Shown here: one piece after another, positions 1 through 46,083 of the stretch
Layout: each line of letters starts with the position of its first letter
Numbering within the stretch: position 1 is the first letter of the stretch
Assembly (NCBI GenBank): GCA_001802945.1
Contig: MHAK01000045.1
Span: 1,932 to 48,014 of the forward strand
Length of the DNA: 46,083 nucleotides
DNA from: Ignavibacteria bacterium RIFCSPLOWO2_12_FULL_56_21
GTDB taxonomy: Bacteria; Bacteroidota; Ignavibacteria; UBA10030
Direction: 5' to 3'
Notes under the pieces: model-generated
The model's database searches: none
What the model was told of the DNA's origin: nothing
What the model saw: only the letters and a program-made list of their open reading frames with translations
Translations under genes and position numbers: made by a program

Positions 1-50
1 ATACAAACGCCCCGGCCTCTCCCGGGAGTGGGCTCGGCCGTGGGCAAGCG

Positions 51-119
51 AAACCCTGTGGGTTTGAATAAAGCCCGAAGGGCTTCCTGTTTGCCTAGAG
101 GCGGAGGATTTATCCTCCG
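51..119. repeat. three short intergenic palindromes
   Basis: Three adjacent inverted repeats lie downstream of the first gene: AAACCCTGTGGGTTT (51-65), AAGCCCGAAGGGCTT (71-85) and CGGAGGATTTATCCTCCG (102-119). None is followed by a clear T-run, so they are not convincing intrinsic terminators. The first resembles the CCC-GT-GGG palindromes near 24.8 and 25.4 kb and may belong to the same family. Nothing coding is visible in 1-168. Confidence 0.5.
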
Positions 120-168
120 AAACGCGCAATTCACATTACATGTCGTTCGGTAGATTGATCCGCCGACA

Positions 169-1389
169 TTACCTGATGTATACGATCTTGTGTTTTGCCG
201 TCAGTCCTGCGGATTCCAGCCGTACAATATAGATACCGGTCGATAAGCGCGAGGCATTGAAACTCCGCCGATATGCGCGGCCCGACTCAGCCTCACCCTC
301 GAATAACGTGGCCATCTCGCGGCCAAGGACGTCGAAGACTTTCATCGTTGCATGTCCGGGGACTGCAAGAGAGAATTCGATCGTCGTCTCCGGATTGAAC
401 GGATTCGGATACGGATCTCCGAGCGAAAAGGCCTCCGGCGCCAATCCAAGCTCAACCTCGATCTCGCCGGAATAGGAGAATGCGCCGGAACGGTCGACTT
501 GCTTGAGACGATACGCTATGCGCTGAGCGCTTGGCGCAAAGCGCGTGGCGCTAGGCGTAGCATCCACAAAGCTGTATTCGCGCGGCGATGTGCTCGTCCC
601 CGCCCCCTCAACAAAGCCGATCTTGGTCCATGATTCCATCATTCCAACATTCCGCCTTTCTATTTCCCATCCTGCATTATCCGCCTCCGTCGCTGTTCTC
701 CACCGAAGCAATACTCCCTGCGGAATACTTGCCGCTGAGAATTCCACCATTTGTACCGGCAACGGTGCGGTCGCAGAACTGGGAATTTCCGTTATGGCCG
801 CTGCGGCAATGTGCGTGTAATCCGAGTTCGGACCGTTGTACGACGCCCGGACATACGTGGTTTCGTTTGCCGTCAGCGTCAACATGCCGTCCCCAGACCA
901 GGCCGCAGCATCAGTCATTCCGGCGGCGTACACCGTAACAGATCCCCACGCAAGCGCGAAGAGAATGTTTGTCGGTGATGCCGTTTCACGCACCACCAGT
1001 TGTCCCCCCGTCGCAGCCATTCCCGTCGTCATAGAAACGTCGCGCAGCACTTCAACGCTTCCCACCCGCACCGTGTCGCGCGTCGCCAGCAGAAGATGGC
1101 TTCGGGATACTATGATTGTCGTTGCGCTGAAGATCCTTCCGGCTGATCCGGTCGTCCCTCCCGCGGTGATGTACTTTACTTCGAAACCGTTGAGGTCAAT
1201 TGAACCGTCGGTAGCGTTGAAAAGGACCACGAATTCGTCCCCCGCTGCGCCGTATTCAGGAGACGCATGTGAGACCATGATGTCGCCCTGCGTCGGAACA
1301 GACTGACGCGACAGCGCACTGACAACGACCGAAAATGACAGAAATGCGATACGAAGGAGAGTGATCTCCTTTGGAATGAATACAGACAT
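169..1389 (-). CDS. secreted lamin-tail-domain protein with T9SS type A sorting domain
   Basis: A predicted secreted or cell-surface protein of 406 residues. It has an N-terminal hydrophobic signal segment (LLRIAFLSFSVVVSAL), then a region resembling a lamin-tail domain (about residues 30-180, with GDEFVVLFN and IDLNGFEVKY). A fibronectin-III-like stretch follows (LRWRTATEADNAGWEIERR), common in surface proteins of this group. The C-terminal ~80 residues are a type A sorting domain (YPNPFNPETTIEFSL, then VFDVLGREMATLFEG and a STGIYIVRL ending), which directs export by the type IX system. A longer frame opens at 1416, but I chose the ATG at 1389 because a G-rich Shine-Dalgarno-like run lies just upstream and the signal peptide then starts correctly. 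No type IX machinery genes lie in the window. The substrate or role is unknown. Confidence 0.85.
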   Translation of the reverse strand: MSVFIPKEITLLRIAFLSFSVVVSALSRQSVPTQGDIMVSHASPEYGAAGDEFVVLFNATDGSIDLNGFEVKYITAGGTTGSAGRIFSATTIIVSRSHLLLATRDTVRVGSVEVLRDVSMTTGMAATGGQLVVRETASPTNILFALAWGSVTVYAAGMTDAAAWSGDGMLTLTANETTYVRASYNGPNSDYTHIAAAAITEIPSSATAPLPVQMVEFSAASIPQGVLLRWRTATEADNAGWEIERRNVGMMESWTKIGFVEGAGTSTSPREYSFVDATPSATRFAPSAQRIAYRLKQVDRSGAFSYSGEIEVELGLAPEAFSLGDPYPNPFNPETTIEFSLAVPGHATMKVFDVLGREMATLFEGEAESGRAYRRSFNASRLSTGIYIVRLESAGLTAKHKIVYIR

Positions 1390-1776
1390 GACGACCCCCC
1401 TGCCCGGGCCGGGCAATGAATGTGTTTTGAAATGTCGGGGGATTGCTAAAGGTGGGCAGGGGCAACATCGGCAATGCGCGGGAGATTGTCAAGCGACTGA
1501 TCATTGAGATCAGGAGAGCGAAGTTGGTTAATTATCGATTGGAGAGCCAGGTTGGTTCATTGTCGGGCGGAGATCGGAATTGGTTACCTCGTGTTTGTTC
1601 AGTTCCGGGTGAATTGATGGGAAAACGAGGGGTGACGCGCCAGAGCAAGACATCCCGAGAAGAAAGCAAAACGGGCATTCTCCGGTGAAGGAGCCTGCCC
1701 GTCTTGAAAGTCCCAGGATACTACAATTCCCAAAACGAAATCTTTGCGTCCCTGCGTCTCTGCGAGAGTTCTTCTT
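1390..1776. other. intergenic region with a 28-bp degenerate tandem repeat
   Basis: I see no convincing gene here. The one recognisable structure is a degenerate tandem repeat: TTGGTT recurs at 1524, 1552 and 1580, exactly 28 bp apart, and the first two units also share ATT-TCG and GGAGA segments. Just before the CTAG element is a run of words (TTTGCGTCCCTGCGTCTCTG, from 1743) like one arm of the periodic inverted repeats found elsewhere in the window. I could not find a convincing partner arm. Confidence 0.4.
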
Positions 1777-1884
1777 CTAGTGCCGTTTCCAATAATTAAC
1801 CTTGCATTCCACTTGATTTAAAGCATTGGAAACGTGCACTAGTGCTCGCTCCCACACAAACTTTAATAGTGGGAGCGGCACTAG
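1777..1884. mobile_element. twin-stem-loop CTAG element, copy 1
   Basis: A 108-bp element made of two adjacent stem-loops that share a central CTAG (1839-1842). Stem A pairs CGTTTCCAAT with ATTGGAAACG around a ~29-nt loop. Stem B pairs CGCTCCCAC with GTGGGAGCG across a short A/T-rich loop. Both ends and the middle carry CTAGTGC or its complement. It is about 106/108 identical to the copy at 16901-17008. The right-hand CTAG supplies the TAG stop codon of the coiled-coil gene that ends at 1881. Restoring an empty site by removing one CTAG and the core would leave that stop codon unchanged, which fits insertion with a 4-bp CTAG target duplication. It encodes nothing, so any movement would need a transposase supplied in trans. 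Confidence 0.8.
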
Positions 1885-3155
1885 GAAGTCGGTGGCAGAG
1901 GCCGGCGCTTGAGCTGCGTGTACGCCACCGCCAGTATTGCCACAATGGCGATGAAGATGAACAGATACGTCACGGGGGATGTGGGCGTCACGGACGACTT
2001 CCACGATTCCACCTTCTCCTCCAGCGTCCGCTGCTGTTCCGGCGTCAGGTCGCCTCGAGAAACCATCAGCGGCATCCACGCTGCGCGCACTTCCTCGATC
2101 CATGCCGATTGGAACGATTCAAAAGTCCTCTTATTCTCGTCCCCCGGACGCTCGACCACCATCTGCGAATCAATGTAGGCCGTGAGGTTTGCGGCGAACT
2201 CGGAGCCGTTCATGAACTGACTCACGGCGATTTGCCGGGACGTGAACGCAGCGTTCAGTCCGCGCCAGTACGCCTCAGCAGCTCTTGCCGACCAGGCTTT
2301 GAGCAGCGTATCCACTGCAGCCAGCTCTTTCGCGCGATTCTTGTTGTTCACATACAGCAACGTCAGCTTCGGTCCAAGTCCCCTCCACTGCGCCTCGAAT
2401 TTGTTCTGCTCAGACAATACGGAGGCCAGGTCCGTTCCTTTCAGCTCCGTTCGGGACAAGAAGCGGAGGTTGCTCTCGATAGAGCTCTTGATGCCCTGGA
2501 CGACGTTATTCCGGTCGAGCTTCATCACAAGGCCCCGCTTCTCCGAGTCCCCCATCTGCGCGATCTCTTTGTCGTACTGCATGAACATGCTGTCGACGAG
2601 GGCGAAGATCAGCTCATCCCGCTCGCGCAATCCCTGTTGGAGCTTGCCGATGACCCCTTTGAGTGAGTCGATCATGGTGTTCGTCGCCATGCCCGCGGCG
2701 CTCAGGCCTTTGACGTTTGCCGACATCCGCTCGATATCCGCCATCAATTGTGTGTTGTCCTCGCTCAACCGTTCCACTTGCGACGACAGCGCCCGCACCT
2801 GCGTTTCCAGGTCTGCGATCCGGCTCACCTGCGACTCGATCACCCCCAGCTTGTCCTGGTTCAACCGAAGCTGCACGCGAAGACGGGTGATCCGTTCCTC
2901 GAAGTTTTCGCCATACAACGACTTGTCGAGCAGTTCCCGGTCGATGGCATACACTTCGTGCATGTGATCGATCGTTACCGAAATGTCGGCGCAATCCTGC
3001 ACGGTCCGTGCGGAATCGATCAGCTTCTGCAACTCCTTCGATTCTCTTTCAAAACTGCGGACGACCTCGAAATCGGATCGCTCTTGCGCTGCAAGCGTAC
3101 CCGTGAAGACGAGCACGAGCACGGCCGCTGCCAGCATTGAACCTGCGCGTTTCAT
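1881..3155 (-). CDS. secreted coiled-coil protein with C-terminal membrane anchor, unknown function
   Basis: I do not recognise a named family in this 424-residue protein. It begins with a signal peptide (MLAAAVLVLVFTGTLAAQ). A long heptad-like coiled coil follows around residues 85-185 (RIADLETQVRALSSQVERL and similar). After a less repetitive middle section, a single hydrophobic helix (TYLFIFIAIVAILAVAYTQ) lies near the C-terminus, followed by a basic tail (LKRRPLPPTS). The likely topology is a periplasmic coiled coil anchored in the inner membrane by its C-terminus. It starts 14 bp downstream of a lipoprotein gene in the same direction, so the two are probably one operon and may act together at the envelope. 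Its stop codon lies inside the terminal CTAG of the adjacent repeat element. Confidence 0.75.
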   Translation of the reverse strand: MKRAGSMLAAAVLVLVFTGTLAAQERSDFEVVRSFERESKELQKLIDSARTVQDCADISVTIDHMHEVYAIDRELLDKSLYGENFEERITRLRVQLRLNQDKLGVIESQVSRIADLETQVRALSSQVERLSEDNTQLMADIERMSANVKGLSAAGMATNTMIDSLKGVIGKLQQGLRERDELIFALVDSMFMQYDKEIAQMGDSEKRGLVMKLDRNNVVQGIKSSIESNLRFLSRTELKGTDLASVLSEQNKFEAQWRGLGPKLTLLYVNNKNRAKELAAVDTLLKAWSARAAEAYWRGLNAAFTSRQIAVSQFMNGSEFAANLTAYIDSQMVVERPGDENKRTFESFQSAWIEEVRAAWMPLMVSRGDLTPEQQRTLEEKVESWKSSVTPTSPVTYLFIFIAIVAILAVAYTQLKRRPLPPTS

Positions 3156-3169
3156 GTGCCGTCTCCTGT

Positions 3170-3616
3170 TTACTTGGGTTGTTGTTGAATACCGTCGCGC
3201 GTGAGCAGGACGGGTTTTTCACGGCCATTGATCAGCTGGATATACGGTATCCGCTGGTTGAACGCCGGATTGGCCATGCCGGCTTCATTGATCATGATCT
3301 TGTTCGTTTGTTCAAGTCCGGCGTTGCCGTGCACAAACACGTAGACGTGCTTGAACTTCGGGCCGGTGACGAAGTAGTTCCCTGAACGGTCACGGATGAC
3401 GCGGAACGTCTTGCCCGATATGTTGACGGAATCCTGGAGCTCGTCGAACATCAGCGGCTTGACGTTAAAGGCCATATGGTAGCGGTCTTCCTTTACCATG
3501 CCTGCGTTGTCGGCGGTCAGCTCCGACTCCACCGGCCAGGAGAAATCTGCGGGGACGAGAGTCAGCGTCGAGCATCCGACGGCAGTCAGCAGCGCGATAG
3601 CAGCAAGCTGTTTCAT
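3170..3616 (-). CDS. putative lipoprotein, unknown function
   Basis: A 148-residue protein with a short lipoprotein signal: MKQLAAIALLTAVGC, where LTAVGC is a good lipobox and the Cys would be lipidated. I assign no further domain. The mature part is hydrophilic with a few short beta-like segments (HVYVFVHGNAG, RIPYIQLINGREKPVLL). A longer frame opens at 3676, but the ATG at 3616 places the lipobox correctly and has GGAG upstream. It lies 14 bp before the coiled-coil membrane protein gene, so a shared operon and shared envelope role are likely but unproven. Confidence 0.7.
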   Translation of the reverse strand: MKQLAAIALLTAVGCSTLTLVPADFSWPVESELTADNAGMVKEDRYHMAFNVKPLMFDELQDSVNISGKTFRVIRDRSGNYFVTGPKFKHVYVFVHGNAGLEQTNKIMINEAGMANPAFNQRIPYIQLINGREKPVLLTRDGIQQQPK

Positions 3617-3680
3617 TGGGGAACTCCGGGACATTGTGAGGGCTATGCGAAAAGGTTTTTGTGCGTCTTTAGTCAAAGAT

Positions 3681-3760
3681 CCACCACGAAGAAACAGGAA
3701 GGTCTTGTTGGCATCGAAACATTCCTTTTTTTCGTGCCCCTTAGTGTACCTTCGTGGACC
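3681..3760. repeat. periodic inverted repeat, CACGAAG type
   Basis: Left arm CCACCACGAAGAAACAGG and a right arm containing TTCGTG, TTAGTG and CTTCGTGG words form an imperfect long inverted repeat between the lipoprotein gene start and msrQ. This is the weakest of the three CACGAAG-type copies in the window (others at 12752 and 32606). The rest of 3617-3882 shows no gene. Confidence 0.55.
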
Positions 3761-3882
3761 CTTCTTTCAATCCCTTGCTCTACTCAGCCCTGCGAATGTA
3801 GAAAACCCTGCCCGTGGAAGCAAGCGAAGGTGACGACGAACACGAATCTGAAGAGGATTTACCATGGCTCGCGTTGACAAGT

Positions 3883-4563
3883 CTATTGCCGGGAATCGAC
3901 GGGGAGTGACGCGGCGGGCGGAACCGACGAAGCCTTTGCCGCTTCGCGGCGAGCATACCTTCCACGGACAAACACCACGATCCTGTATCCCAGCAACACA
4001 GCGACGATGGCGCCGTACGTTAGCGGACGTTGAAGGTCCGCTTTCACAAGCCACAGGTAATGGATCACGCCGCAGATGGCGGTGACATACACCAGGCGAT
4101 GGAGTCGTTTCCAGTTCTTTCCCCCGACCCACTTCGTCATTCGGTCGGTCGACGTGAGGGCGAGCGGCAGCATGAGCGACCATGCGGTGAAGCCCACGAT
4201 GATGAACCGCCGTTTCGTCAGGTCGTCCGCAATGTCCCCCCATTCGAAAAACTTATCGAAGTAGAGATACGTCATCAGGTGCATAGTCCCGTAGAAGAAC
4301 GCATAGACGCCCGACATCCGGCGAAGCCGGGAGAATCCGCTCCAACCGGTGATCTTCCGGAGCGGAGTCATCGTCAGCGTTATGACGATCATCCTCAGCG
4401 TCCAGGTCCCGGTTGTATCCGTGATATCGTCGAGCGGATTGACGGAAAGATTGTCGGTGTAGTAATTGTAGAGGAGGAAAAGGAACGGCGTCGCCGCCAG
4501 AAAGAACGCGAGCGGCTTGAGGAGGAAACGGAAAGAATCGAAGCGCCGAGGGGGTGAAGCCAT
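3883..4563 (-). CDS. msrQ: MsrQ, heme-binding membrane subunit of methionine sulfoxide reductase
   Basis: A 226-residue integral membrane protein of the ferric-reductase-like transmembrane family. It fits MsrQ (YedZ), which passes electrons from the quinone pool to periplasmic MsrP for repair of oxidised methionines. About five or six hydrophobic helices are visible. The likely heme-ligand histidines are in YGTMHLMTYLYF and in LHRLVYVTAICGVIHYLW. Family-typical segments include MTPLRKITGW and RRMSGVYAFFY. The length matches the usual ~200-220 residues. It follows msrP with a 14-bp gap, the standard msrPQ order. The C-terminal ~25 residues are basic and poorly conserved. Confidence 0.92.
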   Translation of the reverse strand: MASPPRRFDSFRFLLKPLAFFLAATPFLFLLYNYYTDNLSVNPLDDITDTTGTWTLRMIVITLTMTPLRKITGWSGFSRLRRMSGVYAFFYGTMHLMTYLYFDKFFEWGDIADDLTKRRFIIVGFTAWSLMLPLALTSTDRMTKWVGGKNWKRLHRLVYVTAICGVIHYLWLVKADLQRPLTYGAIVAVLLGYRIVVFVRGRYARREAAKASSVPPAASLPVDSRQ

Positions 4564-4577
4564 TACTCTCTCCGCCC

Positions 4578-5525
4578 TCAGTAGTTCTGTTTCAGGTCCA
4601 TGCCTGCATACATCGAAGCCACCTGTTCGGCATAGCCATTGAACGGCAGCGTCTTCCGCTTTCCGAACTCTCCGATCCGCCGTTCAGTTTTCTGGCTCCA
4701 TCGGGGATGGTCCACGTCGGGATTGACGTTCGAATAGAACCCGTATTCGTTCGGCGCCGCGATGTTCCATGTCGTCGGAGGTTCCTGTTCGACGAACGAG
4801 ATCCGGACGATAGATTTGATCCCTTTGAACCCGTACTTCCAGGGAGTCACCAGCCGCAACGGAGCGCCATTCTGATTCGGGAGGTCTTTGCCGTAGAGAC
4901 CCGTTGCCAACAGCGTAAGCGGATGCATCGCCTCGTCCATGCGCAATCCTTCCACATACGGCCATTGCAGGTACGGACGCCGTTGTCCGACCATCTCGTC
5001 CGGCCGATACACCGTCTCGAACGCCACATACTTCGCTTTCGGCAAAGGCTGTGCTTTCTTCATAATGTCCGCAAGCATCACGCCGCGCCAGGGAATAACC
5101 ATGGACCATCCTTCGACGCAGCGCATGCGATAGATCCGGTCCTCCTGTGTCAGCCCTTTGAGCAGATCGTCCAGTGCGAAGGTTGCCGGCTTCTTCACAA
5201 GTCCGTCAATTTTCACTGTCCAAGGCCTTGGCTTGAAGCTTCCTGCATTCTCCTCCGGATCGCTCTTGTCCGTGCCGAATTCGTAAAAATTGTTGTACGT
5301 CGTAATCTCTTTGAAGGTGCTCGGCTTTTCGTCCGTGTCATTTGGACCCTTCTTTCCTTGAGGCCATCGGTCCTGCGGGGGAACTACGCCTCCCCCCAGC
5401 AAGGACGGCGATACCATGCTCACGCCGGCAAGCCCAACCATGCCCAGCCATGATCGGCGGGTATAATACTGCGATTCGGGCGTGATTTCGGAGGAAGGGA
5501 CCCTGGGGATTTTATTGAAAGACAT
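4578..5525 (-). CDS. msrP: MsrP, periplasmic molybdopterin methionine-sulfoxide reductase catalytic subunit
   Basis: A 315-residue molybdenum-cofactor protein of the sulfite-oxidase fold that reduces methionine sulfoxide in periplasmic proteins. A twin-arginine signal is present ([15 protein letters not shown]), so it should be exported folded by Tat. The Mo-ligand cysteine is in [13 protein letters not shown], a family hallmark, and [20 protein letters not shown] is the conserved cofactor-binding stretch. The start is supported by a strong AGGAGG eight bases upstream. It is the first gene of the msrPQ pair, upstream of msrQ. Confidence 0.93.
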
Positions 5526-5659
5526 GGGACAACCTCCTGAAACGACTTGACAATTTCGAATTTCGGATTGCGGATTGTGGATTATCTCAGACGGATCTGC
5601 TTATGTATTGACCCTTTCCTACTTCTACCTCCTGGTTTCTTTTTCCTTTTTCCTGCTCC

Positions 5660-7264
5660 TCACACCTTCTCCTGCTTCCACCATCGCGTAACAACCTCCT
5701 CGATCTTCGTCCTCGCTTCGCTCTGTTTCCACTTCTCATAGAACTTGATATCGGCCGAGTCGGGTTCCGGGCTCGGGAAATCGATCTGCACCCGCAACGG
5801 CATCGAGATCGCATCTCCGACGATCAGCGATTCCCCCTGCCTCAGCGAGGGAAGCACGTCGGTCAGACTCGCAAACGTGTCCGGCACCAGCTTGCTCACG
5901 TAGGCCTGATCGAGCGGGTTCGTCAGACGGAGGATGACGTAGTTATTGCATTGCGACAAGATCGTCTCGGAGACCTCCACCGGACGCTGGCTGACGACCA
6001 TGCAGCTCACACCGTATTTGCGCCCCTCCTTCGCGATCCGTTCGACCGTTCGCCGCGCGGCCGTGGTCGATGTGCCGCTGGCCGGCAGATAGTTATGCGC
6101 TTCCTCGAACACCAGGAGAATGGGGAAGTCGCGTCGGTTCGGATTCCAGAAGTTGAAGTCGAAGATCATCCTGGCCAGCAGCGATACGATCGTATTCACG
6201 ATGTCGAATGGAACGCCGCTCAGGTCGAGAATAGTCACTTGCGCCGACCCGTCCGCGCCAAGGATCTTTGACAACAGGTCGTTCAGCGACGACGACGTGA
6301 TGTATTTCTTCGGACGGAACATGAATGCGTAGCGGGGGTCGTTCAGTTTGCCGTCGAGACGCACCAGGAACCGCGTGAACTTGCCGTAAAATGGGCCTTC
6401 CTTCGATCCGCCCCCCATCGTGATCTTCTCCGTGTCCATGTATTGCATCTTCGCCCGAATCTCGCTCAGGTCGAAGTAGACAGGCGTGTCGATCGTGATC
6501 AGGGTGGACATTTCCGGGTTCTTCCCCTTTTTCGATGCAACGACGAGGTCCCGAAGCACGGTGATCTGGCTCGAGGCATTCTCGTCCTTTTCATCCACGA
6601 ACATTTCACGAAGCTCGTCGAAGTTCATCAGCCAGAACGGGAGCTCGAACTCCGCAATGTCCAGATGATTGCAGTTCCCCTCGAACGCCTTCTCGTATTC
6701 GTTGTGGATGTCGAGGATGATGATGTTCGTATCGGGGTACTTCGTCACTTTTTGGAGGATGGACGCGACCGTGCACGATTTTCCCGAGCCGCTGGAGCCG
6801 AGGACGGCGATGTGCTTGCCGAAGAATTTGTTCGCGTCCAGATAGGCCCGCTGGTTTTCGAACAGCGACACGAGCCCGACCGAAAATCCGTAGCGCTGGA
6901 AAACCGAAAAGGCGACGGCGAGGTCGCCGTCTTCGGCGATGTAGACGGGCGAATCGACGACGGGGAACACGGAAACGCCGCGCTCATAGCGTCCTCCTTT
7001 AACCGTTCCGATGAGCGATGCCATCATCCGGTATCGCTGCGCAGGCTGGCCGTTGATCTCGACGTCCTCCTTGAGGAAATCGGAGACCATACCGATGAGC
7101 ACGAGCGACCCCATTGGTATGAGGACATACGTGCCGATCTGTCCGATGAAGTACGTCTTGCCGTTCAGGTCGCGTTTGAGAGACTTGATGTTGGCGTCGA
7201 TGAGAATATCGATCGTGCCGGTGGAGACGTGCTGCACGAGACCGATGAATTTTTGCTCTACCAT
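5660..7264 (-). CDS. HerA-like ATP-binding protein (DUF87/COG0433)
   Basis: A 534-residue ATPase of the HerA/FtsK superfamily, predicted to be a ring-forming DNA translocase. Residues ~1-115 look like the HAS beta-barrel. Walker A is GSSGSGKSC (~156-164) and Walker B is ILLVFEEAH (~382-390). The conserved GRKYGVSCMVVSQRP segment lies between Walker B and the C-terminal clamp. HerA proteins usually partner with the NurA nuclease in end resection, or with SIR2 or DUF4297 effectors in phage defence. No such partner is adjacent here: upstream is a signalling phosphatase (80-bp gap) and downstream the msr pair. The DNA function is therefore family-based inference. Confidence 0.85.
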   Translation of the reverse strand: MVEQKFIGLVQHVSTGTIDILIDANIKSLKRDLNGKTYFIGQIGTYVLIPMGSLVLIGMVSDFLKEDVEINGQPAQRYRMMASLIGTVKGGRYERGVSVFPVVDSPVYIAEDGDLAVAFSVFQRYGFSVGLVSLFENQRAYLDANKFFGKHIAVLGSSGSGKSCTVASILQKVTKYPDTNIIILDIHNEYEKAFEGNCNHLDIAEFELPFWLMNFDELREMFVDEKDENASSQITVLRDLVVASKKGKNPEMSTLITIDTPVYFDLSEIRAKMQYMDTEKITMGGGSKEGPFYGKFTRFLVRLDGKLNDPRYAFMFRPKKYITSSSLNDLLSKILGADGSAQVTILDLSGVPFDIVNTIVSLLARMIFDFNFWNPNRRDFPILLVFEEAHNYLPASGTSTTAARRTVERIAKEGRKYGVSCMVVSQRPVEVSETILSQCNNYVILRLTNPLDQAYVSKLVPDTFASLTDVLPSLRQGESLIVGDAISMPLRVQIDFPSPEPDSADIKFYEKWKQSEARTKIEEVVTRWWKQEKV

Positions 7265-7345
7265 GGTGACCGCCTTTCAATGTGAACAGCCAGGATCATT
7301 TCGGAATGCGGATTTCGGGATATCGGATGAAATGGCGACCTGAAC

Positions 7346-8578
7346 TCATTCCACGCGTTTAACGACAACCACCGTCTTATCATCTGCCGGCTCTGCCAAT
7401 CGCTCGTGCGTGCGCACATCCACCATCAGTCGCTCGCAGAAGTCGCGCGACGACAGCTCGTGATGAGCCTCGAGAAATCTGTGCAGCCTCGGTTCTCCAT
7501 ACTCCCGACCATCAGGGTCGCGTGCTTCGGAAATGCCGTCCGTATAGATGACGAGCATATCGCCGACGGCGAGGATTGCATTCTCCACCCGGAAGGTCTC
7601 TTGCGGAAAGGGTCCCAAAATCTGTCCAGTCGGCTTGAGCTCTTCGAGCGCCTTGTCCGCCACGTGCCAAACGAGCGGGCTGTTGTGGCCTGCGTTCGAA
7701 TACAGTATAACACCTCGGGCATTGTCGGTCAATTCCAGGAAGAACATCGTGACAAACTGTTCTTCCGTGAAGGACCGGTGGACGAGCTTGTTGATGCGGG
7801 TCATGAGCGTGGAGATCTTCATGTGATGCGAGATTCCCATGCGGATGCCGCCGACGACATACAGCGCCTGGGCCGCGGCGCTGAAGCCTTTGCTGGCAGC
7901 GTCTCCGACCACTATCGACAGCCGGTCCGGATCGTCCTCCGTTTTTACATAGTCGAAGAAGTCGCCCCCAACGATGCGGGCGGCCTCCGAAACGCCATAG
8001 ATGTCGTAATGAAAGAACCGGCGTCCGGGATCGGGCAGGACGCTCTGCTGAATCGACCTTGCTTTGTCGATGTCCTTTTCCAGCGCTTTCGCACGCAGCT
8101 CGATCTTCCGATTGCGCAGCGAGTTCGTGACCGCGATCGAGATGATGTTCAGGTCCGACAGGATCGACTGATCGAGTGCATCGTAATTAAAGGCGAGCAC
8201 GTACTGGTAGACCGTTCCGTCACCCCACGCCGTCTTCTCGCCGACCCCTGTGGCCGAATACTTGACGATCCCTTTGCGGATCAGATACCGGTCCGTCTCA
8301 TTGGCGAGTATCGACCGCTGTTCTGCCAGCCACTGGAAGACGGGGTATTGCGAGACGGGAATCTTGTACCCGGATTCGAGCCTTTCGATCTCGCCAATCT
8401 GATGGATAAGCTTGTACGATTCCGCCGACGGCTCATATTGCCAGATCCGCCCGCCTTTGATCTGGATGTCCGGACTCTTGACGATCTCGTTGACGACGTG
8501 CTTGAGCAATTCCTTGTCGGTACGGAATTGGTCGGAGCCGAACGATTCGATGGTTCTATACAGCCTACGTAAGTTCAT
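7346..8578 (-). CDS. SpoIIE/RsbU-type PP2C serine/threonine phosphatase
   Basis: A 410-residue protein with an N-terminal region (~1-170) resembling a GAF-like sensor, a short coiled linker (ALEKDIDKARSIQQSVLPDP) and a C-terminal PP2C domain of the SpoIIE/RsbU class. IQQSVLP marks the usual start of this phosphatase domain. Metal-ligand aspartates are in GGDFFDYV, VGDAASKG and YTDGISEARD, and the domain ends with DDKTVVVVK. Such proteins dephosphorylate anti-anti-sigma factors to control partner-switching. No STAS or RsbW-like partner lies in the window, so the target is unknown. No membrane segment was seen, so it is probably cytosolic. Confidence 0.88.
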   Translation of the reverse strand: MNLRRLYRTIESFGSDQFRTDKELLKHVVNEIVKSPDIQIKGGRIWQYEPSAESYKLIHQIGEIERLESGYKIPVSQYPVFQWLAEQRSILANETDRYLIRKGIVKYSATGVGEKTAWGDGTVYQYVLAFNYDALDQSILSDLNIISIAVTNSLRNRKIELRAKALEKDIDKARSIQQSVLPDPGRRFFHYDIYGVSEAARIVGGDFFDYVKTEDDPDRLSIVVGDAASKGFSAAAQALYVVGGIRMGISHHMKISTLMTRINKLVHRSFTEEQFVTMFFLELTDNARGVILYSNAGHNSPLVWHVADKALEELKPTGQILGPFPQETFRVENAILAVGDMLVIYTDGISEARDPDGREYGEPRLHRFLEAHHELSSRDFCERLMVDVRTHERLAEPADDKTVVVVKRVE

Positions 8579-8820
8579 TACGGGGTGAAGCCAGGTGATT
8601 GCGAATTTCGAATTGTCAACTTGCCCGCCGAACTCGCGTCAGTGAGGCAGGCGGGTTGCGAATTGCGGATTAGCATGCATACGGCTGCTCGTGATTAAGC
8701 AATTGAAAATTGACGTTTGACTATTCAAAGTTTCATTCTTGAAAGTTGGCAGTTGATAACCTGCCCGGCATGTGAGTTATGTGAAGGCAGGCGGGTAGTC
8801 AGTTTGTTTCTCTCGACTGC
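8579..8820. repeat. intergenic region with two GC-rich stem-loop repeats
   Basis: No gene is visible. Two related stem-loops are present: 8617-8658 (TTGCCCGCC pairing with GGCAGGCGGGTT across a loop containing GTCAGTGA) and a variant at 8758-8798. A third copy in reverse orientation is at 24719-24758. Copy 1 and the reverse complement of copy 3 match over most of 42 bp, differing mainly in the loop. The first copy is embedded in degenerate AATTTCGAATT/GCGAATTGCGGATT words like those at 5550-5586 and 7300-7330. Confidence 0.55.
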
Positions 8821-9153
8821 CTAGCAGGATGCGGAAAAAAGGGCGTTAGAAGAATTTCACGCAATGCCGCTATGACCGCAATGGACGCAAAGGGAGAAAA
8901 TTCACTAAAATCTCATTGCGCCCGCCCTCGGCCGAGCCCGGCGGTTCGACCCTTCGGTGAACTCAGGGTCGGCTCGCTCACCGTCCCGAGCCCGCCTACG
9001 GCGGGTAAACTCCGTCGAGGGACCTCGGGCGAGGCCGGGGAACTTTGCGTAGTCGCCCTTCGACTTCGCTCAGGGCGACCCTAAGCTTGCCGAAGGGTCG
9101 CAGTACATGGCCCTTTGCGTCATTGCGTGATCTCTTTTTCCGCAAGCTGCTAG
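8821..9153. mobile_element. MITE-like element with terminal inverted repeats bounded by CTAG
   Basis: The 333-bp segment has imperfect terminal inverted repeats of about 19 bp. The left end reads CTAGCAGGATGCGGAAAAA and the right end, inverted, CTAGCAGCTTGCGGAAAAA, so 17 of 19 match. CTAG at each end may be a target duplication. No transposase frame is inside, so it is a non-autonomous element or a heavily decayed insertion sequence. Just inside the ends are periodic CGCAATG/ACGCAAAGGG arms (about 8860-8894 and 9111-9128). The centre contains GC-rich repeats, including CCTTCGACTTCGCTCAGG (9058-9075) and variants of CCCTTCGG. It ends 15 bp from the stop codon of the triheme cyclase gene. Confidence 0.65.
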
Positions 9154-9168
9154 TGGCTACTGCATACT

Positions 9169-11334
9169 TCATGCGCGCTGTACGGCTTCAAAGACCTTCA
9201 CCGGCTCTCTCTTCCCCTTCACCGCCATCGGTTCGAGTTCGTTCAGGAGACACCATTCGGGAGTACCGAGGGCTCGCGCGGAGGTTTCTGACAGCAGTAC
9301 TTGTCCCGGTTTCGCGGCGCTGCAAAGCCGGGCGCCGAGATTCACGGCGTCACCGATGACAGTATAGTCCATTCGCTCCACACTCCCCATGGCCCCCATC
9401 ACCATATCTCCGGTATTGATGCCAATGCCGACCGAGATTGAGTCCATTCCCCGGTCCCGCATGATAGCCGGCAGCTCCCGCTGGATATCCAGGGCCGCAC
9501 GAACGGCTCTTTCCACCATTCCTTCGCCCCCGAACACAGCAACGAGCTCGTCCCCCACATACTTGTCGATGTCCCCGCCATGGCGTTTGACAATGCCCGC
9601 CTGGGCGGCAAGACTGGCGTTGAGCATGGCGACGACCCGTTCCGGCTCCGAAACCTCTGAGAATGCCGTGAACCCGCGAATGTCCGAGAAGAACACCGTT
9701 GCGGTCCTTCGCGATCCGCCGAGCTTCACGCCGGACAGGTCGCTGCTCCGGACGGCGTCGATCGTTTGCTGGGACACGAATTTTTCGAGATGGAACCGTT
9801 CACGCAGGCCGCGAACCATCTCGTTGATCCTCTCGGCCAGTCTTCCGATCTCGTCAAGGGAGGCAACTTCGGCACGTGACGAAAAGTCGCCAGCGCCGAC
9901 TCGCTCCGCCACTTGCCCGATCGCATGCACCGGGGTGACGACGACACGGCGCATGAACAGGCGGATCACCAACCAGACGAAAAGGATCGTCACCACACCC
10001 GCGCCTGCAGAACGGAGCTTATTGGTCGCAAGCCGGGCGTTGATCTCCGACATCGACACGCTCACTTCGATCGCCGACCGCACCTGATGGTTGGAGCTGT
10101 GACACGCGTAACACCGGCTCTCGTTCGGAATGTGGACGATCCGAACGAGACGTTGAGCTTCGTCCTCCCCTTCCATGAATTCCAGCGTGTCTTTGTTGGC
10201 GATGACCGACTTCAACTCCGGGCGCGTGCGCGGGGGCGGATTGAGAAAACGCTCGAATCCGTTGGCGTCATAGACTCGCAATGTCTGCAGGACGTCGAGC
10301 GAACGAAGCTCATCCATGTAGAACCGGGCAGAGCCGGCCCTGCCCACGAGCATGATGCTCCGGAATCCTTCGCGGATCGCCGCTTGCATCGCCTCCGTGA
10401 ACTTGTGTTCAACGTCTTCCGCGAACGACGCAAGCGTGGCCGCGTCGAATTCCACCATCATGATACCGCGCATAGGAAAGCGGGAGCCGTGGCAGACCTG
10501 ACACCGGTCTTCATTGACGAGCGGAACAAAAACGCGCACGACCTTCCCCCGCATCTCATAGACGTGGGCCGACGTCTTTGGCGCGAGAATGTCCAGTAGC
10601 CGGGTGTCGGGGATCTCGTAATCTTCCGGACCGAAATGCAGGAATCCCATCCGGTCGTAGACCTGGACGAGGCGGACTCCGGGGATTGTGTGTGAGGCGG
10701 CGATGAGTGTGTCCATTTGATCGCCGTTGCCGCCGAGCATGATCGTACGGAACGCGGTAGCGATCGTGTTGCCGAGCGCTCCCGCCATGCCGCGCACCGA
10801 CTTCGTCGCCGACATCGAGCTCACGGCGGAAGGACGGAGTGCAACCTGGAGCGCGCCGCGCATCGGCTCTTTGGGGTCATGACATCGCCAGCATTCCGGT
10901 CGGTTGTGGAGCGGTTCGTATAGGGTGAATACGCTCCCCGAGTCGGCGTGGTTCATTGCGGAACGGGGCGAGCGGGTGGATATGACGTCGGCGACCATCG
11001 GGTCGTTGACGTTGGTATTCATTCCCTCTCCCTCGCGCAGAAAGACCTCCCGTCCGAAGCGGTCGTAGATCGTGATGTCGACAAACCGGACATTCTGGCG
11101 GACGTCGTTCACCATTTCCACCGCGTATGGTGCTTTGCCGGTGAGCATGACGTTTCGAATACCGGCGGCGAGCGTTTCTGTGGAGATTCGGAGCTTTTCC
11201 CGCTGTTGAATGATGAGGGCTTCGGATTCTCTCTGGATGGTGAGAATGACGTACGTGCCAAACCCGACCACCAGGACAAGAATGATCAGGAGGAGGATCT
11301 TCAGTTCGAGGCGGGACTGGATTGCGCGGAGCAC
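9169..11334 (-). CDS. membrane adenylate cyclase with three tandem c-type heme sensor repeats
   Basis: A 721-residue sensor cyclase predicted to make cAMP in response to a periplasmic redox or ligand signal. Helix 1 spans ~12-33. The periplasmic part holds three CxxCH heme c motifs, CWRCH (148-152), CQVCH (278-282) and CYACH (408-412), each exactly 130 residues apart. Each motif lies at the end of a similar unit containing an (I/F)R-x-(V/I)ML helix and a VYDR/YD-x-G segment. Helix 2 is ~443-461, followed by a HAMP domain (~462-515) and a class III cyclase domain (~540-715). All expected catalytic residues are present: metal Asp551 and Asp595, substrate-selecting Lys591 and Asp662, and Asn665 and Arg669. 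Lys plus Asp favours adenylate over guanylate. The start is GTG with no obvious Shine-Dalgarno. The signal sensed is unknown; heme sensing is inferred from the motifs. Confidence 0.9.
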   Translation of the reverse strand: MLRAIQSRLELKILLLIILVLVVGFGTYVILTIQRESEALIIQQREKLRISTETLAAGIRNVMLTGKAPYAVEMVNDVRQNVRFVDITIYDRFGREVFLREGEGMNTNVNDPMVADVISTRSPRSAMNHADSGSVFTLYEPLHNRPECWRCHDPKEPMRGALQVALRPSAVSSMSATKSVRGMAGALGNTIATAFRTIMLGGNGDQMDTLIAASHTIPGVRLVQVYDRMGFLHFGPEDYEIPDTRLLDILAPKTSAHVYEMRGKVVRVFVPLVNEDRCQVCHGSRFPMRGIMMVEFDAATLASFAEDVEHKFTEAMQAAIREGFRSIMLVGRAGSARFYMDELRSLDVLQTLRVYDANGFERFLNPPPRTRPELKSVIANKDTLEFMEGEDEAQRLVRIVHIPNESRCYACHSSNHQVRSAIEVSVSMSEINARLATNKLRSAGAGVVTILFVWLVIRLFMRRVVVTPVHAIGQVAERVGAGDFSSRAEVASLDEIGRLAERINEMVRGLRERFHLEKFVSQQTIDAVRSSDLSGVKLGGSRRTATVFFSDIRGFTAFSEVSEPERVVAMLNASLAAQAGIVKRHGGDIDKYVGDELVAVFGGEGMVERAVRAALDIQRELPAIMRDRGMDSISVGIGINTGDMVMGAMGSVERMDYTVIGDAVNLGARLCSAAKPGQVLLSETSARALGTPEWCLLNELEPMAVKGKREPVKVFEAVQRA

Positions 11335-11479
11335 GCGCTTAATCTAGAAAGAAGTCTGGTGCGGCTCAAGTGAAGAACGACCAAGTTGGAGGGTGAATTT
11401 CTTGTTGACTGCCCCTCTATATAGTACATAGTTAAACTCCGGGAGTCTTAAGAGTCCCGGACTCTACTAGGTGAAATTC

Positions 11480-12730
11480 TCACAAATCCCGCATCACCCT
11501 GAACCTCTCCCCCTCCCATCCCGGAAACAGCCTCTTGTCATCCGCCAATCCAAGATGTGCTCCCGCCACTTCGGCAAACAATGACCGGAAATCCACCGTG
11601 ACAGGCAGATCACGGGCGTCTTCCAGCGCTTCGGGAACCAGCGGCGGAATCGTTCCGTGCACCATGCCCCCCGTAACCTGATTTCCGAGGATGAACGAAC
11701 ATGAGGCTCGCCCGTGGTCCGTCCCTCCGGACCCATTCTCCCGCACCGTTCGGCCGAACTCTGTCATCGTCATCAGAACGATGCGGTCCTGGAACGAAGC
11801 CATATCCCACCAGAAGGCGGAGATCGCAGCGGACAAATCGCGCGCACGCGTTGCAAAGGTGCCGTTCGCCGTCCCCTGCTGCACGTGCGTGTCCCATCCC
11901 CCCGTTTCAGCAAAGCCGACTTCGAGACCCACGTCTGCCTTGATAAGCTGAGCGATTTGCTTCAGGGAATTTCCCAGGGGGGAAGAAGGATATGTCACAC
12001 CCGGAGACGGACGATACTGCCGGACATTCGACGCCGAAAGAAGCTTGACCGCCTCGAAACTCCCTGTCCCGGCATTATGAAGCAGGGATTCGGTCGTTTC
12101 TCTGTACATCGATTCCAACGTCCCTCCCGCCGAGGACATTTCGCTGACTCCGAATTCCTCAAGCCGGGAAATCGCCAGCGCCGGCTCTTCACCGTTCAAG
12201 CTCCGAGGCATCGCTGGCGTCATGGCAACTGCACGGAACGGAGTCGCTTCATGGCCGAGCAATCCACACGCGCGGTTGAGCCATCCGGACGACATCCCCT
12301 TGCGTCCCGGCGTCCCCGTTTCCATATAATCCTGCGCGTCAAAGTGTGATCGTGTCGGATCCGGAGATCCCACGCCGTGCACAATCGCAAGTCGTCCCTC
12401 TTTATAGAAGGGAAGGAATGGACTAAACGCCGGATGAAGTCCGAAACCGTTGTCAAGATCGAGCAGCTTCTGCTCTCCAGCAGATCCGGCGGCGGTCATC
12501 GCCAGCCTGGGGCGCAATCCGGTCAGATGTGACTCCTCGACCGGCGGCACGGCCATGAGCCCGTCCATTGCTCCACGCTGAAAAATGGCGATGAGGATCG
12601 GACGCTTTTCAAACAATCCGGGAGCCGGTGTCGCAAAAACGAGACGATTCAGGAACAATGGCGTTCCGCCCACGCCGAGCGAACAGAGGGCCAGGCCTGA
12701 AGACTTGAGGAAGATCCTGCGGGTGTGCAT
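11480..12730 (-). CDS. DUF1501 family protein
   Basis: A 416-residue protein of the DUF1501 family, which has an alkaline-phosphatase-like fold but no established reaction. It opens with a probable Tat-type signal (HTRRIFLKSSGLALCSLGVGG), so it should be exported. Family motifs are visible: SHFDAQDYMETG, GGWDTHVQQG and TEFGRTVRENGSGGTDHG, which would supply the metal-site residues. The ATG at 12730 was chosen over a frame opening at 12757 because it puts the twin arginines at the right distance. It lies just downstream of a DUF1800 gene, a very common pairing, with a periodic inverted repeat in the 119-bp gap. Confidence 0.9.
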   Translation of the reverse strand: MHTRRIFLKSSGLALCSLGVGGTPLFLNRLVFATPAPGLFEKRPILIAIFQRGAMDGLMAVPPVEESHLTGLRPRLAMTAAGSAGEQKLLDLDNGFGLHPAFSPFLPFYKEGRLAIVHGVGSPDPTRSHFDAQDYMETGTPGRKGMSSGWLNRACGLLGHEATPFRAVAMTPAMPRSLNGEEPALAISRLEEFGVSEMSSAGGTLESMYRETTESLLHNAGTGSFEAVKLLSASNVRQYRPSPGVTYPSSPLGNSLKQIAQLIKADVGLEVGFAETGGWDTHVQQGTANGTFATRARDLSAAISAFWWDMASFQDRIVLMTMTEFGRTVRENGSGGTDHGRASCSFILGNQVTGGMVHGTIPPLVPEALEDARDLPVTVDFRSLFAEVAGAHLGLADDKRLFPGWEGERFRVMRDL

Positions 12731-12751
12731 GCTCAGCCTAGATAAATATCG

Positions 12752-12842
12752 GTCCACGAAGCATCACGAAGCGACACGAAAGGTCCTTGATTTGCATCTC
12801 ATCTTCTTCGTACTACGTGGTCCTTCGTGTACCTTCGTGGAC
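12752..12842. repeat. periodic inverted repeat, CACGAAG type
   Basis: The left arm reads GTCCACGAAG then CAT-CACGAAG-CGA-CACGAAA, and the right arm inverted reads GTCCACGAAGGTACACGAAG then GAC-CACG. Each arm is a run of 10-nt units beginning CACGAAG, and the two arms pair around a ~25-nt loop. It lies between the DUF1800 and DUF1501 genes, so it would be transcribed as a long hairpin if these form an operon. Confidence 0.75.
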
Positions 12843-12849
12843 ATGTTTT

Positions 12850-14814
12850 TTATCTGCGTTGAAACTCCGGCGATCCTATGATGAGTCCTACAATATGTTG
12901 TTGCATTGTCGGAGGATTCGATTGGTCCATCGTCAAACGCCTTCGTCGCGCGTTTCCTTTCTTCGTCACCAGCGGAAGTCCATTCTCATCCATGAACATC
13001 TCTGGTTCTTCCCCTTCATCCCCGACTGCGTGTTCCTCTTTCTCTTCTATACGAGAACGCAATTCCGTGGACCGAACGCTGCGCTGAAGAAGCGCTACGG
13101 TCGAATCGGCACTTCGCTCAGGCAACAATGCCTTTGTGTAGGCTGCCAGCGCTTCATCGGGAGATCCGGGCTCGCGACCATCCGTGAGCAACTCGAGGTC
13201 GACCCTCACACCCTGTACCCTTCCCGATGCCAACTGAAACCCATAATTCATTCTGTTCAGAAGCGATCCGCTGTTGATCCATTGCGAAGCCCGGTCAGGA
13301 TAACCGGTTGGAGCCTGACAAGCATACATTGGCTGACCCATGCGCGAAGTCCAGGAGACAATGCCGCGAGACGTCTCAACGTGTGCGCCCAGACCCCTTA
13401 CGGCACTTATCGCCAGCTCGAACGGCGACTTGATCTTCGCTCGTCTCGATGCCGGCGACCAAAACTCCGGCGATTCCACGAGCACATGCATCACAAGCCC
13501 GATATCGCCCTTGGACGCCAGGAAAATCTCAGCCATTCGATCGATCAGCGCCTTTGGAGGATCGTCAGACACGAACCGAATTGCGATCGAGCGTGAAATG
13601 AATTTCGCAGTGGCAGGATGACGGGCGAGCATCTCAAGGACCCGCTCACCATCTTCAATACCGCCTCCAGACGGAAACGTCACGCCAAGGATCGCCTTTG
13701 ATCCCGCGTCATGCGCGTCTGCGCGGAAGAGAAATCCGCCATCCTGCACAAAACCGACGGCCCTCCCTCGATCGATCCGCTGTTTGAGCTGATCCCCCTT
13801 TTGTCCGGGGGGCATGATTGTCCATCCGGTGAACGCCCGCGCCACTTCTACGACATCCTCCTGCGTGTATCCGCCATCCACGCCCAGCGTGTGCAGCTCC
13901 ATGAGTTCACGCGCGTAGTTCTCGTTGAGTCCGCGGCGGCGTTGCGCCTGCTTGGGCAACTTCTCCATCGCTTCACGCGCTCGTTCCGCATACTCCTTTC
14001 GCGCACGATCGACCGCTGCACGATTTACTCTCCCGCGTAATCCGGGCTCTTCTTCCATCCCCCGGAATTCCATTTCCATCGTCGTCAGCGCGCCTTCCCC
14101 CGCCGTCGATTGCGCGTTGTCCAAATACGTCAGCATTGCGGGATGTTTCGCCGTTGCCTTCAAGAGGTCCACGAATCGTCCGGCGGCGTTTGGACGTATT
14201 GCATCCCGCTCATACGAAAGGACGTACGGACGAGATTGATTGTCCGACAAGGAGACGTTGAAATGATTGAACCAGAATTCTGTCAGAACCTCGCGCAATT
14301 GATTCTCGGACGAGTACGCGCGAAGCGTCTTCTGCGCAAGTAATTGTCCGGTCAATTCCTGGACAGGTCGAAATCCCTTCTCTTTACTGAAGTCCCGGAG
14401 CTTGTTCTGTAGCTCCTCTCTGTCGGTCGCTTCACCACGCTGAATGATCCCCTCCTCGTAAGCCGCTTGCAACACAAAGCCGGTATTGGGATATGTGCGA
14501 GCTATCTCCTCTGCGGATTGTGATAGTGCCGAATACGAAGTGAGGCGATCATTGAGGTCGCGATCGGGAAGCCTCCCGGTCAACTGCTCGTCGAACCACC
14601 GGTCCAATCCCGTGCGAGCGACGGATTCGATGTCTCCCGGTCTCGGTCCATACGTGAAACGATCAAGCAAATGCGCGGCCGCTTGACGTTCCGTCAGGCC
14701 AAACCGGGCATACGGAAACCGTGTCCGCTCCTGTGAAGAACCGGAAAGAAGGAACAGCAGGACAAGACTGAAGGCAAGAATGAGAGGAAACGTTGTTCGC
14801 CGGCGAATCCGCAT
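12850..14814 (-). CDS. DUF1800 family protein
   Basis: A 654-residue protein of the DUF1800 family, whose biochemical role is not established. It has a signal peptide (PLILAFSLVLLFLLSGSSQ). The family core is clear: HLLDRFTYGPRPGDIE near the N-terminus, VLTEFWFNHFNVS, then ENYARELMELHTLGVDGGYT and VVEVARAFTGWTI. The C-terminus is charged and low in conservation (EEKEEHAVGDEGEEPEM). The ATG at 14814 fits the signal peptide better than an upstream frame opening at 14871. It is upstream of a DUF1501 gene, the usual partner. Confidence 0.9.
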   Translation of the reverse strand: MRIRRRTTFPLILAFSLVLLFLLSGSSQERTRFPYARFGLTERQAAAHLLDRFTYGPRPGDIESVARTGLDRWFDEQLTGRLPDRDLNDRLTSYSALSQSAEEIARTYPNTGFVLQAAYEEGIIQRGEATDREELQNKLRDFSKEKGFRPVQELTGQLLAQKTLRAYSSENQLREVLTEFWFNHFNVSLSDNQSRPYVLSYERDAIRPNAAGRFVDLLKATAKHPAMLTYLDNAQSTAGEGALTTMEMEFRGMEEEPGLRGRVNRAAVDRARKEYAERAREAMEKLPKQAQRRRGLNENYARELMELHTLGVDGGYTQEDVVEVARAFTGWTIMPPGQKGDQLKQRIDRGRAVGFVQDGGFLFRADAHDAGSKAILGVTFPSGGGIEDGERVLEMLARHPATAKFISRSIAIRFVSDDPPKALIDRMAEIFLASKGDIGLVMHVLVESPEFWSPASRRAKIKSPFELAISAVRGLGAHVETSRGIVSWTSRMGQPMYACQAPTGYPDRASQWINSGSLLNRMNYGFQLASGRVQGVRVDLELLTDGREPGSPDEALAAYTKALLPERSADSTVALLQRSVRSTELRSRIEEKEEHAVGDEGEEPEMFMDENGLPLVTKKGNARRRRLTMDQSNPPTMQQHIVGLIIGSPEFQRR

Positions 14815-14886
14815 AGAAGTATGGATGTACTTCGAACAGGATGGTTTAATACCGGTGCATGTGAAGGGCAATCATTGAAGAGGTTG

Positions 14887-14996
14887 AACCGCGAATCGAC
14901 GCGAATACAGGACGGATAACATTGAAAAGACGTTCCGGCCTACCTCATCAATCCCGTCTCTGAATCTCCATATCTGTTCGCATGTATTCGCGGTTT
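14887..14996. repeat. periodic inverted repeat, CGCGAAT type
   Basis: The left arm AACCGCGAATCGACGCGAAT pairs with a right arm that, inverted, reads AAACCGCGAATACATGCGAA. The arms have 10-nt units starting CGCGAAT and are separated by ~70 nt. It sits between the DUF1800 gene start and the end of the deleted oxidoreductase. A second copy of the same type is at 26409-26504. Confidence 0.7.
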
Positions 14997-15003
14997 CGTT
15001 TCA

Positions 15004-15321
15004 CTATTTCCCTCTGACAATCTTGAAATTGAAGTTCGCATTTCCCAGCGCGCCGAACAACCTGATCCACAATGGAAGGATCATCTCTGCTGCATCTGGG
15101 AATGCACGTTGAATTTGTTCCGCAAGCGAGTCGCTATTGCTCACGAAGAGCGACGGAGGCATGCCTTTGGAAAAATCGAGCGGATTGGAGACATCGATCA
15201 GAACTTTGGCCTTCTGATTGTTCGCCGTCCGGGATCCCATTCGCACGCTGTGTCCGAGCGAAATCAGCTTGGTCCCAATGGCCTGCCCGACCATTCCTGT
15301 CCCTAATACCCCGATCCTCAT
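15004..15321 (-). pseudogene. internally deleted NADP-binding oxidoreductase (F420-reductase-like) remnant
   Basis: The frame is open for 105 residues, but the protein is about half the usual ~210-220 residues of NADPH-dependent F420-reductase-like proteins. The N-terminal nucleotide-binding loop is intact (MRIGVLGTGMVGQAIGTKL) and continues to MGSRTANN. It then jumps to KAKVLIDVSNPLDFSKGMPP, skipping an estimated 45 residues. It continues through SLAEQIQRAFPDA and jumps again to MILPLWIRLFGALGNANFNF, skipping roughly 50 residues. Both losses kept the frame. In addition, the Shine-Dalgarno sequence has been separated from the ATG by a 107-bp repeat element. I infer a decaying gene; an expressed mini-protein with an intact Rossmann start is the alternative. 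Confidence 0.75.
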
Positions 15322-15322
15322 A

Positions 15323-15429
15323 CTAGTGCCGCTCCCACTAATAAAGACTGTGGGGGAGCGTGCACTAGTGCTCGTTCCCAATGCTTCTGTAAACGAGAAC
15401 ACAAGATTGGTTATTGGGAACGGCACTAG
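15323..15429. mobile_element. twin-stem-loop CTAG element, copy 2
   Basis: A 107-bp relative of the elements at 1777 and 16901, with the same CTAG ends and central CTAG (15365-15368) but the two stems in swapped order. The GCTCCCAC stem comes first and the GTTCCCAAT stem second. The stem change from TTTCC to TTCCC is matched by GGAAA to GGGAA on the other side, so pairing is preserved. The 16-bp junction CGTGCACTAGTGCTCG is the same as in the other copies. It sits between AGGAGG and the ATG of the deleted oxidoreductase. Removing the core and one CTAG would restore a 7-nt spacing between AGGAGG and ATG, which strongly suggests insertion at a CTAG target. Confidence 0.8.
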
Positions 15430-15430
15430 T

Positions 15431-15437
15431 ACCTCCT
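15431..15437 (-). promoter_or_regulatory. stranded Shine-Dalgarno sequence
   Basis: On the minus strand this reads AGGAGGT, a near-perfect ribosome binding site, but it is now about 110 nt from the ATG at 15321 because a repeat element lies between them. Collapsing the element to a single CTAG gives AGGAGG-TACTAGT-ATG, an ideal spacing. It marks the original translation start of the oxidoreductase. Confidence 0.75.
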
Positions 15438-15481
15438 GTCACACTACATTCCTTGAACTCCGCAACGACTCATCGACTCAA

Positions 15482-15961
15482 CTACTTGTTCACCACCAAA
15501 CAGCTTGCGATGATATCATGCAGTGCCTGCTTTTTCTCCGTGAATCCTGCAATGATGTAACCGATCATCAGGACCATTGCGGAGATGAACTTGGCAAAAT
15601 ATCGTCCCGTCGCCCGGCCGAACGTAATGCGATTTCCCTGGAGGTCGGTCACTTTGATACCCAGAGCCATCTTGCCGAGTGTCCCCTGATTTTTCGAAGA
15701 CTCCATCAGAGCAAAATAGAGCCAGGTGCCTACCGTGATGACGAGCATGAACATCAAATATGCTCCGATGAATCCGGCAATCATCGCAGTGGCGTCTTCA
15801 GGCTCATACTCCATCGACGACATTTCCGACCCAACGATTCCTAACATGGCTACAAGAGGTATGAGTACGAAGAAACTGAGGACGCCGAGAAGAATGGAGT
15901 CGATCAGATACGCCGCGAACCTCTTCCAGAAGCCCGCATAGGAGAAAGTTGCACCGTTCAT
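15482..15961 (-). CDS. RDD family membrane protein
   Basis: A 159-residue integral membrane protein of the RDD family. The name-giving residues are present (GFWKRFAAYLIDSILLG), and the second conserved segment is KNQGTLGKMALGIKVTD. Three hydrophobic segments are visible: LLGVLSFFVLIPLVAML, an MIAGFIGAYLMFMLVITVG region, and ISAMVLMIGYIIAG. RDD proteins are proposed to be transporters or membrane accessory proteins, but no function can be given from sequence here. The ATG at 15961 is preceded by GGGAGG at good spacing, better than the upstream frame start at 15997. Confidence 0.88.
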   Translation of the reverse strand: MNGATFSYAGFWKRFAAYLIDSILLGVLSFFVLIPLVAMLGIVGSEMSSMEYEPEDATAMIAGFIGAYLMFMLVITVGTWLYFALMESSKNQGTLGKMALGIKVTDLQGNRITFGRATGRYFAKFISAMVLMIGYIIAGFTEKKQALHDIIASCLVVNK

Positions 15962-16152
15962 ATGAGACCTCCCGGTAAGGATATGAATGGAAGACAACCG
16001 TACATCGGTAGGATGGTAAGGACTTTACATTTCGAAAAAAAGGCGGGGGTGGTTCATTGGCTTGTGAAAATCGAAAGTTGGCTCATTTGCCTATGGAAGC
16101 AATAGGTTCGTTGAATGGTCTTCACCAATCGAAAATCGACATTCGACAATTC

Positions 16153-16746
16153 CTAGGTCTTCCCCTGTACTGCCCTGACCTCTTCGGCCCCCTCTTCACC
16201 CAACATATAAACAAGCTCTTCCTGGCAGATATCGACAGCCCTTCCAGTACCATTGCGGACTACCGTGCAACACTGCGTCCTGCCTCCCACCCACGGGTCG
16301 TCGAGCGTTAAGACACCTTCCTCAATGACCAGCGGATACGCCACACAAAAGAAGGGCTTGATGGCGAATTTCGGCATCCCTTCTTCCACCGCCGCCTTTT
16401 GAAGCACGCAATGGCCGCGGGAATTCAGGAAGACGCACTTCCCCGAATCGGCGACGGTTCCCTCACGATGGCCTGAGGGAAAATCAGCATCCACCTCACG
16501 CACACCGTCAAACCATCGGCTTGGATCGTGGTCCTGATCGAGATCCATGTGTTTCTGCACGATTGCGGTGTGCCGAAGAACTCTTGCCTTTTCTTCTAGA
16601 TCGACGAATACTCCGTCCGCGCAGCACGCAGCGTTGCAGTTGTTCATCGAGCATCCAGCAGCGAACTTCTTTTCGAACAAGACGTGGTCGACCTTGAGGC
16701 TTTTCTGAAAAGAGAGACGATGGTTCTTCAGCTGCGTGAAAGTCAT
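16153..16746 (-). CDS. DUF3109 family cysteine-rich protein
   Basis: A 197-residue protein of the DUF3109 family, found widely in Bacteroidota, with no assigned function. It has a conserved cysteine cluster near residues 32-42 (AAGCSMNNCNAACCADGVFVD). Further cysteines are in GKCVFLNSRGHCVLQ, KPFFCVAYPL, TQCC and DICQEE. This pattern resembles iron-sulfur or zinc binding (YkgJ-like) proteins and suggests a metal site. No signal peptide is present, so it is probably cytosolic. It stands alone on the minus strand. Confidence 0.85.
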   Translation of the reverse strand: MTFTQLKNHRLSFQKSLKVDHVLFEKKFAAGCSMNNCNAACCADGVFVDLEEKARVLRHTAIVQKHMDLDQDHDPSRWFDGVREVDADFPSGHREGTVADSGKCVFLNSRGHCVLQKAAVEEGMPKFAIKPFFCVAYPLVIEEGVLTLDDPWVGGRTQCCTVVRNGTGRAVDICQEELVYMLGEEGAEEVRAVQGKT

Positions 16747-16822
16747 GCAGGACTAAGAATTATGTGATAGTAGATGAAACGCGAATAGAGTGAAGCGCAA
16801 TGAGAACATTCTGAAGAAACGT

Positions 16823-17064
16823 GCCAAATGGTCCAAACGTACCAGACATGCCAAACAGGAAAGCTCGAGGAAGAACAGACGCAGATACATTCACAGTTCG
16901 CTAGTGCCGTTTCCAATAATTAACCTTGCATTCCACTTGACTTAAAGCATTGGAAACGTGCACTAGTGCTCGCTCCCACACAAAATTTAATAGTGGGAGC
17001 GGCACTAGTTTATTCGGCTCTTCAGTCTGGCAAGTTTGGATCGTTTGGAATGTTTGGTATGTTT
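16823..17064. repeat. periodic inverted repeat, CCAAAC type, enclosing CTAG element copy 3
   Basis: The left arm (16823-16859) consists of 9-nt units CCAAATGGT, CCAAACGTA, CCAGACATG, CCAAACAGG. The right arm (17027-17064), inverted, reads ACCAAACAT, TCCAAACGA, TCCAAACTT, GCCAG. The arms pair well and enclose a loop holding the twin-stem-loop element at 16901-17008. This ~320-bp gap between DUF3109 and dinB contains no gene. Confidence 0.7.
16901..17008. mobile_element. twin-stem-loop CTAG element, copy 3
   Basis: A 108-bp copy nearly identical to the one at 1777-1884; I count two differences, both in the loops. It has the same three CTAG sites (ends and 16963-16966) and the same two stems. 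It is nested in the loop of a CCAAAC-type inverted repeat, so it appears to have inserted into a pre-existing repeat. Flanks differ from the other copies, so this is not part of a larger duplication. Confidence 0.8.
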
Positions 17065-17065
17065 T

Positions 17066-17560
17066 TCACCGATTCTTCCTAAACCACGCGATCATATCCG
17101 TTGTTACTGGCTTCGCCCCCAGTTGTCTGAGCATCGTAATGATCTGCCCCCGATGATACGAGGCGTGGTTGACCTTGTGAACCATTGCATGCCAAAGAAC
17201 TGTTGTCCAAGGGTTGCCGCGAATATCCGTATATGAGAATTTCTCCTGCAGCTTTTCGTCGCTAAGCTTCACGATGAATCCATTCATGTCATTCTGATAT
17301 TCTGCTATCCTTCTTTTCATATCTGCCAGGTCCGGGACCTCTTCCGGACTTGTGATGCGCGGCTGTGCGGAACCGAGCATGCGGTCGAGCCAGATCCTGT
17401 CAGCCCCGTGCAGGTGGGTCAGCGTCCCATGCACACCTCCATGACTCGACCCAAGGTCTCTCCGATATTGTTCCTCCGTCAATGGCGTGACCGCTTCGAC
17501 CACGAGGTTCGTGGCCCATACGTCGTACGCATACAAGTCGCGGATGTCGGCGATGTTCAT
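17066..17560 (-). CDS. DinB family protein
   Basis: A 164-residue protein of the DinB/DfsB four-helix-bundle superfamily, whose members are often metal-dependent thiol transferases or stress proteins. The three metal-site histidines are recognisable: one in LTHLHGADRIWLDR and two in HKVNHASYHRGQI. The N-terminal YAYDVWATNLVVEAV matches the typical first helix. Its ATG overlaps the mutS stop codon (ATGA, 17557-17560), so it is translationally coupled behind mutS. That suggests co-expression with mismatch repair but no direct role is known. Confidence 0.9.
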   Translation of the reverse strand: MNIADIRDLYAYDVWATNLVVEAVTPLTEEQYRRDLGSSHGGVHGTLTHLHGADRIWLDRMLGSAQPRITSPEEVPDLADMKRRIAEYQNDMNGFIVKLSDEKLQEKFSYTDIRGNPWTTVLWHAMVHKVNHASYHRGQIITMLRQLGAKPVTTDMIAWFRKNR

Positions 17561-20151
17561 ACATCAAAGTCCTTCTTGAGCTGTGCTAACCGCTGTAGCG
17601 CATCCAGCGGCGTCATTCTATCCGGATCGATCTTGCGAAGCGCGTCCCGGAGTTTGTCGTCCTTCACCTCAAACAACTGCATCTGGAATTCTTCCCCTTC
17701 CTTCTTTCCCGACCTTCCATGCGTAATGAGCTCTGAGGATTCGAGGTTCTTCAGGATCAATGCCGCACGGTCCGTGACTTCGGAAGGCAATCCGGCCATC
17801 TGCGCAACCTGAATGCCGTACGAATGATCGGCGAATCCCGGAAGGACACGGTGGAGGAAGACCACTTTGTCGCCGTATTCGCGCACGTCCACTTTGAAGT
17901 TCTTGACTCTCGGCAACACCTGCGTCAGTTCGTTCAACTCGTGATAATGCGTAGCGAACAGCGTCTTCGCGCCGATCCTCTGGTGAATGAACTCGGTCAA
18001 TGCCCACGCGATGCTTATACCGTCGAACGTGCTCGTTCCACGTCCAACTTCATCCAGCAAGATGAGACTCTTCCGTGTAGCCGTGTTGACGATCTGCGCA
18101 GCCTCATGCATCTCCACCAGGAAGGTACTCTCGCCCGCCGCGATGTTGTCATTCGCTCCCACGCGCGTGAAGATCCGATCGACCAGGCCGATGCGCGCCG
18201 ATTTCGCCGGGACGAAGCTTCCGATCTGCGCAAGCAACACAATGAGCCCGACCTGTCTGAGAAAGCTCGACTTGCCGCTCATGTTCGGACCGGTAAGAAT
18301 GACGATCTGCGCATGCTCCGTATCGAGCGAGCAATCGTTCGGCTGATAGTGTTCGCCGGGAGGCAACAACTGTTCAATGACAGGATGTCGCCCTTCAACA
18401 ATCTCCAAGCTTTCGGAATCGTCAATCATGGGCCGGACATACTTGTTTTCAACGGCCACCTGTGCAAGGGAGGCGAGACAATCGAACGTCGCCAACAGGC
18501 GCGCATTCTCCTGGATCTCCGCCGACCTGGCCGCCACAAATTCCCTCACTTCATGAAAGAGCGTTGTCTCCAGCTGCAAGATCCGCTCCTCGGCGTGCAT
18601 CACTTTTTCTTCGTATTCTTTCAGATCGGGAGTGATGTACCGCTCGGCATTCGCCAGAGTCTGTTTCCGGATGTAATCGGCCGGGACCTTGTCCTTGTGC
18701 GAGTTCGTGATCTCGATGTAATACCCGAACACATTGTTGTACCCGACCTTCAGCGATCCGATGCCCGTACGCTCTCGCTCCGACTGCTGCATCCGCGCGA
18801 TCCAATCCTTCGCGCCGTGCGACAGTCCGCGCACCTCATCGAGCTCTGCACTGTATCCCTTGCGAATGACGCCTCCGTTGGCCACGGCAGCCGGCGGATC
18901 ATCCGCGATCGCGGCCTCAATGCGGTCAACAACTACCGGCATCGGCGCGAGTCGTGTTGCGATGTCGGTCAAAGTGGCCGACGCACACGACCCGGCTTTT
19001 TGCTGAATCGCGGGAATATAACGCAACGATGCTTTCAGCGCCGTCAATTCACGCGGGCCCGAACGCCCCGTGGCGATCCGGCCGAGCAGGCGCTCCATGT
19101 CGCCAAGATTGGACATGATCTCCTGAGCATCCCGGCGGAGCGAATTCTGTTCGACGAGCTCTCCGACGGAAGACAAGCGCTCGCGCAATGATTCGGGCCG
19201 TTTGAGCGGCCGGTGGACCCATTGCTTCAGCTGTCGCCCTCCCATGGGAGTGCACGTCCGGTCGAGGACCGAGAAAAGCGTCCCGTCCGTCGCACCGCTC
19301 ATGGTCGATGTGATCTCGAGGTTCCGTTTTGTCGCCGGGTCGAGAGAGATGAAATCGGCGATGTCGACGGGAACGATCTTGCGTATGTGAGGCAGGTTCG
19401 ATTTCTGCGTTTCCTGGAGATAATGCATGACTGCCCCGGCAGCGACGATGCCGACCGTCAGTTCCTCCAGTCCGAATCCTTTCAGCGACTGCGTTTTGAA
19501 GTGCATCAGGAGGGCTTCGTAGCCGTAATCGCGGTTGAAGACCCAGTCATCCAGTTTCGACAAAACGCAAGAGACCCTGTTCGCGAGAATTCGTTCGATC
19601 GCTGCAACGTCCCTTTTCTGAACAAGCACCTCCGAGACCCCGAGTCCGGCCAGGTGATCGGCAAGGCGCGCAAGCGGAAATTCGCCCGCGGCAAACTCTC
19701 CCGTTGATACATCCACCCAAGCGCATCCGAGGATGTCCGCCGACGTCGCGAGCGGCGAACCAAGGGCCACTGCCGCCAGGAAATTGTTCTGCTTCTGGTT
19801 GAGGACCTTGTCGGAGAACGCGACTCCCGGTGTGACAACTTCGATCACGTCCCTTTTGACGATTCCCTTCGCGAATTTCGGGTCTTCCAGCTGCTCACAC
19901 ACCGCAACCCGATAACCGGCGCGTACAAGCTTCGGCAAATATGCTTCCAGTGCATGATGCGGAAACCCGGCGAGGGGCACTTCGCCAGCCGCGCCGTTCC
20001 CCCGTTTTGTCAGCGTAATACCCAGCACCCGCGACGTCACTTTCGCGTCTTCCTCGAACGTCTCAAAAAAATCCCCCATCCGGAACAGGAGGATCGTGTC
20101 CGGGTATCGGGATTTGACGGATTGGTATTGCTGCATTAACGGCGTGGACAT
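17557..20151 (-). CDS. mutS: DNA mismatch repair protein MutS
   Basis: An 864-residue MutS, the usual length for bacterial MutS1. It recognises mismatches and signals repair using ATP. The mismatch-reading motif is GDFFE (residues 26-30; wedge Phe28 and Glu30, with Phe replacing the more common Tyr29). The core and clamp domains follow, with YNNVFGYYIEIT typical of the lever region. The C-terminal ATPase has Walker A GPNMSGKSSFLRQ, LLDEVGRGTSTFDG (Walker B and signature) and the ATHYHEL motif. Downstream, dinB overlaps the stop codon. Upstream is an insertion sequence whose left end is 39 bp from the mutS start, so the native promoter may have been displaced. Confidence 0.97.
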   Translation of the reverse strand: MSTPLMQQYQSVKSRYPDTILLFRMGDFFETFEEDAKVTSRVLGITLTKRGNGAAGEVPLAGFPHHALEAYLPKLVRAGYRVAVCEQLEDPKFAKGIVKRDVIEVVTPGVAFSDKVLNQKQNNFLAAVALGSPLATSADILGCAWVDVSTGEFAAGEFPLARLADHLAGLGVSEVLVQKRDVAAIERILANRVSCVLSKLDDWVFNRDYGYEALLMHFKTQSLKGFGLEELTVGIVAAGAVMHYLQETQKSNLPHIRKIVPVDIADFISLDPATKRNLEITSTMSGATDGTLFSVLDRTCTPMGGRQLKQWVHRPLKRPESLRERLSSVGELVEQNSLRRDAQEIMSNLGDMERLLGRIATGRSGPRELTALKASLRYIPAIQQKAGSCASATLTDIATRLAPMPVVVDRIEAAIADDPPAAVANGGVIRKGYSAELDEVRGLSHGAKDWIARMQQSERERTGIGSLKVGYNNVFGYYIEITNSHKDKVPADYIRKQTLANAERYITPDLKEYEEKVMHAEERILQLETTLFHEVREFVAARSAEIQENARLLATFDCLASLAQVAVENKYVRPMIDDSESLEIVEGRHPVIEQLLPPGEHYQPNDCSLDTEHAQIVILTGPNMSGKSSFLRQVGLIVLLAQIGSFVPAKSARIGLVDRIFTRVGANDNIAAGESTFLVEMHEAAQIVNTATRKSLILLDEVGRGTSTFDGISIAWALTEFIHQRIGAKTLFATHYHELNELTQVLPRVKNFKVDVREYGDKVVFLHRVLPGFADHSYGIQVAQMAGLPSEVTDRAALILKNLESSELITHGRSGKKEGEEFQMQLFEVKDDKLRDALRKIDPDRMTPLDALQRLAQLKKDFDV

Positions 20152-20189
20152 TTCGTTTTATAGCTCAGAATGCCGGCGTAAATTAATTA

Positions 20190-21697
20190 GTTCTCGCTGA
20201 AAAAGTAGGTTGCGTGCACACTGTGTTTGCCGAGATATCTTGCCGAGTCAGCTTTGGTGTTTGCTGTGTTGGTTGTTTGGTCGCCTCGACCGTCTCGCTC
20301 AGCTGAAGTTCCAGAGGTTGAAACTTAAAATCGCCCAGCCAACCCAGACTGACGTGGCGGTCGAACCTCGAACGCGGATATCGCCCAGCATGAAGCACCG
20401 TTTGAGCATACTGATGGCCGCTTCGATGCCACACCGGAAACGCTGCAGGCGCTTGAACCATCGAGCCCGCTGGTGCCGATGCTCGTGTGGGGTCAGTCGG
20501 CCAATCTTGGCAATGCTGACACGCCGTACGCCGAGTTCGCCAAGGGTTGCGATGTTCTCTGGGGTATAATATCCCTTGTCTGTGGCGGCCTCGGTGGGAG
20601 GTCCACCAAAGAGGCTGATAAAGCGTTCCAGTTGTGGAATGAGTTTGGTCTTGTCATTGGGATTGCCATGCTGGATGACGTAGTCGAGCAACAGACCAGA
20701 TTGATCCTGCGTCAGTTGCATGGTACGACCGAATTCGTTGGGCTTGGCGAGCTTTCCCCTGCGAATGGGCCGGGCCTCCGGGTCGTGCATGGAGACGATG
20801 CGTTCGGGGATGGAGTCTCGACCGGCTAAGCGTTGGTCGATTTGCTCGAGAATCCTTTTGGCGAGATCACGTTGCTCGGTCAAACGCTTGACAACCGGAG
20901 ACTTGTTCGCTCGATGAACCGTCGATACTGCAGCGCTGAACTGTTCCACCGTGTCTTTGGCGAGCAAACTGACCCGTTTGAGGGTCTTGTGAATCTGTTG
21001 TTTGCCGTCCTTGCTCTTTGACTTTAAGACCGCGCCCATCTGGGCCAAGGCCCGCTTGGTCGAGCGCACATGCGAGGCGATCTTCTGTCCGGCTTTCTTT
21101 GCGCTTTCGGTCAGTGTTTTCACCACTTGGTGGACCAACCCCAGATCGGTCGGGTAGCTGATATGCGTCTCCAGCGTGGTGGAGTCGATACGGATCTTTC
21201 GCGGCTTGATCTTCTTCGCCGTGATCAGATGCTTGACCAGTCGTTTATTGAGCGCACGGATCCGGTCTTCGCCCAAACGTTGGTTCAACTTGATCAACGT
21301 CGTCGCATCGGGCACCGCATCCATCAGCGACAGATGGCAGAAGAACCGCCACGAAATGCGTTCCCGCACTTCCTGTTCGACCTCTTCATAGGCCAGGCCG
21401 TAGCGGAACTTCAAGAACAGCATGCGCACATACACATCCACCGGAGTGCCGGGCCGACCCATCGTTGGGTCGAACATCTTCTCCAGCGGTCGTAGCAGCG
21501 TTCGATCCGACAGGAGACTGTCGACGGCTCTCAGTTCATCGTTAAGGGCATACAGTGCCGGGTCGATAAACCCGTCGCCAAAACTCATCTGAGGTGTTGA
21601 ACGTCCTCGCATCGAAGGCATCCTTAGGCTGTGTTGCCCGTACAGACGTACAACGAAGCGGAATGTTGCATCTTATTCAGACTTTTTCAGCGAGAAC
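20190..21697 (-). mobile_element. complete insertion sequence, IS5-superfamily-like, with 6-bp TAATTA duplication
   Basis: A 1508-bp insertion sequence. The terminal inverted repeats begin GTTCTCGCTGAAAAAGT at the left, and the right end inverted reads the same for at least 17 bp. TAATTA flanks both sides (20184-20189 and 21698-21703) as an apparent 6-bp target duplication; because it is palindromic, the exact boundary could shift. One intact transposase gene fills the element. It inserted between mutS and the edge of the inverted repeat enclosing the GxxExxY gene. Intact ends and frame suggest a recent arrival. Confidence 0.88.
20299..21621 (-). CDS. DDE transposase of IS5-like superfamily (IS1182/ISNCY-like)
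   Basis: A 440-residue transposase. The N-terminal region (DVYVRMLFLKFRYGLAYEEV and neighbouring WRFFCHLSLMDAVPDATTL) matches the DUF772 domain. The catalytic triad of the DDE domain is likely the Asp in RIDSTTLE, the Asp in AATDKGYYTPEN and the Glu in RCGIEAAISMLKR, which sits in the expected Y/R-x3-E-x6-K signature. The middle is rich in Lys/Arg and helical. The frame is intact. An internal Met at position 4 is an alternative start. Family placement within IS1182, IS5 or ISNCY is uncertain. Confidence 0.9.
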   Translation of the reverse strand: MPSMRGRSTPQMSFGDGFIDPALYALNDELRAVDSLLSDRTLLRPLEKMFDPTMGRPGTPVDVYVRMLFLKFRYGLAYEEVEQEVRERISWRFFCHLSLMDAVPDATTLIKLNQRLGEDRIRALNKRLVKHLITAKKIKPRKIRIDSTTLETHISYPTDLGLVHQVVKTLTESAKKAGQKIASHVRSTKRALAQMGAVLKSKSKDGKQQIHKTLKRVSLLAKDTVEQFSAAVSTVHRANKSPVVKRLTEQRDLAKRILEQIDQRLAGRDSIPERIVSMHDPEARPIRRGKLAKPNEFGRTMQLTQDQSGLLLDYVIQHGNPNDKTKLIPQLERFISLFGGPPTEAATDKGYYTPENIATLGELGVRRVSIAKIGRLTPHEHRHQRARWFKRLQRFRCGIEAAISMLKRCFMLGDIRVRGSTATSVWVGWAILSFNLWNFS

Positions 21698-21703
21698 TAA
21701 TTA

Positions 21704-22231
21704 GCCACAAAAGGCACAAAATGCACATAATGTGAATTTTAGAGAATGAACTTTCTTACTTGAAGACGTGGAGATCCAAAATTAATGAGCATCCCGTGTT
21801 GTTGTTTCGCAGCACGAAGGTACCCCAAAATTAGTGCTGTATGTTTCTCGATGAGCGTGTGGACAGCTTTAATCTCAACCACGAGCTGATTGTCAACGAA
21901 AACATCAGTATTGTAATCTCCGAGTGGAAAGCCGTCCTCATCAAGAACTTGCAATGGGACTTGGGCATCAACTACGATCCCGAGCTTTCTTCGTCTGTGT
22001 ACAAGCGCTCTTTCGTAAACTTTTTCAAAATGACCGTGCTTCAGATAGCAATGAATTTCGAAGCTTGTCTGTCGAACAATGTCGCATAATTGCAGTATGT
22101 CAAGCATAATAACCCCCTCTATTTGGAAATTAATTCAAACACTACATCAGGACTTGTCTAACTAGAACTTCAACTATTGTTAGCGATCTTCCCACCCTCC
22201 TTTCTTTTGTGACTTTTGTGCCTCTAGTGGC
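21704..22231. repeat. periodic inverted repeat, CACAAAA type, enclosing the GxxExxY gene
   Basis: The left arm at 21704 reads GCCACAAAAGGCACAAAATG, then CACATAATG, in 9-nt units. The right arm ending at 22231, inverted, reads GCCACTAGAGGCACAAAAGT, then CACAAAAG. About 17 of the first 20 positions agree. The two arms enclose exactly one gene, the GxxExxY protein, with ~30 bp to its stop and ~95 bp to its start. The insertion sequence abuts the left arm without disrupting it. Confidence 0.75.
21739..22107 (-). CDS. GxxExxY protein (PD-(D/E)XK nuclease-like)
   Basis: A 122-residue protein of the GxxExxY family, whose signature is visible as HGHFEKVYERAL near residues 24-35. The family is thought to have a PD-(D/E)XK nuclease-like fold. 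The expected active-site pattern is present as GDYNTDVFVDNQLVVEIKA, with Asp followed by E-x-K. Cellular function is not established. A strong GAGGGGG ribosome site precedes the ATG. The gene is alone between inverted repeat arms, an arrangement suggesting that the gene and its repeats form one unit, which I infer rather than know. Confidence 0.88.
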   Translation of the reverse strand: MLDILQLCDIVRQTSFEIHCYLKHGHFEKVYERALVHRRRKLGIVVDAQVPLQVLDEDGFPLGDYNTDVFVDNQLVVEIKAVHTLIEKHTALILGYLRAAKQQHGMLINFGSPRLQVRKFIL

Positions 22232-22249
22232 AAATACTCTTTGTGAATC

Positions 22250-22444
22250 CTATGATTCTTGAGCAGCCTCGACAGTGACATGACCATGCTCCAAATCCAC
22301 AACAATCCTCACGACATTCGCCCGGCAACACACCACACAATCTTCGGTGTAGGTCTGCCGCACACCGCCGGTGGGATCGACCAGCGTCTCGTTCTCTTCC
22401 CCGCAATACGCGCAGCGATATGTCACGAATGGCGCAGTTTCCAC
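22250..22444 (-). CDS. CPXCG-motif cysteine-rich small protein
   Basis: A 64-residue protein of the CPXCG cysteine-rich family. Two knuckles are visible, YRCAYCGEEN and DCVVCCRANVV, which probably bind one zinc. Note that the first knuckle reads CAYC rather than the name-giving CP-x-C. The conserved middle (VDPTGGVRQTYTEDC) fits the family. The start is GTG at 22444. Function is unknown. It lies between the GxxExxY cassette and the ATP-grasp ligase gene, all on the minus strand. Confidence 0.82.
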   Translation of the reverse strand: METAPFVTYRCAYCGEENETLVDPTGGVRQTYTEDCVVCCRANVVRIVVDLEHGHVTVEAAQES

Positions 22445-22558
22445 GCGATCACCAACCCAAAGTACGCATTCGCACCGCCGAAGACAACGTGATTACCCTC
22501 GCATTCATGCCTTCATGTATCCCTTTTCTTTCTTTGCGTCCTTTCCGTTCTTTGCGGT

Positions 22559-23617
22559 TCAAGTTTTTCTCTTGACGGCGAAATCCACGATCTTCTGCAG
22601 TGCTTCACCAAAACCATACCCCGCGTTTTCGGCGCTTTCCATGAACGATACTCCCTCTGTGAGGTCGGGATTCGGATTGACCTCGAGGACATACACTTTG
22701 TTTGACGGCGACAACCGAATATCCACGCGGGCGTAGTCGCGACAACCGGTGATCAGGTAGGCATCCAAAGCCCGTTGCCGAACACGGCGCTCGGCCTCCT
22801 TAGATAACTTGGCGGGGCAGATCGTATGAATGCGATGATACGCTTCTTTTAGCGGATCCCATTTGACGTCGTAGCTGAGAATTGGAGGATGCTCCCCCGG
22901 GAGCTCAGAAAAATCGTATTCCAGGATCGGAAGGACCTGGGGAGGAGTGTTCCCAAGGATGGCGACATGAAGTTCCCGCCCGTCGATGAACTCTTCGATC
23001 AGGATGGGGGGAGAGAAACGCTGGAAGGCGTCGTTCACCCGCTGCGTCAATGCGTCGAGGTCATTGACGACGGAGCCGGCATCGACGCCGACGCTCGCGT
23101 CTTCCTTCGCCGGCTTCACGATCAGCGGATAATGAAGACCGTGACGGCGCGGAAATTTCGACTGCGTGAGCTGTCTGAAACGAGGCGTAGGGATTCCGCT
23201 CGCCAGGAGGACCTGCTTTGTCAGTCCTTTTCGGAGGCAGAGAGAAAGGGCGAATGGTTGAGAGCCGGTGTAGGGAATGCCGAGAAGGTCGAACACGGCG
23301 GCAACGGAGTTCTCCAGTCCGACCGTATCCTGGAACCCTTCGACCAGGTTAAAGACCACATCCGGCTTTCCTTTTTTGAGGGTGGAAAGGAGCGGAGTTA
23401 CCTTGTCACGGATGTTGACCAAACGGACCCGATATCCGCGCCCCTCGAGCGCCTTGGCGATCGCCTGGTATTCCTCGACCTCCGTCGCCACGTCGATCCG
23501 GTATTCCGGAGTGAACGGCAGTGTGGCCGGGTCGACATTCTTCATTACCTCATAGATGTCCTTCCCCGTCTGATTATACACGATCGCGACGGTCAGTTTC
23601 TTGCGTGCCATACGCAT
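22559..23617 (-). CDS. ATP-grasp ligase related to D-alanine--D-alanine ligase
   Basis: A 352-residue ATP-grasp enzyme that forms an amide or peptide bond using ATP. The N-terminal part holds DVVFNLVEGF and LGIPYTGSQPFALSLCLRKG, as in D-Ala-D-Ala ligases. YPLIVKPAKEDASVGVDAGS is the ATP-binding lysine and loop, and ARVDIRLSPSNKVYVLEVNPNPDL carries the metal-binding acidic and Asn residues. No peptidoglycan genes (mur, vanX) are adjacent and a genuine Ddl may lie elsewhere, so the real substrate is open. It is divergently transcribed from a C39-like peptidase with 98 bp between the starts, which suggests shared regulation. A second Met at position 3 is an alternative start. Confidence 0.85.
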   Translation of the reverse strand: MRMARKKLTVAIVYNQTGKDIYEVMKNVDPATLPFTPEYRIDVATEVEEYQAIAKALEGRGYRVRLVNIRDKVTPLLSTLKKGKPDVVFNLVEGFQDTVGLENSVAAVFDLLGIPYTGSQPFALSLCLRKGLTKQVLLASGIPTPRFRQLTQSKFPRRHGLHYPLIVKPAKEDASVGVDAGSVVNDLDALTQRVNDAFQRFSPPILIEEFIDGRELHVAILGNTPPQVLPILEYDFSELPGEHPPILSYDVKWDPLKEAYHRIHTICPAKLSKEAERRVRQRALDAYLITGCRDYARVDIRLSPSNKVYVLEVNPNPDLTEGVSFMESAENAGYGFGEALQKIVDFAVKRKT

Positions 23618-23715
23618 AAAATAGCAGGAATCAGGCCCATCTCAAATACTCGTTGAAAGTACTCGAACTATTGGGTAGGTTTCGACCCGCCGACGAACAA
23701 AATTTCCGAACCTGA

Positions 23716-24579
23716 ATGAGCTTCTATCCTCAGCCAAATCTTTGGACGTGCGGTCCGTTCGCGCTTAAGCACGCTCTCGCCACTCTCGGCATCTTTGCCA
23801 ACGAGAAGGATGTTTCGAAACTTGCCGGGACGAATTGGTGGCACGGGACGGACGAGATCCAGCTCGCAAAGGCGGCACACCGTTATGATTGCACGCTGAA
23901 GGTCTTCCGCAGATTCAACGCAGAGCAGGCGCGACGCGAACTGAAGAAATATCTCAAACGAGGCATCCCTTGTCTTCTTTGCGTGCACGAATGGCAGCAC
24001 TGGGTCACGGTGGTCAAAGAGGAAAGGGGTAAATTCATCATTTTGGACAGCCGTGACAGGGCCGTCCTGACGATTCTCACCTGGCGTCAATTGAGACGAC
24101 AGTGGGTGTATCACGAACAGGATGAGGTCGATCGGAGAGCGGTCCAGACATTCTACGATTTCCATCCCGTCGAGCCGAAATTCCGGCTCCGCACGAGGGC
24201 GAAATTCTCAATCGCCCGTGCCAATTATCTTCGACGGCCGCTGAACCGGACGCTGTCGCGCCACTGGGAACAGTATGTGAATGACCTGCTCGAACTGTGC
24301 AAGCCAAGGACGGCCCTGAGCGAGCGGGTTTTCTCACTCGGGACATTCCTCCGTCGTCACGAGGCGATGATCGTCGATCAGGTGGACCTGTGGCACGGCT
24401 ACATCGACCGGACGCAGGCGCGGCGCGTGCTGCGGCACCTGCATTTCGTTGCTGACACGTACGGTCTCGTCGTACATCAGGAAGATGAGAAACGCGCAAT
24501 CGCCGGTATTACGGCGATCCTCACGCTATGGGCGGCGGGACGGTACGGAGTGTCGCCGGTGTATGGGGCGAAGAAGTAG
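23716..24579 (+). CDS. C39-like papain-fold cysteine peptidase
   Basis: A 287-residue protein whose N-terminal ~135 residues look like a C39-type peptidase domain. The likely catalytic Cys is in LWTCGPFALKHAL (residue ~12), His in EWQHWVTVV (~96) and Asp in FIILDSRD (~111). C39 domains cut after double-glycine leaders of peptide precursors. The remaining ~150 residues are basic and helical and not recognised. No signal peptide or ABC transporter domain is present, so this is a stand-alone cytosolic version. It is the only plus-strand gene before 36 kb and is divergent from the ATP-grasp ligase. No obvious precursor peptide gene was seen nearby. Confidence 0.75.
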   Translation: MSFYPQPNLWTCGPFALKHALATLGIFANEKDVSKLAGTNWWHGTDEIQLAKAAHRYDCTLKVFRRFNAEQARRELKKYLKRGIPCLLCVHEWQHWVTVVKEERGKFIILDSRDRAVLTILTWRQLRRQWVYHEQDEVDRRAVQTFYDFHPVEPKFRLRTRAKFSIARANYLRRPLNRTLSRHWEQYVNDLLELCKPRTALSERVFSLGTFLRRHEAMIVDQVDLWHGYIDRTQARRVLRHLHFVADTYGLVVHQEDEKRAIAGITAILTLWAAGRYGVSPVYGAKK

Positions 24580-24718
24580 CAGAGGGGATAAAGCCTGGAT
24601 TGGTAAACGGTAAATAGTGAATCGTGAATAGTATGAAGGACCTGACAAAGGTGAAGCATAGAAGTGCGAACGTTCAGACTGAAGCCACAGCCAGTCCCCT
24701 TCTTCATTCGTAGTTCGT

Positions 24719-24758
24719 CAACCCGCCTGCCTCACTGATGTCCGCTCGGCGGGCAAGT
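24719..24758. repeat. GC-rich stem-loop repeat, reverse copy
   Basis: The reverse complement of this segment matches the stem-loop at 8617-8658. The arms are ACCCGCCTGCC and GGCGGGCAAGT, with a loop containing TCACTGA. It lies in the 303-bp gene-free gap 24580-24882, which otherwise contains only the CCC-GT-GGG palindromes at 24795-24861. Confidence 0.55.
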
Positions 24759-24794
24759 CGATATTCGTACTTCACTCTTTCTGCGTTTGAATAT

Positions 24795-24861
24795 GAACCC
24801 CGTCAGGGGTTCAACGTTTGTAGACCATTCCAAACACATCACCAGAACCCTGTAAGGGTTC
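24795..24861. repeat. palindromic CCC-GT-GGG repeats, cluster 1
   Basis: Two palindromes exactly 50 bp apart: GAACCCCGTCAGGGGTTC (24795-24812, followed by AACGTTTGTAG) and GAACCCTGTAAGGGTTC (24845-24861, followed by CACGTTC). The palindrome followed by a TTTGTAG-like tail recurs beyond the DUF309 gene. They are interspersed palindromic repeats, not a CRISPR array: only two units with a short spacer. Confidence 0.6.
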
Positions 24862-24882
24862 CACGTTCTCTTTATCAGAAGG

Positions 24883-25311
24883 TCACAACCGGGGAAGCAG
24901 TGAGTTGGAGATGCGGGATTGTGGCGAAGCATCGGATGCATTGATCGCCGCCAGAGCTTCTTTCAACGATGAACGCAGCTCATCCACATTGATCTTCAGA
25001 TACGATGGGGGAAAGAGATCGAGAATGGCGAGCGACTTGAGAATGTTCCTGCGGGCTCCTGACAGGCGTGGATGGACAAACACGAGATGAAACGCGGCGG
25101 CAGCCTGTATGATCCCCTGAAAAAAGATCCTTCCCTCTTCCTCTCTCTCCTTCCACACGTCTTCCCAGGCTTCATGCGCTTCCCAAAACTTCCCCTCGTT
25201 GAACAGCGAACGGCCTTTCTCGAATTTTTCTTGCTGTAACGGCGTTAACGAGAATTCATGGAGTCGGGTTCGGTCGACTGCGATTGTCGATTTTTTCGGA
25301 ATGCGATTCAC
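24883..25311 (-). CDS. DUF309 family protein
   Basis: A 142-residue protein of the DUF309 family. The conserved motif is clear: FNEGKFWEAHEAWEDVWKE followed by FFQGIIQAAAAFHL. The fold is a small helical bundle and its function is unknown. The frame opens with GTG at 25311 with no strong Shine-Dalgarno. It is flanked on both sides by clusters of palindromic repeats. Confidence 0.85.
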   Translation of the reverse strand: MNRIPKKSTIAVDRTRLHEFSLTPLQQEKFEKGRSLFNEGKFWEAHEAWEDVWKEREEEGRIFFQGIIQAAAAFHLVFVHPRLSGARRNILKSLAILDLFPPSYLKINVDELRSSLKEALAAINASDASPQSRISNSLLPRL

Positions 25312-25340
25312 TGAATTGGCTCGGAATGTTTCGCATTGGA

Positions 25341-25553
25341 CTCCTGCGGAGGGATTTCTACAGACAGGACGTCCCTACGGGACTAAGAAAGGATTGATGT
25401 TCATGCATCATCGTCCAAGCCCTACATTTGCGATGATGTGTAAGGGCCGAAATCGCTGCAACAACTGTATCCGACCTTTATTCGCGGCGCCCCGTAGGGG
25501 CGCCACTATTTGTAATACCGTCCGCGAGTGTTAACTCAGAGCCCCGTAGGGGC
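25341..25553. repeat. palindromic CCC-GTA-GGG repeats, cluster 2
   Basis: At least four short palindromes lie upstream of DUF309 and downstream of surE: CTCCTGCGGAG (25341), GTCCCTACGGGAC (25371-25383), GGCGCCCCGTAGGGGCGCC (25486-25504) and GCCCCGTAGGGGC (25541-25553). The third is followed by ACTATTTGTAATA, and the second, read on the other strand, is followed by a CTGTAGAAAT tail. A core palindrome with a TTTGTA-type tail thus defines the family together with the cluster at 24795. The stretch holds no gene. Confidence 0.6.
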
Positions 25554-25570
25554 GACCTATTGTCTCAGAA

Positions 25571-26365
25571 CTATTTCTTGTCTCTGTGTAATCCCTCAAT
25601 CCCCCAGGTTTGCATCGTTTCCATCATCGAATAATTCGTCAGATCATATTGAATGGGAGTGACAGAAATGTATCCCGCCCTCACAGCGGCCTCGTCGAAC
25701 TCGATGCCGACGTCCACTCTCTGTAATCCCCCCTTCAGCCAATAATATTCCTTGTTTGCGGGGTCGCGGCGGGCATCGAACGTGTCGTTCCACACCGCCC
25801 TTCCCATGCGGGTCACCATCACTCCTTTAAGCCGGCGTTTGGTCAACGGAGGAATGTTGACATTCAAGAGAGTTCCCTTGGGGAGACCGTGACGTGCGAT
25901 CTGTTGGACCAGCTTTCGGGCAAAGGCCGCAGCAACGGAGAAATCGGCTTGAGCATACGTCGTCAAAGAGACGGCAATCGATGGAATGCCGAAGATCGTC
26001 CCTTCCGTGGCCGCAGAGACGGTGCCCGAATACAGAACACTGATTGCCGTGTTCGAACCATGATTGACGCCCGAAACAACGATGTCCGGCTTTTTCTTCA
26101 GGAGGGCCCGGACAGCGAGCTTGACGCAATCGGCCGGCGTCCCCTCCACGGCATACCCGAAGAATCGTCCGTTCTTCCTGTATTCCCGCACGCGGAGCGG
26201 ATAGTTCATCGTGATGGCATGTCCCACTGCGCTTTGTTGCTGATGCGGGGCCACTACCGTAACGCGCCCTATGCGATGAAGCTCCTTGACCAGAGCTGCA
26301 ATACCGGGGGCGTCAATGCCGTCGTCGTTGGAAACTAGTATGTTGAGTCTGCGGGCAGGTGACAT
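25571..26365 (-). CDS. surE: SurE 5'/3'-nucleotidase
   Basis: A 264-residue SurE, a metal-dependent phosphatase acting on nucleoside 5'- and 3'-monophosphates, usually linked to stationary-phase survival. The metal-binding start is ILVSNDDGIDAPGI. VVAPHQQQSAVGHAIT and VVSGVNHGSNTAISVLYSGTV are the conserved active-site loops, the latter supplying the metal-ligand Asn. The ATG at 26365 was preferred over 26407 because it puts the NDDG motif at the usual distance. It stands downstream of panB, separated by a CGCGAAT-type inverted repeat. Confidence 0.95.
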   Translation of the reverse strand: MSPARRLNILVSNDDGIDAPGIAALVKELHRIGRVTVVAPHQQQSAVGHAITMNYPLRVREYRKNGRFFGYAVEGTPADCVKLAVRALLKKKPDIVVSGVNHGSNTAISVLYSGTVSAATEGTIFGIPSIAVSLTTYAQADFSVAAAFARKLVQQIARHGLPKGTLLNVNIPPLTKRRLKGVMVTRMGRAVWNDTFDARRDPANKEYYWLKGGLQRVDVGIEFDEAAVRAGYISVTPIQYDLTNYSMMETMQTWGIEGLHRDKK

Positions 26366-26408
26366 AGGAATGGAAGACCGCAAAGCTGGAGCAACAGCAA
26401 GAAACATT

Positions 26409-26504
26409 AACCGCGAATGAACGCGACTATGTATTTAAAAAGTGAACTACACTTCTCAACCCACCTCAATCTTTATTTGTGTTCATTCGCGTCTATTCGC
26501 GGTT
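26409..26504. repeat. periodic inverted repeat, CGCGAAT type
   Basis: The left arm AACCGCGAATGAACGCGACT pairs with a right arm that, inverted, reads GAACCGCGAATAGACGCGAA followed by TGAACACAAAT. Units are 10 nt. The ~50-nt loop is A/T-rich. It lies between panB and surE. Confidence 0.7.
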
Positions 26505-26513
26505 CGTCTTTTT

Positions 26514-27338
26514 TCAATAGCTCTCTTTTGAACCAGGGAAGTTCTTTGCTTTCACATCTTTCACATAATTCCCGATCGACGCCCGAATATCATCCGCCAG
26601 CTTCGCGTACTTCCGCACGAACCGCGGATGGAAATCTTCGTAGAGCCCAAGCACGTCTGGAGTCACGAGGATTTGTCCGTCGCAGTGCACACCCGCACCG
26701 ATGCCGATCGTCGGGATCTTGAGCGACTTCGTTACTTTCTTTGCCAACTCCGCCGGGACCTTTTCCAAGACCAGCGAGAATGCACCCGCTTCCTCCAGCA
26801 CTTTTGCATCGTGCAAGACGCGCTTCGCTTCTTCCGGCGTCGCACCCCGCGGCTGATAGCCGCCGAACTGATGGATCGATTGAGGCGTCAACCCGAGATG
26901 TCCCATGACAGGAATCCCGGCCCGGACCGTCATATCGACAAGTTTCGCGATCCGGCTTCCACCCTCGAATTTCACTCCACCGGCCCCCGTCTCCTTCATC
27001 ACGCGTCCGGCGTTCCGGAATCCCTCCTCGTCATTCGCCTGATACGACATGAAAGGCATGTCGACAATGACCATAGCTCGCTCTACGCCCCGCACGACCG
27101 TCAGAGCGTGGTAGATCATCTGGTCGAGCGTCACGGGAATCGTCGTTTCGTGTCCCTGAAACACCATGCCGAGCGAATCCCCCACGAGCAAAAGGTCGAT
27201 CCCGGCCTGGTCGAGCAGACGCGCCGTCAGAAAATCATACGCCGTCAGGCATGCGATCGCCTGGCGGTTCTTCTTGAGGTCGGCGATCGTCCGCGTAGTG
27301 ACGCGCTTGGGTCCGCTGGTGGTCGTTTGGATCTTCAC
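26514..27338 (-). CDS. panB: 3-methyl-2-oxobutanoate hydroxymethyltransferase PanB
   Basis: A 274-residue PanB, the first committed enzyme of pantothenate (CoA) synthesis, which adds a hydroxymethyl group from methylene-tetrahydrofolate to 2-ketoisovalerate. Conserved motifs: CLTAYDFLTARL, LLLVGDSLGMVFQGHETT, VKFEGG, MGHLGLTPQS and PTIGIGAGVHCDGQILV. A GTG at 27338 is the best start: GGAGG lies 7 nt upstream and the codon overlaps the preceding TGA (GTGA), indicating translational coupling. The frame extends further upstream but without family similarity. No panC or panD is adjacent. Confidence 0.95.
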   Translation of the reverse strand: MKIQTTTSGPKRVTTRTIADLKKNRQAIACLTAYDFLTARLLDQAGIDLLLVGDSLGMVFQGHETTIPVTLDQMIYHALTVVRGVERAMVIVDMPFMSYQANDEEGFRNAGRVMKETGAGGVKFEGGSRIAKLVDMTVRAGIPVMGHLGLTPQSIHQFGGYQPRGATPEEAKRVLHDAKVLEEAGAFSLVLEKVPAELAKKVTKSLKIPTIGIGAGVHCDGQILVTPDVLGLYEDFHPRFVRKYAKLADDIRASIGNYVKDVKAKNFPGSKESY

Positions 27339-28114
27339 GTTGTCGCCTCCGCGAATACATTGTCGGACGTTGTAACGGCCTCGAACTGAGCGCCCCATGA
27401 CCGGGAGCAGGCCGCGCGAACGACATCCGCCGCCGCCGCCATCGATACCGTTCTTCCGAGGATCTCGCCGAGAGTGATACTCTTGAGTTTGAGCATTTCA
27501 CGAGCTCCAGTCTTTGCTTCCGGAGAAAGACCGGCGAGCACATCGACGATCTGCTCATGACCCGGACCGAGCAGGAGCGAACCGTGCTGTAATACCACCT
27601 CATTGCCGTTCCGTCCGCGAAACCTGCGCTGTGCGCTGCCGATGAGTTTCCTTCCGTACACCTTCACCTCACATCTCGCGGCGCTGGTGAAACAGACCGC
27701 GGACCGCGGGTCGCGATACTCCGCGCGAAAATCAGGCTGGCTCGATTCCAGGTCTGCATGGACGCCGAATGACGACAAAGCCGCGAGGAACGCCGAATTT
27801 ACCCACCGGTAGACCTCCCCCATCGATCGTCCGTTCGCCGGAACGACCACCGCGTATGTCAGTTCGTCAGCGTGCAGAATCGCTCGACCGCCGGTCGGCC
27901 GGCTGACAATGTCGAACCCCAGCCTTCGAGCGGCATCGGCGTCGATGTCCGTCGGACGCTGATGAACTCCGAGCGAAACGGCCCACGGCTGCCAACCGTA
28001 CAGCCGGAGCGTTGGCTGCAGTGCGCCTTCGGCACACGCATGCGCCGCTGCGGCGTCACGTTCCATGTTCCAGGTTCCCGAACGGCGGCCGCTCAGCTCG
28101 AGACGCCACGTCAT
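27335..28114 (-). CDS. LipM/LplA-like lipoate or octanoate transferase
   Basis: A 259-residue member of the biotin/lipoate ligase superfamily, predicted to load octanoate or lipoate onto the lipoyl domains of 2-oxoacid dehydrogenases or GcvH. The substrate loop is SRPTGGRAILHADELTYAVV, the catalytic Lys is in YGRKLIGSAQRR, and VLQHGSLLLG is conserved. A Cys in RSAVCFTSA is placed like the nucleophile of LipM-type octanoyltransferases, so LipM is favoured over LplA. The start ATG overlaps the lpxA stop (ATGA) and its stop overlaps panB (GTGA). The open frame continues upstream over lpxA, but that extension is chance. Confidence 0.85.
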   Translation of the reverse strand: MTWRLELSGRRSGTWNMERDAAAAHACAEGALQPTLRLYGWQPWAVSLGVHQRPTDIDADAARRLGFDIVSRPTGGRAILHADELTYAVVVPANGRSMGEVYRWVNSAFLAALSSFGVHADLESSQPDFRAEYRDPRSAVCFTSAARCEVKVYGRKLIGSAQRRFRGRNGNEVVLQHGSLLLGPGHEQIVDVLAGLSPEAKTGAREMLKLKSITLGEILGRTVSMAAAADVVRAACSRSWGAQFEAVTTSDNVFAEATT

Positions 28115-28905
28115 GCGCGTTTCGACCTCCCGGAAATGATGCCCCGTTTGCTGGAGGCTATGAACGCGAGGACGTTGTGTACTTCGGTCGTCTGTTCCAC
28201 CATCTCTTTGATCTTTGCCACTGCCTGCGACACGTTGAGGTTGGAGCGATACAGTACCTGGTATGTCTGTTCCAAGACTTCTACGTTGTGCGGCAGGAAT
28301 CCCCTGCGTTTGAGCCCGACAGAATTCAATCCCTCGAAGACGAGCGGTTCTTGTCCGCAGAGGATATACGGAGGGACGTCTTTGACGACGCGGAATCCGC
28401 CGCCGACCATCGCATGGTCGCCCACTTTGCAGAACTGGTGGACGGGGGTCACTCCGCCGATGATCACCCAATCTCCCAAGTGCACATGACCGCCGAGGGC
28501 AACGCTGTTCGCCAGGATGACGCGGTTCCCAACGCGACAATCGTGACCGACATGTGCGTTCGCCATGAACAAGCAATCGCTGCCGATCATCGTTTTGCCG
28601 CTTTCTACCGTGCCGCGATTGAGCGTAACATATTCTCGCACCGTGCATCGGTCGCCGACCTCGAGCAGCGTCGGCTCTCCCTTGTATTTCAAGTCCTGTG
28701 GCGGACCGCCGACCGACGCGAATGGATGCACGCGACATTCCCGTCCGAGCCTCGTCCCGCTGCCGATGAAGGCGTGCGCGCCGACGGTCGTCCCTTCGCC
28801 GATGACGACGTCGTCTTCGACGACAACGTACGGACCGATGACGACGCGTTCTCCAAGCTGCGTTTTGTTGCCGACGACGGCGGTGGGATGGACCTGCGTG
28901 GGCAT
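28111..28905 (-). CDS. lpxA: UDP-N-acetylglucosamine acyltransferase LpxA
   Basis: A 264-residue LpxA, which transfers a 3-hydroxyacyl chain to UDP-GlcNAc as the first step of lipid A synthesis. It has a left-handed beta-helix of hexapeptide repeats (VHPTAVVGN, VVIGPYVVVEDDVVIGEGT) and a helical C-terminal domain. The catalytic His is in LFMANAHVGHDC, and SVGGPPQDLKYKGEPTLLEV is family-specific. It starts 17 bp after lpxC-fabZ and overlaps the lipM-like gene by ATGA. Confidence 0.96.
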   Translation of the reverse strand: MPTQVHPTAVVGNKTQLGERVVIGPYVVVEDDVVIGEGTTVGAHAFIGSGTRLGRECRVHPFASVGGPPQDLKYKGEPTLLEVGDRCTVREYVTLNRGTVESGKTMIGSDCLFMANAHVGHDCRVGNRVILANSVALGGHVHLGDWVIIGGVTPVHQFCKVGDHAMVGGGFRVVKDVPPYILCGQEPLVFEGLNSVGLKRRGFLPHNVEVLEQTYQVLYRSNLNVSQAVAKIKEMVEQTTEVHNVLAFIASSKRGIISGRSKRA

Positions 28906-28922
28906 GGTGAGGTGCAGGATGT

Positions 28923-30350
28923 TCAGGAGGCGGACGAAGGGGATTGCTTACCGGGTTCGCGGTCGACAACGGCGGCGGTGAATTCGCCTTCGGCGACAAC
29001 CGCTCCATCGACAAACGCGCGCCCGCGGATCTGGATGATCTTCGACCGGCGGCTGATCATCTCAACGTCCAGCACCAGTTGATCGCCGGGAACGACCGGT
29101 TTTCGGAACTTCACGTTGTTCATGGCCATGAAGTAGACGAGCTTGTTCCCGGGGTTTTCCACGCCGTTGAGGAGCAGGATCCCTCCCGTCTGCGCAAGCG
29201 CCTCGACGATAAGGACGCCTGGCATGACCGGCTGGCCGGGAAAATGGCCTGGGAAAAAGTATTCGTTCATCGTCACGCTCTTTACGCCGACGACCCGCTT
29301 GTCGATCTCGAAGTCCACGATCTTGTCTACGAGGAGGAACGGATTCCTGTGCGGCAGGATCCGCTGTATGGCGTTGATATCGAACACAACGCCTTCCTTC
29401 TTTTCATGCTGGTACTTCCGGACAAGTTTCTTCTGTTGGTACAATTTCCGGACACGTCTGGCGAACTCAATGTTGCTCGCATGCCCCGGCCTCGCCGCCA
29501 GGATCTGCGCCTTCAACGGAACGCCGATAAGCGCAAGGTCGCCAATGAGGTCTACCAGTTTGTGCCGTGCGGGCTCGTTCCGGAAGTGCAACTTCTTGTT
29601 GTTCAGCACTCCGGTCGTGCCGATGATGATCGAATGGTCTATGCCGAGCTTCGCGGTCAGCTTCTTCAACTGATCGCTGGTCAACTCACGGTCGACGATG
29701 ACGATCGCATTGTCGAGGTTTCCTCCCTTGATAAGCCCCTGGTCCCGGAGCAGCTCGACCTCATGCAGAAAGCAGAAGGTGCGCGCATTTGCGTATTCGG
29801 GGACGAATTCCTTCTCGAGATTAAACAGTCCTGTGTGCTGACTTCCGAGAGCCGGATTGTTGTAGTCAATCACGACCGACACGCGGAAATCGTCGGCCGG
29901 GAGCGCGACGATGTCAACGCTCTTCTCCAAATTCTGGTAATGGACCACCTGGTCGATGATCAGATAGTCTTTCGGAGCCTCCTGCTCCTCCAGTCCCGCA
30001 TCGAGCAGCATGTCGACAAACGGCTTGGCGCTGCCGTCGCCGATCGGCGGTTCGAGATTGTCGAGCTCGATCACCATGTTGTCCACCTGGAGACCGGAAA
30101 CGGCCGCCAGAACATGTTCGGTCGTATGCACGCGGGCATTTCCGACGGCCAACGTGGTGCCACGAGCCACGTCGACGACATGGTCGACGTCGGCCGGGAT
30201 CTCCGGAGTCCCTTCCATATCAACCCGGCGAAACCGAATGCCGTAGTTTTCCGGTGCAGGCTTGAATGTCATCTTCGTCCGGACACCGGTGTGGAGACCT
30301 ACGCCGGACATCGTAACCGGTTTCTTGATGGTGACCTGTTGTACGAGCAT
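28923..30350 (-). CDS. lpxC-fabZ: fused LpxC deacetylase / FabZ dehydratase
   Basis: A 475-residue bifunctional protein. Residues ~1-310 are LpxC, the zinc-dependent UDP-3-O-acyl-GlcNAc deacetylase, with HTTEHVLAAVSGL and HKLVDLIGDLALIG supplying zinc ligands. Residues ~325-475 are FabZ, the 3-hydroxyacyl-ACP dehydratase, with ILPHRNPFLLVD and FFPGHFPGQPVMPGVLIVEALAQ (active-site His and Glu). The fusion is characteristic of the Bacteroidota/Chlorobi lineage and joins the committed lipid A step with acyl-chain supply. The ATG at 30350 starts the LpxC fold; an upstream frame extension to 30497 overlaps lpxD and is not coding. It starts 8 bp after lpxD. Confidence 0.97.
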   Translation of the reverse strand: MLVQQVTIKKPVTMSGVGLHTGVRTKMTFKPAPENYGIRFRRVDMEGTPEIPADVDHVVDVARGTTLAVGNARVHTTEHVLAAVSGLQVDNMVIELDNLEPPIGDGSAKPFVDMLLDAGLEEQEAPKDYLIIDQVVHYQNLEKSVDIVALPADDFRVSVVIDYNNPALGSQHTGLFNLEKEFVPEYANARTFCFLHEVELLRDQGLIKGGNLDNAIVIVDRELTSDQLKKLTAKLGIDHSIIIGTTGVLNNKKLHFRNEPARHKLVDLIGDLALIGVPLKAQILAARPGHASNIEFARRVRKLYQQKKLVRKYQHEKKEGVVFDINAIQRILPHRNPFLLVDKIVDFEIDKRVVGVKSVTMNEYFFPGHFPGQPVMPGVLIVEALAQTGGILLLNGVENPGNKLVYFMAMNNVKFRKPVVPGDQLVLDVEMISRRSKIIQIRGRAFVDGAVVAEGEFTAAVVDREPGKQSPSSAS

Positions 30351-30358
30351 GGAGATCC

Positions 30359-31408
30359 TTACTTCGACATCGAACGCTTGAGCTCTTCGAGGACCTTCTG
30401 AAGAGCGGTGAGTTCTGAACGGAGTTCCGGAAGTGAATGCAACACGGCGGTCACGCGGCCGGCGCGCACATGTTCCATGTGCGGCGTACCGAACCACGTC
30501 TTGCCGGGTTCGGTGATCGATTTGCTGACTCCCGTTTGACCGAGGATCGTGGTATGGTCGGCGATCTCGAGATGGCCCGCAATTCCGACCTGGCCGGCGA
30601 TCCTGCAGTATGCGCCAATCTTTGAACTGCCGGAAACCCCCGACTGAGCGGCAAAGGCCGTGTGCTCACCGACCTCGACATTGTGCGCGATCTGGACCAT
30701 GTTATCAAGTTTTACTCCCCGCTGCAACCAGGTTTCCCCGATCGTCGCTCGGTCAACCGTGCAGTTCGCCCCGATTTCGCAGTCCTCGTCTATCCGCACG
30801 ATGCCCAGCTGCGGGATCTTGTCGTAGGATCCGTCCGGTTTTTGCACGAATCCGAAACCGTCGCTGCCGATGACAGTACCGGAATGGACCACTGTGCGGC
30901 TCCCGATGCGGCAACCGTGATACACGGTAACGTTGTCATATAGCACACAGTGTTCGGCGATCGACGCGTTCTTCCCCAAGACGACATGGGCGCCGACTTT
31001 GGTGTCGCGTCCGATGACGACGCCGTCGCCGACAACGCTCAGAGGTCCCACGGAGACGTTCTCGCCCAGCGTCGCCGACGCGGAAATAACGGCCGTTGGA
31101 TGGATGCCCTGGAAGAACGGTTCGGGAGGAGGGATGAGGCGCTTGAGCACCCGGAGGAAGGCGGCGTACGGGTCGTCAACGATGATGAACGCTACGTCAT
31201 TCCTGCCGGCAGAAGAAATGTTGAAGTCCGGTCCGACGAGAACCGCCGATGCCTTTGTTGCGGCAATGTGACGGGTGTACTTCAGGTTCGCGAGGAATGT
31301 AATGCCTCCCGGTCCGGCCTCTTCGATCTTGGCGGGCCGGACAATCTCTGTCTCAGCCTTCCCCACAACCCTTCCATGCAGCCACGCGGCGATCTCCGCG
31401 ACGGTCAT
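30359..31408 (-). CDS. lpxD: UDP-3-O-acylglucosamine N-acyltransferase LpxD
   Basis: A 349-residue LpxD, which adds the second hydroxyacyl chain in lipid A synthesis. An N-terminal uridine-binding domain (~1-100) precedes hexapeptide repeats (IHPTAVISASATLGENVSVG). The catalytic His is in NMVQIAHNVEVGEHT, and GSDGFGFVQKPDGSYDKIPQ is the family signature. A C-terminal helix (ALQKVLEELKRSMSK) closes the trimer. It lies 6 bp after an ompH gene and 8 bp before lpxC-fabZ. Confidence 0.96.
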   Translation of the reverse strand: MTVAEIAAWLHGRVVGKAETEIVRPAKIEEAGPGGITFLANLKYTRHIAATKASAVLVGPDFNISSAGRNDVAFIIVDDPYAAFLRVLKRLIPPPEPFFQGIHPTAVISASATLGENVSVGPLSVVGDGVVIGRDTKVGAHVVLGKNASIAEHCVLYDNVTVYHGCRIGSRTVVHSGTVIGSDGFGFVQKPDGSYDKIPQLGIVRIDEDCEIGANCTVDRATIGETWLQRGVKLDNMVQIAHNVEVGEHTAFAAQSGVSGSSKIGAYCRIAGQVGIAGHLEIADHTTILGQTGVSKSITEPGKTWFGTPHMEHVRAGRVTAVLHSLPELRSELTALQKVLEELKRSMSK

Positions 31409-31414
31409 GGAAAT

Positions 31415-31966
31415 TCAGTTCCTCCGTTCCGGCGTTGTCGTTGAGGGCAATGCGAGCTTCAACCGATCGACGATCTTCTGCGTCAGGTCGTGCTTCTCGT
31501 TCGAATACATCAGCAGGATCTCTCCGCTCTTGTCGAAGACGTAATCATATCCTTCTTCGCGGGCGACATCTTGCACGGCCTTGAAGATCTTGTCCTGGAC
31601 GGGCTTCATCAGCTCGCTTTGTTTCGAGAACATTTCGCCGTTCTGGCCGAATTTCTGCTGGCGGAAGTCGTTCATCTTCTGATCGAGCTCTCGGAGCTCC
31701 TTTTCGGTTTCCGCCCGACGCTGGTCCGTCATAATCAGCTTCTTTTTGTCATACTCCTCGAACTTCTTCTTCCACTCGTCCTGCATTTGATTGATCGTCT
31801 TTTGCCAATCCGCCACCAGTTGATCGAGCTGTCGTTGCGCGTCCTGCGCCTCGGGCATCAGCTTGATCACCGATGTTGAGTTGAAATGTCCGATCTTCAT
31901 TTGCGCCGGTGCCGTCGTGAACGCCAGCGCTGACAGCGCCACCACGGACCAGATGTGTTTCGTCAT
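31415..31966 (-). CDS. OmpH/Skp family periplasmic chaperone, second copy
   Basis: A 183-residue OmpH/Skp-like chaperone that shields unfolded outer membrane proteins on the way to BamA. A signal peptide (VVALSALAFTTAPAQ) is followed by KIGHFNSTSVIKLMPEAQDAQ and a long charged coiled coil (~45-130). The C-terminal EEGYDYVFDKSGEILLMYSN segment completes the trimer head. It lies 20 bp after a paralogous gene with which it shares the same layout. It differs in the N-terminal strand (GHFNS against AYVNS). Confidence 0.9.
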   Translation of the reverse strand: MTKHIWSVVALSALAFTTAPAQMKIGHFNSTSVIKLMPEAQDAQRQLDQLVADWQKTINQMQDEWKKKFEEYDKKKLIMTDQRRAETEKELRELDQKMNDFRQQKFGQNGEMFSKQSELMKPVQDKIFKAVQDVAREEGYDYVFDKSGEILLMYSNEKHDLTQKIVDRLKLALPSTTTPERRN

Positions 31967-31986
31967 GGACGTCTCCGGTTCCAGGC

Positions 31987-32529
31987 TTACTTGGACTTCG
32001 TTCCGCCACGCTTCAAACGGTCGATCACCTTGTAGGTCAGGTCGTACTTCACGTCGGCATAGAGCAGGATCGTCGCTTCGCTGATCTTGTCGAACACAAA
32101 GCTGAACCCGTCCTCGCGGGCGACAGCTTCGATCGCTTTCAGCACCTTGTCCTGAATGGGCTGCAGCTTGCGTTCACGCAGCTTCACCGCCTCGCCGTCC
32201 CGAGTATCGAACTTCTGCGCATTGTATTCTCGCGCACGCTGCTGGAGGTCCTGCAACGACTTCTCTTTGGCCGCTTTCGTGGTAGGGTCGAGAAGCGCCT
32301 GCTTCTTCTGGTAATCTTCATACTCAGTTTGCAGTAGCTGGCCCATCTTTTCCAGCTCGTCTTGCCACGCCTTCACCTGGTCTTCGAGCTCTTTCTGCAC
32401 CTGTTGCGCCTCCGGAAGCTCGCGCAGAATGGTGGCTGAGTTCACGTAAGCGACCTTGATCGCTTGCGCGGATGCTGTTCCCACCATCACACACACGGCA
32501 ATGGTGGAAGTGATGAGAAGATTTTTCAT
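31987..32529 (-). CDS. OmpH/Skp family periplasmic chaperone, first copy
   Basis: A 180-residue OmpH/Skp paralogue. The signal peptide is LLITSTIAVCVMVGTASAQA, followed by KVAYVNSATILRELPEAQQVQ, a coiled coil, and EDGFSFVFDKISEATILLYA at the C-terminal head. The ATG at 32529 is the correct start; the upstream extension to 32640 lies inside a repeat. Upstream are 206 bp to bamA, holding a CACGAAG inverted repeat. Confidence 0.9.
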   Translation of the reverse strand: MKNLLITSTIAVCVMVGTASAQAIKVAYVNSATILRELPEAQQVQKELEDQVKAWQDELEKMGQLLQTEYEDYQKKQALLDPTTKAAKEKSLQDLQQRAREYNAQKFDTRDGEAVKLRERKLQPIQDKVLKAIEAVAREDGFSFVFDKISEATILLYADVKYDLTYKVIDRLKRGGTKSK

Positions 32530-32605
32530 TGAGAGGTGCCCTTCGTGAAGAGAATAGTGATCAACACAAAACATTCGGTGATAAGCTGCTGACGAGAAAA
32601 TATTT

Positions 32606-32704
32606 TCCACGAAGGGCCACCAAGGAGTACTAAGAACCACGAAGGGAAATGAACATAAAGAACTCTTTCGTGGTCCTTCGTGATTCTTCGTGTTACTTCG
32701 TGGA
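32606..32704. repeat. periodic inverted repeat, CACGAAG type
   Basis: The left arm TCCACGAAGGGCCACCAAGG pairs with a right arm that, inverted, reads TCCACGAAGTAACACGAAGA then ATCACGAAGGACCACGAAAG. The right arm is a clean series of 10-nt units starting CACGAAG; the left is more decayed. It sits between bamA and the first ompH gene, inside what is otherwise one long minus-strand operon. Confidence 0.72.
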
Positions 32705-32735
32705 CAATTCTTTACATCAAAGCTCTACATGGATC

Positions 32736-35090
32736 CTAAAATGCGCGCCCGAATTGGAAATGGAACTGCCATCCCGGCCGGCCGCTTCCCGGCCTCGGTC
32801 CGTCGTAGCCAAATCCGTAATCAAAGCCGATCAGTCCAAGCGGATTCACGAGGAGTCGAACGCCGAATCCCGCCGACTTGTGGAGCTCATTCGGGTCCAT
32901 GTACCTCGGTTCAATCCAAACATTCCCCCCTTCCGCAAACAACAGCGTGTAGATCGGAATGGGATTGAGCGCCAGTGCGAACCGGAGCTCCGTTGTGTAT
33001 TTGATCATGCCTGTGCCGCCGCTGCGTGGACCGATGCCCCGCTCTTCGTACCCTCGAAGCGGCGTCACGGCGAATTGGCCGAGGCCCGTTCCTCCCATGA
33101 AGAACCGGTCCTGGAAAGGTATGTACGACGATCGCTCGAACCCGAAGATCATGCCGATCATACTCGAGGTCGTGAGCGTAATGCGTTGCGATGGAATGAG
33201 CGGAATGTACCAATCGGCGGCGAACACATGCTTATGGAATCTGGCAGTGCCGGGGAAGATCGGTCCGCCGGAAACCTCGGTCGACAACGAAAAACTCGAC
33301 CCTTCCGAAGGGAAGATAGGACTGTTCGTACTGTTGCGGGAGATGACCTGACCGACGCCAAACTGCGATGACGTCCCAACGAGGAACAGTTCGTCGGTCT
33401 CTCCGGAGAACGGCTGATATTTGTTCCGCTGATACCGCACCGTCCAATCGCCCCGGAACAAATAGTCGGGCCACCGAAATCTTCGTCCGACACGGAAAGA
33501 GATACCCGAATACCGGATGTCCGCAAAATACTTCTGCTGCGTGTCGAAGATGTTGAATCCGAAAAGCGTCGGCGTGTCGAACATCCACGGCTCCTGGAAG
33601 CCGATGGAGAACGTGCGATACATTGTGCTGACGCCGAACTGATAGTCGAACGTCAATACTTGACCCGCACCCCCCTTGAACGGCTCGCGCAGAGAGAAAT
33701 TGTTGAAAGCGAGCCCGATGCCGCCGTTGAATCCGAATGCCCCGCTGTAGCCCACCGACATGTTGAACGTGTCGCTGGACTTCTCCTCAACGCTGTATTC
33801 CAGCTCGACAGTCTTTTCGTCCACCGGACGGACGTCCGGCTTGACCTTCTCCGGATTGAAATAGTTCAGCTGCGAGAGCTGTCGTATGCTTCGGATGATC
33901 AGTTGGCGGCTGAAAAAGTCTCCCGGCTTGGTCAACAGCTCGCGCCGAATGACCTTCTCATACGTCTTGCCGTTGCCCGTAATCACCACACGACCGATTC
34001 GGAATTGGTTCCGTTCACGCACTTTCAGGAGAATGTCGAGGCTGTCCCCGCCGACCACGGTCTCGACTGGATCGGCCTGGAACCACAGATATCCATTGTC
34101 CGAGTAAAGGGAGGTCACATCCGATTCTTCCTCGTTCCGGAAAAGGTTCGCTGTGAACCGTTCCTGATCGTACACGTCTCCGGTCGCGAAACCGAGCCGC
34201 TCGGACAGCACCGCGGAAGGATAGACCGTGTTCCCCTCCCATGCGATATTTCGCACGTAATACTGGGGCCCTTCGTAAACATACAGATCGATCGTCATAT
34301 ACCGCTTTCCAGCGTCGTATGCGATCGAATCCGCCAGGATCTCCGCGTCGCGGAATCCGTTTTTCCGGTAGTACTTGATGAGCAGGTCCTTGTCTCCCTT
34401 GTACTTCTTCCGGTCGAACTTGTTCGTGGCGAAGATCTTCCACCACGTCCTCTCCTTCGTCTCCGCCATTTCCCCCTTCAGGTCGTCGTCGTCAAATCTC
34501 GTGTTGCCGTGGAACCGGATAAAGTCGACTTTGACGTCCTCCCCTTCCTCAATGTTCAGCACCAAGTTTACCCTGTTTTTCAGAGTATCAGCGGCCGGCC
34601 GCAGTTCAGGCGTGATGACGGCGTTCAAGTATCCTTCCTTGTCGTACTCATACTTTAGAGTACGCACCACCGTCGTGAGGTCCTGGGCAGTGATCAGTTG
34701 TCCTTTCAACAGACTGATCTTTTTCAGGATCTCATCTTCGCTCAGCTCGTCGTTCCCCTTCACTTCGATCAACTCCAGGCGGGGATTTTCTTTCACCCGG
34801 ATCAACAAATAGATGCCGTCCTGGACGCGGTTTTCTGAAAGGATCTGAACATCGCCGAACAGCTTCAACCGATGGAGGCGTTCAATGGCCGTGCGGGTTT
34901 GTTCGCCGGGGATCGTAAGTTCGTCCCCGACGCGGAGGCCCGTATTGGCGATAATGGCCGCCGGGTCTGCTGAGGTTTGTCCTTCGACGGAAATGCCGAG
35001 AATGCGGAACACCTCGGGGCGCGTTTGAGCCCTGAGGGGAAGGACGGCAACGATCAGAAGGAAGAGAAGGGTCTTACAGCTTTGCGACAC
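32736..35090 (-). CDS. bamA: outer membrane protein assembly factor BamA
   Basis: A 784-residue BamA, the essential Omp85 protein that inserts beta-barrels into the outer membrane. After a signal peptide (KTLLFLLIVAVLPLRAQ) there are about five POTRA repeats (~25-440; for example VKVDFIRFHGNTRFDDDDL and VRNIAWEGNTVYPSAVLSERLG). A C-terminal barrel follows, with the lid motif PLRGYEERGIG, the NPLGLIGFDYGFGYD strand and a terminal Phe as the beta-signal. The GTG at 35090 overlaps uppS by 17 nt and fits the signal peptide. The alternative is a TTG at 35126. No ATG is available near. Confidence 0.95.
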   Translation of the reverse strand: MSQSCKTLLFLLIVAVLPLRAQTRPEVFRILGISVEGQTSADPAAIIANTGLRVGDELTIPGEQTRTAIERLHRLKLFGDVQILSENRVQDGIYLLIRVKENPRLELIEVKGNDELSEDEILKKISLLKGQLITAQDLTTVVRTLKYEYDKEGYLNAVITPELRPAADTLKNRVNLVLNIEEGEDVKVDFIRFHGNTRFDDDDLKGEMAETKERTWWKIFATNKFDRKKYKGDKDLLIKYYRKNGFRDAEILADSIAYDAGKRYMTIDLYVYEGPQYYVRNIAWEGNTVYPSAVLSERLGFATGDVYDQERFTANLFRNEEESDVTSLYSDNGYLWFQADPVETVVGGDSLDILLKVRERNQFRIGRVVITGNGKTYEKVIRRELLTKPGDFFSRQLIIRSIRQLSQLNYFNPEKVKPDVRPVDEKTVELEYSVEEKSSDTFNMSVGYSGAFGFNGGIGLAFNNFSLREPFKGGAGQVLTFDYQFGVSTMYRTFSIGFQEPWMFDTPTLFGFNIFDTQQKYFADIRYSGISFRVGRRFRWPDYLFRGDWTVRYQRNKYQPFSGETDELFLVGTSSQFGVGQVISRNSTNSPIFPSEGSSFSLSTEVSGGPIFPGTARFHKHVFAADWYIPLIPSQRITLTTSSMIGMIFGFERSSYIPFQDRFFMGGTGLGQFAVTPLRGYEERGIGPRSGGTGMIKYTTELRFALALNPIPIYTLLFAEGGNVWIEPRYMDPNELHKSAGFGVRLLVNPLGLIGFDYGFGYDGPRPGSGRPGWQFHFQFGRAF

Positions 35091-35907
35091 TTTTGAGGAA
35101 CCTTTCCACGTACTGGGCGGGGGCAAACCGCGGTTGTTGCACCTGTTCGCTTACCATCCCATACCGCCGCTCTCGTTTCTGGAAATCCGCGACAGCGGCG
35201 TACAGATGCTTGCGCCGAAATGACGGCCAATACTCATCGGCAAAAACCATCTCACTGTAGGCCAGTTCCCACAGGAGAAAATTGCTAATCCGATGCTCTC
35301 CGCTTGTACGAATAAGAAGGTCGGGGTCGGGAAATTCCCGCGTGGAAAGGTATTGCGCAATGGTCGCTTCATTGATCGTTTCAGGATGCACGACGCCGGC
35401 GCGAACGTCCTGGGCCAGGCGGCGCATTGCCCCCGTCAGGTCCCAGCGGCCGCTGTACGACAGGGCCAGATTCAGGGTCAGGCCGGTGTTATTCCGCATC
35501 ATCTCAATGGCTTTGAGCAATTCCTCGCGAACATCCGACGGCAAAGCGTCAATATCTCCCACGGCCTTCAGACGTACTTCGTTCTGGTGCAAGCGATCGC
35601 GCTCATCGCGCAACGCCCGGAGCAACAAGCGCATCAACAGGGAAACTTCGTCTTTCGGGCGTTTCCAGTTTTCCGTCGAAAACGCGTAGAGTGTCAAATA
35701 CTGGACGCCCAGCTGACCGCATGCCTCAACGATGTCCCTGACCGAGTTCACACCTTCGTTGTGGCCCGCTATTCTGGGCAAACCACGTCGCTTCGCCCAA
35801 CGCCCGTTTCCGTCCATGATCACGGCAATATGCACAGGAATGGCACCCGACTGCTTCAGGCGATCCTGATGCTTCTTGTCAATCCCTGTTGCGTGCACGA
35901 GTGGCAC
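35074..35907 (-). CDS. uppS: undecaprenyl diphosphate synthase (isoprenyl transferase) UppS
   Basis: A 277-residue cis-prenyltransferase making the undecaprenyl diphosphate carrier for cell-wall and LPS synthesis. Conserved motifs: HIAVIMDGNGRWAKRRGLPR (catalytic Asp), GHNEGVNSVRDIV, LYAFSTENWKRP, DPDLLIRTSGEHRISNFLLW and ELAYSEMVFADEYWPSF. It begins with GTG (35907), with AAAGGA upstream. It is first in the envelope operon and its end overlaps bamA. The clpC gene is divergent, with 213 bp between the starts. Confidence 0.96.
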   Translation of the reverse strand: MPLVHATGIDKKHQDRLKQSGAIPVHIAVIMDGNGRWAKRRGLPRIAGHNEGVNSVRDIVEACGQLGVQYLTLYAFSTENWKRPKDEVSLLMRLLLRALRDERDRLHQNEVRLKAVGDIDALPSDVREELLKAIEMMRNNTGLTLNLALSYSGRWDLTGAMRRLAQDVRAGVVHPETINEATIAQYLSTREFPDPDLLIRTSGEHRISNFLLWELAYSEMVFADEYWPSFRRKHLYAAVADFQKRERRYGMVSEQVQQPRFAPAQYVERFLKSVAKL

Positions 35908-36033
35908 GAGATTCGACGTCCTTTTGACTGCAAAGTGAAAGGGAATAAGAAATTAGAGGATTTTGAAACGAAAGTCAAAGAAAGACAACGATTTACGGTG
36001 ATTGCACAATAAACAACGTTCATATTCGTTTAG

Positions 36034-36062
36034 TTGACTGACCCTCAGATTCATTGTATATT
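36034..36062 (+). promoter_or_regulatory. sigma-70-like promoter for clpC
   Basis: TTGACT (36034-36039) and TATATT (36057-36062) are separated by exactly 17 nt and lie 58 bp before the clpC ATG. This is the best promoter in the window. No CtsR or HrcA-type operator was recognised beside it. Confidence 0.65.
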
Positions 36063-36120
36063 CATTGTCACAGACGGGTTCTCAGGAGTCGAGGTTCCAT
36101 CTACATTTCATAGGGGCGCA

Positions 36121-38631
36121 ATGGAAGGCAATTTTTCCAACCGAGTTCAAGACGTCATTCGCCTAAGTCGCGAAGAAGCCCTCCGGCTCGGACACGATTA
36201 TATCGGCACCGAACACCTCCTTCTCGGCATCATTCGCGAGGGAGAGGGGATCGCCGTAAAGATCCTCCGCAATCTCGGCGTCGATCTGTACAAGTTGAAG
36301 AAAGCGATCGAGGACACTGTCCGCACATCGGGCGGAACGTTGACCATTGGCAACATCCCCTTGACGAAGCAAGCCGAAAAAGTCCTTAAGATCACGTATC
36401 TCGAGGCGAAACTCTACAAATCCGATGTCATCGGCACGGAACATTTGCTCCTGTCGTTGCTTCGCGACGACGATAACATTGCGGCCCAGATCCTGCACCA
36501 GTTCAACGTGCATTACGACGTGGTCCGGAACGAGCTCGACAATATCATTTCCGGGAAACCCTCCACCCCTCCCGCCCAGGGGGGGCATGGTGCTCAGGAA
36601 AAGAAGCAGGAACGCTCAAAGACACCCGTTTTGGACAACTTCGGCCGCGACCTGACAAAATTGGCCGTTGAGGACAAACTCGACCCCATCGTTGGACGGG
36701 AGAAGGAAATCGAGCGGGTGGCCCAGGTCTTAGCGCGGCGGAAGAAGAACAATCCGGTCCTCATTGGAGAACCGGGTGTCGGCAAATCGGCCATCGCTGA
36801 AGGTCTTGCGCTTCGCATCGTTCAGAAAAAGGTATCACGCGTCCTCCACGACAAGAGGGTCGTCACGCTCGACCTGGCGGCGCTCGTCGCCGGGACAAAG
36901 TACCGCGGCCAGTTCGAAGAGCGGATGAAGGCCGTCATGAACGAGCTCGAAAAGGCCAAGGACGTCATTCTGTTCATCGACGAGCTTCATACAATCGTCG
37001 GTGCAGGCGGAGCGAGCGGCTCGCTCGACGCCTCCAACATGTTCAAGCCGGCGCTCGCGCGGGGCGACCTCCAGTGCATCGGTGCAACAACGCTGGATGA
37101 ATACCGGCAGTTCATTGAGAAAGACGGCGCACTCGACCGCCGGTTCCAGAAGATCATGGTCGACCCAACGACCGTCGATGAGACGATCCAGATCCTCCAA
37201 AACATCAAGTCGAAATACGAGGAGCATCACGGCGTCAAGTATACGGCCGATGCCATCGATTCAGCGGTGCGGTTGAGCGATCGCTATATCACCGACAGGT
37301 ATCTGCCCGACAAAGCGATCGACGTCCTTGATGAAGCCGGTTCACGCGTCCATCTTGCGAACATCAAGGTGCCAAAAGAGATCCTGACGCTCGAAGAAGA
37401 GATCGAGAAGATTCGTTTGTCGAAGAATCAGGTCGTGAAGAATCAGAATTTCGAGGAAGCGGCCCGGCTGCGCGATCTGGAGAAGAAATTGCTGAGCGAT
37501 CTGGAAATCGCCAAACGCGAGTGGGAATTGAAGGCGCAGGACACGGTCTATGAAGTTGGGGAAGAAGACTGCTCCGCCGTCGTGGCCATGATGACGGGAA
37601 TTCCCGTGCAGAAAGTCGCCCAGAGCGAGTCAGAAAAACTTCTGAAGATGGAAGATGCGCTCATGGCAAGAGTGGTCGGACAGGACGAACCGATCACAAA
37701 GCTTACGCGCGCGATCCGACGAGCCCGCGCAGGTCTCAAGGATCCCCGCCGCCCCATCGGATCCTTCATCTTCCTCGGTCCCACAGGCGTGGGAAAGACC
37801 GAGCTGGCAAAGGCTCTTGCACGCTACCTGTTCGATACCGATGAATCACTCATCCGGATCGACATGAGCGAATACATGGAGAAATTCTCCGTTTCACGCT
37901 TGGTAGGCGCCCCTCCGGGATATGTGGGATATGAAGAAGGGGGGCAACTGACGGAGAAAGTGCGCAGAAAGCCGTATTCCGTCGTGCTTTTGGATGAGAT
38001 TGAAAAGGCCCACCCTGACGTCTTCAACATCTTGCTCCAGGTGCTGGATGACGGGATCCTTACGGACAGCCTCGGCCGACGTGTCGATTTCAAGAACACA
38101 ATCCTTATCATGACGTCGAACATCGGTTCGCGCGACATCAAGGCTACGGGCGGGATCGGATTCTCTCAAGGAACGGAAAAAGACAAATATCAGGCGATGA
38201 AGGGGAACATAGAAGATGCGTTAAAGCGCGTTTTCAACCCGGAATTCCTCAACCGGGTCGATGATGCCATCATCTTCCATGCCCTCGAACGGCACCACTT
38301 GTATCAGATCATCGATATCGCCGCCCGGGAGCTGTTCACCCGGATGACGTCATTGGGAATCACGATCGAGTTGACGAAAGGGGCGAAGGAGTTCCTCTCA
38401 GACAAGGGCTTTGACCCCGCTTTTGGGGCGCGTCCATTGCGGCGCGCCGTCCAAAAATACGTCGAAGATCCGCTCGCGGAAGAGATCCTGCGGGGCACCT
38501 TCCAGAACGGCAGCAAGGTGCGCGTGAAGCTCAATCGCAAAAAGGAAAGCCTTGAATTCGTCGATTCCAGCCGGGACAAAGGAAGCGACGAGATCAAGGA
38601 AGAGGGTGAAGAGGTCGTCGACAGCAACTAA
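36121..38631 (+). CDS. clpC: ATP-dependent Clp protease ATPase subunit ClpC
   Basis: An 836-residue ClpC, the AAA+ unfoldase that feeds substrates to ClpP. Two Clp-N repeats (~1-150, [20 protein letters not shown]) precede D1 (Walker [14 protein letters not shown]; sensor region [19 protein letters not shown]). A UVR middle domain follows ([18 protein letters not shown]). D2 has Walker [45 protein letters not shown] and the C-terminal [20 protein letters not shown]. The UVR domain and two Clp-N repeats separate it from ClpB and ClpA. The ATG at 36121 has AGGGG upstream, better than the frame start at 36034, which lies in the promoter. Confidence 0.96.
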
Positions 38632-38652
38632 GGCGGATGGACCCCATGCAAG

Positions 38653-38684
38653 CCCCCGGTTCAGCCAGCCGGGGGTTTTTCTTT
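38653..38684 (+). terminator. intrinsic terminator after clpC
   Basis: CCCCCGG (38653-38659) pairs with CCGGGGG (38669-38675), with a 9-nt loop, followed by TTTTTCTTT. A textbook Rho-independent terminator 21 bp past the clpC stop codon. The following rluE gene starts just after it. Confidence 0.9.
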
Positions 38685-38706
38685 ATGTAGAGCAAAAGAA
38701 CCGACA

Positions 38707-39336
38707 ATGGCTCTACCCCCGACCTATCTCTTCTACAAACCGTACGGTGTCCTGAGTCAGTTTACGCCGGAAGGAGGGCACCCGACGCTCTCGGACTACG
38801 GTCCGTTCGCACGCGTCGTGTATCCCGCAGGGCGGCTCGATGCGGACAGCGAAGGTTTGCTCTTGCTGACGTCGGACTCAAATCTCCTTCATCGTCTGAC
38901 AGACCCGAAATTCGGTCACGAACGCACGTACCTCGCTCAAGTCGAACGCGTGCCATCCCCCGATGCGATCGTCCGATTGTGCAACGGAGTCATGATCGGC
39001 AAGTACCGCACCCGACCGGCAGTCGTCCGGTTGCTGCAAGAAGAGCCGGACCTTCCGCCGCGTCCGGTGCCGATCAGGCACCGCGTGACAGTTCCGACAT
39101 GCTGGCTTGAGGCGCAATTGACGGAGGGAAAAAACAGGCAAGTACGCAGGATGACAGCCGCGGTCGGACATCCGACGCTGAGGCTCGTAAGGACAGGAAT
39201 CACATTCCTCACGACGGAAGGTCTGAAACCGGGAACGCTCCGAGAACTCTCGGACGACGAAGTGCGCCGACTGACGGAACTCGTCGGCGCACCGCCGTCC
39301 AAGCATTCTGAGGAAACTTCAAAGAGCTTGCGATAA
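38707..39336 (+). CDS. rRNA pseudouridine synthase, RluE-like
   Basis: A 209-residue pseudouridine synthase of the RsuA/RluB/E/F family. The start YLFYKPYGVLSQFTPEGGHP closely follows the RluE pattern. The catalytic Asp is in YPAGRLDADSEGLLLLT, and GKNRQVRRMTAAVGHPTLRL is the conserved C-terminal motif. It lacks an S4 RNA-binding domain, as RluE does. RluE modifies U2457 in E. coli 23S rRNA; the target here is inferred. It is convergent with the DPP-IV-like gene, with only 7 bp between the stop codons. Confidence 0.88.
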   Translation: MALPPTYLFYKPYGVLSQFTPEGGHPTLSDYGPFARVVYPAGRLDADSEGLLLLTSDSNLLHRLTDPKFGHERTYLAQVERVPSPDAIVRLCNGVMIGKYRTRPAVVRLLQEEPDLPPRPVPIRHRVTVPTCWLEAQLTEGKNRQVRRMTAAVGHPTLRLVRTGITFLTTEGLKPGTLRELSDDEVRRLTELVGAPPSKHSEETSKSLR

Positions 39337-39343
39337 ATCTTCT

Positions 39344-41539
39344 TCAGAGTTTTTCCAAAAGATAATCCGTCAGCATCTGAAACAGATGCACGCGTGTCGT
39401 GCCGCCGCCGATGCCGTGATTCTTGTTGACATAGAACATCGTCCGGAACTGTTTACCCGCCTTCTGCAGTGCATCCACGAATTGCGTCGTATTCTGCCAG
39501 TGCACATTGTCGTCCGTCGTTCCATGCACGACAAGCAGATTCCCCTTCAATAAACCGGCATGCGTGGCGGGTGCGCTCTCCGCATAGCCCTCCGGATTTT
39601 CTTGCGGAGTACCCATGAAGCGTTCCGTGTAGATCGTGTCGTAGAATTTCCAGTGCGTCACAGGAGCGACGGCAATGGCGGTCTTGAATTGTTCGGCACC
39701 TTTGAGCAGCGTGAGAGCAGACATATACCCTCCATAGCTCCATCCCCAGATGCCGATCCTCGACTTGTCGACGTACGGTAACGTGGCAAGGTACTTTGCC
39801 GCTTCGATTTGATCGTTGACTTCCCATTTTCCAAGATGCTTATACGTGATGGTCTTGAAATCCCTGCCGCGAGCCCCCGTGCCGCGACCATCGACGCTCA
39901 CGATCATGTATCCATGCTGCGCAAGCATCTGGTGCCACAGATAGTTCGTGCCCCCCCAGGCGTTCCGCACGGTCTGCGACCCCGGTCCGCCATAGACTGT
40001 GAACAGGACCGGATATTGCTTCGATGCATCGAACGCCACCGGCTTGATCATGTACCCGTTGAGCGAAACGCCGTCCGTTGTCGTGAACTGAAAGAAGCTC
40101 GTCTCTCCCATCGCATAGTCTTTCAACATTGCCATCGGATTCTCTTCCATCATCCGGACTCGTTTGCCGTCCATGGTAATCAGTGCGGTCTTGGACGGCG
40201 TCGTGATCGACGAATAGGAATCGACGGCGAATTCCGCCGTAGGAGAAATGTTGATGCTGTGATTGAAACCGTCGGTGGTGAGCTGACGCTGGCCCGTACC
40301 GTTCAACGTGATGGCATATACTTGCGACTCGATCGGGGTCTTCATCGAGGCGCTGAAATACACGATCCCCCGTTTCTCGTCGACGGCATTGATCGAACCG
40401 ACGTCCCACGCGCCCTTCGTCACCTGGCGAAGGACCTTGAGGTCGACATCGAGCAGATACACATGCGAGAAGCCGTCACGGTCGGACACATACAGCCAGC
40501 GTCCGCCCCCTGCGGCGGTGAGTCCATATCCTTCCTCGATCCACACCTTTGATTCTTCGGTAAAGAGAACGGTCGTTGCTCCGGTGGCCGGATCGGCGGC
40601 CAGGTATTCCAGCTTTGTCTGCGCGCGATTAAGTCGGGCGACAAGGAGCCGTTTGCTGTCCGGTTGCCAGAATATTCTCGGCACATACGTGTCATCATTC
40701 GTCCCGATATCCACCGTTGACGTTGCGCCGGTCGAAAAGTCATGGATGCACACACGAACGATGGCGTTTGCGTCGCCTGCTTTAGGATATTTCATCCTCA
40801 TGGACGAACCGCGCATGCCCGCGTGATCCACCATGTTGAACTCCGGGACGCGTGTCTGATCGAGCCTCCAGTACGCCATCCGCTTCCCGTCCGGAGAGAA
40901 CTGCATGCCGTCCGAAATCCCGAATTCTTCCTCATATACCCAGTCGAACTTGCCGTTCATGATGTTTTCGCTGCCGTCGTTCGTCAACCGTCGTTCAGTT
41001 CCGGCGGCCACATCGATGTAATAGATATCGTTGTTCCGCACGACCGCCACGCCCTTGCCGTCCGGAGTGAATTTTTGATTCCATTGTTCGACGTCGACGT
41101 TTGTGATTTGTTGAAATGTCTTCTGAGGAACGTCGTAGACGTAGAGATTGCCGGCGGGCGTCAAGCGGGAGAGATATTGTTTTTCGGGCGGCGGACCGGC
41201 CAGGAGAACTTTGGATTCATCGGCGGAGAGCCGGAATGCGCCGATTCGCACGGGTTTGGCGTCGGGCGTTGATTTGAGGAAGCTGCCGTCGAGGAAGAGC
41301 TTTCGGGTTCCCGTCGCTGCATCAACAGAGACGAGATTCACCATCTTTGTGGACGTATCCGTTTCGGTGGTGATGAATCGACGGCCGTCGTTCAGCCAAC
41401 GAGAACCGCCAAAGATTCGTCCGGAGAATGTGCTGGAACCGTAGAGTTCCTGCACAGTGAAGTTTTTGCTCCCCTGCTGGGCTGACGCGGGAATAAAGAG
41501 AACGATGAAGATGAACAGGCAACGGAGATAAGATTGCAT
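39344..41539 (-). CDS. dipeptidyl peptidase IV-like S9B serine peptidase
   Basis: A 731-residue exported peptidase releasing N-terminal dipeptides, typically X-Pro. It has a signal peptide (RCLFIFIVLFIPASAQ), an N-terminal beta-propeller (~30-480) and a C-terminal alpha/beta-hydrolase domain. The double-Glu motif that binds the substrate N-terminus is present (FDWVYEEEFGISDG). The catalytic triad is Ser in GIWGWSYGGYM, Asp in VHGTTDDNVHW and His in NKNHGIGG. The ATG at 41539 was preferred over 41599 for the signal peptide and an upstream GGAG. A structured RNA with terminator lies just upstream on the same strand. Confidence 0.94.
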   Translation of the reverse strand: MQSYLRCLFIFIVLFIPASAQQGSKNFTVQELYGSSTFSGRIFGGSRWLNDGRRFITTETDTSTKMVNLVSVDAATGTRKLFLDGSFLKSTPDAKPVRIGAFRLSADESKVLLAGPPPEKQYLSRLTPAGNLYVYDVPQKTFQQITNVDVEQWNQKFTPDGKGVAVVRNNDIYYIDVAAGTERRLTNDGSENIMNGKFDWVYEEEFGISDGMQFSPDGKRMAYWRLDQTRVPEFNMVDHAGMRGSSMRMKYPKAGDANAIVRVCIHDFSTGATSTVDIGTNDDTYVPRIFWQPDSKRLLVARLNRAQTKLEYLAADPATGATTVLFTEESKVWIEEGYGLTAAGGGRWLYVSDRDGFSHVYLLDVDLKVLRQVTKGAWDVGSINAVDEKRGIVYFSASMKTPIESQVYAITLNGTGQRQLTTDGFNHSINISPTAEFAVDSYSSITTPSKTALITMDGKRVRMMEENPMAMLKDYAMGETSFFQFTTTDGVSLNGYMIKPVAFDASKQYPVLFTVYGGPGSQTVRNAWGGTNYLWHQMLAQHGYMIVSVDGRGTGARGRDFKTITYKHLGKWEVNDQIEAAKYLATLPYVDKSRIGIWGWSYGGYMSALTLLKGAEQFKTAIAVAPVTHWKFYDTIYTERFMGTPQENPEGYAESAPATHAGLLKGNLLVVHGTTDDNVHWQNTTQFVDALQKAGKQFRTMFYVNKNHGIGGGTTRVHLFQMLTDYLLEKL

Positions 41540-41611
41540 GAGGTAGGCTCCAGTGGTGTGTGCGGGAAATAACTTAGAGAAATCGAGCAGGAGGCGCAAT
41601 CTGCGAAGGGC

Positions 41612-41651
41612 ACAATAAAAAACCCCGACGCACCTACCAGGCGCCGGGGTT
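41612..41651 (-). terminator. intrinsic terminator upstream of the S9 peptidase gene
   Basis: On the minus strand AACCCCGGCGC pairs with GCGTCGGGGTT, an 11-bp stem with one G-U wobble, followed by a TTTTTTATT run. It ends 73 bp before the peptidase start, so it would stop transcription of a leader or a free-standing small RNA. Confidence 0.85.
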
Positions 41652-41785
41652 TAGGGAGGCTGTTACGGAACCCACCTGGTTCTCCTCTCACAGGCGGGTC
41701 CAAGTGATTGAACATCGATCTCCCGGTTCAGGTTCCCACTTCTGAACATTCTTCGGAGAGTCCTTCGGTGGCAGTTCAGACGATT
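41612..41785 (-). ncRNA. candidate structured RNA or attenuator leader, unidentified
   Basis: The ~170-nt minus-strand region before the terminator is rich in paired segments. Visible stems: GTTCAG with CTGAAC (41747-41742 and 41731-41726, 10-nt loop). GGACCCGCCTG pairs with CAGGTGGGTTCC (about 41702-41668, one bulge). GGGAG pairs with CTCCC enclosing the latter, then the terminator. An upstream CTGAAC (41779-41774) could pair with the same GTTCAG. ACCAGG (41680-41675) could pair with CCTGGT in the terminator loop (41641-41636). Such alternative pairing suits a transcription attenuator or riboswitch, but a stand-alone small RNA is equally possible. It does not match a class I can name; a short GAACCTGAACCGGG stretch resembles part of the TPP riboswitch but the other required elements are absent. 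The 5' end is a guess. Confidence 0.5.
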
Positions 41786-41808
41786 TTTTTGTTACTTTAA
41801 CGACTTTC

Positions 41809-41819
41809 GTGATAATCAC
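41809..41819. promoter_or_regulatory. short palindrome upstream of gltA
   Basis: GTGATAATCAC is a perfect 5-bp inverted repeat around one base, 27 bp before the citrate synthase start and in the shared control region of two divergent transcripts. It is a plausible operator for a dimeric regulator, but no regulator can be named. Confidence 0.35.
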
Positions 41820-41846
41820 TTAGCCTCTCCATCCAGGAGTTTTCGA

Positions 41847-43139
41847 ATGGCTGCGACGCTCTCCGTTACAGATAATCGAACCGGGAAAGTCTACGAGATC
41901 CCGATCCAGAACGGCACTATTAAGGCGATGGACCTCCGGCAGATCAAGTCGGGGGAAGATGATTTCGGCTTAATGTCCTATGACCCTGCGTTCATGAACA
42001 CCGCCTCCGTCAAGAGCAGCATCACGTTTATCGACGGCGACAAGGGTATTCTCCGACATCGCGGTTACCCGATCGAAGAGTTGGCTGAAAGTTCCACATC
42101 CTTCATGGAAGTAGCCTATTTACTCATGTACGGCGATCTGCCGACCGAAACGCAACGCGCAGAATGGCGCCAGCGGATCCGCCACCACACATTCGTGCAT
42201 GAAAGCATCAAGAAACTGATGGAGGCCTTCCGGTATGACGCACATCCGATGGGCATGTTCATCAGCACGATCGCAGCGCTCTCGACCTTTTACCCCGAAG
42301 CGAAGGAGATCATGGACCCGGAGATCCGGATGAAACAAGTACACCGGCTCATTGCCAAGGTCCCGACTATTGCTGCATTCGCGTACCGGCATTCGAAGGG
42401 CATGCCGTATATTTACCCATCGAACGATCTGACGTATGCCGGCAACTTTCTCAACATGATGTTCAAAACCGGCGATTCGCCGTACCACATCCATCCCGCG
42501 CTGGAGCGCGCGCTCACCGTGCTCTTCATCCTGCATGTTGACCATGAGCAGAATTGCAGTACAAATGCGATGCGCATGGTCGGAAGCTCGCATGTCGACC
42601 CCTATTCCTCGACTGCGGCAGCGGCGGCGGCGCTCTGGGGACCGCTCCACGGCGGAGCAAATGAAGCCGTCCTCCGGATGCTCGATGAGATCGGTTCGAT
42701 TAACAAAGTTCCAGCCTTCATCAAGGAAGTCAAGGAAGGGAAAGGACGCTTGATGGGATTCGGACACCGGGTCTACAAGAATTACGACCCGCGCGCCAAG
42801 GTCATCAAGAAACTCGCCGACGACGTCTTCGAAGTGACGGGCAAAAATCCGATGCTCGACATAGCCCTCGAACTCGAACGGATCGCTCTGCATGACGACT
42901 ATTTCATGAAACGCAAGTTGTATCCCAACGTCGACTTCTATTCCGGGTTGATCTACCAGGCTATGGGATTCCCGAAGGACTTTTTCCCCGTCCTGTTCGC
43001 AATCCCCCGTACGGTCGGCTGGCTGGCTCAATGGATCGAGCATCTTCAGGATGCGGACCAGAAGATCGCCCGGCCCCGCCAGATCTATCTCGGCCACGAC
43101 GTGCGGACGTGGGTGCCGATCGAAAAACGCGGGAGGTAA
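41847..43139 (+). CDS. gltA: citrate synthase
   Basis: A 430-residue type II-like citrate synthase condensing oxaloacetate and acetyl-CoA at the entry of the TCA cycle. Active-site segments are LHVDHEQNCSTNAMRMVGSS, LWGPLHGGANEAVLRML (catalytic His), GFGHRVYKNYDPRA (His and Arg) and NVDFYSGLIYQAMGF (catalytic Asp). The C-terminal RPRQIYLGHDVRTWVPIE is typical. An AGGAG lies 7 nt before the ATG. It leads a plus-strand operon with the hydrolase, udgB and a glycosyltransferase. Confidence 0.97.
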   Translation: MAATLSVTDNRTGKVYEIPIQNGTIKAMDLRQIKSGEDDFGLMSYDPAFMNTASVKSSITFIDGDKGILRHRGYPIEELAESSTSFMEVAYLLMYGDLPTETQRAEWRQRIRHHTFVHESIKKLMEAFRYDAHPMGMFISTIAALSTFYPEAKEIMDPEIRMKQVHRLIAKVPTIAAFAYRHSKGMPYIYPSNDLTYAGNFLNMMFKTGDSPYHIHPALERALTVLFILHVDHEQNCSTNAMRMVGSSHVDPYSSTAAAAAALWGPLHGGANEAVLRMLDEIGSINKVPAFIKEVKEGKGRLMGFGHRVYKNYDPRAKVIKKLADDVFEVTGKNPMLDIALELERIALHDDYFMKRKLYPNVDFYSGLIYQAMGFPKDFFPVLFAIPRTVGWLAQWIEHLQDADQKIARPRQIYLGHDVRTWVPIEKRGR

Positions 43140-43145
43140 AGCCGC

Positions 43146-43943
43146 ATGAAAATACAGCTTCCACACGGCATTCTGCTCAACTATGTCGAGCGGGGGAATC
43201 CCTCGGGTCTGCCGGTGGTCTTTATCCATGGCTTTCCCTTTACACACCGCATGTGGGACCCGCAAATGCGGGCCCTCCCCGCCGGCATCCGGGCCATCGC
43301 TTACGACGTTCGCGGTCACGGCGATAGTCAGGTGGCCGATGGACAGTATACGATCGAATTTCACGTCGACGACCTTCTTGCGCTTCTCGACCATCTTGTT
43401 ATTGAAAAGGCTGTCGTGTGCGGCTTGTCGATGGGCGGCTATATAGCGTTGAGAGCGGTGGAACGGAATCCCGACCGCGTGCGGGCCCTCGTTCTCGCAG
43501 ACACGCGCAGCGAGGCCGACACCAACGAGGCCAGAGTGAAGCGTTCGGCGTCCATCCGTGCCGTCAAGCTGGAAGGTGTGCCGACATTTGCCGAAAACTT
43601 TGCAAAGGCGGTGTTCGCACCCGAGACGTTCACCAAACAGCCTCAAACGATCGCCTTCATCAAAGATCTGATGCGTTCCAACACGATGCTCGGGATCTCC
43701 GGGACTCTCATCGCGCTCGCCGCACGAACCGACACGACACCCTCGCTCTCCCGCATTTCTGTGCCGACACTCATTCTGGTCGGAGAACACGATGCTCTGA
43801 CTCCTCCCGCCGCCGCCGAATCTCTGCACAAGCACATCAAGGATTCTACGCTCACGGTCATCCCCGGAGCGGCCCATATGTCGAATGTTGAGAACGAGGC
43901 CGCCTTCAACAAAGCATTGATAGGTTTTCTGCGAACGTTGTGA
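43146..43943 (+). CDS. alpha/beta hydrolase
   Basis: A 265-residue alpha/beta-hydrolase-fold enzyme. The oxyanion region is PVVFIHGFPFTHRMWDPQM. The nucleophile is Ser in VVCGLSMGGYIAL, the acid Asp is in ILVGEHDALTPP and the His is in IPGAAHMSNVENE. It resembles 3-oxoadipate enol-lactonase or esterase relatives, but the substrate cannot be read from sequence. It starts 6 bp after gltA with GGAGG inside the gltA end, and its stop overlaps the udgB start (GTGA). Confidence 0.9.
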   Translation: MKIQLPHGILLNYVERGNPSGLPVVFIHGFPFTHRMWDPQMRALPAGIRAIAYDVRGHGDSQVADGQYTIEFHVDDLLALLDHLVIEKAVVCGLSMGGYIALRAVERNPDRVRALVLADTRSEADTNEARVKRSASIRAVKLEGVPTFAENFAKAVFAPETFTKQPQTIAFIKDLMRSNTMLGISGTLIALAARTDTTPSLSRISVPTLILVGEHDALTPPAAAESLHKHIKDSTLTVIPGAAHMSNVENEAAFNKALIGFLRTL

Positions 43944-44635
43944 CCAGTCGTCCCTCCTGGACACGGTTGAACGACGACGTCGTTTCGTGCCGCAAGTGTC
44001 CGCGGCTTGTGCAATGGCGCGAGGACGTCGCCCGGACGAAGATAAGAAGGTTTCAGGATCAGCAGTATTGGGGAAGACCCGTCGCCGGGTTCGGCGACCA
44101 CCATGCACGGCTTCTCCTCGTAGGCCTGGCTCCGGCAGCACACGGAGCAAATCGCACGGGACGCATGTTTACCGGCGACCGAAGCGGCGACTGGCTTTAT
44201 GAGGCCCTCCATCGGTTCGGGTTTGCCAACATGGCGGCTTCCACGCAGCGTGACGATGGACTGGCGCTTAGCGGCTGTTTCATCACGGCAGCCTGTCGCT
44301 GCGCGCCTCCGGCAAACACACCGACGCCCGAAGAACTCGACAACTGCAGACCCTATCTCCATCTGGAACTCGACCTTCTCCACAATGTGCGCGTCATTGT
44401 CGGCCTCGGCAAGACTGGGTTCGACTCGGCACTCCGGGTTCTCGCTGATCGCGGCATAGCGATTCCCAGGCCCCGCCCGGCGTTCACGCACGGACTCGAA
44501 GTTCATTTCCCCGCAGGCCTCAGGCTCCTCGCCTCGTATCATCCAAGCCAGCAAAACACCTTCACGGGCACGCTGACCCGGACCATGTTCCATTCGGTGT
44601 TTCGTCGCGCACGCGCGCTCGTCGACCACCCATGA
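43940..44635 (+). CDS. family 5 uracil-DNA glycosylase UdgB-like
   Basis: A 231-residue uracil-DNA glycosylase of family 5 (UdgB), removing uracil and related damaged bases from DNA. The hallmark LLLVGLAPAAHGANRTGRMF, followed by TGDRSGDWLYEALH, is intact, as is the C-terminal LLASYHPSQQNTFTG with its active-site His. Cysteines in VSCRKCPRL and in GCFITAACRCAPP should hold the 4Fe-4S cluster. The GTG start overlaps the hydrolase stop, and its own stop overlaps the next ATG (ATGA at 44632). Confidence 0.95.
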   Translation: MTSRPSWTRLNDDVVSCRKCPRLVQWREDVARTKIRRFQDQQYWGRPVAGFGDHHARLLLVGLAPAAHGANRTGRMFTGDRSGDWLYEALHRFGFANMAASTQRDDGLALSGCFITAACRCAPPANTPTPEELDNCRPYLHLELDLLHNVRVIVGLGKTGFDSALRVLADRGIAIPRPRPAFTHGLEVHFPAGLRLLASYHPSQQNTFTGTLTRTMFHSVFRRARALVDHP

Positions 44636-46083
44636 CCCGCCGCACAGTGATAGCTTTTACGGCCGTTGTGGTTTTCAGCGCAGCTGCCGGGCTGCTCAGG
44701 ATGAACGACCTATCGCTCTTTACCGACAGCACGCGCTACGTCATCTGGGCCACCAGCCTCAGCAACGCGAACGGATGGATCGACGAGACGACTCCCGATC
44801 CCAATCGGTTTGTCGTGAACGCGCCATTCTATCCACTGCTCATTGCGCCGTCGCAATGGATCGAGCAGAATTCCCTTGCCGCCGCAAAGTCCATGACATT
44901 GCTGTACGGACTGGCTGCCATTGCGCTCTTCTTTCTTTGGAGCCGACGCACGGTCGGCGACACTACGGCACTCATTATTTCAGCCGCATTTGCGGTAATG
45001 CCGTTGACAATTGTCCTTTTTACTGAGGCGCTGTCGGAAGCACCGTTCCTTGTGCTTGTTTTCGCAATCCTTGTGCTCACAGAACGTTCGCTTACTCGGG
45101 AACTCACAGGACGCGAACGGGTCGCTTTGATCGCATTTTCGGCGGTGATCCCCCTCGTCCGCGAGATCGGCATAGTCTTCGTCGCAGCCATCGTAGTCGA
45201 TCTTGTCCGCCGCCGCCAAAAGCGCACTGCTGCCCTCATTGCGGGGGCGACCGTGATCGCTGCTGCCGTGTGGACCTATCGTAATCTCGTTCTCATCGGC
45301 GCGCCGCCGATGTCGCAGAGCGCGAACGTTCGATTCATTCTGCAACACGTAGCAACCCCGGAAGGCGCACCGTTGGCCAGAGAATTTGTAGAACGATTCT
45401 GGCTGAACATTCGATCGTATTCGGATGAGCTGGGGGGCATGGTCCTCTTTCCTTTCCCACTCAATCTCGTTCGAGGCAGCTCGGGTCCCTTCATTGCGCT
45501 CGTAAATATCTTCCAGTCAGCAAAGTCCTATCTTCCGATCCTCTTCCTGCCGGCCGTCGCTTTCGGAACGTATCGGGACCTGCGCGCCGGAGGGACCGCT
45601 TTCGTACGAACGGTGTTCCTCGTTCTGTATGTTGGCGTCGTTCTTCTCTATCCCGTTCAGGACATCCGTTTCTTTCTTCCGATCATTCCGTTCCTCTTGA
45701 TTGTTCTTGCACGCGGTGCGCAAGGGATCATAGATGTCCGGCCGGGCATTGGCCTTCATCTTGCCGTCGGGGCGGCCGCATGCGTCATTGGGGCGAATGC
45801 CTTTGCCAGCGCTGAATTGATCCGCACAAACCTGACCTATCTTCGAACGGCGGACGATCCTGCCGCCCCGGCAATGACCGGCTTTTATGCGACACCCTGG
45901 TCTGTAGTCGGTTCCTGGATCACCGATTCGACGGCCCATGACGCCGTCATCGCCAGCCCGGCAAAGGAGATCGCTCCGTTCACGCACGGACGATTGGTGC
46001 TGGAGATCAATCGGGCCGTCCCGCTGCCGGCATTTGAATCGCTCCTCCGCGACCATGACGTGTCGTACCTGCTTGTGCCCGAA
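44632..46083 (+). CDS. glycosyltransferase family 39-like membrane protein, partial
   Basis: An open frame of 484 codons running off the window end without a stop. The product has about nine or ten hydrophobic helices (for example MTLLYGLAAIALFFLWS, ALIAGATVIAAAVWTY, FVRTVFLVLYVGVVLLYPV). It looks like a GT-C fold glycosyltransferase (PMT/ArnT-like), which uses polyprenyl-phosphate sugars outside the inner membrane. The first loop has FTDSTRYVIWATSLSNANG and NAPFYPLLIAP, matching the place of the catalytic Asp. VQDIRFFLPIIPFLLI fits the conserved R-F-x2-P region. It overlaps udgB by ATGA. The target glycan is unknown. Confidence 0.75.
   Translation, partial: MTRRTVIAFTAVVVFSAAAGLLRMNDLSLFTDSTRYVIWATSLSNANGWIDETTPDPNRFVVNAPFYPLLIAPSQWIEQNSLAAAKSMTLLYGLAAIALFFLWSRRTVGDTTALIISAAFAVMPLTIVLFTEALSEAPFLVLVFAILVLTERSLTRELTGRERVALIAFSAVIPLVREIGIVFVAAIVVDLVRRRQKRTAALIAGATVIAAAVWTYRNLVLIGAPPMSQSANVRFILQHVATPEGAPLAREFVERFWLNIRSYSDELGGMVLFPFPLNLVRGSSGPFIALVNIFQSAKSYLPILFLPAVAFGTYRDLRAGGTAFVRTVFLVLYVGVVLLYPVQDIRFFLPIIPFLLIVLARGAQGIIDVRPGIGLHLAVGAAACVIGANAFASAELIRTNLTYLRTADDPAAPAMTGFYATPWSVVGSWITDSTAHDAVIASPAKEIAPFTHGRLVLEINRAVPLPAFESLLRDHDVSYLLVPE

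Follow-up and report, generated by a model that had tools for sequence, protein, structure and literature searches.

Whether several c-type hemes can be read by a single cyclase is the question raised by one gene in the stretch of DNA analysed here, a 46,083-nucleotide section (the window) of contig MHAK01000045.1 from Ignavibacteria bacterium RIFCSPLOWO2_12_FULL_56_21. The encoded protein comprises, from the N to the C terminus, a transmembrane (TM) helix, three heme-c sensor units, a second TM helix, a HAMP domain and a class III cyclase domain (Table 1). A sequence scan placed hydrophobic segments at residues ~11-33 and ~439-469, and Pfam matched the 721-residue protein with PF21563 three times, followed by HAMP and Guanylate_cyc. 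TM helices stand on either side of the sensor and HAMP follows the second, as in HAMP-coupled TM receptors, which bears out the link through a helix and HAMP to a class III cyclase that a first-pass annotation of this DNA had proposed. A promoter and terminator scan returned three promoter-like sites, all on the plus strand, and nothing useful for the minus-strand cyclase gene.

Table 1 The triheme cyclase gene, its protein features and the genes downstream of it, in window coordinates.
Feature	Position	Strand	Basis
Triheme adenylate cyclase gene (predicted output), 721 residues, GTG start	9169..11334	-	
TM helix 1, residues 11-33; runs into helix 1 of unit 1 in the model (H8-63)	11236..11304	-	Hydrophobicity, model
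Sensor unit 1, residues ~34-170, heme-c Cache fold	10825..11235	-	PF21563, homology to units 2 and 3, model
Sensor unit 2, residues ~171-301	10432..10824	-	PF21563, unit homology, model
Sensor unit 3, residues ~302-433	10036..10431	-	PF21563, PDB matches, single-unit model
CxxCH 1, CWRCH, residues 148-152	10879..10893	-	C, C and H invariant, 21/21
CxxCH 2, CQVCH, residues 278-282	10489..10503	-	C, C and H invariant, 21/21
CxxCH 3, CYACH, residues 408-412	10099..10113	-	C, C and H invariant, 21/21
Met63, candidate distal heme ligand, unit 1	11146..11148	-	Invariant, 21/21
Met199, candidate distal heme ligand, unit 2	10738..10740	-	Invariant, 21/21
Met328, candidate distal heme ligand, unit 3; aligned to GSU0935 Met60	10351..10353	-	Invariant, 21/21
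TM helix 2, residues ~439-459; model helix 429-480	9958..10020	-	Hydrophobicity, model
HAMP, residues 460-512	9799..9957	-	Pfam, E 1.3e-12
Class III adenylate cyclase domain, residues 544-711	9202..9705	-	Pfam; alignments to 6fht, 2w01, 3r5g
SpoIIE-type phosphatase, next gene downstream of the cyclase; linked in f1	7346..8578	-	
HerA-like ATPase; linked in f1 and f5	5660..7264	-	
MsrP, periplasmic methionine sulfoxide reductase catalytic subunit; linked in f1	4578..5525	-	467 bits, NCBIfam cut-off 207
MsrQ, heme-binding membrane subunit	3883..4563	-	173 bits, NCBIfam cut-off 130

The region between the TM helices had been described in the first-pass annotation as a triplicated heme c sensor, and three lines of comparison agree with this description. 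PF21563 (Mcp40H-20_sensor), the heme-c sensor of class 40H chemoreceptors, scores 85.9 bits over three stretches against a curated cut-off of 27, which each of the three units also passes separately, and PF11845 matches the sensor region with 31.5 bits (cut-off 24.1). When compared with each other by BLASTP, the window's own units give E values of 1e-10, 6e-9 and 7e-10 at 23-29% identity, and profile-profile comparison, using the units from 17 proteins, pairs unit with unit at a probability of 99.6-99.8. By these comparisons, the three units are homologous and true repeats.

The solved relatives closest to unit 3 by sequence are the heme sensors GSU0935 and GSU0582 of Geobacter sulfurreducens, with PDB matches to 3b42 (E 1.1e-8) and 3b47 (E 3.2e-5). 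Modelled alone from an alignment of 18 units, unit 3 reached a pLDDT of 84.3, and a Foldseek search of the PDB with this model returned GSU0935/GSU0582 as the best matches (3b42, E 6.6e-9), at an rmsd of 13-16, followed by the Cache sensor of WalK. VIA-align matched the same model to the sensor of S. aureus WalK (entered as YycG) with a Z of 14.1 and an rmsd of 2.8 over 127 residues. Its best 50 matches included WalK and other Cache domains, and GSU0935 and GSU0582 were absent from these 50, perhaps because both were crystallised as helix-swapped dimers (PMC3460858). In the full AlphaFold2 model (mean pLDDT 74, pTM 0.46), the units are not unrelated folds, as all of them follow one order of elements, namely helix, helix, strand, helix, two strands, CxxCH and strand, with each CxxCH lying between strands; at a pTM of only 0.46, this model does not fix how the units and hemes are placed relative to one another. 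The Cache fold is assigned to unit 3 by its own model, and to units 1 and 2 from the full model only. Unit 3 alone runs straight into TM helix 2, by way of its last strand in the full model.

Each unit carries one CxxCH motif, starting at residues 148, 278 and 408, respectively. The exact spacing of 130 residues, to which the first-pass annotation had drawn attention, is true of the window protein but is not conserved among its relatives: the gaps range from 114 to 137 among 21 proteins, both gaps equal 130 in four of the 17 complete proteins from the window's order, and none of the four Myxococcota proteins combines two such gaps (range 114-129). Exact periodicity as a structural rule is thus ruled out, and, judged from these gaps, the 130-residue spacing is incidental and has no meaning of its own. 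Invariance is found in the residues instead. Throughout the same 21 proteins (17 complete ones from the window's order and four from Myxococcota, of which L133 is cut by the locus edge behind all residues checked), the three CxxCH motifs, one Met per unit and six cyclase residues are invariant. As every heme motif and candidate distal Met is kept in two phyla, selection probably acts on three working sites.

In the PDB alignment, Met328 of unit 3 falls on Met60 of GSU0935, and Met ligation in all three units is predicted from sequence, as is the covalent loading of the units with heme. Met60 is the sixth heme ligand in one monomer of GSU0935, with water in the other, while in the GSU0582 crystal water, not Met, is the sixth ligand at both hemes; Met60 is displaced by CO or NO from the reduced heme and is released upon oxidation (PMC8396549). 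Heme c can probably be attached in the host, since the window's genome has a System I cytochrome c maturation cluster, in which CcmB and CcmF are joined by another Cytochrom_C_asm protein, as large as CcmC, and by an ABC ATPase. Maturation genes of these kinds are thus not lacking, and ResB had no match in this genome.

The architecture recurs well beyond the window. In the window's order, the sensor region was matched in 26 of 98 genomes, 25 of which carry the triheme cyclase gene (17 complete, eight fragments), with the match in the 26th being weak and lying within a 504-residue frame. All 21 of the order's genes with a whole sensor region, i.e., the 17 complete ones and four that are cut behind the sensor, have three CxxCH motifs. 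Among 282 Myxococcota genomes, PF21563 matched in 16, and four triheme cyclases (L133-L136) were found with ~34-36% identity to the window protein, by which a lineage-restricted oddity is ruled out. In a Myxococcales locus (L035), the contig breaks off after two complete units, within the first part of a third. Across 296 sampled genomes of the window's phylum, PF21563 matched in 15 when units were scored singly, a search in which weak units may be missed, and the triheme form was present in four, all from the window's order and with the window's own genome included. The plasmid collection gave no match to the sensor region.

Units from the order group by their position in the protein more than by the organism they come from, with five label changes on the tree where shuffling gave 29.5 on average. 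This suggests a triplication that predates the split of families f1, f4 and f5. Recent copy-paste repeats are ruled out by this clustering and by the 23-29% identity between the units of the window. The first tree, comprising 56 units, has open deep forks with unsettled bootstrap; in it, the L035 units sit on long branches and single-heme units fall among the unit 1 rows. A cross-phylum tree was built from the four Myxococcota proteins together with 11 of the 17 from the order; in it, units at position 1 come together across phyla (89/86, 88% of bootstrap trees), and those at positions 2 and 3 each do so in 0% of bootstrap trees. These trees do not decide between one triplication before the phyla split and two origins; a single old triplication is possible. 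The units have also diverged by position.

Relatives of the sensor with a single heme motif provide a clue to the ligand. The triheme sensor profile matched 37 of 296 genomes in the phylum of Spirochaetia locus L024, and none of the 20 Spirochaetota loci read from these 37 genomes has three motifs in one chain. Single-heme cyclases account for twelve of the 20, with Pfam matching Guanylate_cyc in eleven and L176 assigned by motif only; the other loci read include chemoreceptors and histidine kinases. As exemplified by L024, L164, L168 and L172, the single-heme cyclases join a heme-c Cache sensor, HAMP and Guanylate_cyc, thus resembling the window protein in its sensor, HAMP and catalytic domain; the sensor parts of the twelve match the triheme profile, and none of them (0/12) reaches the PF21563 cut-off where Pfam was run. 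A cytochrome P460-family CxxCH gene adjoins nine of the twelve, not all of which are independent, as L024 and L175 are one gene, and L172 and L176 are near-twin-like. The remaining three have short flanks that make the absence of such a neighbour uninformative. The same kind of neighbour adjoins L179, in which no cyclase domain was detected, and all ten P460-family neighbours are above the Pfam cut-off. Proteins of the P460 family act in hydroxylamine oxidation or, in the case of cytochrome c'-beta, bind NO (PMC10318465), and their place beside nine of twelve single-heme cyclases favours NO for the triheme sensor. This clue from gene neighbours stems from the single-heme relatives only: beside the triheme genes read (the window and 18 loci), nothing P460-like was seen, the only other CxxCH frames of at least 90 residues there being three of 100-146 residues that lie outside the Pfam comparison. 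For a HAMP-linked heme-c Cache protein, tight NO binding with a koff of 6.25e-4 per s has been reported, and the protein forms no stable O2 complex (PMC12889525). The heme-c Cache preprint thus speaks for NO and the Geobacter work for redox, and in our weighing NO would come somewhat ahead.

The gene and its domain order, the homologous units, the invariant heme, Met and cyclase residues and the maturation genes are the ground, in sequence, homology or model, on which we infer how the protein may work. At a probability of roughly 0.6, it sets cAMP as a ligand-switch sensor that responds to NO and/or redox state through His/Met-ligated hemes. The receptor, anchored in the membrane by two TM helices and presumably working as a homodimer, would carry three heme-c Cache modules in series on the periplasmic side. 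Each heme would be held covalently by its CxxCH, with the His of the motif as proximal ligand, while the Met conserved where helix 1 ends would serve as the labile distal ligand of the reduced heme. Binding of NO (or CO), or oxidation of the heme, would release the Met and move the helical part of the module, and this movement would pass through unit 3, TM helix 2 and HAMP to the activity of the class III cyclase, the cAMP level thereby reporting periplasmic NO and/or redox state. As unit 3 leads directly into TM helix 2 and HAMP, it would be the natural coupling unit, with units 1 and 2 modulating, and three modules could allow a graded or multi-threshold response.

A narrower account would make the protein a pure redox sensor, the hemes of which equilibrate with periplasmic electron carriers, so that oxidation state, not gas, sets cAMP; the Met would then be released on oxidation, and three differing potentials would widen the range. 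The heme potentials of GSU0935 and GSU0582 are low, at -251 mV and -156 mV, and their authors read both proteins as redox sensors with different potentials (PMC8396549); the position-wise divergence of the triheme units allows for such differences. However, NO sensing was the behaviour of the HAMP-linked heme-c Cache protein that has been tested (PMC12889525), and the P460-family neighbours of the single-heme cyclases point toward N-oxides, leaving pure redox sensing with a real but minor chance, one that overlaps with the ligand-switch reading, which itself leaves redox open. The neighbourhood of the gene brings up a sensor of methionine oxidation, in which hypochlorous acid or peroxide would turn the distal Met into its sulfoxide, which could no longer ligate in the same way, and MsrPQ would reset the sensor. 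In f1, where 12 genomes carry the cyclase, all eight loci on long enough contigs, the window among them, have the order cyclase, SpoIIE-type phosphatase (PP2C), HerA-like ATPase, MsrP and MsrQ, making msrP the third gene downstream, and both MsrP and MsrQ exceed their NCBIfam cut-offs. MsrP is present in 10 of 12 cyclase-bearing f1 genomes compared to 8 of 20 without the cyclase, and the Met would be a target in all three units, being invariant in each. Yet the PP2C-HerA-MsrP-MsrQ block is kept in all six cyclase-less f1 loci read (out of eight such genomes with MsrP), and MsrP occurs in only one of the 12 cyclase-bearing f5 genomes and not in the one of f4 (0/1). None of PP2C, HerA or MsrPQ lies beside the cyclase in the four Myxococcota loci. 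Sensing through Met oxidation is thus improbable. A functional operon with MsrPQ is weakened, as the block occurs in cyclase-less loci and the cyclase in genomes that lack MsrP. In f5, HerA is followed by the cyclase in 6/6 loci read (of 12 genomes), and in the single f4 locus neither HerA nor the PP2C-MsrPQ block adjoins the cyclase.

As to the output, the catalytic domain matches Guanylate_cyc with 79.6 bits (cut-off 21.9), and cAMP is predicted as the product from this domain and its active-site residues. These are D551, D595, K591, T658, N665 and R669, with positions taken from alignment with 2w01 and 3r5g and with roles that we take to be two Asp for the metals, Lys and Thr as the adenine-pocket pair, and Asn/Arg. 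The closest solved relatives of the domain (6fht, 2w01 and 3r5g CyaB) are all named adenylate cyclases; by alignment, they are alike in catalytic residues and fold and differ in their input, having no c-type heme sensor in the matched stretches. With all six residues intact in 21/21 proteins and relatives of this kind, it is very hard to believe that the domain is degenerate or makes cGMP so that cAMP is not the output. Class III cyclases are expected to act as homodimers. Finally, sensing could be confined to a single unit, most likely unit 3 next to TM helix 2, with units 1 and 2 acting as spacers or carrying structural hemes. One-unit sensor proteins with chemotaxis, kinase and cyclase outputs do exist, and unit 3 alone leads directly into TM helix 2 in the model, but units 1 and 2 likewise have kept their heme motif and Met without change, across two phyla and at ~34-36% identity. 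As a spacer would not need an invariant heme motif and Met, units 1 and 2 are unlikely to be mere spacers, and a single sensing unit is doubtful.

Going beyond the ligand switch itself, it may tentatively be proposed that the three hemes have different potentials or NO affinities and are jointly read by one adenylate cyclase, in two phyla at least. Joint reading could make the output graded, multi-threshold or dependent on coincidence, and electrons might pass from heme to heme. If true, this would be a periplasmic multiheme sensor for cAMP signalling that is evolutionarily conserved. The conserved chain of three modules itself offers a natural system for how several heme thresholds add up into one second-messenger output. 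With it, the periplasmic heme-c Cache sensors, a group defined only recently, gain a multi-unit form in Myxococcota and in lineages related to Bacteroidota, and the P460 link of the single-heme versions makes for a directly testable NO hypothesis.

Among known systems, the sCache_heme group (DUF3365/Tll0287; PF21563, PF11845; GSU0935, GSU0582) has the same fold and TM-HAMP architecture as the window protein, with a CxxCH close to the last strand and a His as proximal ligand, and the window protein has a Met at the distal-ligand place of GSU0935. Its members, as far as the available text of the sources describes them, have one unit, GSU0582 and GSU0935 being chemoreceptors, whereas the window protein bears three units on a cyclase. 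The first-pass annotation knew of no account of a three-heme tandem sensor controlling cAMP synthesis. This view needs a qualification, as heme-c sensors with class III cyclases are already in print, Guanylate_cyc being listed among the frequent partner domains of heme-c Cache (preprint PMC12889525, Figure 2 legend), while the three-unit version stands: searches of the open-licence literature listed no paper with a three-unit or tandem heme sensor cyclase in its title or the opening of its abstract, the word 'tandem' is absent from the main text of PMC12889525, and the available text of PMC4822843 holds nothing on tandem heme units. With the association of heme-c Cache and cyclase already known, what looks new is confined to the three-unit version. 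G. sulfurreducens GSU0591 and GSU0599 carry two c-heme motifs each and are listed as a cytochrome and as two-component, respectively (PMC8396549); the likeness, taken from that listing, is that a listed signal transducer has more than one such motif. The window's genome further encodes three one-CxxCH proteins with HAMP and a histidine kinase ATPase domain, the sensor parts of which no Pfam model matched, and six cNMP_binding proteins, which could be candidate receivers of the cAMP signal.

Heme-c sensing in the genome that holds the triheme cyclase may not be limited to this protein, as three further proteins (L040, L041, and L042) each carry a single CxxCH motif, with HAMP and the ATPase domain of a histidine kinase behind it. 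In Spirochaetota, a gene of the cytochrome P460 family adjoins that of a single-heme sensor protein at ten loci (L164, L168, L170, L171, L172, L175, L176, L178, L179, and L181). No cyclase domain was detected in the sensor protein of L179, while the other nine loci encode single-heme sensor cyclases. All CxxCH neighbors tested at Spirochaetota loci (10/10) exceeded the PF16694 cut-off. The P460-family protein and the single-heme sensor cyclase could form a pair responding to NO or hydroxylamine.

The surroundings of the triheme cyclase gene include the features listed below.

Features around the triheme cyclase gene, in window positions
Feature	Position	Remark
MsrP and MsrQ genes	3883-5525	periplasmic methionine sulfoxide repair
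HerA-like ATPase	5660-7264	below the cut-off of its top NCBIfam model
Cyclase-phosphatase spacer	8579-9168	590 bp
30-nt direct repeat pair	8585 and 8642	within spacer
Imperfect inverted repeat, arms	8947-8971 / 9076-9100	within spacer
DUF1501 and DUF1800 genes, side by side	11480-14871	immediately upstream of cyclase gene

Neither DUF1501 nor DUF1800 was found when the loci of 21 relatives were compared. In two families of the window's order, f1 and f5, the HerA-like ATPase is encoded adjacent to the triheme cyclase or one gene away, with a gene order that differs between the families. Its top NCBIfam model was the anti-phage-associated HerA, yet the score of 438.7 bits falls below the cut-off of 850, ruling out membership in this model. 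The MsrP and MsrQ genes follow those of the SpoIIE-type phosphatase and the HerA-like ATPase, and this phosphatase-HerA-MsrP-MsrQ block is kept across family f1, whether the cyclase is present or absent. Finally, the matched parts of cyclase and phosphatase lie 43-242 bp apart in seven f1 relatives, compared with a spacer of 590 bp in the window. The window's spacer contains a pair of direct repeats and an imperfect inverted repeat.
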